From contig NZ_JACVWU010000014.1 of assembly GCF_014596915.1 (NCBI RefSeq), forward strand, positions 62,001 through 126,000: DNA of 64,000 nt, read 5' to 3'. Shown here in pieces: positions 1 through 64,000 of the stretch. Positions within the stretch are counted from its first letter, which is position 1. Every line of letters begins with the position of its first letter. Under the pieces are notes generated by a model. The model was not told where the DNA came from, made no database searches, and saw nothing but the letters and a program-made list of their open reading frames with translations. The stretch comes from Streptomyces sp. TRM68416. Its GTDB lineage: Bacteria; Actinomycetota; Actinomycetes; Streptomycetales; Streptomycetaceae. A program made the position numbers and the translations under genes.

Positions 1-2099
1 TCCACTTCCAGCAGAAGAAGGACCTGAACCCGGAGGCGCTGCGGATCCTGCCCGGCGGGCGGGCGTATCTGTTCGTGCAGTTCGCGGGCGACACACGCGC
101 GGAGGTCGAGGGCCGGGCGAGGGCCCTGATCGCGGCGAAGCCGGACGACGTCGACCACACCTGGTACGACGACCCCGAGGAGGTGCGCGGCCTGTGGCGG
201 GTGCGTGAGTCCGGCCTGGGGGCGACCGCGCACGTTCCCGGGCAGCCCGACACCTGGGAGGGCTGGGAGGACTCCGCGGTGCCCGTGGACCGCCTCGGCG
301 ACTATCTGCGCGACCTCAAGCGCCTGTACGAGGAGTTCGACTACGGACACCCCTCGGTGTACGGGCACTTCGGCCACGGCTGCGTCCACACCCGCATCCC
401 CTTCGACCTGGAGTCCGCAGAGGGCGTCGCCCGTATGCGGGCCTTCGTGGAGAAGGCCGCCGACCTTGTGGCGTCCTACGGCGGATCGCTCTCGGGCGAG
501 CACGGGGACGGCCAGTCGCGCGGCGAACTGCTGGTGAGGATGTTCGGGCCGGAACTGATCGAGGCGTTCGAACGGCTGAAGGGGCTGTTCGATCCGGGCA
601 ACCGGATGAACCCGGGAAAGATCGTCCTGCCGTACCGCGTCGACGAGAAACTGCGGCTCGGCGCGGACTACCGGCCCTGGGAGCCGGAGACCGCCTTCTC
701 CTACCCGCACGACGACGGACAGTTCAGCCGGGCCGCCGCCCGGTGTGTCGGCGTCGGGAAATGCCGCTCCCTGGAGGGCGGGGTGATGTGCCCCAGCTAT
801 CGGGTCACCCGCGAGGAGGAGCACTCCACCAGGGGCCGGGCCCGGCTGCTGTTCGAGATGGTCCGCAACGACTCGCCCGTCGACGCGGGCTGGCGTTCCC
901 CCGAGGTGCGCGACGCCCTGGACCTCTGCCTGGCCTGCAAGGGCTGCAAGACGGACTGCCCGGTCAACGTCGACATGGCCACCTACAAGGCCGAGTTCCT
1001 GCACCACCACTACAAGGGCCGGCTCCGGCCGTTGGCGCACTACTCAATGGGCTGGCTCCCCGCGGCGGCCCGTGTGGCCGCGCTCGCACCCCGCACGGTC
1101 AACGCGCTGGCCTCGATGCCGTGGGCGGCCCGGACGGCCAAGACGCTCGGTGGCGTCGCGCCCGAGCGGGACGTGCCGCTCTTCGCCGAGCAGCGCTTCA
1201 CCCACTGGTGGCGCGAGCGGGGCGGGCCCTGCGGCGACGGACACCGCGGCGAGGTCGTGCTGTGGCCCGACACCTTCACCGACCACTTCCACCCCGCGGT
1301 CGGCAGGGCCGCCGTCGAGGTCCTGGAGGCGGCGGGCTTCCGGGTCAAGGTGCCCGACGCGGCGGTGTGCTGCGCGCTCACCTGGATCTCCACCGGCCAA
1401 CTCGGCATCGCCAAACGGGTCCTGGGCCACACACTCGACGTCCTGCGCGAAGACCTGCGGCGTGGCACACCGGTGGTGGGCCTCGAACCGAGCTGCACCG
1501 CCGTCTTCCGCGCCGACGCGGCCGAACTGCTGCCCGAGGACCCGGACATGGACCGCCTGCGGGACCAGACGCGCACCCTCGCCGAACTGCTCGTCGAACG
1601 CGCTGGCGACTGGCAGCCGCCGACCGTCGGCGCGCGGGCGGTGGTCCAGCGCCACTGCCACCAGTACGCCGTCATGGGCTTCGACGCGGACCGGAAGGTC
1701 CTGGAACGGGCCGGGGTGCACGCCGACGTACTGGACGAGGGCTGCTGCGGCCTCGCGGGCAACTTCGGTTTCGAGAAGGGCCATTACGAGGTGTCCATGG
1801 CCTGCGCCGAGGCCGGACTGCTGCCCGCCGTACGGGAGGCGGACGAGTCGACCCTGGTCCTGGCGGACGGTTTCAGCTGCCGTACGCAGGTCGAGCAGGC
1901 CGGTACGGGACGTACCCCGCTGCACCTGGCGGAAGTGCTCGCGGCGGCGCTGCACGAGGGCCAGGACACCACGCCCGAACGGCCCGCGCCGCCAGGGGCG
2001 TGGGCCCTGGTGCCGCCGGCCGCCGCGGGCGCGGCCGCCCTGGCGCTGGCCGCACTCGTGTCACGAACCGTCCGCCGGCGCAAGGGACCTGGCAGGTGA
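1..2099 (+). CDS. FAD-linked oxidase with C-terminal Fe-S domain, D-lactate/glycolate dehydrogenase type (5' partial)
   Basis: The reading frame is open from base 3, so the true start lies left of the window; 698 residues are visible. The first part is the C-terminal half of an FAD-linked oxidase (GHFGHGCVHTR, SGEHGDGQSRGELL, FDPGNRMNPGKIV). Next come two ferredoxin-like clusters (CRSLEGGVMC near residue 250 and CLACKGCKTDC near residue 300), then a heterodisulfide-reductase-like CCG domain (DAAVCCALTW and DEGCCGLAGNFGF). The tail ends in a hydrophobic segment (VPPAAAGAAALALAALV) and basic residues, which suggests a membrane anchor. This domain order is known from D-lactate dehydrogenase (cytochrome) and glycolate oxidase-like enzymes that pass electrons from a 2-hydroxy acid to the respiratory chain. 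The exact substrate cannot be read from sequence. Confidence 0.85.
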   Translation, partial: HFQQKKDLNPEALRILPGGRAYLFVQFAGDTRAEVEGRARALIAAKPDDVDHTWYDDPEEVRGLWRVRESGLGATAHVPGQPDTWEGWEDSAVPVDRLGDYLRDLKRLYEEFDYGHPSVYGHFGHGCVHTRIPFDLESAEGVARMRAFVEKAADLVASYGGSLSGEHGDGQSRGELLVRMFGPELIEAFERLKGLFDPGNRMNPGKIVLPYRVDEKLRLGADYRPWEPETAFSYPHDDGQFSRAAARCVGVGKCRSLEGGVMCPSYRVTREEEHSTRGRARLLFEMVRNDSPVDAGWRSPEVRDALDLCLACKGCKTDCPVNVDMATYKAEFLHHHYKGRLRPLAHYSMGWLPAAARVAALAPRTVNALASMPWAARTAKTLGGVAPERDVPLFAEQRFTHWWRERGGPCGDGHRGEVVLWPDTFTDHFHPAVGRAAVEVLEAAGFRVKVPDAAVCCALTWISTGQLGIAKRVLGHTLDVLREDLRRGTPVVGLEPSCTAVFRADAAELLPEDPDMDRLRDQTRTLAELLVERAGDWQPPTVGARAVVQRHCHQYAVMGFDADRKVLERAGVHADVLDEGCCGLAGNFGFEKGHYEVSMACAEAGLLPAVREADESTLVLADGFSCRTQVEQAGTGRTPLHLAEVLAAALHEGQDTTPERPAPPGAWALVPPAAAGAAALALAALVSRTVRRRKGPGR

Positions 2100-2198
2100 C
2101 CGGGCGTTCGGCGTGGGGGTTTCGGGCGCGGGTTTCGCGGGACCCGACAGCATGCCCGGACAGTCGGTCGCGGCAGTGGAAACGAATGGTGGTTGACG

Positions 2199-2546
2199 AT
2201 GGTTGAGTTGACACGGGTCACGGGCCACGAGCAACACGTGGGGCCACGTACGGAGTTCGCCCCGCTCAGCGTCATGGCGCTCGCCGGCGACGGGCCGGCC
2301 GGCGGCCGCATGGTGAGCTTCTTCGTGGACGATCCCGAGGGGACCGGGACCGACTTCCGCGGCGGCTCCCCGGTCCGGGTCACCACGGCATCGGACGGGA
2401 CGGGAACGACGGACGTTCCGCTGGTGGCGGGTGACCTGCCGGGCGCCGTGGAGGTGAAGGCCATCGCGGAGGAAGGCGCGCACGCCTCCTTCGCCCTGCA
2501 CGTGATCGATCAACGGGACGGCACGGACAGCGTCTCCTTGTCGTAG
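2199..2546 (+). CDS. Small hypothetical protein, possible Ig-like fold
   Basis: 115 residues from ATG at 2199; a TTG two codons upstream (2193) is the alternative start, and neither has a strong ribosome binding site. The pattern of short beta-strand-like stretches (VSFFVDDP, PVRVTTASDGTGTTDVP, AVEVKAIAEEGAHASFAL) resembles single Ig-like domains that follow the invasin/bacterial-Ig theme of value, time and elimination of ambiguity in beta sandwiches. There is no signal peptide or membrane segment. The 3' end overlaps the convergent protease gene by 37 bases. Function is unknown. Confidence 0.55.
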   Translation: MVELTRVTGHEQHVGPRTEFAPLSVMALAGDGPAGGRMVSFFVDDPEGTGTDFRGGSPVRVTTASDGTGTTDVPLVAGDLPGAVEVKAIAEEGAHASFALHVIDQRDGTDSVSLS

Positions 2547-3031
2547 TCCACCGTGATCCGCCCGAAGTCGCTCAGGACGTCCGAGCCCAGCAGACCGTGC
2601 AGGGACCGCGCACCCGGCGCTTGCGGCAGGTCGATCACCGCGAGGTCCGCCGCGGCGAGGGACACCCGCCCCATCCGCCAGTCGGGCACCTCCACCACGG
2701 GCACGCGGCCCGTCCCGACGACACCGCTGACGGGCCGCCTCTCACCGGTCCTGGCCAGGTCCAGCTCCCGGGCGAGGTCGTCGTCGACGACGCTCGCGGA
2801 GGCGCCGGTGTCCAGTACGAACGTGTAGGGCCCCTCGCCCTTGACGGTCACCGGCACGAGGACCAGCGTCTGCCCACCGCTCTCGACGACCGTGAGGGAC
2901 ACCCGCCGCGTGCCCTCCTCGCCCTCGGGCGACGCCTCGGACCCGGCGGAGCCGTCCGTGTACCCCGTTGCGAGCGCGGCGGTCACGCACAGGGCCGCCC
3001 AGCCCGCGGTGCAACGCCTGAGCAGGGACAT
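2510..3031 (-). CDS. Retropepsin-like aspartyl protease, secreted or lipid-bound
   Basis: 173 residues. The start at ATG 3031 is chosen because GAGGAGG lies just upstream and the protein then begins with a signal peptide (MSLLRRCTAGWAALCV then AALATGY). After a linker rich in Gly, Ser and Glu comes a single pepsin-like half domain with the catalytic signature FVLDTGASASVVDD, a mid hydrophobic-G motif (VSGVVGTGRVPVVEV) and the family-typical LHGLLGSDVLSDFGRITVDY near the end. Proteins of this type have one aspartate motif and act as dimers. The frame is open far upstream, but that part is antisense to the nuo genes and is not coding. Substrate unknown. Confidence 0.8.
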   Translation of the reverse strand: MSLLRRCTAGWAALCVTAALATGYTDGSAGSEASPEGEEGTRRVSLTVVESGGQTLVLVPVTVKGEGPYTFVLDTGASASVVDDDLARELDLARTGERRPVSGVVGTGRVPVVEVPDWRMGRVSLAAADLAVIDLPQAPGARSLHGLLGSDVLSDFGRITVDYDKETLSVPSR

Positions 3032-3424
3032 ACCGGCGCCTCCTCGGCCTCGGGCCGGCCCACTGGAATCCCTTCCCGGAGTCCCCCCGCCGTCCCGGGC
3101 CAAACAGCCTCGCGAGAACGATGACAAAGGGGGTCCGCCCTTGAGGGCCTTCGCCCGCGGTGTCCCGTTCCACGCCGCCGGACTTACTCCTTGCGGTGCC
3201 GGATCACCTGCCGTCCAGCGTGGCGGCCCACCCGCGCACCCCGTGGACGTGATCCTCGGACACACGCCGGGCGAGGAACCCGGGCGGACGGTGGGCGCCG
3301 GCTGTGCCGGGGCAGTTCCGCGGGGCGTCCCCACGGACCGGGTACCGGGGGTTCGACCCGCTCGCCGCGGGTACGCGGCGGGCCGACGCGGAGGGAGCGG
3401 CGGACTGGTGAGTGGTGAGGTGCG
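3032..3424. other. Intergenic region, probable nuo operon promoter
   Basis: 393 bases between the divergent protease and nuoA genes. Short GC-rich arms are frequent, but no clear operator, terminator or small gene stands out. It must hold the promoter for the downstream operon, which I could not place with confidence. Confidence 0.4.
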
Positions 3425-3775
3425 GTGAGCGGTTTCACGGCGGCGCTTTCCCTGGCGGCCGTGGCGGTTCTGGCCGTCGTGGGCCTGTACGGGGCGGCCC
3501 GGTCCCTGCGGATCGCGCAGGACCCGTCGGCCGCGCAGCCGTACGGCTCGGGCCTGGAGCCCGTCGAGCACGCGGTGAGCCGCTACCACGCGCGCTGGTA
3601 CACGGTGACGATGCTCTTCCTCGCCTTCGACATGGAGATGGTGTTCATGTACCCGTGGACGCTCGTGATCTCCGTGATGGGACCCGGCGCGGTGATCGAG
3701 ATGTTCGTCTTCCTCGCCGTCCTGCTCACCGGCGTGCTCTATGCCTGGCGGGAGGGAGCACTGCGTTGGACGTGA
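3425..3775 (+). CDS. nuoA: NADH-quinone oxidoreductase subunit A (NuoA-like)
   Basis: 116 residues starting at GTG 3425. Three membrane segments (about residues 5-25, 58-80, 85-105) and the NuoA core PYGSGLEPVEHAVSRYHARWY and FLAFDMEMVFMYPW, including the conserved acidic FDxE-type motif in the second helix, match subunit A of complex I, a small membrane subunit at the interface with the quinone-binding module. It is the first gene of an operon whose members overlap by a few bases. The set lacks the NADH-oxidising and most Fe-S subunits, so this is not the cell's standard complex I. Confidence 0.88.
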   Translation: MSGFTAALSLAAVAVLAVVGLYGAARSLRIAQDPSAAQPYGSGLEPVEHAVSRYHARWYTVTMLFLAFDMEMVFMYPWTLVISVMGPGAVIEMFVFLAVLLTGVLYAWREGALRWT

Positions 3776-5184
3776 CATCCCTCCTGCTGCGGGCGAGCGC
3801 GGCCCGGCCGCGTGTCCTGCTGGTGACCGCACCGGGCGGAACAGCGGTGCGGCTGGCCGCCGAGAAGGAGCTGCGGTCCCGGGACTGGCCACTGGCCGCC
3901 ACGCCCGCCGGAGCCGATCTGATGTTCGTAGCGGGCCCCGACTGTCGGCTTCTGCGAGCGGCACTGGGGCGGCTGTGGCACGACCTGCCGCAGCCGCGGG
4001 TTCGCGTGCAGGCGGTGACAGCCGGAGAGGTGTCCTCAGCGCTCGACGCAGGCCGCGCCCGCCTGGGGGCGCCCGGCCGCCGACGCGCCGGCCAGCGCTG
4101 GGCCGCCGGTGAGGACGGCCCCCCGCAGTCCGGACCGTCCGGCGGCCTGCACACGGAGAAGGGGCAGCGGGCGGGAGCGGACGACAGCGCACCCGGGGGA
4201 AGCGGAGGACACCGTGACGACGGCTCGGGGCGCGGTGGCCATGGCGCGGCGCACGGGAGGAGTCCGGGGGGTCACCCAGGGCACGACGACCGCGCCGGTC
4301 GCCGCCACGCCTCCGAGGAGCCGGAGCAGGGCGACGACGGTCGGCACGCCCGCGGCGGCGGCCACGGTGACCATGGCGACGAGGACATGGAGATGCCCGG
4401 CGGGTTGCCGATGGCCGAGCGGGGAGAGGACCGGGACGGACTGACGCTGGACCGTCTGCACGTTCCACTGGGGCCGTTCCTGCTCGACTGGCCCGCGGGG
4501 CTGACCATTCGGGTGGTGTTGCAGGGTGACGTCGTTCAGCAGGCGGACCTGGGCGAACTGCCTGCCGACGGGCCGAAGGACGTCTTCTGGTCCCAGCCGT
4601 GGATCCGGGCCCGGGCCGGTGAGCCGGTGGGCGTGGGCGAAGCCGCCCGGCGGCGGGCCGCGGGGCATCTGGACAGCCTGGGCCGGCTGCTGTCGGTGGC
4701 GGGCTGGCCCGCCGAGGCGGTGACGGCACGGCGACTGCGCGACGACCTTCTGGCGGAGGCGCCCGGTTCGGCGGTACTGCCCCGGCTGGAGCGCTTCGCC
4801 CGGCGGGTCGGACGGTCACGGACCCTGTACTGGCTGACGCGCGGCATCGGCTCGTTGAGCGCGGCCGAAGCCCGTGCCGCGGGTGTGAGCGGCCCGGCCG
4901 CTCGGGCGGACGGTGACGTGCCGGCCCGCTACCGCCAGTGGCTCGCCGAAGTCATCCACGACGTAAGGCAGTTGGACGAACCCGCCCTCCTCGACCCGGC
5001 CGCACACCAAGCTCCGCGCGGCCGGTGGGACACCGACCGGCCGCCCTCGCTCGCCCTGACCGAACTGCTGCCCCGCCTGCTGGTGGGAGCCGAGCTGAGC
5101 GCGGTCCGGCTCATCGTCGCCAGCCTCGACCCGGATCCCGACGAGTTGGCCGCCGCGCACCCCGCGGAGGTGGCCCGTGGTTGA
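3766..5184 (+). CDS. Degenerate NuoB/NuoD-like fusion protein with a His/Gly-rich linker
   Basis: 472 residues from TTG 3766 (GGAGGGA seven bases upstream); GTG 3772, which overlaps the nuoA stop, is equally possible. Residues 1 to about 105 resemble the NuoB fold: ADLMFVAGP, then LRAALGRLWHDLPQPRVRV aligns with the NuoB stretch ending in LRRLYDQMPEPKWV. All cysteine ligands of cluster N2 are absent. Residues about 110-205 are a hydrophilic stretch rich in Gly, His, Asp and Arg (GGHGDHGDEDMEM near its end). After that LHVPLGPFLLDWPAGLTIR and LQGDVVQQADL resemble the NuoD N-terminus, where LGPxHPxxHG would stand. Seen directly: the motifs and missing cysteines. Inferred: a structural adapter that replaced the redox quinone module. 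Confidence 0.6.
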   Translation: MDVTSLLLRASAARPRVLLVTAPGGTAVRLAAEKELRSRDWPLAATPAGADLMFVAGPDCRLLRAALGRLWHDLPQPRVRVQAVTAGEVSSALDAGRARLGAPGRRRAGQRWAAGEDGPPQSGPSGGLHTEKGQRAGADDSAPGGSGGHRDDGSGRGGHGAAHGRSPGGHPGHDDRAGRRHASEEPEQGDDGRHARGGGHGDHGDEDMEMPGGLPMAERGEDRDGLTLDRLHVPLGPFLLDWPAGLTIRVVLQGDVVQQADLGELPADGPKDVFWSQPWIRARAGEPVGVGEAARRRAAGHLDSLGRLLSVAGWPAEAVTARRLRDDLLAEAPGSAVLPRLERFARRVGRSRTLYWLTRGIGSLSAAEARAAGVSGPAARADGDVPARYRQWLAEVIHDVRQLDEPALLDPAAHQAPRGRWDTDRPPSLALTELLPRLLVGAELSAVRLIVASLDPDPDELAAAHPAEVARG

Positions 5185-6106
5185 GGCGGGACAGTGGTGG
5201 ACGCTGCTGGCCGCGCCGGCGATGCTGCTCGGTCTCGCCGTCCTGGCGGTGACCGCCGGCGCGGCGCTGGACGCACGGAACGCCGGCCGCCCGGTCACCG
5301 TGTCCGGGGCGATGCGGCCCTTGCTCGGGGTGCCGCGGGCGCTGACGGAGCAGCCTCGGCGGCTGCCCGCGGCCGACCGGCTGCTGTGGCGGGCGGGCGT
5401 GGTCACCGTGCCGGTGGCCGCCGTGCTGTCGACGCTGGTCATCCCGTTCGGGGGCCACGTGGTCGCCGACCTGTCGGTCGGGGTGGTGTGGTTCAACGCC
5501 ATGGAGGTGCTGACCTGGGCCGGGCTGTGGCTGGCCGGCTGGGGCCCCAACGCGGCGTTCTCCCTGGTCGGCGGCTACCGCTTCATCGCCCAGGGCCTGG
5601 CCTACGAGCTGCCGTTGATGTTCGCGCTGATCTCGGTGGCCACCGGCGCCGAGTCCTTGCGGACCAGTGACATCGCGGCCGCCCAGGACGGCCTGTGGTA
5701 CGCGGTCTGGATGCCGTTCGCCTTCGTCGTCTACCTGGCCGGTGTGCTCGCCTTCGCCTTCCTGGGGCCCTTCGCCTACCCGGCCGGCCGGGACGTCGCC
5801 GACGGTGTGCTGGGCGAGACCACCGGGGTGGACCGCCTCCTGCTGCAGGCCGGGCGGTGGCTGTGGCTGGCGGCCGGGGCGGCGATGGCGGTGCCGCTGT
5901 TCCTGGGCGGCGGCGCGGGACCGGGGCTGCCGGGCTGGGCCTGGTCTCTGGTCAAGACGCTGCTGGTGCTCGGGCTGTTGGTGGGGGCGGTGCGGAGGCT
6001 GCCGATGGTCCGTGCCGACCGCTACGTGGAGCTGGCCTGGGTGGTGCTGCTGCCGCTGTCCGTGCTCCAGGCGCTGGTGCCGGCGCTGGTCCAGCTCAAC
6101 CGCTAG
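5177..6106 (+). CDS. nuoH: NADH-quinone oxidoreductase subunit H (NuoH-like)
   Basis: 309 residues, GTG 5177, overlapping the previous gene by eight bases. Eight or so hydrophobic segments and motifs of the NuoH family are present: WGPNAAFSLVGGYRFIAQ, ELPLMFALISVATGAESL, and the acidic ETTGVDRLLLQ where NuoH carries its E-rich loop near the quinone channel. The usual loop GPNRVGP/KEDxxP near the N-terminus is replaced by a much altered segment (LLGVPRALTEQPRRLPAADRLL), so the quinone site may be changed. It links the membrane arm to whatever sits on the cytoplasmic side, here presumably the NuoB/NuoD-like fusion. Confidence 0.85.
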   Translation: MVEAGQWWTLLAAPAMLLGLAVLAVTAGAALDARNAGRPVTVSGAMRPLLGVPRALTEQPRRLPAADRLLWRAGVVTVPVAAVLSTLVIPFGGHVVADLSVGVVWFNAMEVLTWAGLWLAGWGPNAAFSLVGGYRFIAQGLAYELPLMFALISVATGAESLRTSDIAAAQDGLWYAVWMPFAFVVYLAGVLAFAFLGPFAYPAGRDVADGVLGETTGVDRLLLQAGRWLWLAAGAAMAVPLFLGGGAGPGLPGWAWSLVKTLLVLGLLVGAVRRLPMVRADRYVELAWVVLLPLSVLQALVPALVQLNR

Positions 6107-6120
6107 GAAGGGAAGGCGTC

Positions 6121-6690
6121 ATGGGGACGACGGGGACCGCGCTGCTGCTGGCGCTGGGGCCGACGGCCCTGGTCTTCGGCGTGCTGGTGTTCACGCTGAA
6201 CTCGATGGCCCGGGTCACCTTCGCGCTGCTCGCGTCGCTGGTGTGCGTGGGAGGGGTGGTGACCGTGCTCGGGCTGCCGTACCTGGGTGTGGTCATCGTG
6301 CTGATGATGGTCATGGAAATGGTCGTCATGGCCGTGTTCATGATCGCCTACATGATGAACCCGGCCGGTCTGATGCCGATGTCGATGCTCCACAACAAGC
6401 GGGGCGCGGCGGCCATCAGCGGCGTCGTCTTCGCCGCCCTGGTCACCGGGATCTTCCTGGTGCCCTGGCCGGACCGCACCGGGACGCGCCCGGCGGACAC
6501 GACCTTCCAGGTCGGCATGGCCCTGATGGAGGAGCAGATGCTGACCATGGTCACCCTCGGATTCGTGCTGCTGGCCACCATGGTCGGCGCCACCGTGCTC
6601 GCCACCCGGCGCGGCCGCTACGACCGTTTCGGCGACGACCTCGACCAGCGGCCCGCCAAGGACCCCAGCGGTGGGGGAGTGGGCCGGTGA
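6121..6690 (+). CDS. nuoJ: NADH-quinone oxidoreductase subunit J (NuoJ-like)
   Basis: 189 residues from ATG 6121, chosen because AGGAAGGGAAGG precedes it and the longer open frame upstream is antisense-type shadow of nuoH. Five hydrophobic segments are visible, with the NuoJ core YLGVVIVLMMVMEMVVMAVFM (unusually methionine-rich) and a last helix MLTMVTLGFVLLATMVGATVLATRRGRYD. The membrane glutamate in the third helix fits the proton-path position known in NuoJ. The C-terminal tail is short and hydrophilic. It overlaps nuoK by four bases, so the two are translationally coupled. Confidence 0.85.
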   Translation: MGTTGTALLLALGPTALVFGVLVFTLNSMARVTFALLASLVCVGGVVTVLGLPYLGVVIVLMMVMEMVVMAVFMIAYMMNPAGLMPMSMLHNKRGAAAISGVVFAALVTGIFLVPWPDRTGTRPADTTFQVGMALMEEQMLTMVTLGFVLLATMVGATVLATRRGRYDRFGDDLDQRPAKDPSGGGVGR

Positions 6691-6992
6691 CCTTCGAACT
6701 CCTCCTGGTCCTCGCCGCCGGGCTGTTCTGCACCGGCCTGTTCGGCGCCCTCTCCCAGCAGTCCATCGTCATGATCATGATGGGCATCGAGCTGATGATC
6801 GGCGGGATCGTCGTCGCCGCCGCCGACTTCTGGCACTTCCTCGCCCCGTCCGTGGGCGGCGGACAGGTCGTCATCGTGGCCGCGGTGGTGGCGATGGCGG
6901 TGGAGATGGCCATGGGCTTCGCCGTCACCACCGCCATCTACCGCGCCCGCCAGGTCGACATGACCGACATGGCCGAGGAGTTGAAGGGATGA
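6687..6992 (+). CDS. nuoK: NADH-quinone oxidoreductase subunit K (NuoK-like)
   Basis: 101 residues, start GTG 6687 in a GTGA overlap with the nuoJ stop. Three membrane helices; the MrpC/NuoK signature is clear: VMIMMGIELMIGGIV with the conserved Glu in helix 2, and AAVVAMAVEMAMGFAVTTAIYR with the Glu in helix 3. These two buried glutamates are part of the proton path in complex I and in Mrp antiporters. The size equals E. coli NuoK. The stop overlaps the nuoL start by four bases. Confidence 0.9.
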   Translation: MTFELLLVLAAGLFCTGLFGALSQQSIVMIMMGIELMIGGIVVAAADFWHFLAPSVGGGQVVIVAAVVAMAVEMAMGFAVTTAIYRARQVDMTDMAEELKG

Positions 6993-8938
6993 ACGGCCTG
7001 GTCTGGCTGCTGGCCGCCCTGCCCCTGGGCGGGGGGACCCTGCTGGCCCTGACGGGTCAGCGCGGCCCGCGCACGGTCACCCTCCTCGGCGTGGCGGTGG
7101 CGGCGGCGACACTGGGCGTGGCCGTCACCGCCGCGGTGACCCGGCCGACGGCGAGCGCGCCGCTGTTCGCCGGGATGCGGGCCGGACTGGCGGTGGACGG
7201 TCTGTCCGCGGTCATGGTGGTCACGGTCGCCGCCGTCACGACAGCCGTCCTCGTCTTCGCCACGGGCGAGTTCACCGCCGGGGAGAACCGGGGGCGCTTC
7301 CTCGGCCTGATGCTGGTCTTCGCCGGAGCGATGCTGGTCACCGTCACGGCGACCACGCTGCCGCTGCTGCTGATGGCCTGGGAGGTGATGGGCGCCACCA
7401 GTTGGGCCCTGATCGGCTACCGGTGGCAGCAGCCCGAACGGGCGCACGCCGCCGACGTCGCGTTCCTCACCACCCGCGCCGCCGACCTCGGCCTCTACCT
7501 GGCCGCCGGCGCCGCCCTGGCCGCAGGCCTCGACTCCCTGAGCCTGGACGCCCTGGCACACGCGGATTCGCCGTGGCTGCACGTGATCACCGCAGGCGTC
7601 GTCGCGGCCGCCCTGGGCAAGTCCGCCCAACTGCCGTTCTCCTTCTGGCTGTCGCGGGCCATGCAGGGCCCCAGCTCCGTCTCCGCGCTGCTCCACTCCG
7701 CGACCATGGTCGCCGCCGGCGCCTACCTGCTGCTGCGTCTCCACCCGCTGCTGGCCGCCACCGACTGGGCCGGTCCGCTGGTCTCCTGGGTCGGCGTCCT
7801 CACCGCCCTGGCCCTGGGCGTGGTCGCCGTCGCCCAGACCGACCTGAAGCAACTGCTCGCGGCCTCCACCTGCGCACAGGTCGGCTTCATGGTGCTGGCC
7901 GCCGGCAGCGGCGGAGTCGCCTCCGGCACCACCCAGCTCGTCGCCCACGCCGCCACCAAGTCGGGCCTGTTCCTGGCCGCGGGCGCCTGGCTGACGGCGC
8001 TGGGCACCAAGCGGTTGTCCGCCCTGCGCGGCGCGGCCCGCTCCACGCGGCTGGTCGGCGCCGCCTTCGCCGTCGGCGCTCTCACCCTGGCCGGACTGCC
8101 CCCGCTGTCGCTGTGGGCGGCCAAGGACGAGGTCCTGGCCGCCGCCCGCGCCGAGGGAACCGTGCTGTACGCCGTGGGGCTGGCTGCGGCGGCCGTGGCG
8201 GCCGTCTACAGCGTCAAGGCCCTCTGGTACGTCACCCGGCCGCTCCCCGAGGACCCGGAGGCGGACTACGACACCGAGCGGCGCGGCACCCGGCACATCG
8301 CCGCCACCGTGCCGCCGCCGCTGCTCGCCCTCGTCCTCGCCGCCGCCGGCCTGGGCGTACTGGCCCTGCCCGGCCCCGCCTCCTGGCTGAAGCACCTGGT
8401 CGGCGCCGCGGGAGAGCCGTCCCCCCGGCTGTGGGAGTTGGCGCTGTCCGCCACGGTCGCGCTCGCCGCCGCGGGCCTGGCCTGGTGGTGGGCGTCGCGT
8501 CCGGCGCCCGTACCGGGTGTCGCCGTGCGCGCGGCGGAGGGCTGGCTGTACCTGGAGCGAGTCGTGCGGGCCGTCGTGGTGCGCCCCGTGTTCGGCCTGG
8601 CGCGGGCGCTGGCCGCCTTCGACGACCGCGTCGTCGACGGGGCGGTGCGGCAGACGGCGCGCGGCGGCTGGGCGCTGGCCCGGCTGGCCCACCGCCTGGA
8701 CGACACCGTCGTCGACGGGGCCGTGCGCGGGGTTGCCGACGGGGGCCTCGCCGCCGGCCGCCTCGCCGGCCGGCTGGACGAGGACGGCATCGACTCGGCT
8801 GTCCGCGTGGTCGCCGCCGGCGCCCGGAACCTGGGCAGTTGGGCGCGCCGCCCGCAGACCGGCCTGCTCCACCAGTACTACGCCCAGGCCGCCGTCGCCT
8901 TCGCCGTACTGGTCCTGATCATCCTGTTGGTGAGGTAA
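6989..8938 (+). CDS. nuoL: NADH-quinone oxidoreductase subunit L (NuoL-like) with a repeated C-terminal segment
   Basis: 649 residues from ATG 6989 (ATGA overlap with nuoK). Antiporter-like core with LLMAWEVMGATSWALIGY (key Glu), LGKSAQLPFSFWLSRAMQGPSSVSALLHSATMV (key Lys and the HS-motif), and AQTDLKQLLAASTCAQVGFMVLA. This is one of three Mrp-antiporter-like proton pumping subunits. After about residue 545 the long lateral-helix region carries three related units (DDRVVDGAVRQTARGG, DDTVVDGAVRGVADGG, DEDGIDSAVRVVAAGA) before a final membrane helix. E. coli NuoL has about 613 residues, so this one is a little longer because of these units. Confidence 0.9.
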   Translation: MNGLVWLLAALPLGGGTLLALTGQRGPRTVTLLGVAVAAATLGVAVTAAVTRPTASAPLFAGMRAGLAVDGLSAVMVVTVAAVTTAVLVFATGEFTAGENRGRFLGLMLVFAGAMLVTVTATTLPLLLMAWEVMGATSWALIGYRWQQPERAHAADVAFLTTRAADLGLYLAAGAALAAGLDSLSLDALAHADSPWLHVITAGVVAAALGKSAQLPFSFWLSRAMQGPSSVSALLHSATMVAAGAYLLLRLHPLLAATDWAGPLVSWVGVLTALALGVVAVAQTDLKQLLAASTCAQVGFMVLAAGSGGVASGTTQLVAHAATKSGLFLAAGAWLTALGTKRLSALRGAARSTRLVGAAFAVGALTLAGLPPLSLWAAKDEVLAAARAEGTVLYAVGLAAAAVAAVYSVKALWYVTRPLPEDPEADYDTERRGTRHIAATVPPPLLALVLAAAGLGVLALPGPASWLKHLVGAAGEPSPRLWELALSATVALAAAGLAWWWASRPAPVPGVAVRAAEGWLYLERVVRAVVVRPVFGLARALAAFDDRVVDGAVRQTARGGWALARLAHRLDDTVVDGAVRGVADGGLAAGRLAGRLDEDGIDSAVRVVAAGARNLGSWARRPQTGLLHQYYAQAAVAFAVLVLIILLVR

Positions 8939-8943
8939 CCCCT

Positions 8944-10449
8944 GTGCTGACTGCCATGACCTTCCTGCCGCTGCTGGTGTGCGTGGCGCTGCTGCTCTGG
9001 CCGCGCGCCCTGTCCGACCGGGTGTACGTGCGGATCTGGATCACCACCGCCGCCGTCGAACTGGCCTTGGTCGTCGTGGCGTGGGCGGGCTTCGACACCG
9101 GCGGGGGGATGCAGTACGAACAGCGGGCACGCTGGATCCCCAGCGCCGGGGTCGGCTACCACGTCGGCGTCGACGGTCTGTCGCTGCCGCTGGTGGCGCT
9201 GACCTGTCTGCTGTTCCTGGCCGTCGCCGTGTACTCGCTGCGCGAGACCCGGCGGGTGCGCGCCTACGTCTGCCTGTTCCTGTTCCTGCAGACCGTCTGC
9301 ATCGGCCTGTTCGTCGCCCTCGACCTGATCCTGTTCTTCGTCTTCTTCGACCTGTCGATCGTCGGCATGTTCTTCGTCATCGCCGGATGGGGGCACGGCG
9401 AACGCGCCCGGGCGGCGGCGCTGAAGTTCTTCCTCTACACGTTCCTCGGCTCTCTGTCCCTGCTGCTCGGCTTCATCGGCCTGTACCTGGCCGCCGACCC
9501 GCACACCTTCGACCTCACCGAACTGACCAGCAGCAACCCCCTGGCGGGCAGCGGCCCGTACGCCGGTCTGGTGCTCCTGGCCATCGGCCTCGGCCTGGCG
9601 GTCAAGACGCCGACCGTGCCCTTCCACACCTGGCTGCCCCCCGCCCACACCGACGCCCCGGCCGCCGGCTCGGCGATCCTCGCCGGGGTCCTGCTGAAGA
9701 TGGGCACCTACGGGTTCGTCCGCATCGCCATGCCGCTGCTGCCCGGCAGCTGGCGCGACCACGCCCTGGTGATCGTGATCGTGGGCGTTGTGTCGGTGGT
9801 GTACGGCGCCCTGGTCGCGCTGGCGCAGACCGACTTCAAACGCATGATCGCCTACACGTCGGTGAACCACATGGGCTACGTCGTCCTCGCGGTCGGCGCC
9901 GCCGGAACCCTGGCCGGCACCGACGACCAGGCCCGCTCCCTCGCCGTCACCGGCGCGGTCACCCAGATGGTCAGCCACGGCCTCCTCACCGGAGCTCTGT
10001 TCCTGCTCACCGGAGTGCTGTACGACCGGGGCGGGACGAACGCGATGGGCGCCTACTCCGGGCTGGCCGCCCACACCCCGCGGTTCGCCGCGGTCACCGC
10101 CGTCGCCGCGTTCGCCAGTCTCGGCATCCCGGGCTTCTCGGGCTTCATCGCCGAGTTCCAGATCTTCACCGGCTCCCTGGCCTCGCAGACGACCGCCACC
10201 GCCATCGCTCTGACCGGCATCCTCATCACCGCCGCCCTGTTCCTGACCGCCCTGCGGCGGATGTTCCTCGGCGCCCCGCGCCTGCCCGGGACCATCCCCA
10301 CCGGGGGTGTCGCGGACCTGCGCCGCCACGAGGCCCTGCCCACCGTCGGCCTGCTCGCGCTCGCCCTGGTGATCGGCGTCGTCCCCCGCTGGCTCCTGGA
10401 CGTGATCGAACCGGCCAGCCGCACGCTGACCGGGCTGGTGGCGCGGTGA
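8944..10449 (+). CDS. nuoM: NADH-quinone oxidoreductase subunit M (NuoM-like)
   Basis: 501 residues, GTG 8944 with GGTGAGG upstream. Fourteen or so helices. Core motifs: FFVFFDLSIVGMFFVIAGWG with the conserved acidic position in helix 5 changed from the usual FFEA/FFEW to FFDL (Asp in place of Glu), KTPTVPFHTWLPPAHTDAPAAGS with the pump lysine and histidine, and LAQTDFKRMIAYTSVNHMGYVVL. It pumps protons or sodium as part of the membrane arm. The nuoN start overlaps its stop (GTGA). Confidence 0.9.
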   Translation: MLTAMTFLPLLVCVALLLWPRALSDRVYVRIWITTAAVELALVVVAWAGFDTGGGMQYEQRARWIPSAGVGYHVGVDGLSLPLVALTCLLFLAVAVYSLRETRRVRAYVCLFLFLQTVCIGLFVALDLILFFVFFDLSIVGMFFVIAGWGHGERARAAALKFFLYTFLGSLSLLLGFIGLYLAADPHTFDLTELTSSNPLAGSGPYAGLVLLAIGLGLAVKTPTVPFHTWLPPAHTDAPAAGSAILAGVLLKMGTYGFVRIAMPLLPGSWRDHALVIVIVGVVSVVYGALVALAQTDFKRMIAYTSVNHMGYVVLAVGAAGTLAGTDDQARSLAVTGAVTQMVSHGLLTGALFLLTGVLYDRGGTNAMGAYSGLAAHTPRFAAVTAVAAFASLGIPGFSGFIAEFQIFTGSLASQTTATAIALTGILITAALFLTALRRMFLGAPRLPGTIPTGGVADLRRHEALPTVGLLALALVIGVVPRWLLDVIEPASRTLTGLVAR

Positions 10450-11867
10450 ACGAGAACCTCACCGCGCTCATCCCCGAACTCGCCCTGCTCGGCGCCGCCG
10501 TCGTCGGCCTGCTCACCGGCTCCTGGCTGCCGCGCCGTCGCCAGTGGGCCGTGGCCGTTCTGGCAGCCGCCGCCTGCGTGGCCGGCCTCGTGGCCACCGC
10601 CGTCACCATGGCCACCGACCGCGAACAGACCGTCTTCTCCCACGCCTTCGCCGTCGACACCGCGACCGTCATGGGCCGCCTGGTCGTCCTCACCGCCCTG
10701 CTGCTGATCATCGCCATGTCCGTGGAGACCGTGCGCGGGCACAAACGCGAGACGGAGTACTGGGTCCTCCTGCTCCTGGCCGGCGCGGGCGCTCTCGCCC
10801 TGACCGGCGCGAACGACCTGCTGATGCTCTTCGCCGCCTACCTGCTGGCGAGCGTCCCGGCGTACGCGCTCGCCGGCTTCGCCAAGGACGCCCGGGGCAC
10901 CGAGGCCGCCCTGAAGTACTACCTGATGGGCGCCCTGTTCGGCACGACCATGCTGGCCGGCACGGCCGTCCTCTACGGAGCCGGCCACGCCACCCTCTAC
11001 CGGGAGCTCAACTCCTCCCTGCCCACCGCCTCCTACGGGCTGGTCGCCGTCGGGCTCCTCGGCGTGCTCGCCGGGCTGCTCTTCAAGGCCGGTGCGGTGC
11101 CCGCCCACTTCTGGGTGCCCGACGTCACCGACGGCGCCCCCGCGCCCGTCGCCGCCTACGTCACCACACTCCCGAAGATCGGCGCACTGATCGCCGGATT
11201 CCGCCTGCTCCAGCAGGCCCTGTCCACGAGTGACGTCAACTGGCCACTGCTGCTGGCGATCCTCGCCGCCGCCACCATGACCCTGGGCAACCTCGCGGCC
11301 TTCTTCCAGACCTCCGTCAAACGCCTGCTCGCCTACTCCACCATCAGCCAGGTCGGCTACCTCCTCATGGCCCTCGCCGTCGCGGGCCGCACCGAACTGG
11401 CCCAGAGGAGCCTGCTGTTCTACCTGGCCGCCTACGCCGCCACCAACCTCGCGGCGTTCGCCGTCGTCACCGAACTGCCCCGCGCCCGCACCCTCGACGA
11501 CTACCGGGGTCTCGCCCGCCGCCGCCCCGTCCTCGCCGCCGTCCTCGTCGTCAGCCTCTTCGGCCTGGTCGGCACCCCGCCCACGGGGGTCTTCCTCGGA
11601 AAGCTGGAGATCTTCAGCGCGACCATCGACGGCGGCTACACCTGGCTCGCGGCCCTCGCCGTCGCCAACACGGTCGCCTCGCTCTTCTACTACCTGCGCT
11701 GGCTCGTCCCCGTGTTCGCCACCACCGATTCCGCGCCCGCCACCGCGCACACAGCTCTGGGACGCTGGGCCGCCGCCGCTGCCTCCGCCGCGGCGGCCCT
11801 CTCCCTGGTGCTCGGCATCGCCGGACAGACCGTCCTCACGCCCGCCACCGGAGCGCTGCTGCCGTGA
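10446..11867 (+). CDS. nuoN: NADH-quinone oxidoreductase subunit N (NuoN-like)
   Basis: 473 residues, GTG 10446 overlapping nuoM by four bases. Third antiporter-like subunit: ALKYYLMGALFGTTMLAGTAVLYG, LFKAGAVPAHFWVPDVTDGAPAPVAAYVTTLPKIG with the pump lysine and the two membrane lysine/histidine positions, and FQTSVKRLLAYSTISQVGYLLMA. Length is close to E. coli NuoN (485). It closes the operon; no intrinsic terminator is obvious in the 134 bases that follow before the next gene. Confidence 0.9.
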   Translation: MNENLTALIPELALLGAAVVGLLTGSWLPRRRQWAVAVLAAAACVAGLVATAVTMATDREQTVFSHAFAVDTATVMGRLVVLTALLLIIAMSVETVRGHKRETEYWVLLLLAGAGALALTGANDLLMLFAAYLLASVPAYALAGFAKDARGTEAALKYYLMGALFGTTMLAGTAVLYGAGHATLYRELNSSLPTASYGLVAVGLLGVLAGLLFKAGAVPAHFWVPDVTDGAPAPVAAYVTTLPKIGALIAGFRLLQQALSTSDVNWPLLLAILAAATMTLGNLAAFFQTSVKRLLAYSTISQVGYLLMALAVAGRTELAQRSLLFYLAAYAATNLAAFAVVTELPRARTLDDYRGLARRRPVLAAVLVVSLFGLVGTPPTGVFLGKLEIFSATIDGGYTWLAALAVANTVASLFYYLRWLVPVFATTDSAPATAHTALGRWAAAAASAAAALSLVLGIAGQTVLTPATGALLP

Positions 11868-12001
11868 CCCGCGCCGAGCGACGTCCCCCACGGCGCCGAC
11901 CGCTGCCCGCCGCCCCCTGACGGATCATTCGTCGCCCGCCGCGGTCGGCCGGCCCGGCCGACGTCGAAAACCCCGCGCGGACCGGATCCGGTCCCGGCAG
12001 G

Positions 12002-13543
12002 ATGCCCCTCGTGAACCACGTGCTGTGCGGGCTCGCCGCCAACCCCGCCCTACCGTCCGAGCTGGTCGACCGGCTGATCGCGATCGCGGACGCCGACCTC
12101 GCCGCCGACCTCGCCGGTCGCGCGGACCTCAGCCGTGGGCAGGCGCTGGCGTTGGCGGCGCGGGTCGAGGAGAGTGCCGTACAACTCGCCTACCGGGGAA
12201 GGCTGTCCGCCGAGGACGTCGATCCCGCGGCCCAGCCCGACGCCGCGCTCGCCTTGCTCGACGAGGGGGCCGGAGAACCGGAGTGGGGCCGTCGTCTCGT
12301 CGCCGATCCGGAGGTTCGGCGTCGGGAGAAGCTGGCGGGCTGCCCGGACCTGCCGGCCGAGGTCGTGCGGGCGCTCGCCGCGGATCCCGACGTACGGGTC
12401 GTGGCGGAACTCGCGTTGTGGACCACGGCGGAGCGGGCCGCCGAGCTGGCGGAGCATCCGCACGCCGAGGTGCGGCGGGCGGTGGCCGCCAACGAGGCGA
12501 CGCCTCCGGCCGTGCTGGCGAGACTGATCGGCGGCGAAGGGATGGCCCCCGCGGAGCGGTGCGTGGTCTGTGACCGGGAGCAGACGCCGTTCGCGCACGA
12601 CCCGCACTGCCCGCGCCTGGACTGCGACCTGCCGCCGGGCGCGGCCTGCGACGGCTCCCACGAGTCCACGGTGCACCACCTGCGGGAGGCGGCACTGCGG
12701 AACCCGGCCACGCCCGTCGCGGCCGTCGTCGGCTTCGCGGACCACCCATCGGCGTTGCTGCGCCGGACACTTGCCGCCCGCGCCGACCTGCCCCCGGAGG
12801 TGGCCGCACGGCTCGCCCTGGACCCCGTCCCCGGTGTCCGGGCGGCTCTCGCCGAGAATCCCGCGCTCGACGAGGCCACGCTGCGCACCCTGGCCGACGA
12901 CGCCCATCAGGACGTGCGGCGCAGCCTTGCGCACAACCCGCACGTGCCGTTCGACGTACTCGTCCGGCCGGCGGCCGGCACGAAGCTCGGCGCCACCCTG
13001 CTGCCCCGGGTCGAGGCCGCCTCGGCCGCCGAGGTGGCGGAACTCGCCCAGTCTCCCAGCGCGCCCGTGCGGATGCTCGTGGCCCACCGACGCGATCTGC
13101 CGGCCAGGATCCGCGACGCGCTGGCCGACGACTCCGACGCGAGGGTCGTCAAGTCCGTCGCCGCCCACCCGGGCCTGTCCGACGGCCAGTTGCGCGCCAT
13201 GGTCCGGCGGTACGGCGTCCAGGTCGTCGCCAAGGTCGCGGCCAACCCCGACGCCGCACCGGCGCTCCTGGAGGACCTGACCCGGCACCAGCCCGCGGTG
13301 CGCAAGGCGTTCCGCGAGATCGCCCGGCACCGCCGCGCCACGGCTCCGGCGCTCCTCGCCTGTCTGGCGGACGTGCAGGCGAGACCCGTAGCCGCCGGTC
13401 ATCCCGCCCTCCCGCCGCCGGTCCTCGTGGAACTCCTGACCGACACCGACCGGCGGGTCGCGGAAGCGGCGGCCGCCAACCCGTCGTTGCCCCCGGGCGT
13501 GATGCTGGAACTGGTGCGGTGGGCGGCGTCGGCGGGGGAGTGA
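12002..13543 (+). CDS. Leucine-rich repeat variant (LRV)-type alpha-solenoid protein with a cysteine cluster
   Basis: 513 residues from ATG 12002; GTG 12011 is an alternative, and the ribosome site is weak. Almost the whole chain is built from units of about 24 residues of the form PxLPPEVxxxLAxDPDxxVRxxLAxNP, for example CPDLPAEVVRALAADPDVRV, RADLPPEVAARLALDPVPGV and RRDLPARIRDALADDSDARV. This is the LRV repeat, which folds into alternating alpha and 3-10 helices. Around residues 187-222 the repeats are interrupted by CVVCDREQTPFAHDPHC, a further CDL and an AAC, a five-cysteine cluster with histidines. The Azotobacter LRV protein holds a 4Fe-4S cluster in a cysteine module, so metal or Fe-S binding is plausible here. 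Cytosolic; partner unknown. Confidence 0.75.
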   Translation: MPLVNHVLCGLAANPALPSELVDRLIAIADADLAADLAGRADLSRGQALALAARVEESAVQLAYRGRLSAEDVDPAAQPDAALALLDEGAGEPEWGRRLVADPEVRRREKLAGCPDLPAEVVRALAADPDVRVVAELALWTTAERAAELAEHPHAEVRRAVAANEATPPAVLARLIGGEGMAPAERCVVCDREQTPFAHDPHCPRLDCDLPPGAACDGSHESTVHHLREAALRNPATPVAAVVGFADHPSALLRRTLAARADLPPEVAARLALDPVPGVRAALAENPALDEATLRTLADDAHQDVRRSLAHNPHVPFDVLVRPAAGTKLGATLLPRVEAASAAEVAELAQSPSAPVRMLVAHRRDLPARIRDALADDSDARVVKSVAAHPGLSDGQLRAMVRRYGVQVVAKVAANPDAAPALLEDLTRHQPAVRKAFREIARHRRATAPALLACLADVQARPVAAGHPALPPPVLVELLTDTDRRVAEAAAANPSLPPGVMLELVRWAASAGE

Positions 13544-13555
13544 CCGGCAGCGTCA

Positions 13556-13888
13556 TCACGCCGCCGCGTCGAGGACGACGTAGGGCACAAGGACGGCAGG
13601 CAGGGTCAACAGCCATGGTCCGAGCGGGCGTTCACGGATGAGCGGGAGGAGTACGTCGGCGAGCAGGACCAGCAGCAGGACGAGCAGTCCGAACAGGCCG
13701 AGGAGCACGAGGACGAGCCCGCTGTTCTCGATCTGGTCGTAGGTGCAGCCTGCCAGGTCGCGCCTGCCGAGGTCGCTGTCGTCGCAGTGCCCGTGGGCGG
13801 CGTACCAGCGGACGCACAGCACCACGGGGATCGTGGGGATGCCGATCAGCAGGTGCACCAGCAGGGGGATCGAGTAGCGGCGGATCAA
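13556..13888 (-). CDS. Small membrane protein of unknown function
   Basis: 110 residues starting at TTG 13888, which overlaps the stop of the upstream gene (TTGA) and has AGGAG five bases before it. Three hydrophobic segments: SIPLLVHLLIGIPTIPVVLCV, then LVLVLLGLFGLLVLLLVLLADVLL, then LGPWLLTLPAVLVPYVVL. Between the first two is a cysteine-containing loop (GHCDDSDLGRRDLAGC) that would face outside. It forms a two-gene unit with 13885-14343. No family recognised. Confidence 0.6.
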   Translation of the reverse strand: MIRRYSIPLLVHLLIGIPTIPVVLCVRWYAAHGHCDDSDLGRRDLAGCTYDQIENSGLVLVLLGLFGLLVLLLVLLADVLLPLIRERPLGPWLLTLPAVLVPYVVLDAAA

Positions 13889-14343
13889 CGCGTCTCCTGC
13901 CGGGTTCGGTAGCGGGTCGCGCCGACGGCGAGCGCTGTGGCGGAAAGGGTGAGGGTCAGAGTTGCCCGATTCATCCATGTGTAGCTGGAGTCGGCGGAGT
14001 AGGTGGTGCCGTCGGCGCGGACGCAGTCGAAGCGGAGGGGCAGGTAGGAGGAGCGGTGGTGGGACAGGCCCTGGACCGTGGACTGGTCGAAGTCCTCGCG
14101 GCAGGCGGGTGCGGGGACCGAGTTCGCTCCGTCGTTGAATTCCAGTTCGGAGTCCATGACGGCGAAGAAGCCGAGGGAGTAGATGGCGGCGGCCGCGGCG
14201 GCGGCTGCCCCTGCGGAACGTTGCATCAGGTGTACCGGCCAGGGCTGGGGCCGACCCGGGAAGGCAACGGCAAGGGCGCCGGCCAGGGCGATCAGCGCCC
14301 CGATGGCGCATGCGGCGGAGATGCCGAGACCCACGAGCAGCAC
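13885..14343 (-). CDS. Small membrane protein with an extracytoplasmic loop
   Basis: 152 residues from GTG 14343, chosen for GAAGGGA seven bases upstream; a longer open frame to 14430 exists but would run through the neighbouring acetyltransferase end. Hydrophobic segments at about residues 1-30 (LLVGLGISAACAIGALIALAG), 45-65 (GAAAAAAAAIYSLGFFAVM) and 125-145. The loop between the last two holds ACREDFDQSTVQGL and LRFDCVRADGTTYSADSSYTW, with two cysteines that could pair. The 3' end overlaps the next gene by four bases. No known family. Confidence 0.6.
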   Translation of the reverse strand: MLLVGLGISAACAIGALIALAGALAVAFPGRPQPWPVHLMQRSAGAAAAAAAAIYSLGFFAVMDSELEFNDGANSVPAPACREDFDQSTVQGLSHHRSSYLPLRFDCVRADGTTYSADSSYTWMNRATLTLTLSATALAVGATRYRTRQETR

Positions 14344-14377
14344 GGGCTGTTCCCTTCTTGCCTGTTCGTCCCTGTCC

Positions 14378-14842
14378 TCAGCTGTATCTGTCGCGCACGG
14401 GCGGTGCGGGCCTGCGCACCATGAACACATCGACCGGATCCTCTGTCTCCACGGTGAATCCGTGCCGTTCGTACAGCCGCCGGGCAGGACTGCCCTGCAG
14501 GACGTTCAGCCGGACCAGGGTGCCTTCGTGGTCGCACCGCTCCAGCAGCCCGCCCAGTACGGCGCTACCGATGCCGCTGCCCTGCACGGGCGGAGCCAGG
14601 TAGAAGTGCTCCAGCCAGTGGGCGTCCGCGGCCGGCCGCAGGGACACGCAGCCGGCGAAGGTGCCGCCCACCTCTATCACCCAGGTGTGGTCCGGAGCGA
14701 ACCCGTCCCGCAGGCGCTGCCGCACCCGGTGCCCGTCGTACCGGCCGAGCCGCTCCAGATCCGCCCGCAGCACCACCGCCCGCAACTCGGCCACCGCCTC
14801 GACGTCCGCCGCCTCGGCCGGCCGAACTTCCCAGTCCGCCAT
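14378..14842 (-). CDS. GNAT-family N-acetyltransferase
   Basis: 154 residues from ATG 14842. A single GNAT domain fills the protein: N-terminal VRPAEAADVEAVAEL, the beta4 strand HWLEHFYLAPPVQGSGIGSAVLG in which QGSGIG is the acetyl-CoA pyrophosphate loop, and the C-terminal NVLQGSPARRLYERHGF signature. It transfers acetyl groups from acetyl-CoA to an unknown amine. It lies downstream of a transglutaminase-like gene on the same strand, 27 bases away, so the two may share a transcript. Confidence 0.85.
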   Translation of the reverse strand: MADWEVRPAEAADVEAVAELRAVVLRADLERLGRYDGHRVRQRLRDGFAPDHTWVIEVGGTFAGCVSLRPAADAHWLEHFYLAPPVQGSGIGSAVLGGLLERCDHEGTLVRLNVLQGSPARRLYERHGFTVETEDPVDVFMVRRPAPPVRDRYS

Positions 14843-14869
14843 GATCGTCAGACTACTGCGGCAGGCTGA

Positions 14870-15625
14870 CTAGGCTCCCGCCGACCGGCGCCCCAGCACT
14901 GGCTCCGCCAGGAGGCGGGCAGGCCCGCAGAGGGTCTGGCCGTGGCGGGCGAAGAGGGCGTCGCGTGAGTCGAAGTGGCCGAGGTCCGCGAGGACGTGGG
15001 CCGAGAGGTCGCAGGCGGCGCCGTTGCTCGGGCAGGCGGCCGCCCCGTCCCAGTCGACGGCCGTGCGGGACAGCGCCTCGAAGAGGGTCTCGGGGCCCGC
15101 GTTGGTGAAGCCGCCACCGCCGTGGTGGCTCAACTCATCCAGGTCGCCGAAGAGTTCGGAGACCGTCAGCCATGGGGAGGGGGCGTCGAGGTGGAACTCC
15201 GGCCAGGCCAGCACTACTTGGTGGGGGACGAGTCCGCGCAGCCGAGGGAAACGCGGATACCAGAAGCTGCCGTCGACCAGTAGGCCCCGCACCCGCGTGG
15301 CCACGCCGGACGCCCGCGCGACGGACTCCAGCACCGCCAGCCGCTGACTGCACGAGCCGCGGCCCCGGCTCAGCACCTGCGACACGGGCCGCTCGTCCTG
15401 CACCGAGTACACCGGGCGGACGTTCTCGGTGATCCACTGGTGGGCCTGGCGCAGGGCCGCCGACTGGTGGGCGGGGTCCGCGGTGTCCGGCAGGTCGATC
15501 CGCCCGAGGAGTGCGGTGACGCGCGGGTGCTGCCAGTCGAGGATCCGGGTCGGGGCCGTGCTTCCGGTCGCTTCGGCGGTTCCCTCGCGGGCACGGCCTC
15601 GCGGCATGAGCAGCGAGCTCGTCAT
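14870..15625 (-). CDS. Transglutaminase-like protein
   Basis: 251 residues from ATG 15625, preceded by GGAGAGGA. The core has a transglutaminase-type active site layout: RGRGSCSQRLAVLESVARASGVATR gives the cysteine in a helix start, LVPHQVVLAWPEFHLDAPSPWLTV could hold the His and Asp. The region upstream of the cysteine (HQSAALRQAHQWITENVRPVYSV) fits the alpha-helical lead-in of the family. No signal peptide or membrane helix, so probably cytoplasmic. The longer open frame upstream lies antisense to ccdA and is discarded. A palindrome at 15686-15701 sits just before the start and may control it. Confidence 0.65.
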   Translation of the reverse strand: MTSSLLMPRGRAREGTAEATGSTAPTRILDWQHPRVTALLGRIDLPDTADPAHQSAALRQAHQWITENVRPVYSVQDERPVSQVLSRGRGSCSQRLAVLESVARASGVATRVRGLLVDGSFWYPRFPRLRGLVPHQVVLAWPEFHLDAPSPWLTVSELFGDLDELSHHGGGGFTNAGPETLFEALSRTAVDWDGAAACPSNGAACDLSAHVLADLGHFDSRDALFARHGQTLCGPARLLAEPVLGRRSAGA

Positions 15626-15685
15626 GGCCCTGTCCTCTCCTCCGGCACCCTTCTGCGGGTGGCAGGACGTCATCCTGTCAGGGAA

Positions 15686-15701
15686 GTTGAACGCGTTCAA
15701 C
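15686..15701. promoter_or_regulatory. 16-bp perfect palindrome upstream of the transglutaminase-like gene
   Basis: GTTGAACGCGTTCAAC is a perfect inverted repeat with a CG centre, 61 bases upstream of the start at 15625. The shape fits a dimeric repressor operator. An imperfect repeat CAGGA-N5-TCCTG lies just beside it, nearer the gene (15663-15677). Confidence 0.5.
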
Positions 15702-15741
15702 CGGGGCGGGTGGGTCAGCTCTCCTGCTCGCGACAGGGGAG

Positions 15742-16590
15742 TCACCCTGTGCCGCCCCGCCTGCGGCGCCGGATCAGTACGGCCGTCAGCAGCAGGGCCG
15801 CGAAGATCACGGCGATCAGCGTCGGGCCGGCGGAGTCCAAGGCGTCGGCCAGGGCGCGCTGGACGGTGGCCGCTGTGTCGATGACGGGGTCGGAGGTGAC
15901 GGCACCGTCCTGGGCGCGGACCTCGTACCAGCCGTAGTAGGCGACGTAGGAACCCACGAGGAGGAGCAGGCCGCCGCCGAGGCGCGGGGCGAGGGCACCC
16001 AGGCGGCGCAGGCGTGTGACGGCCGTCGTCCGGGTGAGCGCGACGGTGAGCGACGCGGCGCCGACGATCAGGCCCATCCCGGCCGCGTACGCGGTGAAGA
16101 GGGCGATGCCCTCGCCGGTGGAACCGCTGCGAAAGGCCGAGACGACGATGGCGAGGAAGGGCGCGATGGTGCAGCCGAGGGAGGCGGTGGCGTAGGCCAT
16201 GCCGAACAGGGCCATCGAGGGCAGGGACCGGGTCACCTTCGGCGCACGCCGCAGCTTCGGCGCGAGCACGGGCAACTGGCGTCCCGCCAGGAGCCAGGCC
16301 CCGGCGACGGCGATGAGGAGGCCGAAGGCGATGGTGAACCAGGGCAGATGCTGCTGGACCTGACCGGCGACGGGCTGGACGGCGAGGCCGAAGACACCGA
16401 AGAGGGCGGCGAACCCGACGGTCATCGCGGCGGTGGCGGCGAGCGCCCGGCCCACGGCCACGCTCCGGCGGGGCGTGTCGTCGCCGAGGACGAGCAGGGA
16501 CAGGTACGCGGGGAGCAGGGCGAAGCCGCACGGGTTGACGGCGGCGAGCATCCCCGCGCCGAGCGCGAGGGCGAGAGGCAGGTCGGCCAT
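15742..16590 (-). CDS. ccdA: Cytochrome c biogenesis/thiol transport protein CcdA
   Basis: 282 residues from ATG 16590. The DsbD-type membrane domain is complete: AVNPCGFALLPAYLSLL in helix 1 and ASLGCTIAPFLAIV in helix 4 give the two redox cysteines that pass electrons across the membrane. About seven helices, ending in a basic tail (RRRRRGG). It follows the thioredoxin-like lipoprotein gene by seven bases, so the pair is one transcription unit that moves reducing power from cytoplasmic thioredoxin to the outside. The longer open frame seen upstream belongs to the end of the lipoprotein gene in another frame. Confidence 0.88.
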   Translation of the reverse strand: MADLPLALALGAGMLAAVNPCGFALLPAYLSLLVLGDDTPRRSVAVGRALAATAAMTVGFAALFGVFGLAVQPVAGQVQQHLPWFTIAFGLLIAVAGAWLLAGRQLPVLAPKLRRAPKVTRSLPSMALFGMAYATASLGCTIAPFLAIVVSAFRSGSTGEGIALFTAYAAGMGLIVGAASLTVALTRTTAVTRLRRLGALAPRLGGGLLLLVGSYVAYYGWYEVRAQDGAVTSDPVIDTAATVQRALADALDSAGPTLIAVIFAALLLTAVLIRRRRRGGTG

Positions 16591-16597
16591 GGCGGGG

Positions 16598-17161
16598 TCA
16601 GCCGGTGACGGCGGCGACCTTCTCCGCCAGGCCTTCACCGCCGGGCAGGACACCCTCGTAGACGGTCTCCCCATTCTTGTCGAGGATCACGTAGTGGCTC
16701 TGCTGGGTCACCTCGAACCGCTTCCACACCTCGCCCTCCTCGTCGGACAGGTGCGGGAAGGAGCCGGTGCCCGTGTCGGCGACGAAGTCGCGCATGGCGG
16801 AGTTCTTGTCCAGGCCCGCGACGCCTACGACGTTCGCCCGGCCCTTGTACTCCTCGGCCACCTTGGCGGTCTCGGCGGCCTGCCCCTTGCACGTGGGGCA
16901 CCAGGGCGCCCAGAACCACAGGACGGCGGGCTTGCCCGCGAGGGACTTCGCGTCGAACGGCTTGCCGTCCACCGTGGTGGCCGTGAAGCTCAGCGCCTGC
17001 GCGACCTTCTCCCCCTCCGCCCCGCCGCCGGCCGTGGCGGGGGACGAGGCCGCCGTCGACGGGGCGGCACCGGCCTCACCGTCGCCGTCGTCGGACCCGC
17101 ATCCGGTGACGGCGAGGGCGGCGGTGGCCAGAACGGCCGGAAGAAGGACGCGGGCGCGCAT
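16598..17161 (-). CDS. TlpA/ResA-like thioredoxin lipoprotein
   Basis: 187 residues. N-terminal lipoprotein signal with lipobox LAVTGC (Cys21), a Ser/Ala/Gly-rich spacer, then a thioredoxin fold with active site LWFWAPWCPTCKGQAAE. The conserved cis-proline loop appears near SHYVILDKNGE. It would sit on the outer face of the membrane and receive electrons from CcdA, encoded directly downstream, to reduce disulfides in exported proteins such as apocytochromes. Start ATG at 17161 is the only one giving an intact signal peptide. Confidence 0.88.
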   Translation of the reverse strand: MRARVLLPAVLATAALAVTGCGSDDGDGEAGAAPSTAASSPATAGGGAEGEKVAQALSFTATTVDGKPFDAKSLAGKPAVLWFWAPWCPTCKGQAAETAKVAEEYKGRANVVGVAGLDKNSAMRDFVADTGTGSFPHLSDEEGEVWKRFEVTQQSHYVILDKNGETVYEGVLPGGEGLAEKVAAVTG

Positions 17162-17441
17162 GAACTGTCTCCTGGATCGGTGGCGGCAGCAGGGGTGAGG
17201 CTATCCCCGCCGCAGCGAGGCGGCGGTCGGCTGCCGCCTTACGGTTTCGTGACGTCAGCCGGCGGCGCCTTTGAGCCGGTCCGGGTCGAGGGCCGTGGTC
17301 CGCTCCGCCCCGGGCCGGCCGCAGCAGGCCGTGGTCGGCGTCGGCGCGCAGTATGGACGTGTGAGCGCTGTGCCTGTCCTGCATGGAGCAGGTGGGTGGG
17401 AGGCACGGTCCGCGCAATGTCTTGGATTGAGGTGATCCACC

Positions 17442-17633
17442 ATGACCCTCCGCTCGATCGCTCACCACCTCGGCCTGCCTGTCCGGCGCGACTCGCAGGA
17501 GGTAGCGAAGATCATCGAGGGGCTCCGCCCCACCCTCGACGAGATCCCTGCCGACAAGCGGGAACGGCTCGCTGCCGAGTGGACCAAGGTTCTCAGTGAA
17601 CGTCACTGGCACCGGCCCTATCTCCGGGACTGA
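17442..17633 (+). CDS. Small hypothetical protein (63 residues)
   Basis: Starts at ATG 17442 with GAGGTGATCC before it. The sequence is mostly helical and charged (LGLPVRRDSQEVAKIIEGL, DEIPADKRERLAAEWTKVL), no membrane segment or cysteine. Codon use is typical for the window, with G or C at nearly all third positions, which supports it as a real gene. No family recognised and no obvious operon partner. Confidence 0.6.
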   Translation: MTLRSIAHHLGLPVRRDSQEVAKIIEGLRPTLDEIPADKRERLAAEWTKVLSERHWHRPYLRD

Positions 17634-17753
17634 GTGCCGCGTCCTCTGATCAGTACCACGACCTCAAGCTGACGGGCAGTCCTGGTTCCCGGAACGGCGG
17701 GGCGCCCAGGTGCGCATCGGGTGGCCTGGCCGAGGTCCTCGACGGAGCCCCGA

Positions 17754-17769
17754 CCGTAGCGGAGCCGCG
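17754..17769. repeat. Dispersed 16-base repeat, copy 1
   Basis: CCGTAGCGGAGCCGCG lies in the gap between the small gene and the MerR gene. The same 16 bases recur at 23855-23870 within the pseudogene region. Exact identity over 16 bases in non-coding DNA is unusual, although GC-rich words can recur by chance. Confidence 0.4.
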
Positions 17770-17818
17770 TCGCGTGCTCGGTGCGACCGAGGTGGGGTGA
17801 GGGGCGTCGAGGAGGCCG

Positions 17819-18235
17819 TCAGCGGACGGCGGTGCCCTGGTTTCGTTGCACCCGCTCGCCGAGGGTGCGTGCGAACTCCTCGGCACGTGCCAGCTGGACG
17901 CGGAGCTTGGTGACCTGTTCGGCCGCGGCCCGCTCGTACTCCCGCACTCGCTCCAGCAGCGGCTCGCGCTCGGTCGGCGTCAGCTCGTCGCCGTCGAGGC
18001 GGTCGGTGGCGTCCAGGAGGTCGCGCATCTGGTCGAGGGTGAAGCCGAGGGGCTTCATCCGGCGGATCACCATGAGCCGCTCGACGTCCCGTTCGGTGTA
18101 GAGGCGGAAGCCGCCCTGAGAACGGGCGGAGGGGACGACCAGGCCGGTCTCCTCGTAGTGCCGGATGGTGCGCAGGGACAGCTCGGTCCGTGCGGCGACC
18201 TCGCCGATCTGCATGTGCTTGCCGTCCACGCTCAC
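17819..18235 (-). CDS. MerR-family transcriptional regulator
   Basis: 138 residues from GTG 18235; ATG 18214 (131 residues, beginning MQIGEVA) is the main alternative and gives the usual family N-terminus. The winged HTH is typical (MQIGEVAARTELSLRTIRHY, then GLVVPSARSQGGFRLYTERD), followed by a dimerising coiled coil (ERVREYERAAAEQVTKLRVQL). There is no cysteine in the C-terminus, so metal sensing of the MerR/CueR type is unlikely. It is divergent from the sulP side, with a 24-bp palindrome between them that is the likely binding site. Confidence 0.85.
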   Translation of the reverse strand: MSVDGKHMQIGEVAARTELSLRTIRHYEETGLVVPSARSQGGFRLYTERDVERLMVIRRMKPLGFTLDQMRDLLDATDRLDGDELTPTEREPLLERVREYERAAAEQVTKLRVQLARAEEFARTLGERVQRNQGTAVR

Positions 18236-18280
18236 CGCATCCCTGACCGTCTCGTCCCCGGCGGATCGAGCCCCGCCGAT

Positions 18281-18304
18281 CTCTACCCTAACGTTAGGGT
18301 AGAG
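18281..18304. promoter_or_regulatory. 24-bp perfect palindrome, probable MerR operator
   Basis: Each half is CTCTACCCTAAC; the second half is its exact reverse complement. It lies 46 bases upstream of the merR start and 359 bases upstream of sulP. On the plus strand a weak -35 (GCCGAT, 18275-18280) and -10 (TAGAGT, 18300-18305) are 19 bases apart, the long spacer typical of MerR-controlled promoters, with the palindrome filling it. Confidence 0.65.
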
Positions 18305-18411
18305 TTGCCGCCGGTGAAGGGCCGGTGTGCCGCCCCTTCGCCGTTGCCGTGCCGGGGCCGATGCCGCCCCCGGCGAAGCCCCGATTCTTGCAGAACAGGC
18401 AGGAGACAAGC

Positions 18412-18450
18412 GTGCGCGAGCCCGTGACGCCCGCCGCCTGCCCGCCGTGA
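18412..18450 (+). CDS. Possible 12-residue leader peptide upstream of sulP
   Basis: GTG at 18412 has a good AGGAG (18402-18406) about six bases upstream and opens a frame reading MREPVTPAACPP before TGA at 18448-18450. It is followed by two hairpin-forming repeats and then, 210 bases on, the sulP start. The peptide ends in a Cys-Pro-Pro run, which is slow to translate. Short ORFs with cysteine codons control sulfur genes in other actinobacteria by translation-coupled attenuation; that role here is inference. Confidence 0.4.
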   Translation: MREPVTPAACPP

Positions 18451-18523
18451 GGCTTCGCCTCCGGACGTGAGCAGGGACGCCCCCGCCGCGGCCCCGAGGG
18501 TTCGCCCCCGGACGTGAGCGAGG
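18449..18523. repeat. Two copies of a hairpin-bearing repeat in the sulP leader
   Basis: Copy 1 (about 18449-18475) and copy 2 (about 18496-18523) share TTCGCCYCCGGACGTGAGC and a preceding GAGG. Copy 1 can fold GAGGC-TTC-GCCTC, copy 2 GGG-TTC-GCCC. They follow directly after the possible leader peptide. Confidence 0.45.
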
Positions 18524-18662
18524 CGGAGCCCGTCACGTCCCCTCCCGACTTCCGGCCCGCCTCGGCAGGCCGTCCGCGGGGTGCCGTCCGGCCTCCCGCG
18601 TCCTCCCGCACGTCCGGCTCGCCGTTGCCGGGCGGGCCCGAGTACGACAGGTTTCCGATCCG

Positions 18663-20174
18663 TTGTCTTCGTCTGCCCCTGCCGTGTCCCCGGCCGCGCT
18701 GCTGCGCGGTCTGAAACCCGAATGGCTCCGTGATCCGAGGGTGTGGCGCACCGAGGTGCTGGCCGGCCTGGTGGTCGCCCTCGCGCTGATCCCCGAGGCG
18801 ATCTCGTTCTCGATCATCGCCGGTGTGGACCCGGCCGTCGGCCTGTTCGCCTCCTTCACCATGGCGGTGACCGTCGCGATCGTGGGCGGCCGCCGCGCGA
18901 TGATCTCCGCCGCCACCGGTGCCGTGGCCCTGGTCATCGCCCCGCTCAACCGCGAGCACGGCCTGGGCTACCTGGTCGCCGCCGTCATCCTCGCCGGTGT
19001 GTTCCAGGTCGTGCTGGGCGCCCTCGGGGTCGCGAAGCTGATGCGGTTCATCCCGCGCTCGGTGATGGTCGGCTTCGTGAACTCCCTCGCGATCCTGATC
19101 TTCATGGCGCAGGTGCCGGAGATGCGGAACGTGCCCTGGGCCGTCTATCCGCTGATCGCCGCCGGGCTGGCGTTGATGGTGTTCTTCCCGAGGATCACCA
19201 CGGTGGTCCCGGCGCCGCTGGTGTCCATCCTCGTCCTGACCGTGATCACGGTCGCGGCCGGGATCGCGGTGCCCACCGTGGGCGACAAGGGCGCCCTGCC
19301 GTCGTCGCTTCCGGTGCCCGGCCTCCCGGACGTGCCGTTCACGACGGACACCCTGACCACGATCGCCCCGTACGCCTTCGCCATGGCGCTGGTCGGGCTG
19401 ATGGAGTCGCTGATGACGGCCAAGCTGGTCGACGACATCACCGACACCCACTCCAACAAGACGCGCGAGTCCGTCGGACAGGGCATCGCCAACATCGTCA
19501 CCGGCTTCTTCGGCGGCATGGGCGGCTGCGCCATGATCGGCCAGACGATGATCAACGTGAAGGTGTCCGGCGCCCGCACCCGTCTGTCGACCTTCCTGGC
19601 CGGCGCCTTCCTGATGGTGCTGTGCATCGTCTTCGGGCCGGTCGTCTCCGACATCCCCATGGCCGCCCTGGTCGCCGTGATGGTCATGGTGTCGTTCGCG
19701 ACGTTCGACTGGCACTCCGTCGCGCCGAAGACGCTCAGGCGGATGCCGGCCGGGGAGATCACCGTCATGGTGGTCACCGTCGCGGTCGTCGTCGCCACGC
19801 ACAACCTGGCCATCGGCGTGGTCGTCGGCTCGCTCACCGCGATGGTCGTCTTCGCCCGGCGCGTCGCCCACCTCGCCGAGGTCACCGCCGTCGTCGACCC
19901 CGACCGCACCACCGTCGTCTACCGGGTGACCGGCGAACTCTTCTTCGCCTCCTCCAACGACCTCGTCGGGCAGTTCGACTACGCCGGCGACCCCGAGAAG
20001 GTCGTCGTCGACCTGTCCGCCGCGCACATCTGGGACGCCTCCTCCGTGGCCGCGCTCGACGCCATCGAGACCAAGTACGCCCAGCGCGGCAAGAGCGTCG
20101 AGATCACCGGGCTGAACGAGCCGAGCGCCCACCTCCACGACCGGCTCAGCGGCGAACTCACGGCCGGCCACTGA
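18663..20174 (+). CDS. SulP-family anion transporter with STAS domain
   Basis: 503 residues from TTG 18663. The membrane domain has ten or more helices with family motifs ALALIPEAISFSIIAGVDP, ISAATGAVALVIAPL, VGFVNSLAILIFMAQ and GGMGGCAMIGQTMINVKV. The C-terminal STAS domain (about residues 405-500) has the VVVDLSAAHIWDASSVAALD core. SulP proteins carry sulfate, bicarbonate or related anions; the substrate is not readable here, though this short bacterial subtype is often annotated as a sulfate permease. No start with a clear ribosome site precedes it, and ATG is absent nearby. It converges with the deazaflavin nitroreductase gene, three bases apart. Confidence 0.85.
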   Translation: MSSSAPAVSPAALLRGLKPEWLRDPRVWRTEVLAGLVVALALIPEAISFSIIAGVDPAVGLFASFTMAVTVAIVGGRRAMISAATGAVALVIAPLNREHGLGYLVAAVILAGVFQVVLGALGVAKLMRFIPRSVMVGFVNSLAILIFMAQVPEMRNVPWAVYPLIAAGLALMVFFPRITTVVPAPLVSILVLTVITVAAGIAVPTVGDKGALPSSLPVPGLPDVPFTTDTLTTIAPYAFAMALVGLMESLMTAKLVDDITDTHSNKTRESVGQGIANIVTGFFGGMGGCAMIGQTMINVKVSGARTRLSTFLAGAFLMVLCIVFGPVVSDIPMAALVAVMVMVSFATFDWHSVAPKTLRRMPAGEITVMVVTVAVVVATHNLAIGVVVGSLTAMVVFARRVAHLAEVTAVVDPDRTTVVYRVTGELFFASSNDLVGQFDYAGDPEKVVVDLSAAHIWDASSVAALDAIETKYAQRGKSVEITGLNEPSAHLHDRLSGELTAGH

Positions 20175-20177
20175 GGC

Positions 20178-20678
20178 TCAGGCCCGGCGCCGCCCCTCGG
20201 CGGCGTCGAGCCGGACGAAGGGGACGGCCCGGCCCGCCTCGCGGTACGACGCCTCCCTCCCGTCGACGGGGAGGCCCATGAAGGAGCACAGCCGACGGGC
20301 GGCCCGCGGGTGGCGCCGCGCGTAGTCGACCATGATCTCGGCGCCCTGGTCGGGCGTGAGGAAACGGGCGGTGACGGCGTGCGGGCGGGTGCCGAACCGG
20401 ATGAGGGTCTTGGGCTGCCTGCGCAGATTGCGGTACCAGTCGGCCCGCGGGCCGAACCCGGAGGCGACGGTCCAGCCGTCCGGGCCGTAGGCCACCACTT
20501 CGAGGACCGCCTTGCGGTCGAGACCACTGACGCGGCCGGTGTGGTGCAGCAGCAGGAACCGCCGCCCCAGCAGCGGGCCGAGCCCGACACCGAAGAGCAG
20601 GATCGGCAAACGGAGGGCCAGACGTCGCCATCCGATGGGGAGTTGAGGGCGGCGGAGTGTGGTGTCTCGGTGTGCCAT
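20178..20678 (-). CDS. Deazaflavin (F420)-dependent nitroreductase-family protein
   Basis: 166 residues from ATG 20678, with GGAAGGCGAGC in front. A basic amphipathic N-terminus leads into the split-barrel DDN-like fold: FLLLHHTGRVSGLDRKAVLEVV, then VASGFGPRADWYRNLRRQPK, then VTARFLTPDQGAEIMVDYARRHPRAARRL. The GRVSG and GPRADWYRNL segments match the F420-binding face of the family (mycobacterial Ddn relatives). Such proteins reduce quinones or other acceptors with reduced F420 at the membrane. The longer frame upstream is discarded because it is antisense to the phosphatase start. Confidence 0.75.
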   Translation of the reverse strand: MAHRDTTLRRPQLPIGWRRLALRLPILLFGVGLGPLLGRRFLLLHHTGRVSGLDRKAVLEVVAYGPDGWTVASGFGPRADWYRNLRRQPKTLIRFGTRPHAVTARFLTPDQGAEIMVDYARRHPRAARRLCSFMGLPVDGREASYREAGRAVPFVRLDAAEGRRRA

Positions 20679-20760
20679 GCTCGCCTTCCGTGCGCCGGAC
20701 GGGTCGGCTCCCGGGCTCGATTGCGGTAAAGCAGCAGAGACGGGAACCGTCTCACGTGGG

Positions 20761-20785
20761 CCACCTTTGCATAGTCTAAAGGTGG
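20761..20785. promoter_or_regulatory. Inverted repeat in the divergent promoter region
   Basis: CCACCTTT and AAAGGTGG pair exactly over a 9-base loop, in the gap between the divergent nitroreductase (start 20678) and phosphatase (start 20848) genes. The inner part reads TTTGCATA, the same half-site as in the palindrome at 22559, which hints at one regulator, possibly the neighbouring MarR protein. Confidence 0.45.
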
Positions 20786-20847
20786 GGGAGGGGCGCCTGC
20801 GGGGCGAGGGGCGGCTCTCAAGGGCCGCGACATCGCTGGAGTACGTC

Positions 20848-21939
20848 ATGACCGACCGGAAGCCGCCGTCGAACCGGACCCTGCTGTCCTGGATGCCGAT
20901 CGTCGTCATGGCCGTGGTGGCGGTCATGGACGTTGTGGCCGGGCCGAGCGTCGGCTTCCTCCCCCTCGTCTCGCTCGGCCCGGCGTTCGCCGGACTGGTC
21001 GGCGGGTGGCGTCGTACCGCCTGGTTCGGCTGCGCGGCCATGGTGCTGTGCATGGGACTCGGCTGGTACGACGAACTCCTCGACGACCGCCGCGGCTACA
21101 TCGCGGTGGCTTCGGTGGCGGGTGTGACCGGCGTGAGCATCGCGGCGGCTGTGATGCGTTCGCGTCAGGAGGGGGAACTGGCCAGTGTGCGGTCGATCGC
21201 GGAGGTGGCCCAGCGGGTGCTGCTGCGGCCGGTGCCGTTGACCGCGGGGCCGTTGCAGGCTGCGGTGTCGTACACGTCGGCGGTGGCGGAGGCACGGATC
21301 GGCGGGGATCTGTACGAGGTGGTGGCCTCGCCGCACGGTATCCGGGTGATCGTGGGTGATGTGCAGGGCAAGGGGTTGGCGGCGGTGGAAACCGCGGCGG
21401 TGGTGCTGGGGGCGTTCCGGGAGGCGGCGCACGACGAGCCGGATCTGGTGGGTGTGGGGGAGCGGCTGGAGCGGAGCGTGGCGCGGGAACTGGAAGGGGA
21501 GAAGTTCGTCACCGCGATCCTCGCCGAGATCGGCACGGATCACGGTGCTCTGCTGCTCAACTACGGTCATCCGGCGCCGATGGTGCTACACCGGGACGGG
21601 ACGGTCGACTTCCCGCAGCCGCCCGCCTTCGCCCTTCCGCTGGGCCTGGGTGCGCACGGGAGCGAGGGCCCGAAGCCGTATCGGGTGGAGTTCGCGCCCG
21701 GTGATCAGCTGTTGCTCTACACCGACGGTGTCACCGAGGCCCGGGACGCGGAGGGCCGCTTCTATCCCGTCGGCGAGCGGGCGTATCTGCTGAAGGACCC
21801 GGACGCGAACCGTGCTCTGGAGGCCTTGCGCACGGATCTGGCTCAGCACGTCGAGGGACCGGCCCACGACGACGCCGCGATGCTGCTGCTGCGCTACCAC
21901 GGTCACGAGGGGGAGGCCGCGCCCCCGTCGGAGGGGTGA
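20848..21939 (+). CDS. Membrane-anchored PP2C-type (SpoIIE/RsbU) serine phosphatase
   Basis: 363 residues from ATG 20848. The N-terminus has three or four hydrophobic segments (MPIVVMAVVAVMDVVAG, FLPLVSLGPAFAGLVGG, TAWFGCAAMVLCMGLG, AVASVAGVTGVSIAAAVM). The rest is a SpoIIE phosphatase domain with the metal-binding motifs EARIGGDLYEVV, VIVGDVQGKGLAA, LLLYTDGVTEARD and a final GPAHDDAAMLLLR. Enzymes of this type dephosphorylate anti-sigma antagonist proteins, and the many streptomycete copies act in sigma-factor switching. No sensor domain beyond the membrane part is visible. It is 30 bases upstream of the MarR gene. Confidence 0.85.
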   Translation: MTDRKPPSNRTLLSWMPIVVMAVVAVMDVVAGPSVGFLPLVSLGPAFAGLVGGWRRTAWFGCAAMVLCMGLGWYDELLDDRRGYIAVASVAGVTGVSIAAAVMRSRQEGELASVRSIAEVAQRVLLRPVPLTAGPLQAAVSYTSAVAEARIGGDLYEVVASPHGIRVIVGDVQGKGLAAVETAAVVLGAFREAAHDEPDLVGVGERLERSVARELEGEKFVTAILAEIGTDHGALLLNYGHPAPMVLHRDGTVDFPQPPAFALPLGLGAHGSEGPKPYRVEFAPGDQLLLYTDGVTEARDAEGRFYPVGERAYLLKDPDANRALEALRTDLAQHVEGPAHDDAAMLLLRYHGHEGEAAPPSEG

Positions 21940-21969
21940 GCGGGGACCTCGGCACGGTAGAAAGGACCC

Positions 21970-22506
21970 ATGCCCAAACGCGAGGTCCCCTCTGGGGCGG
22001 TGGACGACGTGGACGCGGTGACCCGCGCGGTGCTGACCGCCTCGCGGCTGCTGGTGGCGGTCTCCGCCCGTTCCCTGGCCGCGGTGGAGGAGCGGGTGAC
22101 GCTCGCGCAGTTCCGGATGCTGGTGGTGCTCTCCACGCGCGGGGCCACCAAGCTGGTCGCGCTCGCCGACCTCCTCCAGGTCGCGCCCTCCACGGCGATG
22201 CGCATGGTCGACCGGTTGATCACGGCCGGTCTCGCCGACCGGCAGGCCAACCCCGACGACCGCCGTGAGACGCTGCTGCGGCTCACCGACGAGGGCCGGC
22301 GCACGGTGGAGGACGTCACCGCCCGGCGCCGGGCCGAAATCGCCGGAATCGTCGAACGCCTCACCCCGGCCCAGCGGCTGGCCCTCGTCGAGGCGCTGGC
22401 CGCCTTCAACGAGGCCGGGGGAGAACCCCCGGCGCCCGTGCCGGACGACGCGGAGCCGCATCCGCTGGGCTGGGTGGTGGAACCGACCCCCGCCCGCGAC
22501 GCCTGA
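21970..22506 (+). CDS. MarR-family transcriptional regulator
   Basis: 178 residues from ATG 21970, with AAAGGACCC before it. Winged HTH: VTLAQFRMLVVLSTRGATKL, LADLLQVAPSTAMRMVDRLITAGLADRQANPDDRRETLLRLTDEG, the DDRR wing being typical. A short acidic, proline-rich tail follows (PPAPVPDDAEPHPLG). Likely senses an aromatic or oxidative ligand, as MarR proteins do, but nothing names it. It follows the phosphatase in the same direction. Confidence 0.85.
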   Translation: MPKREVPSGAVDDVDAVTRAVLTASRLLVAVSARSLAAVEERVTLAQFRMLVVLSTRGATKLVALADLLQVAPSTAMRMVDRLITAGLADRQANPDDRRETLLRLTDEGRRTVEDVTARRRAEIAGIVERLTPAQRLALVEALAAFNEAGGEPPAPVPDDAEPHPLGWVVEPTPARDA

Positions 22507-22558
22507 ACGGTGCGGGGCGGCGTGGGCACCGGCCGCGTTTCCCGACCCGGTGCACGTT

Positions 22559-22571
22559 TTGCATAATGCAA
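22559..22571. promoter_or_regulatory. MarR-type palindrome TTGCATAATGCAA
   Basis: TTGCAT-A-ATGCAA is a perfect palindrome 53 bases after the marR stop and 159 bases before the next gene. AT-rich palindromes of this length are typical MarR operators. It shares TTTGCATA with 20766-20773. Confidence 0.5.
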
Positions 22572-22678
22572 GGGAATCCGGCCGAGATGCGGCCTGCTGC
22601 CTGATCCCGGCAACTCCGACGCGCGTCCATGTCCGGCCGAAAGCAGTGCGGGGCACCGGTCCGGCACACCAGGATGTC

Positions 22679-22714
22679 GGACGCGAAGGACGCGAAGGAC
22701 GCGAAGGACGCGGA
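22679..22714. repeat. Four tandem copies of a 9-bp unit
   Basis: GGACGCGAA is repeated three times, then GGACGCGGA, directly before the ribosome site of the next gene. Tandem units of nine bases invite slippage and could alter spacing of the leader. Confidence 0.7.
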
Positions 22715-22729
22715 GAGGGGAGACGGCAC

Positions 22730-23431
22730 ATGCGGCGCAGACGCCGGCCCCTCGCCGTGCCCGAACCGCATCTCCTGGGGCATCTGCGCAGCGCCGTGTG
22801 GGGACCGGCCGAGTTCGTCGGTCTGCCGCCGTGGTGGCTGACGGCCGAGGGGCTGCTGGCCGGGACAGCGGCGGTCGGCGGGATCCTCGCGGCCACCCTG
22901 GCCGGTACCTGGTACGGGATTCCCGGGTTGGCGGACGGTGAGGGCGGCCTGGTGTGTGCCGCCGCGCTCGTGGTCTACCTCTGCGTGGTGCGGGCCGGCC
23001 GGGCGCTGGTCGGCATCGCCGCCGTCCTGGGCGTCTGCCTCGCCCTCCAGGCGCCCCAGGCGGCCGTGGGCCTGGTGCTGGCGGAGCGGGGGCGCGTGGA
23101 GTCCACGGTGGTGATCTCGGTCGAGGGCGGGCCCGGAGCCGTCTCCGGCCGCGGGCTCTACCTCTGTTCGGTGGCCGACCGCAACGGCGTTCCCCTGAAG
23201 CGACAGATCCGACGCGGCTGCGAGCAGGCCACCCGACCCGGCGACGCGCTCACCGTCGTGTACGACACGCAGGGACGGATCCCGCCACGCGGCGTGGGCA
23301 GCGGCCTGCCCTGGCGGGAACCGCTGCGCGCGCTGGGCGGCTGGGCAGCGGCGCTGATCGCGGTGGTCGCGTTCGCGGTCGTACGGTCCTTCCGGCTGTC
23401 CCCCGCCGTGGAGGAACCGCCCGCTTCGTGA
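22730..23431 (+). CDS. Membrane protein of unknown function
   Basis: 233 residues from ATG 22730, with GGGGAG upstream. The N-terminus is very basic (MRRRRRPLAVPEPH). Hydrophobic segments: about 45-65 (LLAGTAAVGGILAATLAGTWYG), 75-90 (LVCAAALVVYLCVV), 95-120 (LVGIAAVLGVCLALQAPQAAVGLVL) and near the C-terminus (WAAALIAVVAFAVV). A soluble stretch of about 80 residues between the last two (ESTVVISVEG, LCSVADRNGVPLKRQIRRGC) would form an extracytoplasmic domain with two cysteines. No family recognised. Confidence 0.65.
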   Translation: MRRRRRPLAVPEPHLLGHLRSAVWGPAEFVGLPPWWLTAEGLLAGTAAVGGILAATLAGTWYGIPGLADGEGGLVCAAALVVYLCVVRAGRALVGIAAVLGVCLALQAPQAAVGLVLAERGRVESTVVISVEGGPGAVSGRGLYLCSVADRNGVPLKRQIRRGCEQATRPGDALTVVYDTQGRIPPRGVGSGLPWREPLRALGGWAAALIAVVAFAVVRSFRLSPAVEEPPAS

Positions 23432-23439
23432 TCCCGCGA

Positions 23440-23810
23440 TGCTCAGCGTGGTGTGCAGGACGACGCCGGGTGCCCCGCCGCAGCGCTCGCGGAGCATGCC
23501 GTCCAGGATCTGGCGGGCGTCTGTGCACTGGTCCTCGGTAACGTCGGCCGGTGATCCACCGGGCGCCGAGGGGGTGCTGCGGACGGCGTCCAGCAGTCCC
23601 GCGCCGGGGCCGAGCGCGTGTCCAGCACGGCCTGCCGGACGGCCAACCCGGCGAGCCCGCCTCGCGCAGGGCGGCGGCGAAGCGTGGCGGGTCCGCGAGC
23701 CGGAGGGGCGGTGGCGCCGGGTCCGTCGGCACCGCGGCGAAGCCGGCTACGGCGGCCCGTAGGGCACCCACCGTCCAGGCGAGGAACTCCGCTTCCCGAC
23801 GTGGGCGTCG
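23440..23810 (-). pseudogene. Frameshifted remnant of a class I SAM-dependent methyltransferase (C-terminal part)
   Basis: Read on the minus strand, family-like sequence is spread over three frames. EFLAWTVGALRAAVAGFAAV and LADPPRFAAALREAG lie in one frame; AGLAVRQAVLDTRS follows in a second after what looks like one missing base near 23654; GAGLLDAVRST, then VTEDQCTDARQILDGMLRER and GGAPGVVLHTTLSI continue in the third after another missing base near 23600. The last piece matches the usual end of streptomycete class I methyltransferases (RQVLDGMLRERSGG). No stop follows in the expected place. The N-terminal half with the SAM-binding motif was not recognisable. Confidence 0.6.
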
Positions 23811-24095
23811 GCGCCGGGGGCGTCGGTGATGTGCGGCGGGCGGTGGCGTGCTCGCCGTAGCGGAGCCGCGCCTGCGGCGTCCTCGTCGTACCGGAGCCGC
23901 GCTTGCCGCGTCCTCGCGACGGTCCGCATCGGTGGGCGCGTGCGGCGTCCGCCGCGCTCATGCCGAAGAAGTCCACCGGTGGAGCGACGCTCACGCCCAC
24001 GCGGTCGCCGTCGGCGGCAAGGTGCCCCCGCGGCCGCCGCGATGAGTTTCGCCCCCGTCCGCAGTCCCCACCGGTGACCGTCGTACGACACACCC
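23811..24095. other. Decayed region without a supported gene
   Basis: Open frames exist on both strands but none has a start with a ribosome site and sensible protein sequence. One minus-strand piece reads APPVDFFGMSAADAARAHR, which looks like real protein and could be debris of the same or another gene. A 31-bp tandem repeat lies at 23856-23917. Confidence 0.4.
23856..23917. repeat. Tandem pair of 31-bp units
   Basis: Units 23856-23886 and 23887-23917 differ at about four of 31 bases. Both contain CGGAGCCGCG. The first unit, with the base before it, contains the 16-base word also found at 17754-17769. Confidence 0.6.
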
Positions 24096-24107
24096 TGGAG
24101 GACACCC

Positions 24108-24872
24108 GTGACGACCATCCCGCCCCCCGGCCGCCCGCCCGTCGTCGACCTGGCCACCTGGCAGGCCGCTCGCGACGAACTGCTGGTCCGCGAGAAGGCG
24201 CACACCCGTGAGGGAGACGCCATCGCCGCGGCCCGCCGCCGGCTGCCCATGGTGGAGTTCGACGGCACGGTCGAGGTGGTGGGGCCCGGCGGACCGGTTC
24301 CCTTCCTGGACCTGTTCCAAGGGCGCGACGAGCTCGTGGTCTACAAGCACATGTGGCACGACGGCGCGCCGCACCAGGGGCAGTGCGAGGGCTGCACCAC
24401 CACGGCCTGGCACCTGAAGGACGCCGTCTACCTCAACGCCCGCGGCGTGTCCTTCGCCGTCCTGACCACGGGCCGGTGGGAAGAGGTGGCCGCCTACGTC
24501 GATTTCATGGGCTACACCGAGCCGTGGTACTCGGTGCGCGGCGTGGACGGGCCGGCCGGTGGCGCGATGGGCTACCTGACCTGCTTCCTGCGCGACGGCG
24601 ACCGCACGTTCCTCACCTACTCCACGACGGGCCGCGGCAACGAACGGGTCAACGCGTCCATGGGCCTGCTCGACATGACGCCCTACGGCCGCGGCGAGGC
24701 GTGGGAGGACAACCCCGAGGGCTGGCCCAAGGGGGAGAACGCGTGCTGGACCTGGCGCTCGGACGCGGACGGCAACCCCACCTGGGGACCGACCAGCCGC
24801 CCCCGCCCGCAGTGGACCCGGCCCGGAGCCACCCCCGTGCAGACCCTCGGCCGGAACGGCCACTGTCACTGA
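24108..24872 (+). CDS. DUF899 family thioredoxin-like protein
   Basis: 254 residues from GTG 24108 with TGGAGGA just upstream. The DUF899 pattern is complete: an N-terminal helical lead (LATWQAARDELLVREKAHTREGD), RRRLPMVEFD, LFQGRDELVVYKHMW, then the CEGCTTTAWHL motif that stands in a thioredoxin-like fold, and later YGRGEAWEDNPEGWP. The family is common in actinobacteria; members are often described as dithiol-disulfide isomerase-like, but the activity is not established. It ends in GNGHCH-like residues (RNGHCH). A strong hairpin follows at 24891. Confidence 0.8.
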   Translation: MTTIPPPGRPPVVDLATWQAARDELLVREKAHTREGDAIAAARRRLPMVEFDGTVEVVGPGGPVPFLDLFQGRDELVVYKHMWHDGAPHQGQCEGCTTTAWHLKDAVYLNARGVSFAVLTTGRWEEVAAYVDFMGYTEPWYSVRGVDGPAGGAMGYLTCFLRDGDRTFLTYSTTGRGNERVNASMGLLDMTPYGRGEAWEDNPEGWPKGENACWTWRSDADGNPTWGPTSRPRPQWTRPGATPVQTLGRNGHCH

Positions 24873-24890
24873 CGACGGGCCTTTCGGCAC

Positions 24891-24932
24891 GGCGATCGGT
24901 CTTTGGCGGAACTTCGCCTTGCGACCGATCGC
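24891..24932. terminator. Terminator-like hairpin after the DUF899 gene
   Basis: GGCGATCGGTC (24891-24901) pairs exactly with GACCGATCGCC (24922-24932); inside it GGCG and CGCC can pair again. There is no T run, as is common for streptomycete terminators. It separates the DUF899 gene from the iron-controlled operon. Confidence 0.7.
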
Positions 24933-24955
24933 CCACCCCCTCACGCGTTTCCGTA

Positions 24956-24970
24956 AGGTTAGGCTAACCT
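24956..24970. promoter_or_regulatory. Iron box (DmdR/IdeR-type operator)
   Basis: AGGTTAGGCTAACCT is a 7+1+7 inverted repeat that matches the iron box TTAGGTTAGGCTAACCTAA recognised by DtxR-type iron repressors. It ends seven bases before the GTG start of the transporter ATPase gene, so transcription is probably leaderless or nearly so and would be blocked when iron is plentiful. Confidence 0.85.
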
Positions 24971-24977
24971 GTGTCGC

Positions 24978-25835
24978 GTGCGAGCAGGCGAAGAGATCTC
25001 CGCGACCCTCACCCCTCGTGGCCATGAACTCTCGGCCACGGGCGTCACCGTGGCCTACGACGGCATTGATGTCGTCCACGACGCCTCGGTGACCCTGCGG
25101 CCCGGTGACGTGACCGTGCTGGTGGGGCCGAACGGCAGTGGCAAGTCGACGCTGTTGCGCACGCTCGCGCGGCTGCAACGGGCGCGGACCGCCGCGCTCG
25201 CCATCGACGGCACCGACGGCCTCGCCCTGACCCCCCGTCAGCTCTCCCGCCGCCTGGCCCTGCTGACGCAGGACCGCCCCACCCCCAGCGGCCTCACCGT
25301 GCGGGACGTCGTCGAGTTCGGCCGCTACCCCTACCGGGGCCGCTGGGGCGGCGCCGATCCGGACGGCCCGGCCGCCGTGGACCGCGCGATGGCCCTGACC
25401 GGCGTCGCGGAACTCGCCGAACGGGGCGTCGAGCACCTCTCCGGCGGACAGCTCCAGCGGGTGTGGCTCGCCGGCTGCCTCGCCCAGGAGACCGGCGTGC
25501 TCCTGCTCGACGAACCGACCAACCACCTCGACCTGCGCTACCAGATCGAACTCCTCGACCTGATACGCGACCTGGCGGACGACCACGGCATCGCGGTCGG
25601 CGCCGTCCTGCACGACCTCGACCAGGCCGCGGCCGTGGCCGACCGGATCGTACTGCTCCACCAGGGGCGCATCATCGCCGCTGGCCTCCCCGAGGACGTC
25701 CTGACGTCGGAACGCCTGACCGACGCCTACGGCATCCGCATCGAAGTCGGCACCGACCCCCTCACGGGCCGCCTGCGCACCCGCGCGATCGGCCGACACC
25801 ACACGCGAAGCGAAAGGCTCAGCACCCCCTCATGA
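24978..25835 (+). CDS. Iron-siderophore ABC transporter, ATP-binding protein
   Basis: 285 residues from GTG 24978, immediately after the iron box. All ATPase motifs are seen: Walker A GPNGSGKST, Q-loop LLTQDRPTPSG, signature LSGGQLQRVWLAG, Walker B VLLLDEPTNHLD, and switch His in AVLHDLDQAA. FecE/FhuC-like (the SGLTVRDVVEFGRYPYRG segment is typical of the siderophore importer group). It energises import by the fused permease two genes downstream. It overlaps the binding-protein gene by four bases (ATGA). Confidence 0.9.
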   Translation: MRAGEEISATLTPRGHELSATGVTVAYDGIDVVHDASVTLRPGDVTVLVGPNGSGKSTLLRTLARLQRARTAALAIDGTDGLALTPRQLSRRLALLTQDRPTPSGLTVRDVVEFGRYPYRGRWGGADPDGPAAVDRAMALTGVAELAERGVEHLSGGQLQRVWLAGCLAQETGVLLLDEPTNHLDLRYQIELLDLIRDLADDHGIAVGAVLHDLDQAAAVADRIVLLHQGRIIAAGLPEDVLTSERLTDAYGIRIEVGTDPLTGRLRTRAIGRHHTRSERLSTPS

Positions 25836-26818
25836 GACGCCTGTTGACGACCGCGGCGGCCGCCACCGCCGCGGCGCTCGCCCTGACCGCCTGCGGTACG
25901 ACCGAGCCCGCCGCCGACGCCACCGCCGAACCGAACACGGCCCAGGCCGTCACCCTCACCGACGCCTCCGGCAAGAAGGTCGAACTCGGCAGGCCGGCCA
26001 AGAAGGTCGTCGGCACCGAGTGGCACGAGGTCGAGCTGCTGATATCGCTGGGTGTCGACCCGGTCGGCGTCGCCGACGTCAAGGGCTACAAGACCTGGGA
26101 CACCGCGGTCCCGTTGAAGAACGAGCCCAAGGACATCGGCACCCGCGGCGAGCCCAGCATGGACACCATCGCCTCGCTGGAGCCCGACCTCATCGTGGCC
26201 AGCACCGACCTGCCGCCGGCCGCCGTCAAGCAACTGCGCGAGGTCGCTCCGGTGGTGGAGGTGCGCTCCGCCGACGCCGCCGACCCGATCGGGCAGATGA
26301 CGGAGAACCTCGACCTCCTCGCCAAGGCCACCGGCACCACCGAGCGGGCCGAGGAGATCAAGAAGGAGTTCGACACGAAGCTCGCCGACGGCAGGAAGGC
26401 CCTCGCCGAAGCCGGCCTCGACGGCGCCGAACTCGCCTTCGCCGACGGCTACGACATCTCCAACCAGGTCTCCATCCGGCCCTTCACCAGCGGCTCCCTC
26501 ATCGGCGCGGTCAACGACAAGCTCGGCCTGAAGAACGCCTGGACCGTCGAGGGCGACAAGGACTACGGCCTCGGCTCCACCGACGTAGAAGGCCTCACCA
26601 AGCTGAGCGACGACGTCCGCTTCGCCTACATCGGCAACGACGGCGACAAGTCCAGCACCCCGTTCACCGACGCCCTGGCCAAGGACAAGGTGTGGACCTC
26701 GCTGCCGTTCGTCAAGAAGGGCAACGTGCACCGACTGCCCGACGGCATCTGGATGTTCGGCGGCCCCGGTTCGATGGGAGCCTACGTCGACGCCCTCGTC
26801 GCCGAGCTGACGAAGTAA
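25832..26818 (+). CDS. Iron-siderophore ABC transporter, substrate-binding lipoprotein
   Basis: 328 residues from ATG 25832. Signal peptide with lipobox ALTACG (Cys about 21). The mature part is a FecB/FepB-type helical-backbone binding protein: VTLTDASGKKVELGRPAKKVV, SMDTIASLEPDLIVAST, LPDGIWMFGGPGSMGAYVDAL. It sits on the outer membrane face and delivers ferric siderophore to the permease. Which siderophore is not visible; no biosynthetic genes are near. Confidence 0.9.
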   Translation: MRRLLTTAAAATAAALALTACGTTEPAADATAEPNTAQAVTLTDASGKKVELGRPAKKVVGTEWHEVELLISLGVDPVGVADVKGYKTWDTAVPLKNEPKDIGTRGEPSMDTIASLEPDLIVASTDLPPAAVKQLREVAPVVEVRSADAADPIGQMTENLDLLAKATGTTERAEEIKKEFDTKLADGRKALAEAGLDGAELAFADGYDISNQVSIRPFTSGSLIGAVNDKLGLKNAWTVEGDKDYGLGSTDVEGLTKLSDDVRFAYIGNDGDKSSTPFTDALAKDKVWTSLPFVKKGNVHRLPDGIWMFGGPGSMGAYVDALVAELTK

Positions 26819-26823
26819 CGCCC

Positions 26824-28890
26824 ATGGCCGTCACCGCGACCACCCCCGCCGCCCGTCCGTCCGCCGTCACGTCCCGGACGGGCGCGGCCGCGGTGACGGC
26901 CGCCCTGACCCTGCTGGTCGCGGCCCTCGCCGTCGTCGACATCACACAGGGCACGGCCGCCGTCGGCCCCGGGGAGGTGTGGAAGGCGTTCACCGGCCGG
27001 GCGGACGCCGCCGACTCCTCCGTCGTCATCGCCTCCCGGCTGCCGCGGATGACCGCCGGCCTCCTCGTCGGCATCGCGCTGGGCACGGCGGGCGCCGCGC
27101 TGCAGAAGGTCAGCCGCAACGTGCTCGCCTCACCCGACACCCTCGCCGTGAACGCCGGCTCCTACCTCGCCCTCGGCATCGCCGCCGTCACCGGCCTCTC
27201 GCTGCCGCTGCTCGCCTCCTCCGGCGTCGCCTTCCTCGGCGCCCTCGCGGCGGCCGCCGTCGTCCTCGGCCTGTCCGGACTCGCCGCCGGCACCGTCCGG
27301 CTCGTGCTCGCCGGCAGCGCCCTCGCCCTCGGCCTCACCGCCGTCACCGAGGGCCTGCTCCTGCTCTTCCCCCAGGAGACCCAGGGCCTCTACCAGTGGA
27401 ACCAGGGCAGCATCGCCCAGAGCGGCTTCGACGGCGTGCTCCAGATGACGCCGCTCGTCCTCGTCGGCCTCACCGGACTGCTGCTGTCCGCCCGCCGCAT
27501 CGACGCCCTGGCCCTCGGTGACGACGCCGCCCGCGGCCTCGGCGTCCCGGTCCGCGCCACCCGCGTCACCGTCGTCGTGCTCGCGGCCCTGCTCTCCACC
27601 GCCGCCGTCACCCTCGCCGGGCCGATCGGCTTCGTCGGCCTGTGCGCCCCCGCGCTCGTCCGCCCCCTCGCCCGCCGCTTCCGCGCCTTCTCCCGCACCC
27701 GCGCGAGCCTGCCCGCCGTGGGCCTGACCGGTGCGGTGCTGGTGCTCGGCTCGGACGTCCTGCTGCGCGCCCTGGTCCCGGCGGACGTGGCGGTCGCCGT
27801 ACCGACCGGCGTCGTCACCAGCTTCGTCGGGGCCGTGTTCCTCGCGGTCATGGCCACGCGCGTGCGGCACACCGGCGCGTCCGCCGCCCCCGACCGGCTG
27901 CGCATCAGGAGCAGGGCCGTCTTCCTGACCACCACGGCCGTCCTCGCGGTGGTCCTCGTCGGCGTGACGATCGCCGCCGTACTCCTGGGCGACAGCAAGC
28001 TGCTGCTGGGCGACGTCGCCAACTGGGCGCAGGGCCGGGCGGGCCGGACCGTCGGCTTCGTCCTCGACACCCGGGTGCCCCGCGTCCTCGCCGCGCTCCT
28101 CGCGGGCGGCGCGCTCGCCCTGGCCGGCACGCTCGTCCAGGCCGTGACCCGCAACCAGCTCGCGGAACCCGGCATCCTGGGCGTCTCCGGCGGCGCCGCG
28201 CTGGGCGCCGTCCTCCTGGTCACGACGGCGCCCGTGGCCGGAACGTGGAGCGTGGCGGGCGCGGCCTTCGCGGGCGCCGCCGTCAGTTCCGTCCTCGTCT
28301 TCGGACTCGCCGCGCGCGGAGGCTTCGAACAGAACCGGCTGGTCCTCGTCGGCTTCGGCGTCGCCACCGGGACGTCCGCCCTGATCAGCCTGCTCATCAT
28401 CCTCACCGACCCGTTCAACGCGGTGAAGGCCCTCACCTGGCTGTCCGGCTCCACCTACGGCCGCACCCTGCCCGACGTCCTCCCGATCGCCCTCGTCCTC
28501 GGCGTCGGCGTACTCGTCGCCTTCCTCCGCCGCACCGAACTCGACCTCGTCTCCCTCGACGAGGACACCCCGAGGCTGCTGGGCCTCGGCCTGTCCCGCG
28601 GTCGCCTGGGCTTCCTCAGCCTCTCCGTCCTGCTGAGCGCCACCGCCGTGGCCGCCGCGGGCACGATCGGCTTCGTGGGCCTGGTGGCCCCCCACGCGGC
28701 CAGGGCCCTGGTGGGCCGTCAGCACGCGCGCGTGGTCCCGGTCGCGGTGCTGCTCGGCGCCACCCTCGTCTGCACGGCCGACCTGCTCGGCCGCACGGTG
28801 ATCGCGCCAGCGCAGCTCGGCGCGGGCCTGATGACGGCCGTGATCGGCACGCCGTACTTCCTGTACCTGCTGGTTCGTAGCCGCCGCTGA
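26824..28890 (+). CDS. Iron-siderophore ABC transporter, fused double permease (FecCD type)
   Basis: 688 residues from ATG 26824, five bases after the binding-protein stop. Two FecCD permease domains are joined in one chain: the first about residues 15-350 (LPRMTAGLLVGIALGTAGAALQKVSRNVLASPDTLAVNAG, GPIGFVGLCAPALVRPLARR), the second about 360-688 (RVPRVLAALLAGGALALAGTLVQAVTRNQLAEPGILGVSGG cut here for length, TIGFVGLVAPHAARALVG). Each carries the GxxGFVGLxxPH-type coupling loop that contacts the ATPase. Most such importers use two separate permeases; fused ones are known (for example FhuB). Confidence 0.9.
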   Translation: MAVTATTPAARPSAVTSRTGAAAVTAALTLLVAALAVVDITQGTAAVGPGEVWKAFTGRADAADSSVVIASRLPRMTAGLLVGIALGTAGAALQKVSRNVLASPDTLAVNAGSYLALGIAAVTGLSLPLLASSGVAFLGALAAAAVVLGLSGLAAGTVRLVLAGSALALGLTAVTEGLLLLFPQETQGLYQWNQGSIAQSGFDGVLQMTPLVLVGLTGLLLSARRIDALALGDDAARGLGVPVRATRVTVVVLAALLSTAAVTLAGPIGFVGLCAPALVRPLARRFRAFSRTRASLPAVGLTGAVLVLGSDVLLRALVPADVAVAVPTGVVTSFVGAVFLAVMATRVRHTGASAAPDRLRIRSRAVFLTTTAVLAVVLVGVTIAAVLLGDSKLLLGDVANWAQGRAGRTVGFVLDTRVPRVLAALLAGGALALAGTLVQAVTRNQLAEPGILGVSGGAALGAVLLVTTAPVAGTWSVAGAAFAGAAVSSVLVFGLAARGGFEQNRLVLVGFGVATGTSALISLLIILTDPFNAVKALTWLSGSTYGRTLPDVLPIALVLGVGVLVAFLRRTELDLVSLDEDTPRLLGLGLSRGRLGFLSLSVLLSATAVAAAGTIGFVGLVAPHAARALVGRQHARVVPVAVLLGATLVCTADLLGRTVIAPAQLGAGLMTAVIGTPYFLYLLVRSRR

Positions 28891-29027
28891 GCGCTCCGCC
28901 GGACGTGCCGTGACGTGTCGTCGTTCGCCTGCGGGCTCGTCGTGGCCGGTCCGCCGGCCCCGCTCGTGGACAGCCGTCGGAGCGTTGATCCGGTGGTGTC
29001 GTCCGGCGCGCTGTGAAGAATGCGACC

Positions 29028-29534
29028 ATGCGTATCCGATCCGTACGCCTGGACGAACTGCCCGCGCTCCAGGACATCGAGAGGGCCGCCGGGCAGTGCT
29101 TCCGGGACATCGGCATGCCGGAGATCGCCGAGGACGAGCCGCTGCCGCTCGGTGAACTCGCCCGCTACCATCACGCCGGGCTGGCCTGGGTCGCGACCGA
29201 CGACGCCGACGCCCCGATCGCCTACCTGATCGCCGACCGCGTCGACGGCAACCTCCACGTCGAGCAGGTCTCGGTGCACCCGGACAGCGCGCGCCGCGGG
29301 GTCGGCCGACTGCTGCTGGACCATCTGGCGGCCCACGCCAGGAACGCGGGCGTACCCGCCCTGACCCTCACCACGTTCACGCAGGTCCCGTGGAACGCGC
29401 CCTACTACAGGCGCTGCGGTTTTGAACTCATGGACGACAACAGGCTCCCTCCCGGCCTGCGCAGGATCCGCGAGCGCGAGGCGGCACACGGCCTGGACCG
29501 GTGGCCGCGGGCCTGCATGCGCCGGGAGCTGTGA
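29028..29534 (+). CDS. GNAT-family N-acetyltransferase
   Basis: 168 residues from ATG 29028; GTG 29013 in frame is an alternative five codons upstream. Typical GNAT: IRSVRLDELPALQDIERAAG, VEQVSVHPDSARRGVGRLLLDHL with the RRGVGR acetyl-CoA loop, then VPWNAPYYRRCGFELM. The PYYRRCGF end and the IERAAG start resemble acetyltransferases that act on small amines or protein N-termini. It converges with another GNAT gene over a shared terminator. Confidence 0.85.
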   Translation: MRIRSVRLDELPALQDIERAAGQCFRDIGMPEIAEDEPLPLGELARYHHAGLAWVATDDADAPIAYLIADRVDGNLHVEQVSVHPDSARRGVGRLLLDHLAAHARNAGVPALTLTTFTQVPWNAPYYRRCGFELMDDNRLPPGLRRIREREAAHGLDRWPRACMRREL

Positions 29535-29581
29535 CGCAGGGAACGGCGCGCGCCGGAGAGCGAGCCGTCCGCCTGCGTCAC
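29531..29581. terminator. Bidirectional terminator over both stop codons of convergent genes
   Basis: GTGACGCAGG (29531-29540) and CCTGCGTCAC (29572-29581) are exact reverse complements and each contains the stop codon of one of the two GNAT genes. An inner ACGGC/GCCGT pair can extend the stem. Confidence 0.7.
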
Positions 29582-30123
29582 GACGGTGCCGCGTAGCAGC
29601 GGACGGTCACCCTCTGGTGCGCACTCCACTCCTGCTCGACCGTGGCCGTCAACTCCCAGCCCAGCCGCTCGTACAGGGCTGCCGCCGCCGTATCGGACGC
29701 GACGACGTCGAGGACCGGATGCAGGCCACGGTGGCGCGCCGCCTCCACTGCGCTGCCGATCAACAGGGCACCGATTCGGTGTCCCCTCGCCTGCGGAGCG
29801 ACGAACAGCCTGCTGACCACGGCGGTCATCTCCCGTGTCGTCCCGTGCCGTTCGCTCCACAGCACCGGGGCCAGATCGCCGTCGCCCGCCTGCGCCAGAC
29901 TCACATGCCCCACCAGGCCGCCTTCGAGTTCGGCAACCCAGGAGCCCAGCAGGGAACCGCGCGAGAGCCACTCGTCGGGCCGATCCGGCCAGTTCACCGG
30001 ATAGCCGTCGTGCGCATGGACCTCCGCGAGGATCCGCACGCACTCCTCGACATCGCCCTCCGCCCGCCGCCGGACCGAGCAACTTCGCCTTCCGTCAGCC
30101 ACCTTGGAGCTCTCACTGTTCAC
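29578..30123 (-). CDS. GNAT-family N-acetyltransferase
   Basis: 181 residues from GTG 30123; GTG 30102 (174 residues) is an alternative, and neither ribosome site is strong. The domain begins at VRRRAEGDVEECVRILAEVHAHDGYPVNW, a pattern seen in a streptomycete GNAT subgroup. Acetyl-CoA loop VVSRLFVAPQARGHRIGALLIG, then the C-terminal ASDTAAAALYERLGWELTA. Substrate unknown. The longer open frame upstream contains unlikely Arg/His/Cys-rich sequence and is not used. Confidence 0.8.
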   Translation of the reverse strand: MNSESSKVADGRRSCSVRRRAEGDVEECVRILAEVHAHDGYPVNWPDRPDEWLSRGSLLGSWVAELEGGLVGHVSLAQAGDGDLAPVLWSERHGTTREMTAVVSRLFVAPQARGHRIGALLIGSAVEAARHRGLHPVLDVVASDTAAAALYERLGWELTATVEQEWSAHQRVTVRCYAAPS

Positions 30124-30313
30124 GCAGGCATGGAAACACAGGCCACCGAGCCACAACCAGCCGGCGTGACCGAGGTCGGCGTGGCACCTGCGCCGCACGC
30201 AGGCGAGCGCCCGGCCGAGGCGGGGCCTGTGCCGGGCGCCTGTACGCGGCGGGGTGCCCCGCGACCACTGGCCGACGCGAGGCATCGCGCCTTGTGGGTG
30301 CGGGGCGGCACCG

Positions 30314-32626
<2,313 letters not shown>

Positions 32627-32677
32627 GACACATTCCTCCGCTCCGAGAGCCGTTCAGGTTTTTGCAGCCTACGGTAA

Positions 32678-32697
32678 TTTTGCAGTCAACTGCAAAA
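32678..32697. promoter_or_regulatory. 20-bp palindromic operator between mmpL and tetR
   Basis: TTTTGCAGT-CA-ACTGCAAAA, a perfect 9+2+9 inverted repeat, 25 bases before the tetR start and 51 before mmpL. A further half site TTTTTGCAG lies at 32659-32666. It is the obvious binding site of the adjacent TetR protein. Confidence 0.75.
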
Positions 32698-32722
32698 GTG
32701 CACTCGGTGGTAACCTGCGGGC

Positions 32723-33301
32723 ATGGCAGACGGTGCGAGAGAGCGCGGCAAGGCCCGGCGTCGGGAGGCGATTCTGCGAGCGGCCTACAAGCTGTTCGCG
32801 GAGCGCGGCTTCGAGGCGGCGACGATCGCCGACATCGCGGAGGAGGCGGAGGTCTCACCCCGTACGGTCACGCTGTACTTCCCCTCGAAGATGGACCTGG
32901 CGACCTCGCACCTGGCGGAGTTCACCGAGCGGCTCAGCCGGGCGCTGAACGCACGTGAGCCCGGGGTCACCACCCTGGAGGCACTGGAGCGGTTCCTCCG
33001 GCAGGACGGCGCGAGCCAGCCGGACGCGACGGATGTGCTCTACGAGCGGATGCTCGACGCCAACCCGCAGCTGAGGGCCATCGCCAACAGCCGTCTCGCC
33101 GAGGTCATTCAGGAAGGCGCCCGCCTCTTCGCCGCCGAGCGCGGCAGCGACCCCGACGCCTTCGGGCCGCGGATGGTCGCCGCGGCCGCCGCCGCGGTCG
33201 TCGGCGAGGTGTATCTGCGCCCGAGCGAGGAGAACTTCGAGGCGGCCATGGCCTTCCTGGCCGCCGGGATCTCCTCCCTGCCCGGCGACCGCCTCGCCTG
33301 A
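32723..33301 (+). CDS. TetR-family repressor, probable regulator of the MMPL pump
   Basis: 192 residues from ATG 32723. HTH: REAILRAAYKLFAERGFEAATIADIAEEAEVSPRTVTLYFPSKMDL (typical, with TVTLYFPSK in place of VYYHFKSK). The C-terminal ligand domain is helical and not recognisable as to ligand. It is divergent from mmpL across a 20-bp palindrome, so it most likely represses both. A short hairpin follows the stop. Confidence 0.87.
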   Translation: MADGARERGKARRREAILRAAYKLFAERGFEAATIADIAEEAEVSPRTVTLYFPSKMDLATSHLAEFTERLSRALNAREPGVTTLEALERFLRQDGASQPDATDVLYERMLDANPQLRAIANSRLAEVIQEGARLFAAERGSDPDAFGPRMVAAAAAAVVGEVYLRPSEENFEAAMAFLAAGISSLPGDRLA

Positions 33302-33305
33302 GCAC

Positions 33306-33326
33306 GTCAGGGCGAGATCCCCTGAC
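33306..33326. terminator. Short hairpin after tetR
   Basis: GTCAGGG (33306-33312) pairs with CCCTGAC (33320-33326) over a 7-base loop, between the convergent tetR (stop 33301) and the gene at 33338. Confidence 0.5.
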
Positions 33327-33337
33327 GGCCCCCGTCG

Positions 33338-33853
33338 TCAGCCGGCCCCGGCGCGCAGGCTTCGCGCCCGGGCAGGGATCATCACCGTCGCGCCCATGGC
33401 CCGGGCAAGCGCAGCGGCCAGTGCGGTGGCCGCCGTCGCCGCGAGCGCCGCGACGAAGCCGCCGCCGACGAGCCCGCGGAGCCGGTGGGCGTGGCTGGTC
33501 CGGGCCGGTACCCGGCCTGCGGCGACGCCGGTGTCGTCCGTGCCGTTCATGTCGTTCATGCCGTTCTCCCGTCGCTCGGCCATGCCCGTACGGGGTGTTC
33601 CGGCCGGCCTGCGACGGTCCTGGCCCCGGCGCGTGACGACGCGTACCCGCGCCGTGCGACGGCCGGGGTTGCGCAGGGCGCGGACGCCGGTGCCGCGGAG
33701 CCAGAACCCGGCGTCCCGGCCGAGCACCGGGCCGGGCTCGCCGTCGCGCAGCTCCAGCTGCACGCGCCCCCGGGTGACGACGCCGAACGCGTCGTACCAC
33801 TGGGCGGCGACCACTGCGACACGCGCGCCACCGCGCAGCGTGAGCGTCCGCAC
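33338..33853 (-). CDS. Hypothetical protein, possible chimera of a cupin-like part and a truncated membrane domain
   Basis: 171 residues from GTG 33853, five bases after the sigma-factor stop, with GGAGTAG upstream, so the two are cotranscribed. Residues 1-80 (LTLRGGARVAVVAAQWYDAFGVV, VQLELRDGEPGPVLGRDAGFWL) look like a small beta-barrel of the cupin kind. Residues 80-115 are Asn/Asp-rich (ENGMNDMNGTDDTG). Residues 118-160 have one membrane helix (GGGFVAALAATAATALAAALARAMGA), after which the sequence changes to basic residues and stops. The membrane part resembles the start of streptomycete DUF6069-like proteins, which are normally longer, so the 3' end may be truncated. Confidence 0.5.
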   Translation of the reverse strand: MRTLTLRGGARVAVVAAQWYDAFGVVTRGRVQLELRDGEPGPVLGRDAGFWLRGTGVRALRNPGRRTARVRVVTRRGQDRRRPAGTPRTGMAERRENGMNDMNGTDDTGVAAGRVPARTSHAHRLRGLVGGGFVAALAATAATALAAALARAMGATVMIPARARSLRAGAG

Positions 33854-33858
33854 CGGGA

Positions 33859-34857
33859 CTACTCCGTGCCGATCGCCGGCAGCCGCTCCGGCAGCCCGAG
33901 CCGCGGGAACCGGTCGTCGTGGAACGTGACGATCTCGGTGATCTCCCCGCCGGTGACGCGCAGGACGTCGACCGTCAGCGGCAGGTACGCGGACTCCCGC
34001 TCCTGCCAGAGGTAGAAGGCGACGGCGGGCTGCCGGTTGACGGAGATGGGAACCCCGCGCAGGCCCTTCATGCCCTCGAAGCCGTCCTCGACCCAGTTGC
34101 TCACGACGTTGTCACGGCCGACGTACAGGCCCGGCGTCGGCGGCATCGAGCAGCGGACGTCGTCCCGCAGCATCGCGGTGAGCGCCGGGATGTCCGTGGC
34201 CACGCTGGCGTCGGTGTAGCGGCGCACCAGCTCGCGCGTCCGGGCGTCCTCCTCGGCGCCGGTCCAGTCCTGCCGCTCGGCCGGCAGGTGCTCCCGCAGG
34301 CCGGCGCGGGCCCGCTGCAGCGCGCTGTTCACGGAGTTGACGGAATCCCCGAGGAGCTGGGCGACGTCCTTCGCCGGCCAGCCGAGCACGTCCCGCAGGA
34401 TCAGCACGGCCCGCGGGCGCGGGGCGAGATGCTGGACCGCGACCAGGTAGGCCAGTTCGATCGTCTCCCGCGCGACGGCGACGCTCTCCGGCCCGGCCGC
34501 GTCGTCCGCGGGCAGCTCGTCCAGCAGCCGGTCCGGGTAGGGCTGCAACCACGGCACCTCGCCGCCGGTCGCGGGCTCCGGGCGGCACTTGGCGAGCAGG
34601 TCCAGGCAGGCGTTGGTGGCGATCCGGTACAGCCAGGCCCGGAACGTCGACCGCCCCTCGAAGGTCTCCCGCCGCCGCCAGGCACGCAGAAACGTCTCCT
34701 GCACGGTGTCCTCGGCGTCCTCGAACGACCCGAGCAGCCGGTAGCAGTGCACGTGCAGCTCCCGCCGGTGCCGCTCCGCCAGCCCCGAGAACGTCGGCTC
34801 GTCGACCTCGCCCAGCCCGCTCACGCCCAGCTCCTCCAGCCGTGTGTCCGTACTCAT
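33859..34857 (-). CDS. ECF sigma factor with SnoaL-like C-terminal domain
   Basis: 332 residues from ATG 34857. Sigma region 2 at about 25-95 (HCYRLLGSFEDAEDTVQETFLRAWRR), region 4 at about 140-200 (APRPRAVLILRDVLGWPAKDVAQLLGDSVNSVNSALQRARAGL), then a SnoaL-like domain from about 210 (LVRRYTDASVATDIPALTAML, ITEIVTFHDDRFPRLGLPERLPAIG). This layout is that of the TIGR02960-type ECF sigma factors whose C-terminal domain, not an anti-sigma factor, controls activity. Its direct downstream neighbour is a small protein of unknown role. Confidence 0.85.
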   Translation of the reverse strand: MSTDTRLEELGVSGLGEVDEPTFSGLAERHRRELHVHCYRLLGSFEDAEDTVQETFLRAWRRRETFEGRSTFRAWLYRIATNACLDLLAKCRPEPATGGEVPWLQPYPDRLLDELPADDAAGPESVAVARETIELAYLVAVQHLAPRPRAVLILRDVLGWPAKDVAQLLGDSVNSVNSALQRARAGLREHLPAERQDWTGAEEDARTRELVRRYTDASVATDIPALTAMLRDDVRCSMPPTPGLYVGRDNVVSNWVEDGFEGMKGLRGVPISVNRQPAVAFYLWQERESAYLPLTVDVLRVTGGEITEIVTFHDDRFPRLGLPERLPAIGTE

Positions 34858-35084
34858 CCCGTCATCCTTCCGGCCCGTCGTGTCCCGTCGTAGGTGTGAC
34901 GGGCGCGGGCGCGAAAACTCATCACCGTTGATCGCGGCGGATGCGCGGGACAGGGGAAGGGGCGTGAAGCGGCCGTGGCGTGGCGCGGCCGTGAAAACCC
35001 TGTGGAAGCGGTGTCAGTGGTGCCGTTTATGCTGCTCCGAACGATCATCGAAACGATCAAGCAGGACCCAGGGGAGGGCACGGC

Positions 35085-36080
35085 ATGTTGGGCAGGTTGT
35101 TCGGCAGGGGTGGTGCGGAGAGACCGGGGGCGGATCCGCACGCCCTGCCCGTCCCGCGCAGGCGGAAGAACGGGGTGTACTCCCTGCGCGCGCTGGGGGA
35201 CGCGCGCGTGCTCGCGCTCGTCGAGGCCGCCGACGCGGGGGACTGGCAGGCGGTCAAGGCGGCACTCGCCCCCTTCGACCTCGGCCGCCAGCAGGCGGTC
35301 CTGGGGCAGCTGGCCGTGCTGGACGGTGTGGAGGAGTGGGCCGTCCGGGCCGCCGAGCAGGACAAGGGCGACAAGGACCTCCGGGCGACCGCCCTGCTGA
35401 TCTCGGGTGCGCGCCATGTCAGCTGGGGCTGGGAGGCGCGCACGTCCGCGCGTGCCGTGGACGTCAGCCGCGAGCAGTGGCAGACCTTCTACGAGCGGCT
35501 GCGCATCGCCGAGGAGCACCTGCTCGAAGCCGCCGAGCTGCGGCCCGACTGGATCACGCCCTGGCGCCATCTGCTCACCTCGGGACGCGGCATGTCCGTC
35601 GATGACAGCGTCCAGGAGGCCCGGCTCGCGGCCGGTCTGCGCCGTGATCCGCTGAACCTGGACATCCACCTGGAGTGGGTGGCGCACCTCCAGCCCCGCT
35701 GGGGCGGAGAACCGGGCCAGGCCCTGGAGTTCGCCCAGAAGGCCTTCGCCGCCGCGCCCGACGGGCACCGGCTCGGCTGTGTCGTCGCCATGGCGCGCAT
35801 CGAGGAGTGGGTGGAGTCCGATGACAGCGACTGCCTGCAGCAGCCGCGGATCCGGGCCGAGTTGAGGGAGGCCGCGGAGCGCAGCATCCTGCACCACGCG
35901 TACGAGCGCCGCCTGGGCTGGCAGGGCGACTACAACATCTTCGCCATGGCCCTCTCGCTGGCGGGCAGCAGCACGGCCTCCAATGTCTTCCGCGAGCTGG
36001 AGGGTGTGATCACCGACTGGCCGTGGACCTTCATGGCGAATCCGCAGACAGCGTACGCGCGCTTCCGCAAGGCCTTCTGA
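35085..36080 (+). CDS. TPR-like alpha-solenoid protein
   Basis: 331 residues from ATG 35085 with GGGGAGGG just upstream. The N-terminus is basic and Gly-rich (MLGRLFGRGGAERPGADPHALPVPRR), the rest helical with solenoid features: DAGDWQAVKAALAPFDLGRQQAVLGQLAVLDG, FYERLRIAEEHLLEAAELRPDWITPW, AAGLRRDPLNLDIHLEWVAHLQ. Cysteine pair CLQQPR and later residues are unremarkable. It precedes the Hsp90-family gene on the same strand, separated by 134 bases with a 15-bp tandem repeat. It may take part in the same chaperone system, but that is only context. Confidence 0.65.
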   Translation: MLGRLFGRGGAERPGADPHALPVPRRRKNGVYSLRALGDARVLALVEAADAGDWQAVKAALAPFDLGRQQAVLGQLAVLDGVEEWAVRAAEQDKGDKDLRATALLISGARHVSWGWEARTSARAVDVSREQWQTFYERLRIAEEHLLEAAELRPDWITPWRHLLTSGRGMSVDDSVQEARLAAGLRRDPLNLDIHLEWVAHLQPRWGGEPGQALEFAQKAFAAAPDGHRLGCVVAMARIEEWVESDDSDCLQQPRIRAELREAAERSILHHAYERRLGWQGDYNIFAMALSLAGSSTASNVFRELEGVITDWPWTFMANPQTAYARFRKAF

Positions 36081-36090
36081 GCCCCCGCCG

Positions 36091-36150
36091 GCACCGCCGT
36101 CGCCCGCACCGCCGTCGCCCGCACCGCCTTCGCCCGCACCGCCGTCGCCC
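36091..36150. repeat. Four tandem 15-bp units before the Hsp90-like gene
   Basis: GCACCGCCGTCGCCC at 36091-36105, 36106-36120, 36121-36135 (one base different, CTT for CGT) and 36136-36150. It begins 11 bases after the previous stop and ends 64 bases before the Hsp90-like start. Confidence 0.85.
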
Positions 36151-36214
36151 GCCTCCGGCCGGCCCCTGCGGACCACCGCCGACCACCGCCGTTCCCTTCA
36201 CCCCGGACTGACCC

Positions 36215-38053
36215 ATGCCCCTGCGTGACACCTCCGCCCACCACACCTCCGCCGACCGCACCTTCCAGGTCGACCTGCGCGGCCTGGTGGACCTCCTCTC
36301 CCACCACCTCTACTCCAGCCCCCGCGTCTACCTGCGCGAACTGATGCAGAACGCGGTGGACGCGCTCACCGCCCGGCACGCCCTCGAACCGGCCGCCTCC
36401 CTGGGCATCCGCCTCTACGCCGACGGCACGGTCGTACGCGTCGAGGACGACGGCGTCGGTCTCACCGAGGCCGACGTGCACACCTTCCTCGCCACGATCG
36501 GCCGCAGCAGCAAGCGCACCGAGCACATAGCCGAGCAGCGCGCCGACTTCATCGGCCAGTTCGGCATCGGCCTGCTCTCCTGCTTCCTGGTCGCCGACGA
36601 GATCCACGTCCTCAGCCGCTCCGCCCGTACCCCCGACGCCCCGGCCGTGGAGTGGCGTGGCCGCGGCGACGGCAGCTACACCGTCCGCACCCTGCCCGCC
36701 TCCGCCCGCCCCCGGCCCGGCACCACCGTCACGCTCACCCCGCGCGCCGACGCGGGCGAGTGGACCCGCCCGGCCCAGGTGCACGCGCTGGCCCGGCACT
36801 TCGGCTCCCTGCTGCGCCACCCGGTGACCTTCGACGACGGCAGCGGCGGCCCGGGCGTGCCCGTGAACCCCGACCCCGCGCCCTGGGCGCTCACCCACCC
36901 CACCCCGGGCGCCCGGTCGCGTGCGCTGGCCGCGTACGGCGAGGAGGTCTTCGGGTTCAAGCCGCTGGACACCATCGAGCTGGACCTGCCGGCCGTGGGC
37001 CTGAAGGGCATCGCCTGCGTGCTACCGGAGGCGGTGCCGGCCGGCCGCCGCCACGGCCACCGCGTGCACGTCAAGGGCATGCTGCTGTCCGAGCAGGCCG
37101 AGGAGATCCTGCCCGACTGGGCGTTCTTCGTCCGCTGCGTCGTCGACGCCGAGAGCCTGCGCCCGACGGCCTCCCGAGAGTCCCTCTACGAGGACGACAC
37201 CCTCGCCGCCGTCCGCGACGCCCTCGCCGACCGGCTGCGCGCGTGGATCGCCCGCGCCGCCGCCAGCGACCCCGAGCTGCTCCACCGCTTCCTCCAGGCC
37301 CACCACCTGGCCGTGAAGTCGCTCGCCGTGCACGACGACGAGATCCTGCGGATGCTGCTGCCCTGGCTGCCGTTCGAGACCACCGACGGGCACTGCACCC
37401 TCGACGAGTTCGCGCGCACCCACCGCACCGTGCTGGTGACGTCCAGCGTGGAGGAGTTCCGGCAGGTCGCCGCGATCGCCTCGGCCGCCGGACTCGGCGT
37501 CGTCAACGGCGGCTACACCTACGACCGCGAACTGGTCCACCGGCTCCCCGAGATCAGGCCCGAGGTCACCGTCGCCGACCTCGACCCGGCGACCCTCACC
37601 GCCCACCTCGACCCCGTCGACCGGGAGACGGAACTCGCCGCCGCGGCCTACCTCGCCCAGGCCCGTGACGCCCTCGCCGTCTTCGACTGCGATGTCGCGC
37701 TGCGCACCTTCCAGCCCGCCTCGGCGCCGGCCCTGCTGGTCGACAGCCGCGAGGCCCGGCACGAGCGCACCCGCTCCCAACTGGCCCGGGAACAGGACGG
37801 CGGGCTGTGGGGCGACATCCTGGGCGCCCTGCGCCAGGAGGCACCGCGCGCCCAGCTGATCCTCAACCAGCTCAACCCCCTGGTGCGCACCGCCGTAGCC
37901 ATCGACGAACCCGAGCTGGCCCGCACCAGCGCCGAAGCCCTCTACGGGCAGGCCGCGATGCTGTCCCGGCGTCCGCTCCGGCCCGCCGAATCCAGCCTCA
38001 TCAACCGCTCCTTCCTCGACCTCCTCGCCCACGCCCTCCGCAAGGACAGCTGA
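36215..38053 (+). CDS. Hsp90-family chaperone (HtpG-like)
   Basis: 612 residues from ATG 36215. GHKL ATPase domain: YSSPRVYLRELMQNAVDALTAR with the conserved Glu and Asn, VRVEDDGVGLTEADVHTFLATIGRSSK, and FIGQFGIGLLSCFLVAD (equal to the GQFGVGFYS loop). Middle domain with WAFFVRCVVDAESLRPTASRESLYED, where SRE is the catalytic-arginine motif. Size is close to E. coli HtpG (624), so the chain is complete, but the sequence is clearly divergent. There is no MEEVD-like C-terminus (it ends RKDS). The stop is two bases before the TPR gene start, so the two are coupled; a TPR partner is what cytosolic Hsp90 has in eukaryotes. Confidence 0.88.
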   Translation: MPLRDTSAHHTSADRTFQVDLRGLVDLLSHHLYSSPRVYLRELMQNAVDALTARHALEPAASLGIRLYADGTVVRVEDDGVGLTEADVHTFLATIGRSSKRTEHIAEQRADFIGQFGIGLLSCFLVADEIHVLSRSARTPDAPAVEWRGRGDGSYTVRTLPASARPRPGTTVTLTPRADAGEWTRPAQVHALARHFGSLLRHPVTFDDGSGGPGVPVNPDPAPWALTHPTPGARSRALAAYGEEVFGFKPLDTIELDLPAVGLKGIACVLPEAVPAGRRHGHRVHVKGMLLSEQAEEILPDWAFFVRCVVDAESLRPTASRESLYEDDTLAAVRDALADRLRAWIARAAASDPELLHRFLQAHHLAVKSLAVHDDEILRMLLPWLPFETTDGHCTLDEFARTHRTVLVTSSVEEFRQVAAIASAAGLGVVNGGYTYDRELVHRLPEIRPEVTVADLDPATLTAHLDPVDRETELAAAAYLAQARDALAVFDCDVALRTFQPASAPALLVDSREARHERTRSQLAREQDGGLWGDILGALRQEAPRAQLILNQLNPLVRTAVAIDEPELARTSAEALYGQAAMLSRRPLRPAESSLINRSFLDLLAHALRKDS

Positions 38054-38055
38054 CG

Positions 38056-40992
38056 ATGCCGACGACCGCACCCCAGAACACCGACGAGCTGTACCAGGCG
38101 CTGCAGGACAACGACCGGCGCCCCTACGGCCGTACCCGCACCGTCACCGCCGAGGAACTCGTCGACGCCGCCGAGCAGTTCGGCGAGCCCGCCCCGCTGA
38201 TCCACGCCCTCCTCGAACTCCAGGAGGCGTACACCTACGGCTCCGAGCCCCGGAAGTCGCCCGTCGTCTTCGCCCGCCTGCTCACCCTCTTCGACGAGCA
38301 GCCCGACGCCTTCGACGAGCGCCTGAGCCACATGGTGTTCTGGCGGTTCAAGTGGGTGTCCCACGCCCTGCGCCAACTGCCCGAGATACCGCTGGCCAGC
38401 CTGCGCCAGTGGCTCACCGAGATGCGCGACCGGTACGAGAAGGCCGGTCACGGCCTCCAGCCCTACTACGGGCAGGCCTACCAGCTCGCCGCCCACGTCG
38501 GCGAGGACACCGCCCTCGCCTACGAGCTGTGGGCGGGCCGCACCCGCACCCGGTTCAGCGACTGCGAGGCCTGCGAGACCTGCGAGCGCGCCCTGTACCA
38601 CCTCGCCGCGGGCGACGACGAACGGGCGCTGAGGGCCTGGGAGCCGGTGCTGGGCGGCAAGGAGTCCTGTCAGGAGGAGCCGTCCCGTTCCATCTCGCAC
38701 GCCCTGCTGCCACTGCTGCGCACCGGCCGCACCGACCGGGCCCGCGAACTGCACCTGGCCGGCTACCGCGGCTGCCGCCGCAACCCCTCGATGTCCCAGG
38801 AGGTCGGCCGGCACCTGGAGTTCTGCGCGCTGACCGGCAACGAGGCGCGCGGCCTGGAACTGCTCGCCGAGAACCGGATCCTGTTCGACGAGGTCGACTC
38901 GCCGCTGGACCAGCTCGGCTTCCTCACCGGTGTGGAGGTCCTCCTCCAGCGCGTCGAACTCCTCGGCCACGGCGAACTGCCCGCCACCGGATACGCGGGC
39001 CGCGGCTGGACGGTGTCCGCACTGCGCGCCGAGGTGCGGGGCCGCGCCGACGACCTCGCCGCCCGCTTCGACGCCCGCAACGGAACCACCGCCCACAGCG
39101 ACCGCCGCAGGGCCCGTCTGGAGCGTGCCCCGCTCCTGGACGCGCTGGAACTGACCCTGCGCGTCCGCAGCCTCGACGACATGGCTCCGGCCGCTCCGGT
39201 CGCCGCGCCGCCCGCCGCCCGTACGGCCGCCGCCGTCCCCGACGCGCTGCCCGAACTGATCCTCCGGGCACGGACCTTGGACGACGAGGGCCACCCTGAC
39301 GCGCGCGCCTGCTGGGACCGACTGCGCACGCGCGTCGCCGCCCGCGACTACGCCCACCCCGACGACCCGGCCGTCGGTCCGCTCGACCGACTGCGCGCGG
39401 ACCTGCTGGCCGAAGAGGCGAGCCGGATGGTGGACAGGAACGAGTTCGCCGACGCCGCCGACCTGTTCGAGGAGGCCGCGGCCCTCTACGACGACGCCGG
39501 CACCCCCGGCCACGCGACGCTCGCCCGCGTCAGCGCCCTGCTCGCCACCGCCGAGTTCACGGTCCGGGACGCCGAGGGCGACGCGGCCGAGGCCGCGTTC
39601 ACCACCGCCCACGCCTCCATGGTCCGCCTGCACGAGGAGACCCCCGGACTCGCTCCGCACCACGAGGCCCGGCTGCTGAGGAGGCGGGTGACCGCGCTCG
39701 CGCTGCGCGCGCAGGGCACGCGGGACGAGGGCCATGTCGCCGCAGTCTTCGCCGAGATCGACCTGCTGCACGAGTTCGCCACCCGGCACGACGTCGTCGC
39801 GCAGATCTCCGGCGCCCTGCTGCTGCGGGCCAGCACCCACGCCATCTCCGGCGACCTGCCCGCCGCGGTCGCCGAGATCGGTGCCCTCCTGGACCGGCTG
39901 AAGGCGCACGGCCCCGCCTGGCACCTGCCCCACACGCTCGGGCTGCGCGGCCGGTTCCAGCTCGGCCTGCGGGACGCGCAGGCCGCCCACGCGGACCTGA
40001 CCGAAGGCCTGCGCCTGGCCGCCGACTGGCCGGCCGACACCATCGACACCGCCCGCCTGTACGGCGATCTGGCCGAGGCCGCCCTGCAGTTGGGCCGCCC
40101 CGACGAGGCCCTGCGGCACCTGACGCGCTCCGCGGAGCTGGAGCTTCGCCACGGCAGCCGTGTCGACGCGTTCTGCGCCTACAGCAACGCGGCCCAGCTC
40201 GGCCTCGACCTGGGCCGCACCGAGGACTGCATCGCCCTGCTCGACTCCCTGCTGACCGAACCGGACGTCGCCTCGGGGGAACTGGACGACCGGCTCACCG
40301 CTCAACTGCGCCTGACCCGGGCCCGCGCGCTGTACGCGGGGGAGGACCTCAAGGCCGCCACGACGGAGTTCGTCGCCCTCGCCGCCGAGTCGGCAGGCTG
40401 GGACGACGACCCGGGCAGCCACGCCATGATCGCCGCGGAGACGGCCGTACTCCTCGGCGAGTCCGGCGAGTTCGGCCGGGCCCGCGAGGCGGCGGACCAG
40501 GCCCTCGCCGCCCACGCCCGGGACCCGCGCTACGAGCAGCTCAGCAACTGCCTGCGCGAACTCGGCCGCCTCCAGGCCCAGCAGCAGGGCTCCGACGGCC
40601 TGTCCGACGCGCTCGCCTTCCTCGCCGACGCCGGGCGGATCGCCGACGCGGCCCGCGCCGCCGGATACGAGGCCCGCGGCCGTGCCCTGGACCCCGCACT
40701 GGCCTACGAGTACGGACGCGTCAACGCCTACGCAGGCCAGTACGAGGACTCCCTGGTCGCCCTGGACCGGGCCCTCACCCTCCTCGGCGGGCCGGGCGGG
40801 GACCGCGACCACGCCGGGGAGTGGGCTGAGTGCGTCCGCCTCGCGGGTGCCGTCGAGGGCATCTACCTGGAGCGCCCCGCCCCCGCCCTCACCCGCGTCG
40901 ACGCGGCGATCACGCGGCTGACCGCCTTGGGGCACACCGCGGAGACCGAGTCGCTGAGGTCCCTGGCGACCCGGCTGCGCGACGAGGAGTGA
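38056..40992 (+). CDS. Large TPR protein coupled to the Hsp90-like gene
   Basis: 978 residues from ATG 38056. The whole chain is helical repeat sequence of the TPR kind, for example EEAAALYDDAGTPGHATLARVSALL, LYGDLAEAALQLGRPDEALRHLTRSAEL and AQLGLDLGRTEDCIALLDSLL. The N-terminal third has a different solenoid with paired cysteines (FSDCEACETCERALYHL, then KESCQEEP). A Pro/Ala-rich linker sits near residue 375. No enzyme motif. Starting two bases after the Hsp90-like stop, it is most likely a cofactor or client adaptor of that chaperone. Confidence 0.8.
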   Translation: MPTTAPQNTDELYQALQDNDRRPYGRTRTVTAEELVDAAEQFGEPAPLIHALLELQEAYTYGSEPRKSPVVFARLLTLFDEQPDAFDERLSHMVFWRFKWVSHALRQLPEIPLASLRQWLTEMRDRYEKAGHGLQPYYGQAYQLAAHVGEDTALAYELWAGRTRTRFSDCEACETCERALYHLAAGDDERALRAWEPVLGGKESCQEEPSRSISHALLPLLRTGRTDRARELHLAGYRGCRRNPSMSQEVGRHLEFCALTGNEARGLELLAENRILFDEVDSPLDQLGFLTGVEVLLQRVELLGHGELPATGYAGRGWTVSALRAEVRGRADDLAARFDARNGTTAHSDRRRARLERAPLLDALELTLRVRSLDDMAPAAPVAAPPAARTAAAVPDALPELILRARTLDDEGHPDARACWDRLRTRVAARDYAHPDDPAVGPLDRLRADLLAEEASRMVDRNEFADAADLFEEAAALYDDAGTPGHATLARVSALLATAEFTVRDAEGDAAEAAFTTAHASMVRLHEETPGLAPHHEARLLRRRVTALALRAQGTRDEGHVAAVFAEIDLLHEFATRHDVVAQISGALLLRASTHAISGDLPAAVAEIGALLDRLKAHGPAWHLPHTLGLRGRFQLGLRDAQAAHADLTEGLRLAADWPADTIDTARLYGDLAEAALQLGRPDEALRHLTRSAELELRHGSRVDAFCAYSNAAQLGLDLGRTEDCIALLDSLLTEPDVASGELDDRLTAQLRLTRARALYAGEDLKAATTEFVALAAESAGWDDDPGSHAMIAAETAVLLGESGEFGRAREAADQALAAHARDPRYEQLSNCLRELGRLQAQQQGSDGLSDALAFLADAGRIADAARAAGYEARGRALDPALAYEYGRVNAYAGQYEDSLVALDRALTLLGGPGGDRDHAGEWAECVRLAGAVEGIYLERPAPALTRVDAAITRLTALGHTAETESLRSLATRLRDEE

Positions 40993-41153
40993 CGCGCAGG
41001 CCGGGGACGGGTACGGGCCACCGCGTCGGAGATGGGTGGCTCGGCCACGGTCGTGTTCGTGGCCTGCGCTGTCCCCGCACCGGCGCCCGGCCCGGGTGAG
41101 GGCGAACGCCGCCGACGTGTGGACGGCGGATGGTGATCGCTGTCGTCGTCCGG

Positions 41154-41714
41154 TCAGCGGCCCGTGCGCACGGGCGCGCCCAGCAGCCCCACCACCAGGG
41201 CCTCGGACGCGGGGGCCAGCAGCAGCGGGGCGTCCCGGGTCTGCTCCAGGCCGGTGACCAGGGCGAGGCAGATGTCGGCCGCCTCGGCGGGCTCGACCCC
41301 GTGCGCGCCGGCCGCGGCGAACAGGCTGGTGAGCACGGCGCGCAGCTCGGCGGTGAAGTCGGCGCAGATGTCGCCGAAGGCACGGGCCCTGCCGTCCAGC
41401 AGTTCGGCGGTGTGGGGAGAGGCGGCCTTGAGGCGCAGGACGAGGTCGAGCCTGGCGGCCAGGACACCCCGTACGCGATCGGGGTAGGGGGCGTCCTCGG
41501 CCGCCGCCCGCCGGGCCCGGTCGAGCGCGCGGTCGTGCAGCCGGGCGGCGAGGCGGCGGAAGGCGTCGTCCTTGTTGCGGACGTACTGGTAGACCGCTGA
41601 CCGGGACACGCCCATGGTGGCGGCGATGTCGTCCATCGTCGTGCGCCGTACGCCGTGCCGGGTGAGGCAGTCGTAGGCGGCGTCGAGGACCTCGTCGAGC
41701 CGGTCGGTGGGCAT
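41154..41714 (-). CDS. TetR-family regulator
   Basis: 186 residues from ATG 41714, three bases after the DJ-1-like stop, so the two share a transcript. HTH: DRLDEVLDAAYDCLTRHGVRRTTMDDIAATMGVSRSAVYQYVRNKDDAFRRL. The remainder is the usual helical ligand domain. Ligand unknown; being downstream of the DJ-1-like gene it may regulate that small operon. Confidence 0.85.
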   Translation of the reverse strand: MPTDRLDEVLDAAYDCLTRHGVRRTTMDDIAATMGVSRSAVYQYVRNKDDAFRRLAARLHDRALDRARRAAAEDAPYPDRVRGVLAARLDLVLRLKAASPHTAELLDGRARAFGDICADFTAELRAVLTSLFAAAGAHGVEPAEAADICLALVTGLEQTRDAPLLLAPASEALVVGLLGAPVRTGR

Positions 41715-41717
41715 CGT

Positions 41718-42413
41718 TCAGGCCAGCTTGGTGAGCAGCTCGGCCGCGAGCGGGCCGGAGGAGGCGGGGTTCTGGCCGGTGACGAGGTTGCGGTCGACGA
41801 CCACGTTCGGCGCCCACGGCTCGCCGACCCGGACGTCGACGCCGGCCTCGGTCAGACGGGTCTCCAGGAGCCACTTGGCCTTGTCGGCGAAACCGGCCTG
41901 CGTCTCCTCCGCGTTGGTGAAGGCGGCCACCCGGTACCCAGCGAAGGCGTTGGAGCCGTCGCTCGCCTCGGCGGCGAGCAGCGCGGCCGGGGCGTGGCAG
42001 ACCACACCGAGCGGCTTGCCCGAGGCGAGGGTGTCGACGAGGAGCCGGCCGGAGGTGGCGTTGACGGCGAGGTCCTCCATGGGGCCGTGGCCGCCGGGGT
42101 AGAAGACGGCGGCGTAGGCGTCGAGGTCGACGTCCTCCAGTCGGATCGGGTGGTTGAGCTCGTCCATCGAGGCGAGGGCGGCGGCGATCCGGTCGGCGCC
42201 CTCCTGGCCGCCGTTGGCCTCGGGGGCGAGGCTGCCCTTGTCGACGGTGGGGACGACACCGCCCGGGGTGGCGACGACGACTTCGTGACCGGCGGCCTTG
42301 AAGGCCTCGTACGGGGCGACGGCCTCCTCGGCCCAGAAGCCGGTGGGGTGCTTGGTGCCGTCGGCCAGCGTCCAGTGGTCGACGCCGGTCATCACGAAGA
42401 GGATCTTGGACAT
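41718..42413 (-). CDS. DJ-1/PfpI-family protein (Hsp31-like glyoxalase III or chaperone type)
   Basis: 231 residues from ATG 42413. Type 1 glutamine amidotransferase-like fold of the DJ-1/PfpI group: KILFVMTGVDHWTLADGTKHPTGFWAEEAVAPYEAF, VVVATPGGVVP, AAVFYPGGHGPMED, and the nucleophile elbow GVVCHAPAALLAAE with the conserved Cys. The early TGFWAEE glutamate completes the usual site. Proteins of this subtype (Hsp31/HchA, yeast relatives) detoxify methylglyoxal or protect proteins. The gene is divergent from a LysR gene with clustered ATTGG sites between them. Confidence 0.85.
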   Translation of the reverse strand: MSKILFVMTGVDHWTLADGTKHPTGFWAEEAVAPYEAFKAAGHEVVVATPGGVVPTVDKGSLAPEANGGQEGADRIAAALASMDELNHPIRLEDVDLDAYAAVFYPGGHGPMEDLAVNATSGRLLVDTLASGKPLGVVCHAPAALLAAEASDGSNAFAGYRVAAFTNAEETQAGFADKAKWLLETRLTEAGVDVRVGEPWAPNVVVDRNLVTGQNPASSGPLAAELLTKLA

Positions 42414-42527
42414 GGGGTGCTTCCTTCCGGGGGAGCGGAGTGCAGTGGCTGGGCAGGGCGGGTGCGCTGACGTTCTGGATGCAGATCGTCACTGCGGTGA
42501 ACGTTTTCGACGGTAGGGCCTCGACCC

Positions 42528-42569
42528 ATTGGTTTCCAATGAGGACCCCAATGCCTGACATTGGAAACC
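42528..42569. promoter_or_regulatory. Clustered ATTGG/CCAAT sites, probable LysR operator
   Basis: ATTGGTTTCCAAT (42528-42540) is a palindrome; CCAAT-N7-ATTGG (42548-42564) is a second one; and GGTTTCCAAT (42531-42540) pairs exactly with ATTGGAAACC (42560-42569). All lie between the divergent DJ-1-like gene and lysR, as LysR binding sites do. TAGATT at 42587-42592, seven bases before the GTG, may be the -10 of a leaderless lysR transcript. Confidence 0.7.
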
Positions 42570-42598
42570 CTATGGCTGCAGGGCGCTAGATTCCCTGT

Positions 42599-43552
42599 GT
42601 GAGCACTAACGACGCGCAGGGCAAGAGCCCGGACGCACAGTCGGCCGACCCCGCGCCCCACCCCGACCTGAACCTGCTGCGCACGTTCCTCGCCGTGTAC
42701 CGCTCCGGCTCCTTCACCGGTGCCGCCCAGTTGCTGGGGCTGTCGCAGCCCACGGTGACGACGCAGATGCGCGCCCTGGAACGCCAGACCGGGCGGCAGC
42801 TGTTCGAGCGGCTGCCGCGCGGTGTCGCCCCGACGGCCGTGGCGGACGAACTCGCGGCGCGGGTCGCCCCGGGCCTCGACCTGCTCGCCGCGGCGACCGG
42901 TCCGGACGCGGCGGCAGGCCGCAGGGCGCGGCCGGTGCACCTCGCCGGGCCCGCGGAACTGCTGTGCGTCAGCGTGCTGCCGGCGCTGGCGCCGCTCGTG
43001 GCCGAGGGGGTGCGGCTGCGGGTGGCGGCCGGGCTGACCGACGCACTGCTCGACGAACTGCGCGCGGGCCGCCACGACCTGGTGATCGCCACCGTCCGGC
43101 CCCGTGGGCGTGCCCTGTCCTCGGTGCCGCTGGCCGACGAGGAGTTCGTACTGGTGGCGGCCCCCGAGTGGGCCGAACGGCTGAGGGGACCGCTCGCCGA
43201 GGAAGGCCCCTCGGTCCTGCATCCGGTTCCGCTGGTGACCTACGCGGAGGACCTGCCCATCGCCCGCCGCTACTGGCGCCACGTCTTCGGCCGCCGACTG
43301 TCCTGCCCCGCCGCCGTCACGGTGCCGGACCTGCGCGGGGTGAAGGCCGCGGTGACGGCGGGCGCGGGCTTCACCGTGCTGCCGCGCTACCTGTGCGCCG
43401 AGGAGCTGGCCTCCGGCGCCCTGGTCCTCCTGCACGAGCCGGACGAGCCTCCGATCAACACGGCCTTCCTGGTCCAGCGGCCGGGCGTGCCGGACAACCC
43501 ACACGTCATCCGCGTCCGCGACCACCTGCTGCACAGCGCACGGACCTGGTAG
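42599..43552 (+). CDS. LysR-family transcriptional regulator
   Basis: 317 residues from GTG 42599. HTH at about residues 25-80 (LNLLRTFLAVYRSGSFTGAAQLLGLSQPTVTTQMRALERQTGRQLFERLPRG). The effector domain follows (LRVAAGLTDALLDELRAGRHDLVIATV, VKAAVTAGAGFTVLPRYLC). It is divergent from the DJ-1-like/tetR pair and probably controls it in answer to an electrophile or other stress signal, judging from context only. Confidence 0.87.
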   Translation: MSTNDAQGKSPDAQSADPAPHPDLNLLRTFLAVYRSGSFTGAAQLLGLSQPTVTTQMRALERQTGRQLFERLPRGVAPTAVADELAARVAPGLDLLAAATGPDAAAGRRARPVHLAGPAELLCVSVLPALAPLVAEGVRLRVAAGLTDALLDELRAGRHDLVIATVRPRGRALSSVPLADEEFVLVAAPEWAERLRGPLAEEGPSVLHPVPLVTYAEDLPIARRYWRHVFGRRLSCPAAVTVPDLRGVKAAVTAGAGFTVLPRYLCAEELASGALVLLHEPDEPPINTAFLVQRPGVPDNPHVIRVRDHLLHSARTW

Positions 43553-43787
43553 CCACGGATGCGACTGCCCATGCCCTGCGCCCGGACCTGGCGACCGTGG
43601 TAGCCGGGGTCAACGAACCGCTGAGACCGCGCTTCCACGCGCACGAGGTGGCAGGCCACGGGAGGCGATGTTCGACGCGCTCACCCCTCTGGACGGGAGT
43701 GTTGCGGATTCGGGGGAGTAGGCCCCCGCGCATTGAGGCGCGCGGGACGCTTCCCTCCGCGACCGGCAATGTCCGGTGAAACCAGGC

Positions 43788-44132
43788 TCACTCATCCAGC
43801 GCGTCGAACGCCTCGTCGCTCCAGCGCCAGCCGGCGGTGCCGTCCCCGTGAATGCGCAGCATGAACTCGGCGACCGAACCGCCGCCGGGGAACGTCATGG
43901 TGAGGGCGCTGCGGATCCGGTCGTGGCAGGCGTCGGCCCGGTCCCAGTCCTCCTCGTCGACGGCCCGCTCCTGCTCGGCGAAGACGGCACGGAACTCGTC
44001 GAAGCCGGCAAGCGCCTCGGCGTCGGCGAGAATCCAGGGCATATCGGCGCCGGTCACGGTCAGCCGGGCTATCTCCCGGTCGCCGTGATGGAGACGCCAG
44101 ATACTGCCGGTGGTCAGGTTCGTATTGGCCAT
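43788..44132 (-). CDS. Hypothetical protein (114 residues)
   Basis: From ATG 44132. Beta-rich start (NLTTGSIWRLHHGDREIARLTVTGADMPWILADAEAL), then a helical hairpin (FAEQERAVDEEDWDRADACHDRIRSAL) and a short beta end (FMLRIHGDGTAGWRWSD). Acidic, no membrane segment. Regular codon use supports it. Many streptomycetes have small proteins like this, but no function is known to me. Confidence 0.65.
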   Translation of the reverse strand: MANTNLTTGSIWRLHHGDREIARLTVTGADMPWILADAEALAGFDEFRAVFAEQERAVDEEDWDRADACHDRIRSALTMTFPGGGSVAEFMLRIHGDGTAGWRWSDEAFDALDE

Positions 44133-44180
44133 ACTCCATGATGGCGATCACCACTGACACTCCGGGCGTGACCGGTGTGG

Positions 44181-44218
44181 CCGCTCGGGTCCCGTCCGCA
44201 GCTCCCCGACCCGAGCGG
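44181..44218. promoter_or_regulatory. Inverted repeat in a divergent promoter region
   Basis: CCGCTCGGGTC (44181-44191) and GACCCGAGCGG (44208-44218) are exact reverse complements over a 16-base loop, between the gene starting at 44132 on the minus strand and the methyltransferase starting at 44309. It could be an operator or a hairpin in either leader. Confidence 0.5.
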
Positions 44219-44308
44219 AAAACCCGAACTGACGGGCGAGTGAGCCGGGTTCGGACATAGGTTGTGCTCTGAGTGATAAACGCCTCGGTTGAAGAACGGA
44301 TTTGACTG

Positions 44309-45124
44309 ATGACCGACCCTGTGACGACGCCCGAGCCCGCAAGACACCAGAACATCGACACGTCGGTACCGCACTCGGCGCGGATCTGGAACTACTGGCT
44401 CGGCGGCAAGGACAACTACCCCGTCGACGAGGCGGCCGGCGACGCCTACACCGCCGTCTTCCCCGGCATCGTCACCATCGCCCGCAGCAGCCGCGCCTTC
44501 CTGCGCCGCAACATCACGTATCTGGTGGCGGAGGCGGGGATCCGGCAGTTCCTGGACATCGGCACCGGACTTCCGACGGCCCAGAACACGCACGAGGTCG
44601 CCCAGGGCATCGCCCCGGAGGCGCGGATCGTCTACGTCGACAACGACCCGATGGTCCTGGCTCACGCCCGCGCCCTGCTCTACTCCACCAAGGAGGGGGC
44701 GACCGCGTACATCGACGCCAATGTGACGGACCCCGAGCGCATTCTCGCGGCCGCCGCCGAGACGCTGGACTTCAGCCGTCCCACCGCGCTCATCCTGAGC
44801 AACATCCTGGGGCACGTGGCCGACTACGACCAGGCCCGTGACATCGTCACCCGGCTGATGGGCGCCCTGCCGTCGGGCAGCTACCTCTCCATCAACGACG
44901 GCTCCCGCGGCATCGACCCGGTCTTCGAGGAGGCCCAGGACGCCTACAACAACAGCGGCGCCGTTCCGTACAACCTGCGTTCCGTCGACGAGATCACCCG
45001 GTTCTTCGACGGCCTTGAGCTCATCGAGCCCGGGGTCGTCTCGGTCACGCAGTGGCGCCCCGAACCCGGTTCGCCCGCTCCCGAGGTGATCGCCGAGCAC
45101 GGCGGGCTCGCGCGGAAGCCGTAG
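44309..45124 (+). CDS. DUF574-type S-adenosylmethionine-dependent methyltransferase
   Basis: 271 residues from ATG 44309. The actinobacterial family is clear: VPHSARIWNYWLGGKDNYPVDEAAGD, RRNITYLVAEAGIRQFLDIGTGLPTAQNTHE (SAM motif I as DIGTGLPT), VYVDNDPMVLAHARAL, and ALILSNILGHVADYDQARDIV. Streptomycetes have tens of copies of these, mostly with unknown substrates and often near conservon-like or regulatory genes. It converges with a cytochrome P450 over a strong terminator. Confidence 0.88.
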   Translation: MTDPVTTPEPARHQNIDTSVPHSARIWNYWLGGKDNYPVDEAAGDAYTAVFPGIVTIARSSRAFLRRNITYLVAEAGIRQFLDIGTGLPTAQNTHEVAQGIAPEARIVYVDNDPMVLAHARALLYSTKEGATAYIDANVTDPERILAAAAETLDFSRPTALILSNILGHVADYDQARDIVTRLMGALPSGSYLSINDGSRGIDPVFEEAQDAYNNSGAVPYNLRSVDEITRFFDGLELIEPGVVSVTQWRPEPGSPAPEVIAEHGGLARKP

Positions 45125-45141
45125 GCAGGCAGTCACGCGGT

Positions 45142-45180
45142 GGCTTGTGGTCGTGCCCCGTGCCGGCACGACCACAAGCC
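45142..45180. terminator. Strong bidirectional terminator hairpin
   Basis: GGCTTGTGGTCGTGCC (45142-45157) pairs perfectly with 45165-45180 over seven bases. It lies between the convergent methyltransferase (stop 45124) and P450 (stop 45219) genes. Confidence 0.85.
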
Positions 45181-45218
45181 CACCCGGCATCGCGGGCCCG
45201 CCCGTACGCCGGCACGAG

Positions 45219-46493
45219 TCAGGTCACCTGGTGTCGCTGTTCGACGGCCACCCGCAGGGGCGCCCGGAAGGACAGCAGGCCCAGCATCGGGCCGTCCCCC
45301 GCTTCCTCCGCAAGCCGTACGCGCGGCAGATGGCGGGCCGCCGCCCGCAGGGCCACCGCCGCCTCCGTGCGGGCCAGGGAGGCGCCGGGGCAGCGGTGGC
45401 GGCCGACGCCGAAGGCCAGGTGCCGGCGGACGTTCGCCCGGTGCGGGCACAGGCGCTCCGGGGAGGCGAAGACGTCCGGGTCCGAGCCGCTGCCCATCAG
45501 CATCAGCAGCAACTGCGCACCCGCGGGCAGCTCGACTCCGCCCAGTTCGACGGGGCGTGCGGTGACACGGCGCCAGGTCGTCACCGGCGGCTCACGCCGC
45601 AGCACCTCTTCCACCCACGCCTCGGCCAGGCCCTCCTCCCGCGCGACACGGGACCACAGATCGCCGTCGGCCAGCGCCCGGCTCAGCACGGTGGCGATGA
45701 GCTGACCGGTGGTGGACTGCCCGGCGATGAAGACGAAGAAGCACACACCGACCGCGGTCTCCACGTCCAGCGGCCTGCCGTCGGGCAGCCGGTGCTCGGC
45801 CAGCGCGCCGATGAACGAGTCGCGCGGGGCGGTGCCGTCCGTCACCGTCCGCGTCAGCCACTGGTGGAACTCGCCCACGAGCGCGGCGAGTTCCACCTGG
45901 CGCTCGGGCGTCGGCCGGCCCCAGAACAGCTCCAGCGACGCGTCGCTCCAACGGATCAGTGTGGCGGGGGAGACCCCGTCGATGCCCAGAAGCTCCATCA
46001 GCACCCGGCACGGCAGCACTTGCGCGAACGACGTGAACAGGTCATCGCCCGTCACGTTCATCCGCTGCTGTATGTCCGTGAGCAGGTCGTCGGCGATGCG
46101 CTCGATGACCGGTACGGCGGCCGCGACGCGCCAGGCGTTGAAGAACCGGGTGACCACCCGGCGCAGCCCGGCATGGCTGGCGGAGCCGTTGTTGGCGAGC
46201 GCCGGCGGCAGCTTGAAGCCTGCCCGGGCGAGCACCCGCAGCACCCCGATCGGCAGCGGGGTGACGGTGTTCTGGGCGTTGTCCGGGTGGAAGGCGTCCG
46301 GGTCGAGCAACACCTGGCGTATGTCCCGGTAACGGCTGACCAGCCAGAGCCCGGTGCCGGGGTCGTAGTACACCGGCGACTCCTCGCGCAGCGCGGCCAG
46401 CCACGGGTACGGATCGCGGACGAAGTCGTCGCCGAAGAGATCGAGCAGCCCGGCCGGATCACCCGCGGACACGCTCTGAGCTGCGAAAGTCAC
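45219..46493 (-). CDS. Cytochrome P450
   Basis: 424 residues from ATG 46493 (rc of CAT in GAAAGTCAT). Heme loop FGVGRHRCPGASLARTE with the Cys ligand, ExxR as EEVLRREPP in the K helix, and the I helix reading FVFIAGQSTTGQL. In most bacterial P450s that helix is AGxETT or AGxDTT; here Ser replaces the acid that helps deliver protons, so oxygen activation may be altered. Soluble, needs ferredoxin partners, none of which is next to it. The neighbour on the other strand is the DUF574 methyltransferase. Substrate unknown. Confidence 0.88.
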   Translation of the reverse strand: MTFAAQSVSAGDPAGLLDLFGDDFVRDPYPWLAALREESPVYYDPGTGLWLVSRYRDIRQVLLDPDAFHPDNAQNTVTPLPIGVLRVLARAGFKLPPALANNGSASHAGLRRVVTRFFNAWRVAAAVPVIERIADDLLTDIQQRMNVTGDDLFTSFAQVLPCRVLMELLGIDGVSPATLIRWSDASLELFWGRPTPERQVELAALVGEFHQWLTRTVTDGTAPRDSFIGALAEHRLPDGRPLDVETAVGVCFFVFIAGQSTTGQLIATVLSRALADGDLWSRVAREEGLAEAWVEEVLRREPPVTTWRRVTARPVELGGVELPAGAQLLLMLMGSGSDPDVFASPERLCPHRANVRRHLAFGVGRHRCPGASLARTEAAVALRAAARHLPRVRLAEEAGDGPMLGLLSFRAPLRVAVEQRHQVT

Positions 46494-46964
46494 GGCCGGA
46501 CGCTAACACGTGACCGCGCGGTCGCTGTCCGTGTGTGCGCGGCATCACTCACCAACAGTGACGCTCACCCCTGATGCAGGTCACATCCGCTTCCCGTCAG
46601 CAATCGCCGCCTTGTTCCGCTCAAGCCACCGAGGGGACCAAGCGAACCGACCGGCAGAAGCAACGCCATTGTCATACCCGGCTCAGAGTTCGAGCCTGTC
46701 ATGCGCCGCATCAAGATAGCCAGGAACGCATCTGCTGGAAGATCACCGAACGCCTCCGGCTCCGTGTTGAAGCGGCCCATGTCTATGTGGACGAAAACTG
46801 TTCAGCATGGCAGCGCAACTGCAGGCGGCCAGGGTGAGGAGAGATGCTGACGGCAACGGGTGACGGAAAGCGTCGGCACGTCATCGTTTACCACCCCCGA
46901 CCACCTCACGCGACAGCCCAAGGACCTCGAAGAGGAGCGCTCGAGAGCCGACGGTCAGCGGCTG
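46494..46964. other. Low-GC intergenic stretch without a supported gene
   Basis: 471 bases of lower GC than the flanks. Several short frames are open, the best being a minus-strand one at 46565-46780, but none has both a ribosome site and convincing protein sequence. It probably belongs to the same atypical segment as the following gene. Confidence 0.4.
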
Positions 46965-47930
46965 CTACGGGGCAGTACCCCCGGCTACTTGACGGATGGC
47001 AGTGAGTCCGGGCGGTCCGCTGCGGGGAAGGTGTCCCAATTCATTGGCGAGGCGCCGGATCTTTTCATCTGCGACGAGAACCTGGTCTTGGATCATCGTC
47101 ACCCCCATGAGATACGTTCTTTCATCGAGGTTGCAGTAATAGAGAGCGCCCTGTTCGACATCGAAGACAACCCTGATGAGGATCCCGCCGGACAGGTGCT
47201 GCATGTAGGTGTCCAGCTGCTCAACGAGCCAATCAAGTTGCCTACCGGTTCGCTCGTAGGCCTGCCGTCGTTCGTCACGGCTGCTGCGGCGGAAGAATGG
47301 GTTCAGCGCTGGCGCTTCGAGGGCATCGATGTGAAACCTGCAGCGACCGTCCACGTAGTACCCGATGAACTGAAGGTCTTGAGGGTGTAGAGCCTCCCGG
47401 CACTTTTCCTCGACTTCCTGATCTGCGTCTTGGTACTCGTCATATCTGTGCGCGATCAGGATGGCACCCACATCGTATTGTTCGACGTGAGTTGCTCTAC
47501 GTACTCGCCGTGTCGCCAGAAGAAGGGCAGATCCGCTTCTTGTCGCGATGTGCGAGTAGCCGGCTGTGATGGTAATCAGGAGTCCGAGGAAGGTAGTTCC
47601 CCAGGCCTTGGCAAGAACGACAGCCGAGGCTCCTGCAGAGTCGGCCACGTAAGAGACCCCAATCCCGAACGTAGCCAACCCGGTTATGAAAAGGACGGCG
47701 TCGAGACTGGTCCTCAGATTCTTGCCGCTGGCCCGGACCAAGAAAAGGACCAGAGCTGCGAGGGATATGACGCCAAGCACAACAAGTGCCCGTACGAAAC
47801 TGTACGCCTCGCCCTTGATGTATGCGATCAACGCCTCGACGCAGATCGGTGCGATCACGCCTGTGCCCAGGCCCACCATCAGGAGTCTCAGACGCGACTG
47901 CAATGTGTCCCCCGCCGTCGAGCTCAGCAA
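46965..47930 (-). CDS. Membrane protein with a cytoplasmic C-terminal domain, unknown function, atypical base composition
   Basis: 321 residues with a proposed start at TTG 47930 (GAGGAA is a little too close upstream, so an internal start is possible). Four hydrophobic segments: MVGLGTGVIAPICVEALIAY, LVVLGVISLAALVLFLV, AVLFITGLATFGIGVSYVA, and ASAVVLAKAWGTTFLGLLIT. A soluble part of about 180 residues follows (EQYDVGAILIAHRYDEYQDADQEVEEKCREALH, then WLVEQLDTYMQHLSGG). GC and third-position choice are lower than in the neighbours. The plus-strand frame over the same DNA (46860-47390) was considered and rejected. Function not recognised; acquired DNA is possible. Confidence 0.55.
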   Translation of the reverse strand: MLSSTAGDTLQSRLRLLMVGLGTGVIAPICVEALIAYIKGEAYSFVRALVVLGVISLAALVLFLVRASGKNLRTSLDAVLFITGLATFGIGVSYVADSAGASAVVLAKAWGTTFLGLLITITAGYSHIATRSGSALLLATRRVRRATHVEQYDVGAILIAHRYDEYQDADQEVEEKCREALHPQDLQFIGYYVDGRCRFHIDALEAPALNPFFRRSSRDERRQAYERTGRQLDWLVEQLDTYMQHLSGGILIRVVFDVEQGALYYCNLDERTYLMGVTMIQDQVLVADEKIRRLANELGHLPRSGPPGLTAIRQVAGGTAP

Positions 47931-48326
47931 GCTTCCTCAGTATGGAGGCTTGCACGTCGACGGGACAGGCGGAACGGACACTCGGTAGGCAGATCTTCCA
48001 AGCGGGCAGGAGCCGCGACGGTGTCGGCGCACCGCGGCAGATCGTCCACCCATAACCCATCCCGATGCTCCGGCACCTCGGTCGCGCTGATTCCGCGGTA
48101 CCCGTCGGGGTCACCGCCGTACGCCCCGAGCGGCGGACCGTCGTCAGTGCTGACGCCGACGGTGGCTGCGAACTCGGCTACGCATGCTCGTCCACGCGCT
48201 CGGCAGCCAGGTCGCCGACCACGGCGCCCCCGGCGCGACCGACCATGCCTTCGACGCCACCGGCCGCCCCTCGGCACTGCCCTGCGCAAGCGCCTGGACG
48301 CCCAGGAGGGCTCCCGAGCCAAAGGG
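47931..48326. other. Region without a supported gene
   Basis: 396 bases. The minus-strand frame here has runs such as LGAYGGDPDGYRGISATEV and DGLWVDDLPRCADTV that could be protein debris, but no start, ribosome site or family was found. GC rises again towards the TauE gene. Confidence 0.35.
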
Positions 48327-49247
48327 CTAGAGGGCGACGCGTTCGGGCTCCGTTGGGTCCGTTGTGTCCGCGGTCTTCGGTGCCGTCGGTGTGGCGCGGC
48401 GGGCGCGTACGGTCGTGATGGCGCCGAGGAGGGTCAGGGCCAGGCAGACCAGGAGGATGACGGCGGACGGGGCCTTGAGCATGGAGAGGCCGGAGCCGGT
48501 GAGCAGGACGACCAGGGCCCAGCGTACGGCGGAGCCGGTGACGCGGGTGGAGATGAGGGCGCCCAGGACGACTCCGGGGACGGCTCCGACGAGGAGCGTC
48601 GCCGCGAGGCCGAGATCGGCGTCGCCGACCAGGAGGTGCCCCAGGGCGGCGGCGCCCACCATGGGGATGGCCTGTACGAGGTCGGTGCCGACGAGGTGGT
48701 TGGCCTTGAGACGCGGGTGGGCCAGCATCAGCATGACGATGATCAGGGATCCGGAGCCGACCGACGTGATCCCGACGATGACACCGCCGACGAGGCCGAT
48801 CAGCAGCGTGGCCACCGGGCGTACGGGGACGTGGGCGTCCTCGGTGACCGTGGCGGCGCGGCGGCGGTCGAGCCAGATGCGGCTGAGCATGCCGACCACG
48901 GCCAGCAGGAGCGCGGCGCCGACGACGTACTTCACGCGCTGCTGGAGCGCCTCGCCGTCGCCGAGGGCCTGGAGGACGAAGACGCCGCCGAACGCGGCCG
49001 GGACGGCGGTCGGCAGCAGCCACCGCACGATGTCCCAGCGCACCGTGCCGGCCCGCTGGTGCACGACGGCGCCGAAGGGCTTCATGAACACGGAGGCGGC
49101 AAGGTCGCTGCCGATGGCCGCGGTGGGGTTCACTCCGAACACCATGACCATGATCGGGGTCATGAGGGCCCCGCCGCCCATGCCGGTGAGCCCTACGGCA
49201 AAGCCCACGAGGGCTCCCGCGACGATGATCGGGCCGTCGAAGTCCAT
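48327..49247 (-). CDS. TauE/SafE (TSUP)-family anion permease
   Basis: 306 residues from ATG 49247. About eight helices in two halves, each starting with the TSUP motif: GFAVGLTGMGGGALMTPIMVMVFGV near the N-terminus and GGVIVGITSVGSGSLIIVMLML in the middle. Members carry sulfite, sulfonates or other organic anions, usually outward. A 17-bp palindrome at 49265-49281, just upstream, is probably its operator. No sulfur-metabolism genes are adjacent. Confidence 0.87.
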   Translation of the reverse strand: MDFDGPIIVAGALVGFAVGLTGMGGGALMTPIMVMVFGVNPTAAIGSDLAASVFMKPFGAVVHQRAGTVRWDIVRWLLPTAVPAAFGGVFVLQALGDGEALQQRVKYVVGAALLLAVVGMLSRIWLDRRRAATVTEDAHVPVRPVATLLIGLVGGVIVGITSVGSGSLIIVMLMLAHPRLKANHLVGTDLVQAIPMVGAAALGHLLVGDADLGLAATLLVGAVPGVVLGALISTRVTGSAVRWALVVLLTGSGLSMLKAPSAVILLVCLALTLLGAITTVRARRATPTAPKTADTTDPTEPERVAL

Positions 49248-49264
49248 GGGGACGACTTTAAACA

Positions 49265-49281
49265 GTTTCCCTATGGGAAAC
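49265..49281. promoter_or_regulatory. 17-bp palindrome upstream of the TauE/SafE gene
   Basis: GTTTCCC-TAT-GGGAAAC, a perfect 7+3+7 inverted repeat, 18 bases before the ATG at 49247. AT-rich compared with its surroundings, as operators in this genome are. Confidence 0.65.
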
Positions 49282-49306
49282 GTATGGAACGAGTCATGTT
49301 CTCGCA

Positions 49307-49332
49307 GGGTGAGACGCCTGAGCGTCTCACCC
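49307..49332. terminator. Terminator after the acyl-CoA synthetase gene
   Basis: GGGTGAGACGC (49307-49317) and GCGTCTCACCC (49322-49332) pair exactly over CTGA, eight bases beyond the synthetase stop on the minus strand. Confidence 0.8.
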
Positions 49333-49340
49333 CGGCCAGG

Positions 49341-51230
<1,890 letters not shown>

Positions 51231-51489
51231 ATCGACCTCCGGGCCGGGGGTGCGCCCATCCATGGACTTGTTAACTGGCTGGTAACTCGTAAGCAGGGCT
51301 GAGATTAGAGGCAAAACCGCCGATGCGTAAGGAGTCGCACGGATCGGGTGCGTCGGCGACGTGGCAGCCCGTAGGGCTGTGCCGTGCGGAACGCGGTCGG
51401 CGGGGACGGTCAGCGCTGTGGACGATGCCGGGCGCGACCGGGCCCTGGGGGGGTGGACAAGCCCGGCCCCATCCGGCTCGGCCATGGGT

Positions 51490-52191
51490 TCAGGTGTCGC
51501 GTGTTTCGGCAGCGCGGAACGGCAGACCTGCGTAGACGCGCCGCTTCAGCTCGCGGAAGTCGCGGAAGCCGTCCACGTGGGTGATCGCGTTGCCGTCGTC
51601 GTCATGGTCGTGGAACACGCGCAGCAGGTCCCGGTCGAAATGGTCCAGCATGCGGAGGTCGTCCTCCTCGATCACGGTCGGCGGGGTCCCGACTTCGAGG
51701 CGCGGCCGACCGATCACCGCGTTGGCGTCGAGCGCGCCACCGATCGTGAAGTGATGGTGTTCGCCGTAGAAGAGCCGGGCATGAACGTCGCCGCCGATGT
51801 AGGCGCCGCAGTCGTTGTAGTCGCCGATGAGCCGATCGGTGCTCAGGTCGCCGTGAACCTCCAGCCAGCCGGCGGTCACCACGTCCCGTGCCCGCATGCT
51901 GCCGGTCACCAGCAGGAAGGACTCGGGATGGTCGCTGTCGCCGTACACGCCGCCGACGACCAGGCCACCGAGTACGACCAGGAGGTAGGCGCGCTCTTGT
52001 GTCAGGTCGAGATCGCCGGGCACGTGCAGGTCGTGATCGACGAGCCAGATGTCGCTGGTGAAGTCCTCGATCTCGTCGAGCGCCGCGGTGACACGCCTGA
52101 TCTTGTGGTCGTCGCGGAACCGGCCGACTGCCGTGACGACCTCGGCCCGTGAGACCTGGTCCTTCTTGTAGCTGCGCACGTGGTCGATCAT
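51490..52191 (-). CDS. Hypothetical protein, probable beta-solenoid
   Basis: 233 residues from ATG 52191; AGGAGG stands 13 bases upstream, rather far. The middle part shows a repeating beta pattern with Gly turns: LLVVLGGLVVGGVYGDSDH, FLLVTGSMRARDVVTAGWLEVHGDL, LIGDYNDCGAYIGGDVHARLFYGEHHHFTIGGALDANAVIG. That resembles bactofilin-like or other right-handed beta-solenoid proteins. The N- and C-terminal parts are charged and helical. No signal peptide. Function unknown. Confidence 0.6.
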   Translation of the reverse strand: MIDHVRSYKKDQVSRAEVVTAVGRFRDDHKIRRVTAALDEIEDFTSDIWLVDHDLHVPGDLDLTQERAYLLVVLGGLVVGGVYGDSDHPESFLLVTGSMRARDVVTAGWLEVHGDLSTDRLIGDYNDCGAYIGGDVHARLFYGEHHHFTIGGALDANAVIGRPRLEVGTPPTVIEEDDLRMLDHFDRDLLRVFHDHDDDGNAITHVDGFRDFRELKRRVYAGLPFRAAETRDT

Positions 52192-52580
52192 GGTCAGGGC
52201 AGCATCCTCCTGTGATGGGCGCCGAGTCCGTCGGCGTACGTCTGCTCGGACGGCGAGCCGTCGAACTGACCTCTGCGAGGCCGTGCCAGCACGATAGGCG
52301 CCCTCGTCGGCGCGCCCGCTCCGGCCCGCCATCCCGCGCCGAAATGCCGTAGCGCGATAGGTATTTCTACCGACGTCACCGATCCGGGGGCGTCTGCGTG
52401 CCTGTCGCGGCAAGCGCAGTCGGCAAGGGCAGCCCCGCCTCACCCGTGGCCTGTCCGAGACAGGCCGGCCACCCGTCGCGTCCACGGATCGGCGCGGGCG
52501 GAGGTGCCCACGGCGGTCCCGCGTCGGCTCATCACGTCAACGCACGCCTCTTGTCCGGCCGTTGAGTCGCCCCTAGCCTG

Positions 52581-52594
52581 GTGCATCGTTACAC
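52581..52594. promoter_or_regulatory. Uronate-regulon operator, site 1
   Basis: GTGCATCGTTACAC, one base from GTGYATCGATNYAC. Upstream of the PL6 lyase gene. Confidence 0.65.
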
Positions 52595-52648
52595 CAACCT
52601 CTGCTGGATTCTTCCGTGTCCGCACAGGGGTATTGGCGGTCGTTCTGG

Positions 52649-52662
52649 ATGCATCGATATAC
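52649..52662. promoter_or_regulatory. Uronate-regulon operator, site 2
   Basis: ATGCATCGATATAC, one base from the consensus, 27 bases before the PL6 lyase start. Confidence 0.7.
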
Positions 52663-52688
52663 AAACTCTGCAGGGACAAGGAGCACCC

Positions 52689-54242
52689 GTGAAGAAACCC
52701 CGGTCGTTTCCCGTCCTCACTCCGACCGGCCTCGCGCTCACCGCGCTGCTGCTGACCGGCTCTCCACCCGCGCACGCTGTGACGGCAGCCGAGCCCGCCG
52801 GATCCGCGTCGCCGGCCGAAGAGACCAGGCACCGGCTCGTCACCGTCTCCACCTCGGCGGAGTTGAGCGCCGCGATGGACGCCGCGACGGCGGGTGACAC
52901 CATCGAACTACTCGACGGCGACTACACGATCGGGGCCCTGAGCGGCAAGAGCGGCACCGCGACCGCGCCGATCACCATCCGGGCCAAGAACCTCGGACGT
53001 GCCGTCGTCACCGGCGGACACCTGAGCATCGTCGATTCCGAGCATGTCGTCATCAAGGGCCTGACCTGGAAGAACACAGTCAAGTTCGACACACTCGGCA
53101 GCATCGGCTCGCGGCATGTACGGCTGACCCGAAACCATTTCGCCTTCGCGCCGGAGCCCAGTCCCGCGCCCGACAAGTCCTACCACTGGGTCTTCATCTC
53201 CGGCACCGACAGCGGTCACCACCGCGTCGACCACAACCTGTTCGAGAACAAGACGCTGACCGGGAACTTCGTCGACATCGTGGGGACCGCGCCGCAGATC
53301 TCGCAGTACAACCGGATCGACCACAACCACTTCCGCAACGCCGTTCCGCAGTACGACGAGAAGGGCAAGCTGAAGAACGGCGGCGAGGCCCTCCGCGTCG
53401 GTGTCAGCACCATCTCCGAGTCCAGCGGCTACAACGTCATCGAGCACAACCTCTTCGAGGACTGCGACGCCGACCCCGAGATCGTCTCGATCAAGAGCGA
53501 CGACAACATCGTCCGGCACAACACCGTCCGGCACTCGTTCGGATCCGTGACGGCACGCCGCGGCGACCGGAACTCCTACTACGGCAACTTCTTCTTCGGC
53601 GACGGCAAGGCGGGCAGCGGCGGGATCCGCCTCTACGGCGACGACCAACGCGTCTACAACAACTACTTCGAGGGCCTGACCGGCACCGGCTTCAACGCCG
53701 CCCTCCAACTGGGCGGCGGTGACATCGGATACGACGCCGATCCCACCGACAAGGACGCGTGGAGCAAGCACTGGCCGGTCCGGCGGGCCCGGATCGTGCA
53801 CAACACGTTCGTGGACAACGTGTCGAACTTCGAGATCGCCAGTGACTACACCAGGTACAACTACCCACCGGTCGACAGCCTCATCGCCGACAACATCGTG
53901 GTCGGCTCGCAGGGGGAGCTGTTCAAGGAGGCGCTGGTACCGGTGAACCAGACCTACGCCGGCAACATCGCCCACCCGACCGGCACCGCCGTGGTCGGTG
54001 TGTCGGCACCGCCGTCGGCGATCCGCGTCGCCGACCCCCGCCTGACGAACGCGTCGGGCCTGTACCGGCTCGGTGACGGCAGCCCGGCCATCGACGCCGC
54101 ATCCCGCCGCTACCCGTATGTACACGCCGACATGGACGGCCAGGCACGGCCGCGGCCCGACGTCGGCGCGGACGAGCGGTCCGGGGCACCGGTTCGCCGG
54201 CGCCCACTGGATGCGGCCGACGTCGGCGTCAACGCGCCGTGA
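52689..54242 (+). CDS. Secreted PL6-family polysaccharide lyase (alginate lyase type)
   Basis: 517 residues from GTG 52689 with AAGGAG upstream. Signal peptide (KKPRSFPVLTPTGLALTALLLTGSPPAHA, cleaved after AHA at about 31). The rest is a right-handed parallel beta-helix with the PL6 motifs: FRNAVPQY, NGGEALRVGVST, then EIVSIKSDDNIVRHN where the Lys is the catalytic base, and VTARRGDRNSYYGNFFFGDG with the Arg acid. In the family Ca is bound by Asn/Glu in NGGEA/DPE positions, also present. PL6 enzymes cut alginate, fewer cut dermatan. It is the extracellular step of the locus and sits behind two operators. A strong hairpin follows. Confidence 0.88.
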   Translation: MKKPRSFPVLTPTGLALTALLLTGSPPAHAVTAAEPAGSASPAEETRHRLVTVSTSAELSAAMDAATAGDTIELLDGDYTIGALSGKSGTATAPITIRAKNLGRAVVTGGHLSIVDSEHVVIKGLTWKNTVKFDTLGSIGSRHVRLTRNHFAFAPEPSPAPDKSYHWVFISGTDSGHHRVDHNLFENKTLTGNFVDIVGTAPQISQYNRIDHNHFRNAVPQYDEKGKLKNGGEALRVGVSTISESSGYNVIEHNLFEDCDADPEIVSIKSDDNIVRHNTVRHSFGSVTARRGDRNSYYGNFFFGDGKAGSGGIRLYGDDQRVYNNYFEGLTGTGFNAALQLGGGDIGYDADPTDKDAWSKHWPVRRARIVHNTFVDNVSNFEIASDYTRYNYPPVDSLIADNIVVGSQGELFKEALVPVNQTYAGNIAHPTGTAVVGVSAPPSAIRVADPRLTNASGLYRLGDGSPAIDAASRRYPYVHADMDGQARPRPDVGADERSGAPVRRRPLDAADVGVNAP

Positions 54243-54373
54243 CCGCACGCCCGTTGCGGAGCGGTGCTCGTGTCGTGCCCTCCTCGCGGTACGGCCGGCG
54301 ACCCGGCGGTCCCCTGGGGCGGAGCGCCTTTCCTCGGAGCACGCACGGCAACCAGATCGACAACGACACCTTT

Positions 54374-54409
54374 GGCACCTGCCGGATGCCCCGGAATCCG
54401 GCAGGTGCC
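54374..54409. terminator. Strong hairpin between the lyase and aldolase genes
   Basis: GGCACCTGCCGGAT (54374-54387) pairs exactly with ATCCGGCAGGTGCC (54396-54409) over an 8-base loop. It should end or attenuate the lyase transcript, so the aldolase gene needs its own promoter or read-through. Confidence 0.8.
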
Positions 54410-54436
54410 GGCCGCTGCCACCGAAACGGATCCTCG

Positions 54437-55108
54437 ATGAACACCGTTCCGCCCTCACCGTACGGCCGACGCCGTACCGCCCCCAGTGAAGCGCTGCTGC
54501 GCACCGGCGTCGTGGCGGTGCTGCGCGCCGACTCCCCGGACCACCTGCTGCCCGCGGCCGGAGCCCTGGTCGAGGCCGGGCTCGTGTGCCTTGAGCTCAC
54601 CCTGACCACTCCGGGCGCGCTGGAGGCGCTGGAGCGCATGCGGAGCGAGTTCGGCGAGGCCGCCGACATCGGGGTCGGCAGCGTCCGTTCGGCCGTCGAG
54701 GCCCGGCGGAGCGTCGACGCCGGCGCGGCCTTCCTGGTCTCGCCCGCCTTCGCCGCCGAGGTGGTCGAGGAGGGGGTGGGGGCCGGTGTCCCGGTGTATC
54801 CGGGCGGCTTCACCCCCACCGAACTGGCCGCCGCCTGGGACGCCGGAGCCACCGCCGTCAAACTCTTTCCGGCGTCCACGCCGGGACCGGCGTATCTGAA
54901 GACGTTCGCCGACCCCTACCCCGAGGTGCGGGTGATGCCCACCGGCGGCATCGGCCTCGACGACGTCGGTCCCTGGATCCGCGCCGGAGCGCTGGCCGTC
55001 GGTCTCGGCGGTGCGCTGTCCGGTGACGCCCTGTACGGCGGTGATCTCGCCGCACTCGCACAGCGGGCGAGACGCGCACTCGACGCGGCCGCGGGAGCCC
55101 GGGCATGA
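54437..55108 (+). CDS. eda: 2-keto-3-deoxy-6-phosphogluconate (KDPG) aldolase
   Basis: 223 residues from ATG 54437. Class I aldolase of the Eda family: VVAVLRADSPDHLLPAAGALVEAGLVCLELTLTTPG with the Glu of the E[LIV]T motif, DIGVGSV, VPVYPGGFTPTELAAAWDAGA, TAVKLFPASTPG with the Schiff-base Lys, and VMPTGGIGLDDVGPWI. It splits KDPG to pyruvate and glyceraldehyde 3-phosphate, the last step of the pathway in this locus. The stop overlaps the kinase start (ATGA), so both are made together. Confidence 0.88.
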   Translation: MNTVPPSPYGRRRTAPSEALLRTGVVAVLRADSPDHLLPAAGALVEAGLVCLELTLTTPGALEALERMRSEFGEAADIGVGSVRSAVEARRSVDAGAAFLVSPAFAAEVVEEGVGAGVPVYPGGFTPTELAAAWDAGATAVKLFPASTPGPAYLKTFADPYPEVRVMPTGGIGLDDVGPWIRAGALAVGLGGALSGDALYGGDLAALAQRARRALDAAAGARA

Positions 55109-56055
55109 GCGCCGGCCGGGTCATCACCCTCGGCGAAACGATGGGGCTGCTCGCCGCCACCGACGTCGGACACCTGCCGCACATCTCCCACATGGCGCTG
55201 GGCATCGGTGGCGCGGAGAGCAACGTGGCCGTCGCCCTGGCACGGCTGGGCACACCGGTGAGCTGGATCGGCCGACTCGGCGCGGACTCCGTCGGCGACC
55301 GTGTCGTACGCGAACTCACCGCCGAGGGGATCGACGTACGCGCCGTACGGGACGCGCAGGCGCCCACCGGTCTGATGCTCAAGGAACGGTTGCCGGGCGG
55401 AGCGGTGAAGGTCTGGTACTACCGCGCACACGGCGCGGGCGCCCGCCTCGCTCCCGCGGACGTCGACGACAGCCTGATCGCCGGTGCCCGGTTGCTGCAC
55501 GTCACCGGCATCACTCCGGCCCTGGGGGAGTCCGCCGCCGCTGCCGTGTCGCACGCCGTGGAGGTGGCCCGCTCGGCCGGGGTGACGGTGTCGGTCGACG
55601 TCAACTACCGGTCCGCGCTGTGGCCGCCCGACCGTGCCGCGCCGGCCCTGCGCGCGCTCGTCGCCCAGGCCGACGTGGTCTTCGCGGGCGACGACGAGGC
55701 CGCCCTCGTACTCGGACGCGGGGGCGCTCCCGAAACGCTCGCCCTGGCGCTGACCGAGCTGGGGCCGACCACCGCGGTGATCAAGCTCGGCGCCGACGGC
55801 GCTCTCGCCCGGGTCGACGGTGAGACCCGTCGGCGGGCAGCGGTCCCGGTGCGGGTGACGGACCCGGTGGGGGCGGGGGACGCCTTCGTCGGCGCCTACC
55901 TCGCGGAGCTGGTGGCCGGCGCGGACGTCGAGCAGTGCCTTGCAACGGCCGTGCTGGCGGGAGCGCTGCTCTGCACGGTGCCGGGGGACTGGGAGGGCAT
56001 GCCGAGCCGGGCGGTACTCACTGGCTGGACGGGCGCGGTGGACGTGGAGCGTTGA
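55105..56055 (+). CDS. kdgK: 2-keto-3-deoxygluconate (KDG) kinase, PfkB family
   Basis: 316 residues from ATG 55105. PfkB sugar kinase: LGIGGAESNVAVALARLGTPVSWIGRLGADSVGDRV (first signature), VSVDVNYRSALWP, and DPVGAGDAFVGAYLAELV (second signature with catalytic Asp in GAGD). VDVNYR and GGAESN fit the KdgK group. It phosphorylates KDG to KDPG for the aldolase encoded just upstream. The 3' end, including its last 16 codons, is duplicated downstream at 56090-56162. Confidence 0.85.
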   Translation: MSAGRVITLGETMGLLAATDVGHLPHISHMALGIGGAESNVAVALARLGTPVSWIGRLGADSVGDRVVRELTAEGIDVRAVRDAQAPTGLMLKERLPGGAVKVWYYRAHGAGARLAPADVDDSLIAGARLLHVTGITPALGESAAAAVSHAVEVARSAGVTVSVDVNYRSALWPPDRAAPALRALVAQADVVFAGDDEAALVLGRGGAPETLALALTELGPTTAVIKLGADGALARVDGETRRRAAVPVRVTDPVGAGDAFVGAYLAELVAGADVEQCLATAVLAGALLCTVPGDWEGMPSRAVLTGWTGAVDVER

Positions 56056-56162
56056 GCATCTCGCGGTCGATGGCCCCGGGCGTTCCCGGCCGGGCGGTAC
56101 TCACTGGCTGGACAGGCGGGGCGGAGGTCGAGCGCTGAGCATCTTGCGGTCGACGGCCCCGG
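56007..56162. repeat. Tandem duplication of the kdgK 3' end
   Basis: 56007-56079 and 56090-56162 are 73-base copies that agree at about 65 positions. Copy 1 is the end of kdgK plus 24 bases after the stop; copy 2 repeats the last codons (RAVLTGWTG, then VER and a TGA) out of frame with the gene. Copy 2 contains the left arm of the terminator at 56148. Confidence 0.9.
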
Positions 56163-56182
56163 CCCATCCGGGGCCGTCGACC
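56148..56182. terminator. Bidirectional terminator between kdgK and lacI
   Basis: GGTCGACGGCCCCGG (56148-56162) pairs perfectly with CCGGGGCCGTCGACC (56168-56182) over CCCAT. It stands between the convergent kdgK and lacI-type genes. Confidence 0.85.
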
Positions 56183-56201
56183 GTATTCCCGGGGCCGGAA
56201 C

Positions 56202-57248
56202 TCACTCCTGGACGGGTGCCGTCGACTCCCGTACGACCAGTCGCGGCCGGATGAGCAGGGAGCGACCGGCCTCGGCGGTGGACTCGATACTCGCCCGCAG
56301 TTGCTTGAAGGTCTCGGCGGCCATCTCCGGGAGGGGCTGACGGACCGTGGTGAGCGGCGGCTCGAAGAGGTCGGCGAGCAGGATGTCGTCGAAGCCGACC
56401 ACCGAGATGTCCCGCCCCGCGGTCAGACCGACGTCCCTTGCGCCCCGGCAGATGCCGATCGCGCACATGTCGTTGACGGCGACGAACCCCGTGGGCGGCT
56501 CGGGGAGGGAGAGCAGTTCCCGGGCGGCGCTGCGGCCGAGTTCCGCGGACTCCTTGTCGCCGAACTCGCTGGTGTCGGCACCGGGCCAGACCACCGCCGC
56601 GGACGGGTCGATCCCCGCCTCCTCCAGCGCGGTGTGGAAACCGCGCAGCCGCTCGCGGCGGTTGACGCTGTGCACGGAACCGGAGATGAAAGCGAGCCGG
56701 CGGTGGCCGAGTTCGAGGAGGTGGCGGGTGGCGAGCTCGGCGCCCATCGCGTTGTCGACGCTGATGCTGGCCAGGGACGCCGGATCGCCGACCTGCGCGG
56801 TGCGGTCGAAGGCGACCATCTTCAGGCCCCGCTTCAACAGCGGCGCGACATGGTCGACCGAGGGGAGCGAGGAGCACAGGACGACGCCGATGACACCGTC
56901 GGCCAGCAGCTCCTCCCCGTACTTCAGCTCGCGGGCGGGATCGCGCTCGCTGTTGCACAGCAGCACGTGGTAGCCCTCCGCCAGCGCGATGCCCTCGAGC
57001 TCGCGGGCCAGGGCCCCCCAGAAGGGGTTGGCGACGGACGGCACGATGAGGCCGATGACCTTGATGCGCCCGGTCCGCAGCATGCGAGCGGCACGGTTGG
57101 GGCGGTAGCCAAGACGGCCGATCGCCTCTTCCACCCGTGCGAGGGTGGCCGGCTGCATACGGCCGGTACGGCCGTTGAGGACATTGGACACCGTGCTTGC
57201 CGACACCCCGGCAGCCTCGGCGACCTGATGGATGGTTACCCCGCTCAA
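56202..57248 (-). CDS. LacI-family regulator of the uronate locus
   Basis: 348 residues from TTG 57248, with GGAGGGAA upstream. HTH: VTIHQVAEAAGVSASTVSNVLNGRTGRMQPATLARVEEAIGRLGYRPNRAARMLRTGR, then a periplasmic-binding-protein-like effector domain (IGLIVPSVANPFWGALARELEGIA, GFVAVNDMCAIGICRGARDVGL, ISVVGFDDILLADLFEPPLTTVRQP). It is divergent from the transporter operon, with three operator copies in between, and its own promoter carries one of them, so it is autoregulated. The inducer is probably KDG or a small uronate, by analogy. Confidence 0.88.
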   Translation of the reverse strand: MSGVTIHQVAEAAGVSASTVSNVLNGRTGRMQPATLARVEEAIGRLGYRPNRAARMLRTGRIKVIGLIVPSVANPFWGALARELEGIALAEGYHVLLCNSERDPARELKYGEELLADGVIGVVLCSSLPSVDHVAPLLKRGLKMVAFDRTAQVGDPASLASISVDNAMGAELATRHLLELGHRRLAFISGSVHSVNRRERLRGFHTALEEAGIDPSAAVVWPGADTSEFGDKESAELGRSAARELLSLPEPPTGFVAVNDMCAIGICRGARDVGLTAGRDISVVGFDDILLADLFEPPLTTVRQPLPEMAAETFKQLRASIESTAEAGRSLLIRPRLVVRESTAPVQE

Positions 57249-57279
57249 CGTTTCCCTCCGAGTCCGGCCGTCCAGTCTA

Positions 57280-57293
57280 GTGTATCGATCTAC
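57280..57293. promoter_or_regulatory. Uronate-regulon operator, site 3
   Basis: GTGTATCGATCTAC, full match to GTGYATCGATNYAC, 32 bases upstream of the lacI-type start. Confidence 0.75.
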
Positions 57294-57383
57294 TCGTCTC
57301 TACCGTGGTGCATCTGTGAATTGCCGGGAAAATTTTCTTGTGTACGAGCCGTTGACGGCTCTCCGGACCCGTTCCTAGCATCA

Positions 57384-57397
57384 GTGCATCGATTTAC
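57384..57397. promoter_or_regulatory. Uronate-regulon operator, site 4
   Basis: GTGCATCGATTTAC, full match to the consensus, 66 bases before the binding-protein gene. Confidence 0.75.
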
Positions 57398-57430
57398 CAC
57401 CTCCCACCCCCACCAAACCGTTAACGGTCA

Positions 57431-57444
57431 GTGTATCGATGCAA
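57431..57444. promoter_or_regulatory. Uronate-regulon operator, site 5
   Basis: GTGTATCGATGCAA, one base from the consensus, 19 bases before the binding-protein start. Confidence 0.7.
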
Positions 57445-57462
57445 CAGTTGAAGGGGTTTCCT

Positions 57463-58737
57463 ATGGGAATCAACAGACGATCAATGCTGGCCGCCCTCGG
57501 AGCCGGCACCGCGGCGGCCCTCACCGGATGCGGCAGCGGGAACTCGGACGACGGTACGGCGGGCGGTGGCCCCGCCCAGGGTGAAATATCCCTGCTCACC
57601 CCCATCTTCGAAGGATCCGACGGCAAGAAGCTGCTGGAACAGGACATCCTCGGCGCCTTCCGCGAGAAGCACCCGGATGTCACCGTGAAGGTCGACTACA
57701 CCACGTACAAGCAGCTCAACGAGAAGATCACCACCGCCATCGCGGGCGGCCTGGTGCCCGACGTGCTGATGATCGGCGTCGGCTGGGTCCCGCCGTTCGC
57801 CGCCAAGAAGGTGCTCGCACCGCTGCCGGAGTCGTTCGCCACCGCCCACGGCTACGAGGAGCGGGTCCTGGAACCCTCCCGCTACGACGGAAAGCTCTAC
57901 GCGCTGCCGACCGTGATGGCCACCCGCCTGGTCGCGTACCGCAAGGACCACTTCGCCGCCGCGGGCATCAAGAAGCCCCCCGCGAACTTCGCCGAACTGC
58001 GCGCCATGGCCAAGCAGTTGACCAAGGGCGACCGGATGGGCATCGACCCGTACTCGATCGACCTGCGCCAGTGCTGGGAGACGTTCCTGTTCGCCGCCGG
58101 CGGTTCCCTGTTCAGCGCGGACGGCCGCAAGGTGACCTTCACCGACCAGCGCGGGGTGGAGGCGCTGCAGTTCTTCAAGGACGTCAGCGCGGACGGCTCG
58201 GCCGACTACGCACGCAAGACCGAGGGCGACGCCGGTGCCCCCACCAACATCCAGTCGGGCAAGGCCTCGATGATGGTGACGGGCAGCGGACTGTGGAAGC
58301 AACTGCGCGAGCAGACCCCGGAGCTCATCGAGAAGGACCTGATCGGGGCGTTCGTACTCCGGGGCCGCAGGCCCGCGATGCTCACCGGCGGCACCCTGGT
58401 CACCCAGTCCGCGCGCTCCCGGCACCCGGAGGCGGCCCGCGCGCTCGTGCAGCACCTGGCCGCACCCGACTCGATCCTGGCGGCCGCCGAGCAGCGCGCC
58501 ACCGTGCCGGGCCTGCGCGAACTGCGCTCCAGCGAGTACGTCAAGGGGAACAGGCTCGTCGACTTCTCGCTGCAGAACCTCGACAGCGCCTGCGCCGAAG
58601 GCGGCACGCCCGCCTGGATGGAGATCCGGGAGAAGATCAAGCCGACGCTGGAGCCCGCCATCGTCGGGGGCGTGTCCGCCGCGGACGCCATCGCCGAACT
58701 CGGCGCGCTCGCCGAGTCCGCGATCGCGCGGCTGTGA
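57463..58737 (+). CDS. Sugar ABC transporter, substrate-binding lipoprotein (oligo-uronate importer)
   Basis: 424 residues from ATG 57463 with AAGGGG upstream. Lipobox LTGC at about residue 23 after a twin-arginine-like start (INRRSMLAALGAGTAAAL), so export may be by Tat. The mature part is an MalE/type 1 binding protein: ISLLTPIFEGSDGKKLLEQDILGAF, PDVLMIGVGWVPPFAAKKV, GKASMMVTGSGLWKQL. It captures oligosaccharides freed by the lyase. First gene of the transporter operon, under operators 4 and 5. Confidence 0.88.
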   Translation: MGINRRSMLAALGAGTAAALTGCGSGNSDDGTAGGGPAQGEISLLTPIFEGSDGKKLLEQDILGAFREKHPDVTVKVDYTTYKQLNEKITTAIAGGLVPDVLMIGVGWVPPFAAKKVLAPLPESFATAHGYEERVLEPSRYDGKLYALPTVMATRLVAYRKDHFAAAGIKKPPANFAELRAMAKQLTKGDRMGIDPYSIDLRQCWETFLFAAGGSLFSADGRKVTFTDQRGVEALQFFKDVSADGSADYARKTEGDAGAPTNIQSGKASMMVTGSGLWKQLREQTPELIEKDLIGAFVLRGRRPAMLTGGTLVTQSARSRHPEAARALVQHLAAPDSILAAAEQRATVPGLRELRSSEYVKGNRLVDFSLQNLDSACAEGGTPAWMEIREKIKPTLEPAIVGGVSAADAIAELGALAESAIARL

Positions 58738-58750
58738 GGGGCTGAACGAC

Positions 58751-59722
58751 GTGGTCTCCCTCTCCATGGCGAAGACGCGGTCGGCCCGGCCGCCCTCCGC
58801 CCCGCTCCCGTCGTCCCCGTCACCGGCCGGCGCACCCCGGCGCGGCCGGGGTCCCGGAGCGCGCCGCCGCCGGGCCGGGCTGCTGATGGTCGCCCCCGCC
58901 ATGCTGCACGCAGGGCTGTGGATCGGGCTGCCGGTCATCGCGGCCGTGGTCCTGGCGTTCACGTCGTACGACGTGCTGTCCGCCCCCGAGTTCGTGGGCC
59001 TGGACAACTTCCGGGACATGCTCGACGACGAGGTGTTCCGCAAGTCGATGGTGAACACCGTCGTGTACACGTTCTTCACCGTGCCGGTCGGCATGGCCAT
59101 CGGCCTGCTGCTGGCCCTCGCCCTGAACACCGGGCTGCGGGCCCGCGGCATCTTCCGTACCGCGATCTTCCTTCCGCAGGTCACCGCCACCGTGGCGATC
59201 GCCCTGGTCTGGCTGTGGATCTACAACCCGCGCAGCGGTCTGTTCGCCACCCTGCTCGCGCTCTTCGGCATCGACAGCCCCGCCTGGCTGGCCTCGACGA
59301 CCTGGGCGATGCCGTCGGTGATCCTGGTCGGCATCTGGCAGGGCATCGGGATGAAGATGCTGCTGTATCTGGCGGCCCTGCAGAACCTGCCCAGGGAGCT
59401 GTACGAGGCGGCGTCGGTGGACGGCGCGTCCCGGGTCCGGCAGTTCTTCTCGATCACCCTGCCACTGCTGAAGCCCGCGACGTTCTTCGTCCTCATCACC
59501 TCGATGATCACCGCGTTCCAGTCCTTCGACCAGATCTACGTCCTCACCGACGGCGGCCCCGCCCAGAGCACCACGATGATGACCTACGAGATCTACAAGT
59601 CGGCCTTCCGGGAGTTCCGCTTCGGCTACGCCTGTGCCCAGTCACTGGTCCTCTTCGTCCTGTTGATGGCCTTCACCCTGGTCAACCGGCGGATCATGGG
59701 AGGTACCCGTGGCCACAGCTGA
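58751..59722 (+). CDS. Sugar ABC transporter permease 1 (MalF type)
   Basis: 323 residues from GTG 58751; ATG 58766 is possible too. A long basic, Pro-rich N-terminus, then six helices. The EAA loop that contacts the ATPase reads EAASVDGASRVRQFF before SITLPLL. MalF-like helices include LLMVAPAMLHAGLWIGLPV and FFVLITSMITAFQSFDQIY. Overlaps the second permease gene by 14 bases. No ATPase gene is in the locus; streptomycetes usually share MsiK for such importers. Confidence 0.88.
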   Translation: MVSLSMAKTRSARPPSAPLPSSPSPAGAPRRGRGPGARRRRAGLLMVAPAMLHAGLWIGLPVIAAVVLAFTSYDVLSAPEFVGLDNFRDMLDDEVFRKSMVNTVVYTFFTVPVGMAIGLLLALALNTGLRARGIFRTAIFLPQVTATVAIALVWLWIYNPRSGLFATLLALFGIDSPAWLASTTWAMPSVILVGIWQGIGMKMLLYLAALQNLPRELYEAASVDGASRVRQFFSITLPLLKPATFFVLITSMITAFQSFDQIYVLTDGGPAQSTTMMTYEIYKSAFREFRFGYACAQSLVLFVLLMAFTLVNRRIMGGTRGHS

Positions 59723-60647
59723 AAAGCTCCGGACCACCGGAGCAGGCCCCACGGGCCGCCGGCCCGCACCGCCCGCGCGGAACCGCGCACCCGGCACGGC
59801 CGGGCGGCTCGCGCTCTACGCGACACTGACCGTCGTCGCCGTGCTGATGCTGGCGCCGTTCGTATGGATGGTGCTGACCTCACTGAAGACCCCGGCGGAG
59901 TTCGCCGCACAGGACGCCACACTGCTCCCGCGAAGCTGGGAGTTCGGCAACTACCGGGACGCCTTCGAGGCGGCGCCCTTCGCCACGTACGCACGCAACA
60001 GCCTGATCATCGCGGTCAGCCACACCGTGTTGAACGTCGTGGTCGCCTCGATGGCCGGGTACGCGCTGGCCCGCATCGCCTTCCGGGGCCGCGAGATCAT
60101 CTTCTACTGCTTCATCGCGGCGCTGATGATCCCGACGTACACCAAGGTGCTGCCCGAGTTCCTCATCGTCCGCTTCATGCCGCTGGCCGGCGGCAACGAC
60201 ATCCTGGGGCAGGGCGGCAGCGGCTGGCTCGACTCCTGGTGGGCGCTGATCATCCCGGGGGCGGTGACGCCCTTCGCGGTCTTCCTCTTCCGTCAGTTCT
60301 ATCTGGACCTGCCGGTCGAACTGGAGGAGGCCGCGCGGCTCGACGGGCTGGGCGAGTTCAGCATCTACGCCCGCATCATGACCCCGCAGATCCGGCCCGC
60401 CCTGATCACGGTCGCGCTCCTGACCTTCGAGAGCTCCTGGAACAACTTCCTGTGGCCGCTGCTGGTGACCCGCAGCGACAGCCTCCGCGTGATCCAGGTC
60501 GGACTCTCCGTCTTCCAGACCGAGAACAACACCCAGTGGCACTTCCTGATGGCCGGCACGACCCTCGCCACGCTTCCGATGGTCCTGCTCTTCCTCGTCA
60601 GCCAGCGCTACTTCGTCCAGGGCTTCGCCACCGCCGGCCTCAAGTGA
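59709..60647 (+). CDS. Sugar ABC transporter permease 2 (MalG type)
   Basis: 312 residues from GTG 59709. Six helices with LMLAPFVWMVLTSLKTPAEF near the start, a typical MalG lead. EAA loop EEAARLDGLGEFSIYARI, and a C-terminus ending in YFVQGFATAGLK, the usual RYFVxGxxxGAVKG-like end. Pairs with the upstream permease to import alginate oligomers or DEH-type sugars. Confidence 0.88.
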   Translation: MATAEKLRTTGAGPTGRRPAPPARNRAPGTAGRLALYATLTVVAVLMLAPFVWMVLTSLKTPAEFAAQDATLLPRSWEFGNYRDAFEAAPFATYARNSLIIAVSHTVLNVVVASMAGYALARIAFRGREIIFYCFIAALMIPTYTKVLPEFLIVRFMPLAGGNDILGQGGSGWLDSWWALIIPGAVTPFAVFLFRQFYLDLPVELEEAARLDGLGEFSIYARIMTPQIRPALITVALLTFESSWNNFLWPLLVTRSDSLRVIQVGLSVFQTENNTQWHFLMAGTTLATLPMVLLFLVSQRYFVQGFATAGLK

Positions 60648-60683
60648 CCGCAGCCACAACGCTGCTGAAAGGGTTTCCTCTCC

Positions 60684-61448
60684 ATGACTGCTGATCTCCA
60701 GGGATCCCGTGCGCTCGTGACCGGTGCGGGACACGGCATCGGCCGGGCCGTCGCCGTCGCACTCGCCGCGGCCGGCGCGGACGTCGCCGTCCACTACCAC
60801 AGCTCCGCCGAACAGGCCGGACGGACGGTCGCCGCGATCGAGACGCTCGGCCGCCGCGCGAAGGCGTTCTCCGCGGACGTCACGGTGACGGCCGAGGTGG
60901 ACCGGCTGGTGGACGAGGCCACCGGCTTCCTCGGCGGTCTCGACGTCCTCGTCTGCAACGCCGGTCATCTCATCGGCCGGGTCGCGGTCGCCGAGATGAC
61001 CGACGAGCACTTCGGCCGGGTCGTCGACACCAACCTGACGTCCACGTTCCGCACCTGCCGCGCCGCGCTTCCCCACCTCGCCCGCTCCGACCACGGCCGC
61101 ATCGTCACCCTGTCCTCCCTCGCCGCGCACAACGGCGGCGGCCCCGGCTCGGTGGCCTACGCGGCGGCCAAGGCAGGGGTGCGCGGCTTCACCAAGGGCC
61201 TGGCGAAGGAGACCGCCGCGCAGGGCGTGACGGTGAACGCGGTCGCGCCGGGCTTCATCAAGGGCACCGCCTTCCACGACACCTTCACCGCACCCGAGGC
61301 GCAGCAGGCGCTGGAGGCCGGTATCCCGGTGGGGCGCGCGGGCACCGCGCAGGACGTGGCCGCCGCGGTCGTGTATCTGGCCTCACCCGCCGCCGGGTTC
61401 CTGACCGGCACGACCCTCGACATCGACGGTGGCGTATGGCCGCGGTGA
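60684..61448 (+). CDS. SDR-family oxidoreductase, probable DEH reductase (KduD/A1-R-like)
   Basis: 254 residues from ATG 60684, after AAAGGG. SDR: NAD(P) loop TGAGHGIGRAVAVAL, VLVCNAGHL, VTLSSLAAHNG (Ser), YAAAKAGVRGFTKGL (Tyr-Lys). The segment VAPGFIKGTAFHDTFTAPEA, with the FHDTFT element, is characteristic of the reductases that turn DEH from alginate into KDG (A1-R of Sphingomonas). No acid after beta2 (VHYHSSAEQ), which favours NADPH. It fills the gap between lyases and the KDG kinase, so no isomerase (KduI) is needed. The heparinase-like gene overlaps it by 13 bases. Confidence 0.82.
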   Translation: MTADLQGSRALVTGAGHGIGRAVAVALAAAGADVAVHYHSSAEQAGRTVAAIETLGRRAKAFSADVTVTAEVDRLVDEATGFLGGLDVLVCNAGHLIGRVAVAEMTDEHFGRVVDTNLTSTFRTCRAALPHLARSDHGRIVTLSSLAAHNGGGPGSVAYAAAKAGVRGFTKGLAKETAAQGVTVNAVAPGFIKGTAFHDTFTAPEAQQALEAGIPVGRAGTAQDVAAAVVYLASPAAGFLTGTTLDIDGGVWPR

Positions 61449-63220
61449 AGCGGATCCCCCGCGAGCGCGGCGGCTGGTGGCACGCGCACGTCTGCCCGGT
61501 GCACGGCGTGGAGCTCGGCCACGGCGACCTGCTGGCCGGCCGTTTCCCCGAGGCCGGTGCGCGCTGCCCGCACGGCTGCCGCGTGGCCACCGACGAAGTG
61601 CGCGGCGCGTGGACGGTCCTGTCGCACCAGGCATGGGCGCGGCACATCCGCCTCCTCGCCGAACGCGGCGACCACGACGAGGCGCTGCGCCACCTCGTGG
61701 AGTACGCCGCGCTGTACGCCGAACTGGCCGACGGGCAGCACGACGGCGCCCAGACGTGGATGCTGCGCGGGCGGCTCTTCCACCAGGCGCTCACCGAGGC
61801 GATCTGGGCGGTGAACATCGGACACGCCGCCTGGACGCTCGCCCTGCGCGGCGCGCCCGGCCTGCCGGCGGTGCTGCCACTGCTCGACGCGCTGGAGGCG
61901 GCGGCGCAGGACGCCCGTGACGCACTCGTCGCACGGGACGAGGGGCTGGCCTCCAACTACACGGCCTGGCTCACCGCGGCGGGCATCGTCACCGGCCGCG
62001 CCGCGGCGGCCGTACGCGCCATGCCGTGGACGGATGCCAAGCAGTGGCTCGACGGGGACCACGGCCTCTACGCCCATCTGCGCGCCGCCGTCACGCCCGA
62101 CGGCTGGGAGTGGGAGGGCAGCACGTACTACCACGGCTTCGTGCTGCGCGCCGCGCTGCTGGCGCTGCGCGGCACCGATCCCGCGCAGCTCCCGCCCGAC
62201 ATCACCCGCACCCTCGCCCGGATGACCGATGTGCTGGCGGCGATCAGCACCGACGGGGGAGTCCTGCCCGCGCTGCACGACGGCCCGTACCAGCGCCCGC
62301 CCCTGGCACTGGAGTGGCTCGAACTGGTCTCCCTGGCCCAGCAGTTCACACCGGCCCCGACGCTGACGGCGATCGCCGGACGGGCCCGTACCGAGCTGGG
62401 CGGCGCCGACGACGGTCTGGACCGGCTGCTGGACGGCTGGTTCGCCGGCGACCCGCTGCCCGAGCGCCCCGCACCGGACCCGGTCACCGTCTTCGAGGAC
62501 ACCGGATACGCCGTCGTACGAGCGCGCGGTATCCACGCCGTGCTGGACTTCGGGCCGCACGGCGGCTCCCACGGCCACCGCGACAAACTGTCCCTGTACC
62601 TGTACGGCAAGGACACCCGCTGGCAGCCGGATCCCGGCCAAGTCCCCTACGCCCACGCCGAGTTCCGCGAGCTGTACGCCTCGACCGCCGCGCATCCCGC
62701 GTTCCGCGTGGACGACGCGGAACAGGACGAGTGCGCCGGACGGCTCCTCGCGTCGGACGACCGGTCGGTCACCGCCGAGGTCACCACGGCCTACGCCGGC
62801 GTCCGGGCGGTGCGGCACATCGAGACCGGCCCGGCCCATCTGGTCGATCTGCTCGTGGTGAGCGCCGCCGACGCCCGGCGCATCACCGCTCAGCTGCGCC
62901 CGGACACCCCTCTGGACATCCAGGCACAGCCCGGCGGCCCGCTGCGGACCACCTGGTACGGCGAGGAGGTCCTGCACGGCTGGCACACTGCCTCCGCGCC
63001 GGTGGACGTCTTCACCCGGCCAGGACCCGGACCCGCCGACGACCCGCAGCGCACCCGCACCCGGGTCGACCTGACGGTCCGGGCCGAGGAGGTCGTGTTC
63101 GCCTCCGTCTACCAGGCGGCGTCCGCGGGCCCCGCCGTGACCGACGTACGGCTGACCGGCTCCGGACTCGAGGTGGAGTTCGCCGACGGTTCCCTCGCCC
63201 TGCACCGGACGGAATACTGA
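61436..63220 (+). CDS. Heparinase II/III-fold lyase, probable oligoalginate lyase (PL15/PL17-like)
   Basis: 594 residues from ATG 61436, overlapping the SDR gene. No signal peptide, so it acts in the cytoplasm on imported oligomers. The N-terminal part is an (alpha/alpha) toroid; near the start GGWWHAHVCPVHGVELGHGD and ARCPHGCRV form a small Cys/His motif seen in PL15 exo-alginate lyases. Mid part EWEGSTYYHGFVLRAALLAL. The heparinase_II_III beta part begins about residue 345: FGPHGGSHGHRDKLSLYLYGKDTRWQPDPGQ (trimmed) with the HGHRDKLSL catalytic-site motif. Exolytic action would give DEH for the SDR. Confidence 0.8.
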   Translation: MAAVKRIPRERGGWWHAHVCPVHGVELGHGDLLAGRFPEAGARCPHGCRVATDEVRGAWTVLSHQAWARHIRLLAERGDHDEALRHLVEYAALYAELADGQHDGAQTWMLRGRLFHQALTEAIWAVNIGHAAWTLALRGAPGLPAVLPLLDALEAAAQDARDALVARDEGLASNYTAWLTAAGIVTGRAAAAVRAMPWTDAKQWLDGDHGLYAHLRAAVTPDGWEWEGSTYYHGFVLRAALLALRGTDPAQLPPDITRTLARMTDVLAAISTDGGVLPALHDGPYQRPPLALEWLELVSLAQQFTPAPTLTAIAGRARTELGGADDGLDRLLDGWFAGDPLPERPAPDPVTVFEDTGYAVVRARGIHAVLDFGPHGGSHGHRDKLSLYLYGKDTRWQPDPGQVPYAHAEFRELYASTAAHPAFRVDDAEQDECAGRLLASDDRSVTAEVTTAYAGVRAVRHIETGPAHLVDLLVVSAADARRITAQLRPDTPLDIQAQPGGPLRTTWYGEEVLHGWHTASAPVDVFTRPGPGPADDPQRTRTRVDLTVRAEEVVFASVYQAASAGPAVTDVRLTGSGLEVEFADGSLALHRTEY

Positions 63221-63221
63221 C

Positions 63222-64000
63222 GTGCTGCTCTCCGCGACCCCGCCCCCCGGGCCACGGCCCGCCCAGGAGCAGCGCCTGTACGACGAGGCCGTACGCCACC
63301 GTGCGCTCACTCCGCCGGCCGAGCACCCCTCGGCGAGCATCACCTGGCTCGGTCCGGCCGCCGCCAACCCCGCGCTCGCCCACCGCCTGTCCGGCGACCC
63401 CGCCCACCTGGCGGAGAGCCTGCGGTGGATCGAGGCCGCCGTGCGCTTCCCCCACTGGGGCAAGGCCCACATGCCGGACCACGACCTGGACGCAGGATGG
63501 CTCCTGCACGGGTTGTCCCTGGCGTACCACTGGCTGGGCGAGGCGCTGCCCGCCGAATCCCGGGCGCTGCTGCGGCACAAGCTCACGCTCCAGGGCCGTC
63601 GCCTGTACGAGTTCGCGGTGGCCACCGAGGGCCGCTGGTGGTCCTCGTCGTACTGGCAGAACCACAACTGGATCTGCCACGCGGGCCTGGCCACGGCCGG
63701 CTACGTCCTCGGCGAGCAGGAGTGGACCGAGCGCGCCAAGGACAATCTGGGCCGGGTGCTGGACCTGCTGCCGGAGGACGGCTCGCACGCCGAGGGCGTC
63801 GTGTACTGGCGCTACGGAGTCCCCTGGCTGGCGATACACCTCGACCTGCTGCAGGACGCCGAGGGCATCGACTGGTGGGAACGCGGCGGCTTCCTGGCCC
63901 ACACCTTCCGCTACCGGCTGCACCAGACCGCCCCCGGATTCGCCACCAACGTCGACCACGGCGACTGCCACGACCGGCACAGCGGACACAGCGCCGCCCT
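63222..64000 (+). CDS. Heparinase II/III-family protein, 3' partial (cut by the window edge)
   Basis: Starts at GTG 63222, just after the previous stop, and runs without a stop to base 64000; 259 codons are visible. The N-terminal toroid has WGKAHMPDHDLDAGWLLHGLSLAYHWLGEAL, RWWSSSYWQNHNWICHAGLATAGYVLGE and EDGSHAEGVVYWRYGVPWLAIHLD, motifs of the heparinase II-like alpha/alpha domain (QNHNW and GVVYWRYG). No signal peptide. It is the second lyase of this fold in the locus and probably cuts a different linkage or chain length. The catalytic beta domain lies outside the window. Confidence 0.8.
   Translation, partial: MLLSATPPPGPRPAQEQRLYDEAVRHRALTPPAEHPSASITWLGPAAANPALAHRLSGDPAHLAESLRWIEAAVRFPHWGKAHMPDHDLDAGWLLHGLSLAYHWLGEALPAESRALLRHKLTLQGRRLYEFAVATEGRWWSSSYWQNHNWICHAGLATAGYVLGEQEWTERAKDNLGRVLDLLPEDGSHAEGVVYWRYGVPWLAIHLDLLQDAEGIDWWERGGFLAHTFRYRLHQTAPGFATNVDHGDCHDRHSGHSAA

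Follow-up and report, generated by a model that had tools for sequence, protein, structure and literature searches.

Eukaryotic Hsp90 works with the TPR co-chaperones Hop, FKBP51/52 and PP5. According to the accessible part of Press et al. 2013 (PMC3708813), bacterial Hsp90 is usually treated as a single protein without obligate co-chaperones, no obligate co-chaperone had been identified for it, and the analysis presented there concerns hsp90A only, leaving out hsp90B and hsp90C. The available sections of Chen et al. 2006 (PMC1525184) define Groups A, B and C of HtpG, assign Group C to Firmicutes, Actinobacteria and Bacteroidetes, and describe S. coelicolor and B. fragilis as having two HtpG copies each, which belong to different groups. 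A partner gene for Group C/hsp90C is not mentioned in the accessible portions of either article, and the available text of a 2012 review of Hsp90-targeting antibiotics states that there was no evidence of a specific HtpG function in a streptomycete (PMC3603443).

In the open-access literature, searched by titles and the beginnings of abstracts, with subscription papers and preprints outside the scope, we found no report of the Hsp90-partner pair described here, and phrases for a co-chaperone of bacterial Hsp90 or of HtpG retrieved no paper. The partner is annotated as "hypothetical protein" in the records of Streptomyces globosus and Listeria. We take lmo0942 to be the Listeria gene of the Hsp90 discussed here. 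In the accessible text of a Listeria paper, lmo0942 is mentioned only as a cloned fragment (PMC3534079).

The gene pair and its two proteins

The pair is located on contig C28 of an 8.86 Mb genome, in a window (the whole stretch of 64,000 nucleotides that was analysed, C28:62001-126000) for which a sequence-only reading had proposed an Hsp90-family gene followed, two bases later, by the gene of a 978-residue protein. Open reading frames and profile matches agree on this arrangement (Table 1). Both frames start with ATG on the same strand, the Hsp90 stop is separated from the partner start by two bases, and a putative ribosome-binding site for the partner, identified by eye, sits inside the 3' end of the Hsp90 coding sequence.

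Table 1. Features of the Hsp90-partner locus, in positions of the window
Feature	Position	Strand	Basis
Accessory gene, 331-aa protein, helical-repeat-like by weak family-profile matches	35085..36080	+	neighbour of related pairs
Divergent Hsp90 gene, NF010683/PRK14083 "HSP90 family protein", 612 aa	36215..38053	+	ORF, profile matches
Putative ribosome-binding site (AAGGA) for the partner	38042..38046	+	by eye
Helical-repeat partner gene, 978 aa	38056..40992	+	ORF, predicted structure
Partner domain shared across phyla, about residues 1-361	38056..39138	+	conserved motifs
Cys170 codon to Cys205 codon of the partner, with Cys173 between; candidate metal site	38563..38670	+	alignment
Extra TPR superhelix of the partner, about residues 398-977	39247..40986	+	AlphaFold2 model

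The first protein exceeds the gathering thresholds of PF00183, HATPase_c and HATPase_c_3, and its score of 825 bits over residues 12-611 places it in the NF010683 family (cut-off 455), while the canonical HtpG model NF003555 yields 179.4 bits, under its cut-off of 371. It lacks both IGQFGVGFY and PLN, the signatures of Group A. Judged by these profiles and motifs, it is a divergent Hsp90 of the NF010683 type and not a canonical HtpG. The structural model (pLDDT 89.1) predicts a complete Hsp90 fold with N-terminal, middle and C-terminal domains, and Foldseek aligns about 640 columns of it with chains of TRAP1, HtpG and Hsp90 (TM about 0.6, E to 3.7e-33); the rmsd of 8-13 Å in these matches indicates that the domain arrangement differs. 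The protein has Glu42, Asn46, Asp49, Asp78, GQFG at 114-117 and Arg321. In an alignment with relatives from 55 of 80 loci (the best 80 of 583), Glu42, Asn46, Asp49, Asp78, Gly114, Gly117, Gly119 and Arg321 are invariant, and we take these invariant residues to serve the ATPase, following known Hsp90 biochemistry. Mapping by spacing and alignment shows that all 17 Hsp90 marker residues in Table 4 of Chen et al. 2006 are also present: Y33, R41 E42 L43, N46, D49, G80, G82, G114 Q115 F116 G117, G169, P300 and S320 R321 E322. The absence of a C-terminal MEEVD, pointed out from the sequence alone, is borne out by the end of the protein (...HALRKDS), and no common C-terminal tail was found by eye among the 55 relatives.

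The second protein is predicted by AlphaFold2 (pLDDT 91.2) to be a two-part solenoid built almost wholly of helical hairpins. Its proposed TPR nature stands as far as the fold is concerned, since residues 396-735 of the model match LGN TPR chains (Z 24.8, rmsd 6.0, 309 aligned), but not at the level of sequence, where the best Pfam TPR match, TPR_12 with 28.1 bits, falls short of the gathering cut-off of 30.1. In structure searches with the whole model, the C-terminal TPR region dominates the matches. Four motifs, W..KW, DCxACE, GKxxC...P and FDxRN, characterize the N-terminal domain. None of 23 members of this domain has a match in NCBIfam, and in Pfam the same 23 give generic TPR models, each in at most five members, plus one RPN7 match. 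Compared with solved structures, a profile of the domain matches TPR proteins only weakly (best E 0.0024); designed TPRs, LGN and OGT are among them, as is a chain of Hop (STIP1) with E 0.022. Long partners with the C-terminal extension occur at 10 of the 12 actinobacterial loci among the best 80 of 583 (one is just 476 aa long), the two other loci being cut by contig ends; two Oscillospiraceae partners among the best 80 of 583 are likewise long.

The sequence-only reading had also pointed to a further solenoid protein encoded just upstream and had suggested that with the pair it may form an uncharacterised Hsp90 system. Of the 52 related pairs, 22 do have a homologue of this gene as their immediate upstream neighbour. 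Its description as a solenoid fares less well: weak TPR and DUF4034 matches were found in some members of its family and none in the window protein itself, and homology to the partner domain was undetectable (hhalign probability 0.7%). The upstream gene belongs as an accessory to one pair type and stands outside the core unit, so that of the proposed system the conserved Hsp90-partner pair remains, and the third gene as a core part does not. The upstream gene is adjoined, in divergent orientation, by a gene of a sigma-70-family factor (33859-34857, minus strand) with a SnoaL-like C-terminal match under the cut-off, and the spacer that separates the upstream gene from the Hsp90 gene contains a 15-base tandem repeat of 4.5 copies (window 36086-36152). 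In a search of the sequence preceding the Hsp90 match (up to 400 bases) at 80 loci (the best 80 of 583), the best matches to the CIRCE, HAIR and CtsR consensus sequences were no better than those in shuffled sequence, and classical heat-shock control is therefore unsupported.

Distribution and co-inheritance of the pair

Among 61 related genomes, Hsp90 above the NF010683 cut-off was found in 38 and the partner in 38, and the two sets are identical. At all 52 places with an over-cut-off Hsp90, the partner follows directly downstream on the same strand, with 6 to 129 bases between the matches. Three of these genomes, from one genus (G044, G045 and G047), have, in addition to paired copies, two neighbouring divergent partner domains of 56-106 bits, and no Hsp90 match was found near them within 14-17 kb (L178, L182 and L181). 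The remaining irregularities concern fragments and contig ends: one partner copy starts at a contig start (G050); the partner match of G033 is a C-terminal piece only, and two further C-terminal matches occur in G051 (contigs C60 and C150), in each case with no N-domain found; a full-length Hsp90 match on contig C9 of G044 (339 bits, under the cut-off) has no partner beside it on a contig that ends about 1.9 kb downstream; and G028 has an Hsp90 piece truncated at a contig edge, with no partner match in the genome.

The pair extends far beyond these relatives. A contig scan with an alignment of the Hsp90 only yielded 80 loci, the best 80 of 583 relatives, in which eight phyla are represented; assigned by hand, they are mainly Bacillota (38), Actinomycetota (12), Planctomycetota (10) and Myxococcota (10), with smaller contributions from Bacteroidota (3), Acidobacteriota (2), Pseudomonadota (2) and Deltaproteobacteria/Desulfobacterales (2). 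Within these best 80 of 583, the N-terminal domain of the partner is found at 75 loci (74 before its profile was re-estimated on its own matches), and at 71 it begins on the same strand at most 155 bases past the Hsp90 stop, as counted from the stop to the first aligned codon. More distant partners begin at 228 bases (L118) and 803 bases (L088), one lies 1.4 kb off on the opposite strand (L116), and one is upstream of the Hsp90 (L150). The partner domain was not found in one locus that stops at a contig edge (L112), and at four others (L109, L127, L140 and L141) there is none beside the Hsp90, and the partner is on another contig in all four genomes. All 29 genomes from this set (the best 80 of 583) that were searched whole have the partner. 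Conservation of the gene pair, which the sequence-only reading had set as a check on its proposal, thus extends across phyla, with the partner present even when the genes lie apart.

Among 821 clustered ORFs from the 80 loci (the best 80 of 583), obtained by simple ORF calling that missed some of the Hsp90 and partner genes, the Hsp90 recurs at 71 loci, the partner at 68 and the next clusters at 9. The pair has no third core gene; nothing beyond the Hsp90 and the partner recurs.

Samples drawn across whole phyla show the same co-occurrence. In the window's phylum (246 genomes), over-cut-off Hsp90 occurs in 8 genomes and the partner in 10 (plus one 19-bit match), with 8 shared. In a phylum sample centred on Paenibacillus (249 genomes), there are 4 genomes with the Hsp90 and 4 with the partner (plus one 21-bit match), and they are the same four, including the centre; the partner was found in 0 of the 85 genomes of this sample that have only below-cut-off Hsp90 matches. 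In a sample centred on Myroides (148 genomes), the centre alone has both, and the three other partner matches score 19 to 29 bits. Once overlaps are removed from the pool, the partner is present in 76 of the 76 genomes whose Hsp90 exceeds the cut-off (38 + 6 + 4 + 28). This pool is not random: 29 genomes were picked because of their Hsp90, and the set of relatives consists of close kin. At the level of loci, the partner accompanies 36 of 36 over-cut-off matches (L020-L027 and L050-L077) and was found at none of 22 weaker ones (L028-L049, flanks up to 1.5 kb), which are mostly HtpG-like, judged by score and length. The weaker-match loci and the 85 below-cut-off genomes together indicate that the partner does not track canonical HtpG. 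Of 301 plasmid records with any match to the Hsp90, seven reach a coverage of 80% or more, and three of these seven are from Streptomyces.

On contig C100 of the window's genome there is a paralogous pair, with an Hsp90 60% identical to that of the window and a homologous partner directly downstream, and a PF00183 search of the genome found these two Hsp90s and no others. A further Hsp90/GHKL-like ATPase is suggested at G000:C39:124950-125612, where a frame of 678 aa matches NF010683 weakly (E 5.3e-9). For phylogenetic comparison, 111 of 122 Hsp90-match loci, the window included, fell within the limits on pair length, strand and distance. FastTree trees of the Hsp90 and the partner for these 111 pairs have a distance correlation of 0.93 and 67 of 108 splits in common; none of 200 label permutations exceeds 0.085, but this control is weak, as it takes no account of kinship. 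In Streptomyces and relatives, two pair types appear as identical clades in both trees, one of 19 members (support 1.0 in the Hsp90 tree and 1.0 in the partner tree) and one of 18 members (0.998 and 0.998), and the window genome holds one of each paralogous type. The concordance of the trees and the identity of these clades suggest that the pairs duplicate and descend as units.

What the partner may do

Comparative evidence of this kind makes it very probable that the Hsp90 and its partner constitute an obligate two-protein functional unit. That the partner acts specifically as a co-chaperone or adaptor we regard as an evenly balanced proposition, though it is the role we favour. As the tails of the Hsp90s are variable and carry no MEEVD, docking would probably take place on the body of the Hsp90 rather than on a tail of the MEEVD kind. 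We propose that the partner, bound to the Hsp90 body, would position clients on the ATP-driven clamp or control the clamp cycle, and that the added TPR superhelix, where present, would widen the recruitment of clients. In the complete scenario, a whole Hsp90 branch, here traced in eight phyla, would work as an obligate two-component machine, its partner being a probably metal-binding family of co-chaperones, the docking unrelated to MEEVD and the partner TPR-extended in most actinobacteria; we put this forward tentatively, as something short of an even prospect.

Alternatively, the partner could be a dedicated client, i.e. an effector such as a metal- or peptide-sensing scaffold, which the Hsp90 mainly matures or switches; we incline against this possibility but take it seriously. 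Two of the 10 partner genomes in the window's phylum sample have no over-cut-off Hsp90, while the converse was not found in any of the 76 pooled genomes, an asymmetry that a client would explain no less well than a co-chaperone. In the first of the two (G228, a same-genus genome), the sole NF010683 match is short (E 9.9e-8) and the orphan is a 1070-aa partner of the long type (L158:6802-10014); in the second (G261), there is an HtpG-like match, and the orphan carries a YbjN domain (PF10722) fused to its C-terminus (L159:9005-10609), which also favours a client. So do the divergent unpaired copies described above and the occurrence of several partner copies per Hsp90. In Myroides pelagicus (L146:7761-12209), one Hsp90 is followed by four tandem partner genes, three of them without the cysteines, and there are two copies per Hsp90 at L016, L133, L149 and L156, the extra copies belonging to Listeria, Myroides and gut clostridia. 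In the Listeria monocytogenes record (L016:7797-10607), the Hsp90 gene is followed by two tandem single-domain partners and then by a gene of the SMI1/KNR4 family. Together with the asymmetry of occurrence, the extra copies keep the client model strong. However, both orphans score about 150 bits, compared to 242-343 for the paired partners of the same sample, and solenoid proteins are more typical as adaptors than as clients.

The partner domain has a set of three cysteines, Cys170, Cys173 and Cys205; the helices predicted at 171-184 and 188-199, with a loop to 209, put all three at the same end of one hairpin. Of 153 aligned domains, 7 with under 200 residues and 3 duplicates were left out; among the 143 distinct domains that remained, all three cysteines are present in 129, none in 11 and a mixture in 3, so that the set is gained or lost together in 140. 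A strict all-or-none rule, which held as long as the unpaired loci were left out (128/11/0 of 139), was abandoned, as it is broken by the three mixed copies, which come from the unpaired loci of G044, G045 and G047, where they are the second copies and keep two of the three cysteines. We infer that the cysteines may hold a metal ion such as zinc. Seven of the 11 domains without them stand among several neighbouring copies (three at L146 and one each at L133, L149, L156 and L161), another is an extra copy located elsewhere (L165), and those of L150, L155 and L160 are the sole copy found, so that a metal site would not be universal. The Hsp90 has a conserved Cys492 of its own; a check for coupled cysteines found that it is not lost where the partner is without its set. 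It could be imagined that the three-cysteine site is the core of the function and the pair a stress switch, with the metal or the oxidation state deciding whether the Hsp90 clamp is engaged. The behaviour of the cysteines as a set and their common position on one hairpin would suit such a sensor, but we consider it improbable, given the sole copies without cysteines and the divergent unpaired copies that retain only two of them.

On a Pseudanabaena plasmid (L017:5213-13806), a distant Hsp90-like ATPase of 877 aa (about 25% identity) has TIR, TPR, vWA and AAA genes nearby, and the partner domain was not found there; this locus is possibly a different system. Its TIR, vWA and AAA neighbours are what would recommend a defence or conflict system built on an Hsp90-like ATPase, an explanation we find very unlikely for the pair, as PADLOC matches are confined to the ATPase region, no neighbour genes recur at the 80 loci (the best 80 of 583), and viral contigs give just two partial matches, both to the ATPase region (36% and 31% identity). 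That the two genes are functionally unlinked neighbours, held together by chance or by a common promoter, is scarcely credible, given their conservation in eight phyla and the presence of non-adjacent partners elsewhere in the genome.

Comparison with known Hsp90 systems

The closest described family is NF010683/PRK14083, an NCBIfam equivalog of which the window Hsp90 is a clear member; the model covers the Hsp90 alone. According to the accessible parts of the articles that describe it (PMC1525184, PMC3708813), HtpG Group C/hsp90C likewise consists of short, divergent, non-Group-A bacterial Hsp90s, and the window protein probably belongs to it by length, lineage and the missing Group A signatures. 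A probable hsp90C branch thereby gains a constant candidate partner, whose family is so far unnamed and marked by a conserved set of three cysteines. The function of this Hsp90 and the question of bacterial co-chaperones are reduced to tests on one gene pair.

Canonical HtpG (Hsp90A; NF003555) has the overall fold and the ATPase residues in common with the window Hsp90, but differs by the IGQFGVGFY and PLN motifs, missing from the latter, and by the absence of the partner from the mostly HtpG-like loci (0 of 22). To the eukaryotic Hsp90 and its TPR co-chaperones the likeness is one of analogy, an Hsp90 with a helical-repeat partner; the difference lies in the C-terminus, as the window Hsp90 is without MEEVD and its relatives are without a conserved tail. 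If our proposal is true, bacteria own an ancient Hsp90-solenoid partnership of their own, with a mode of docking unrelated to MEEVD, and most of its actinobacterial members have extended the pair with a client-recruiting TPR superhelix, and some with a third solenoid.
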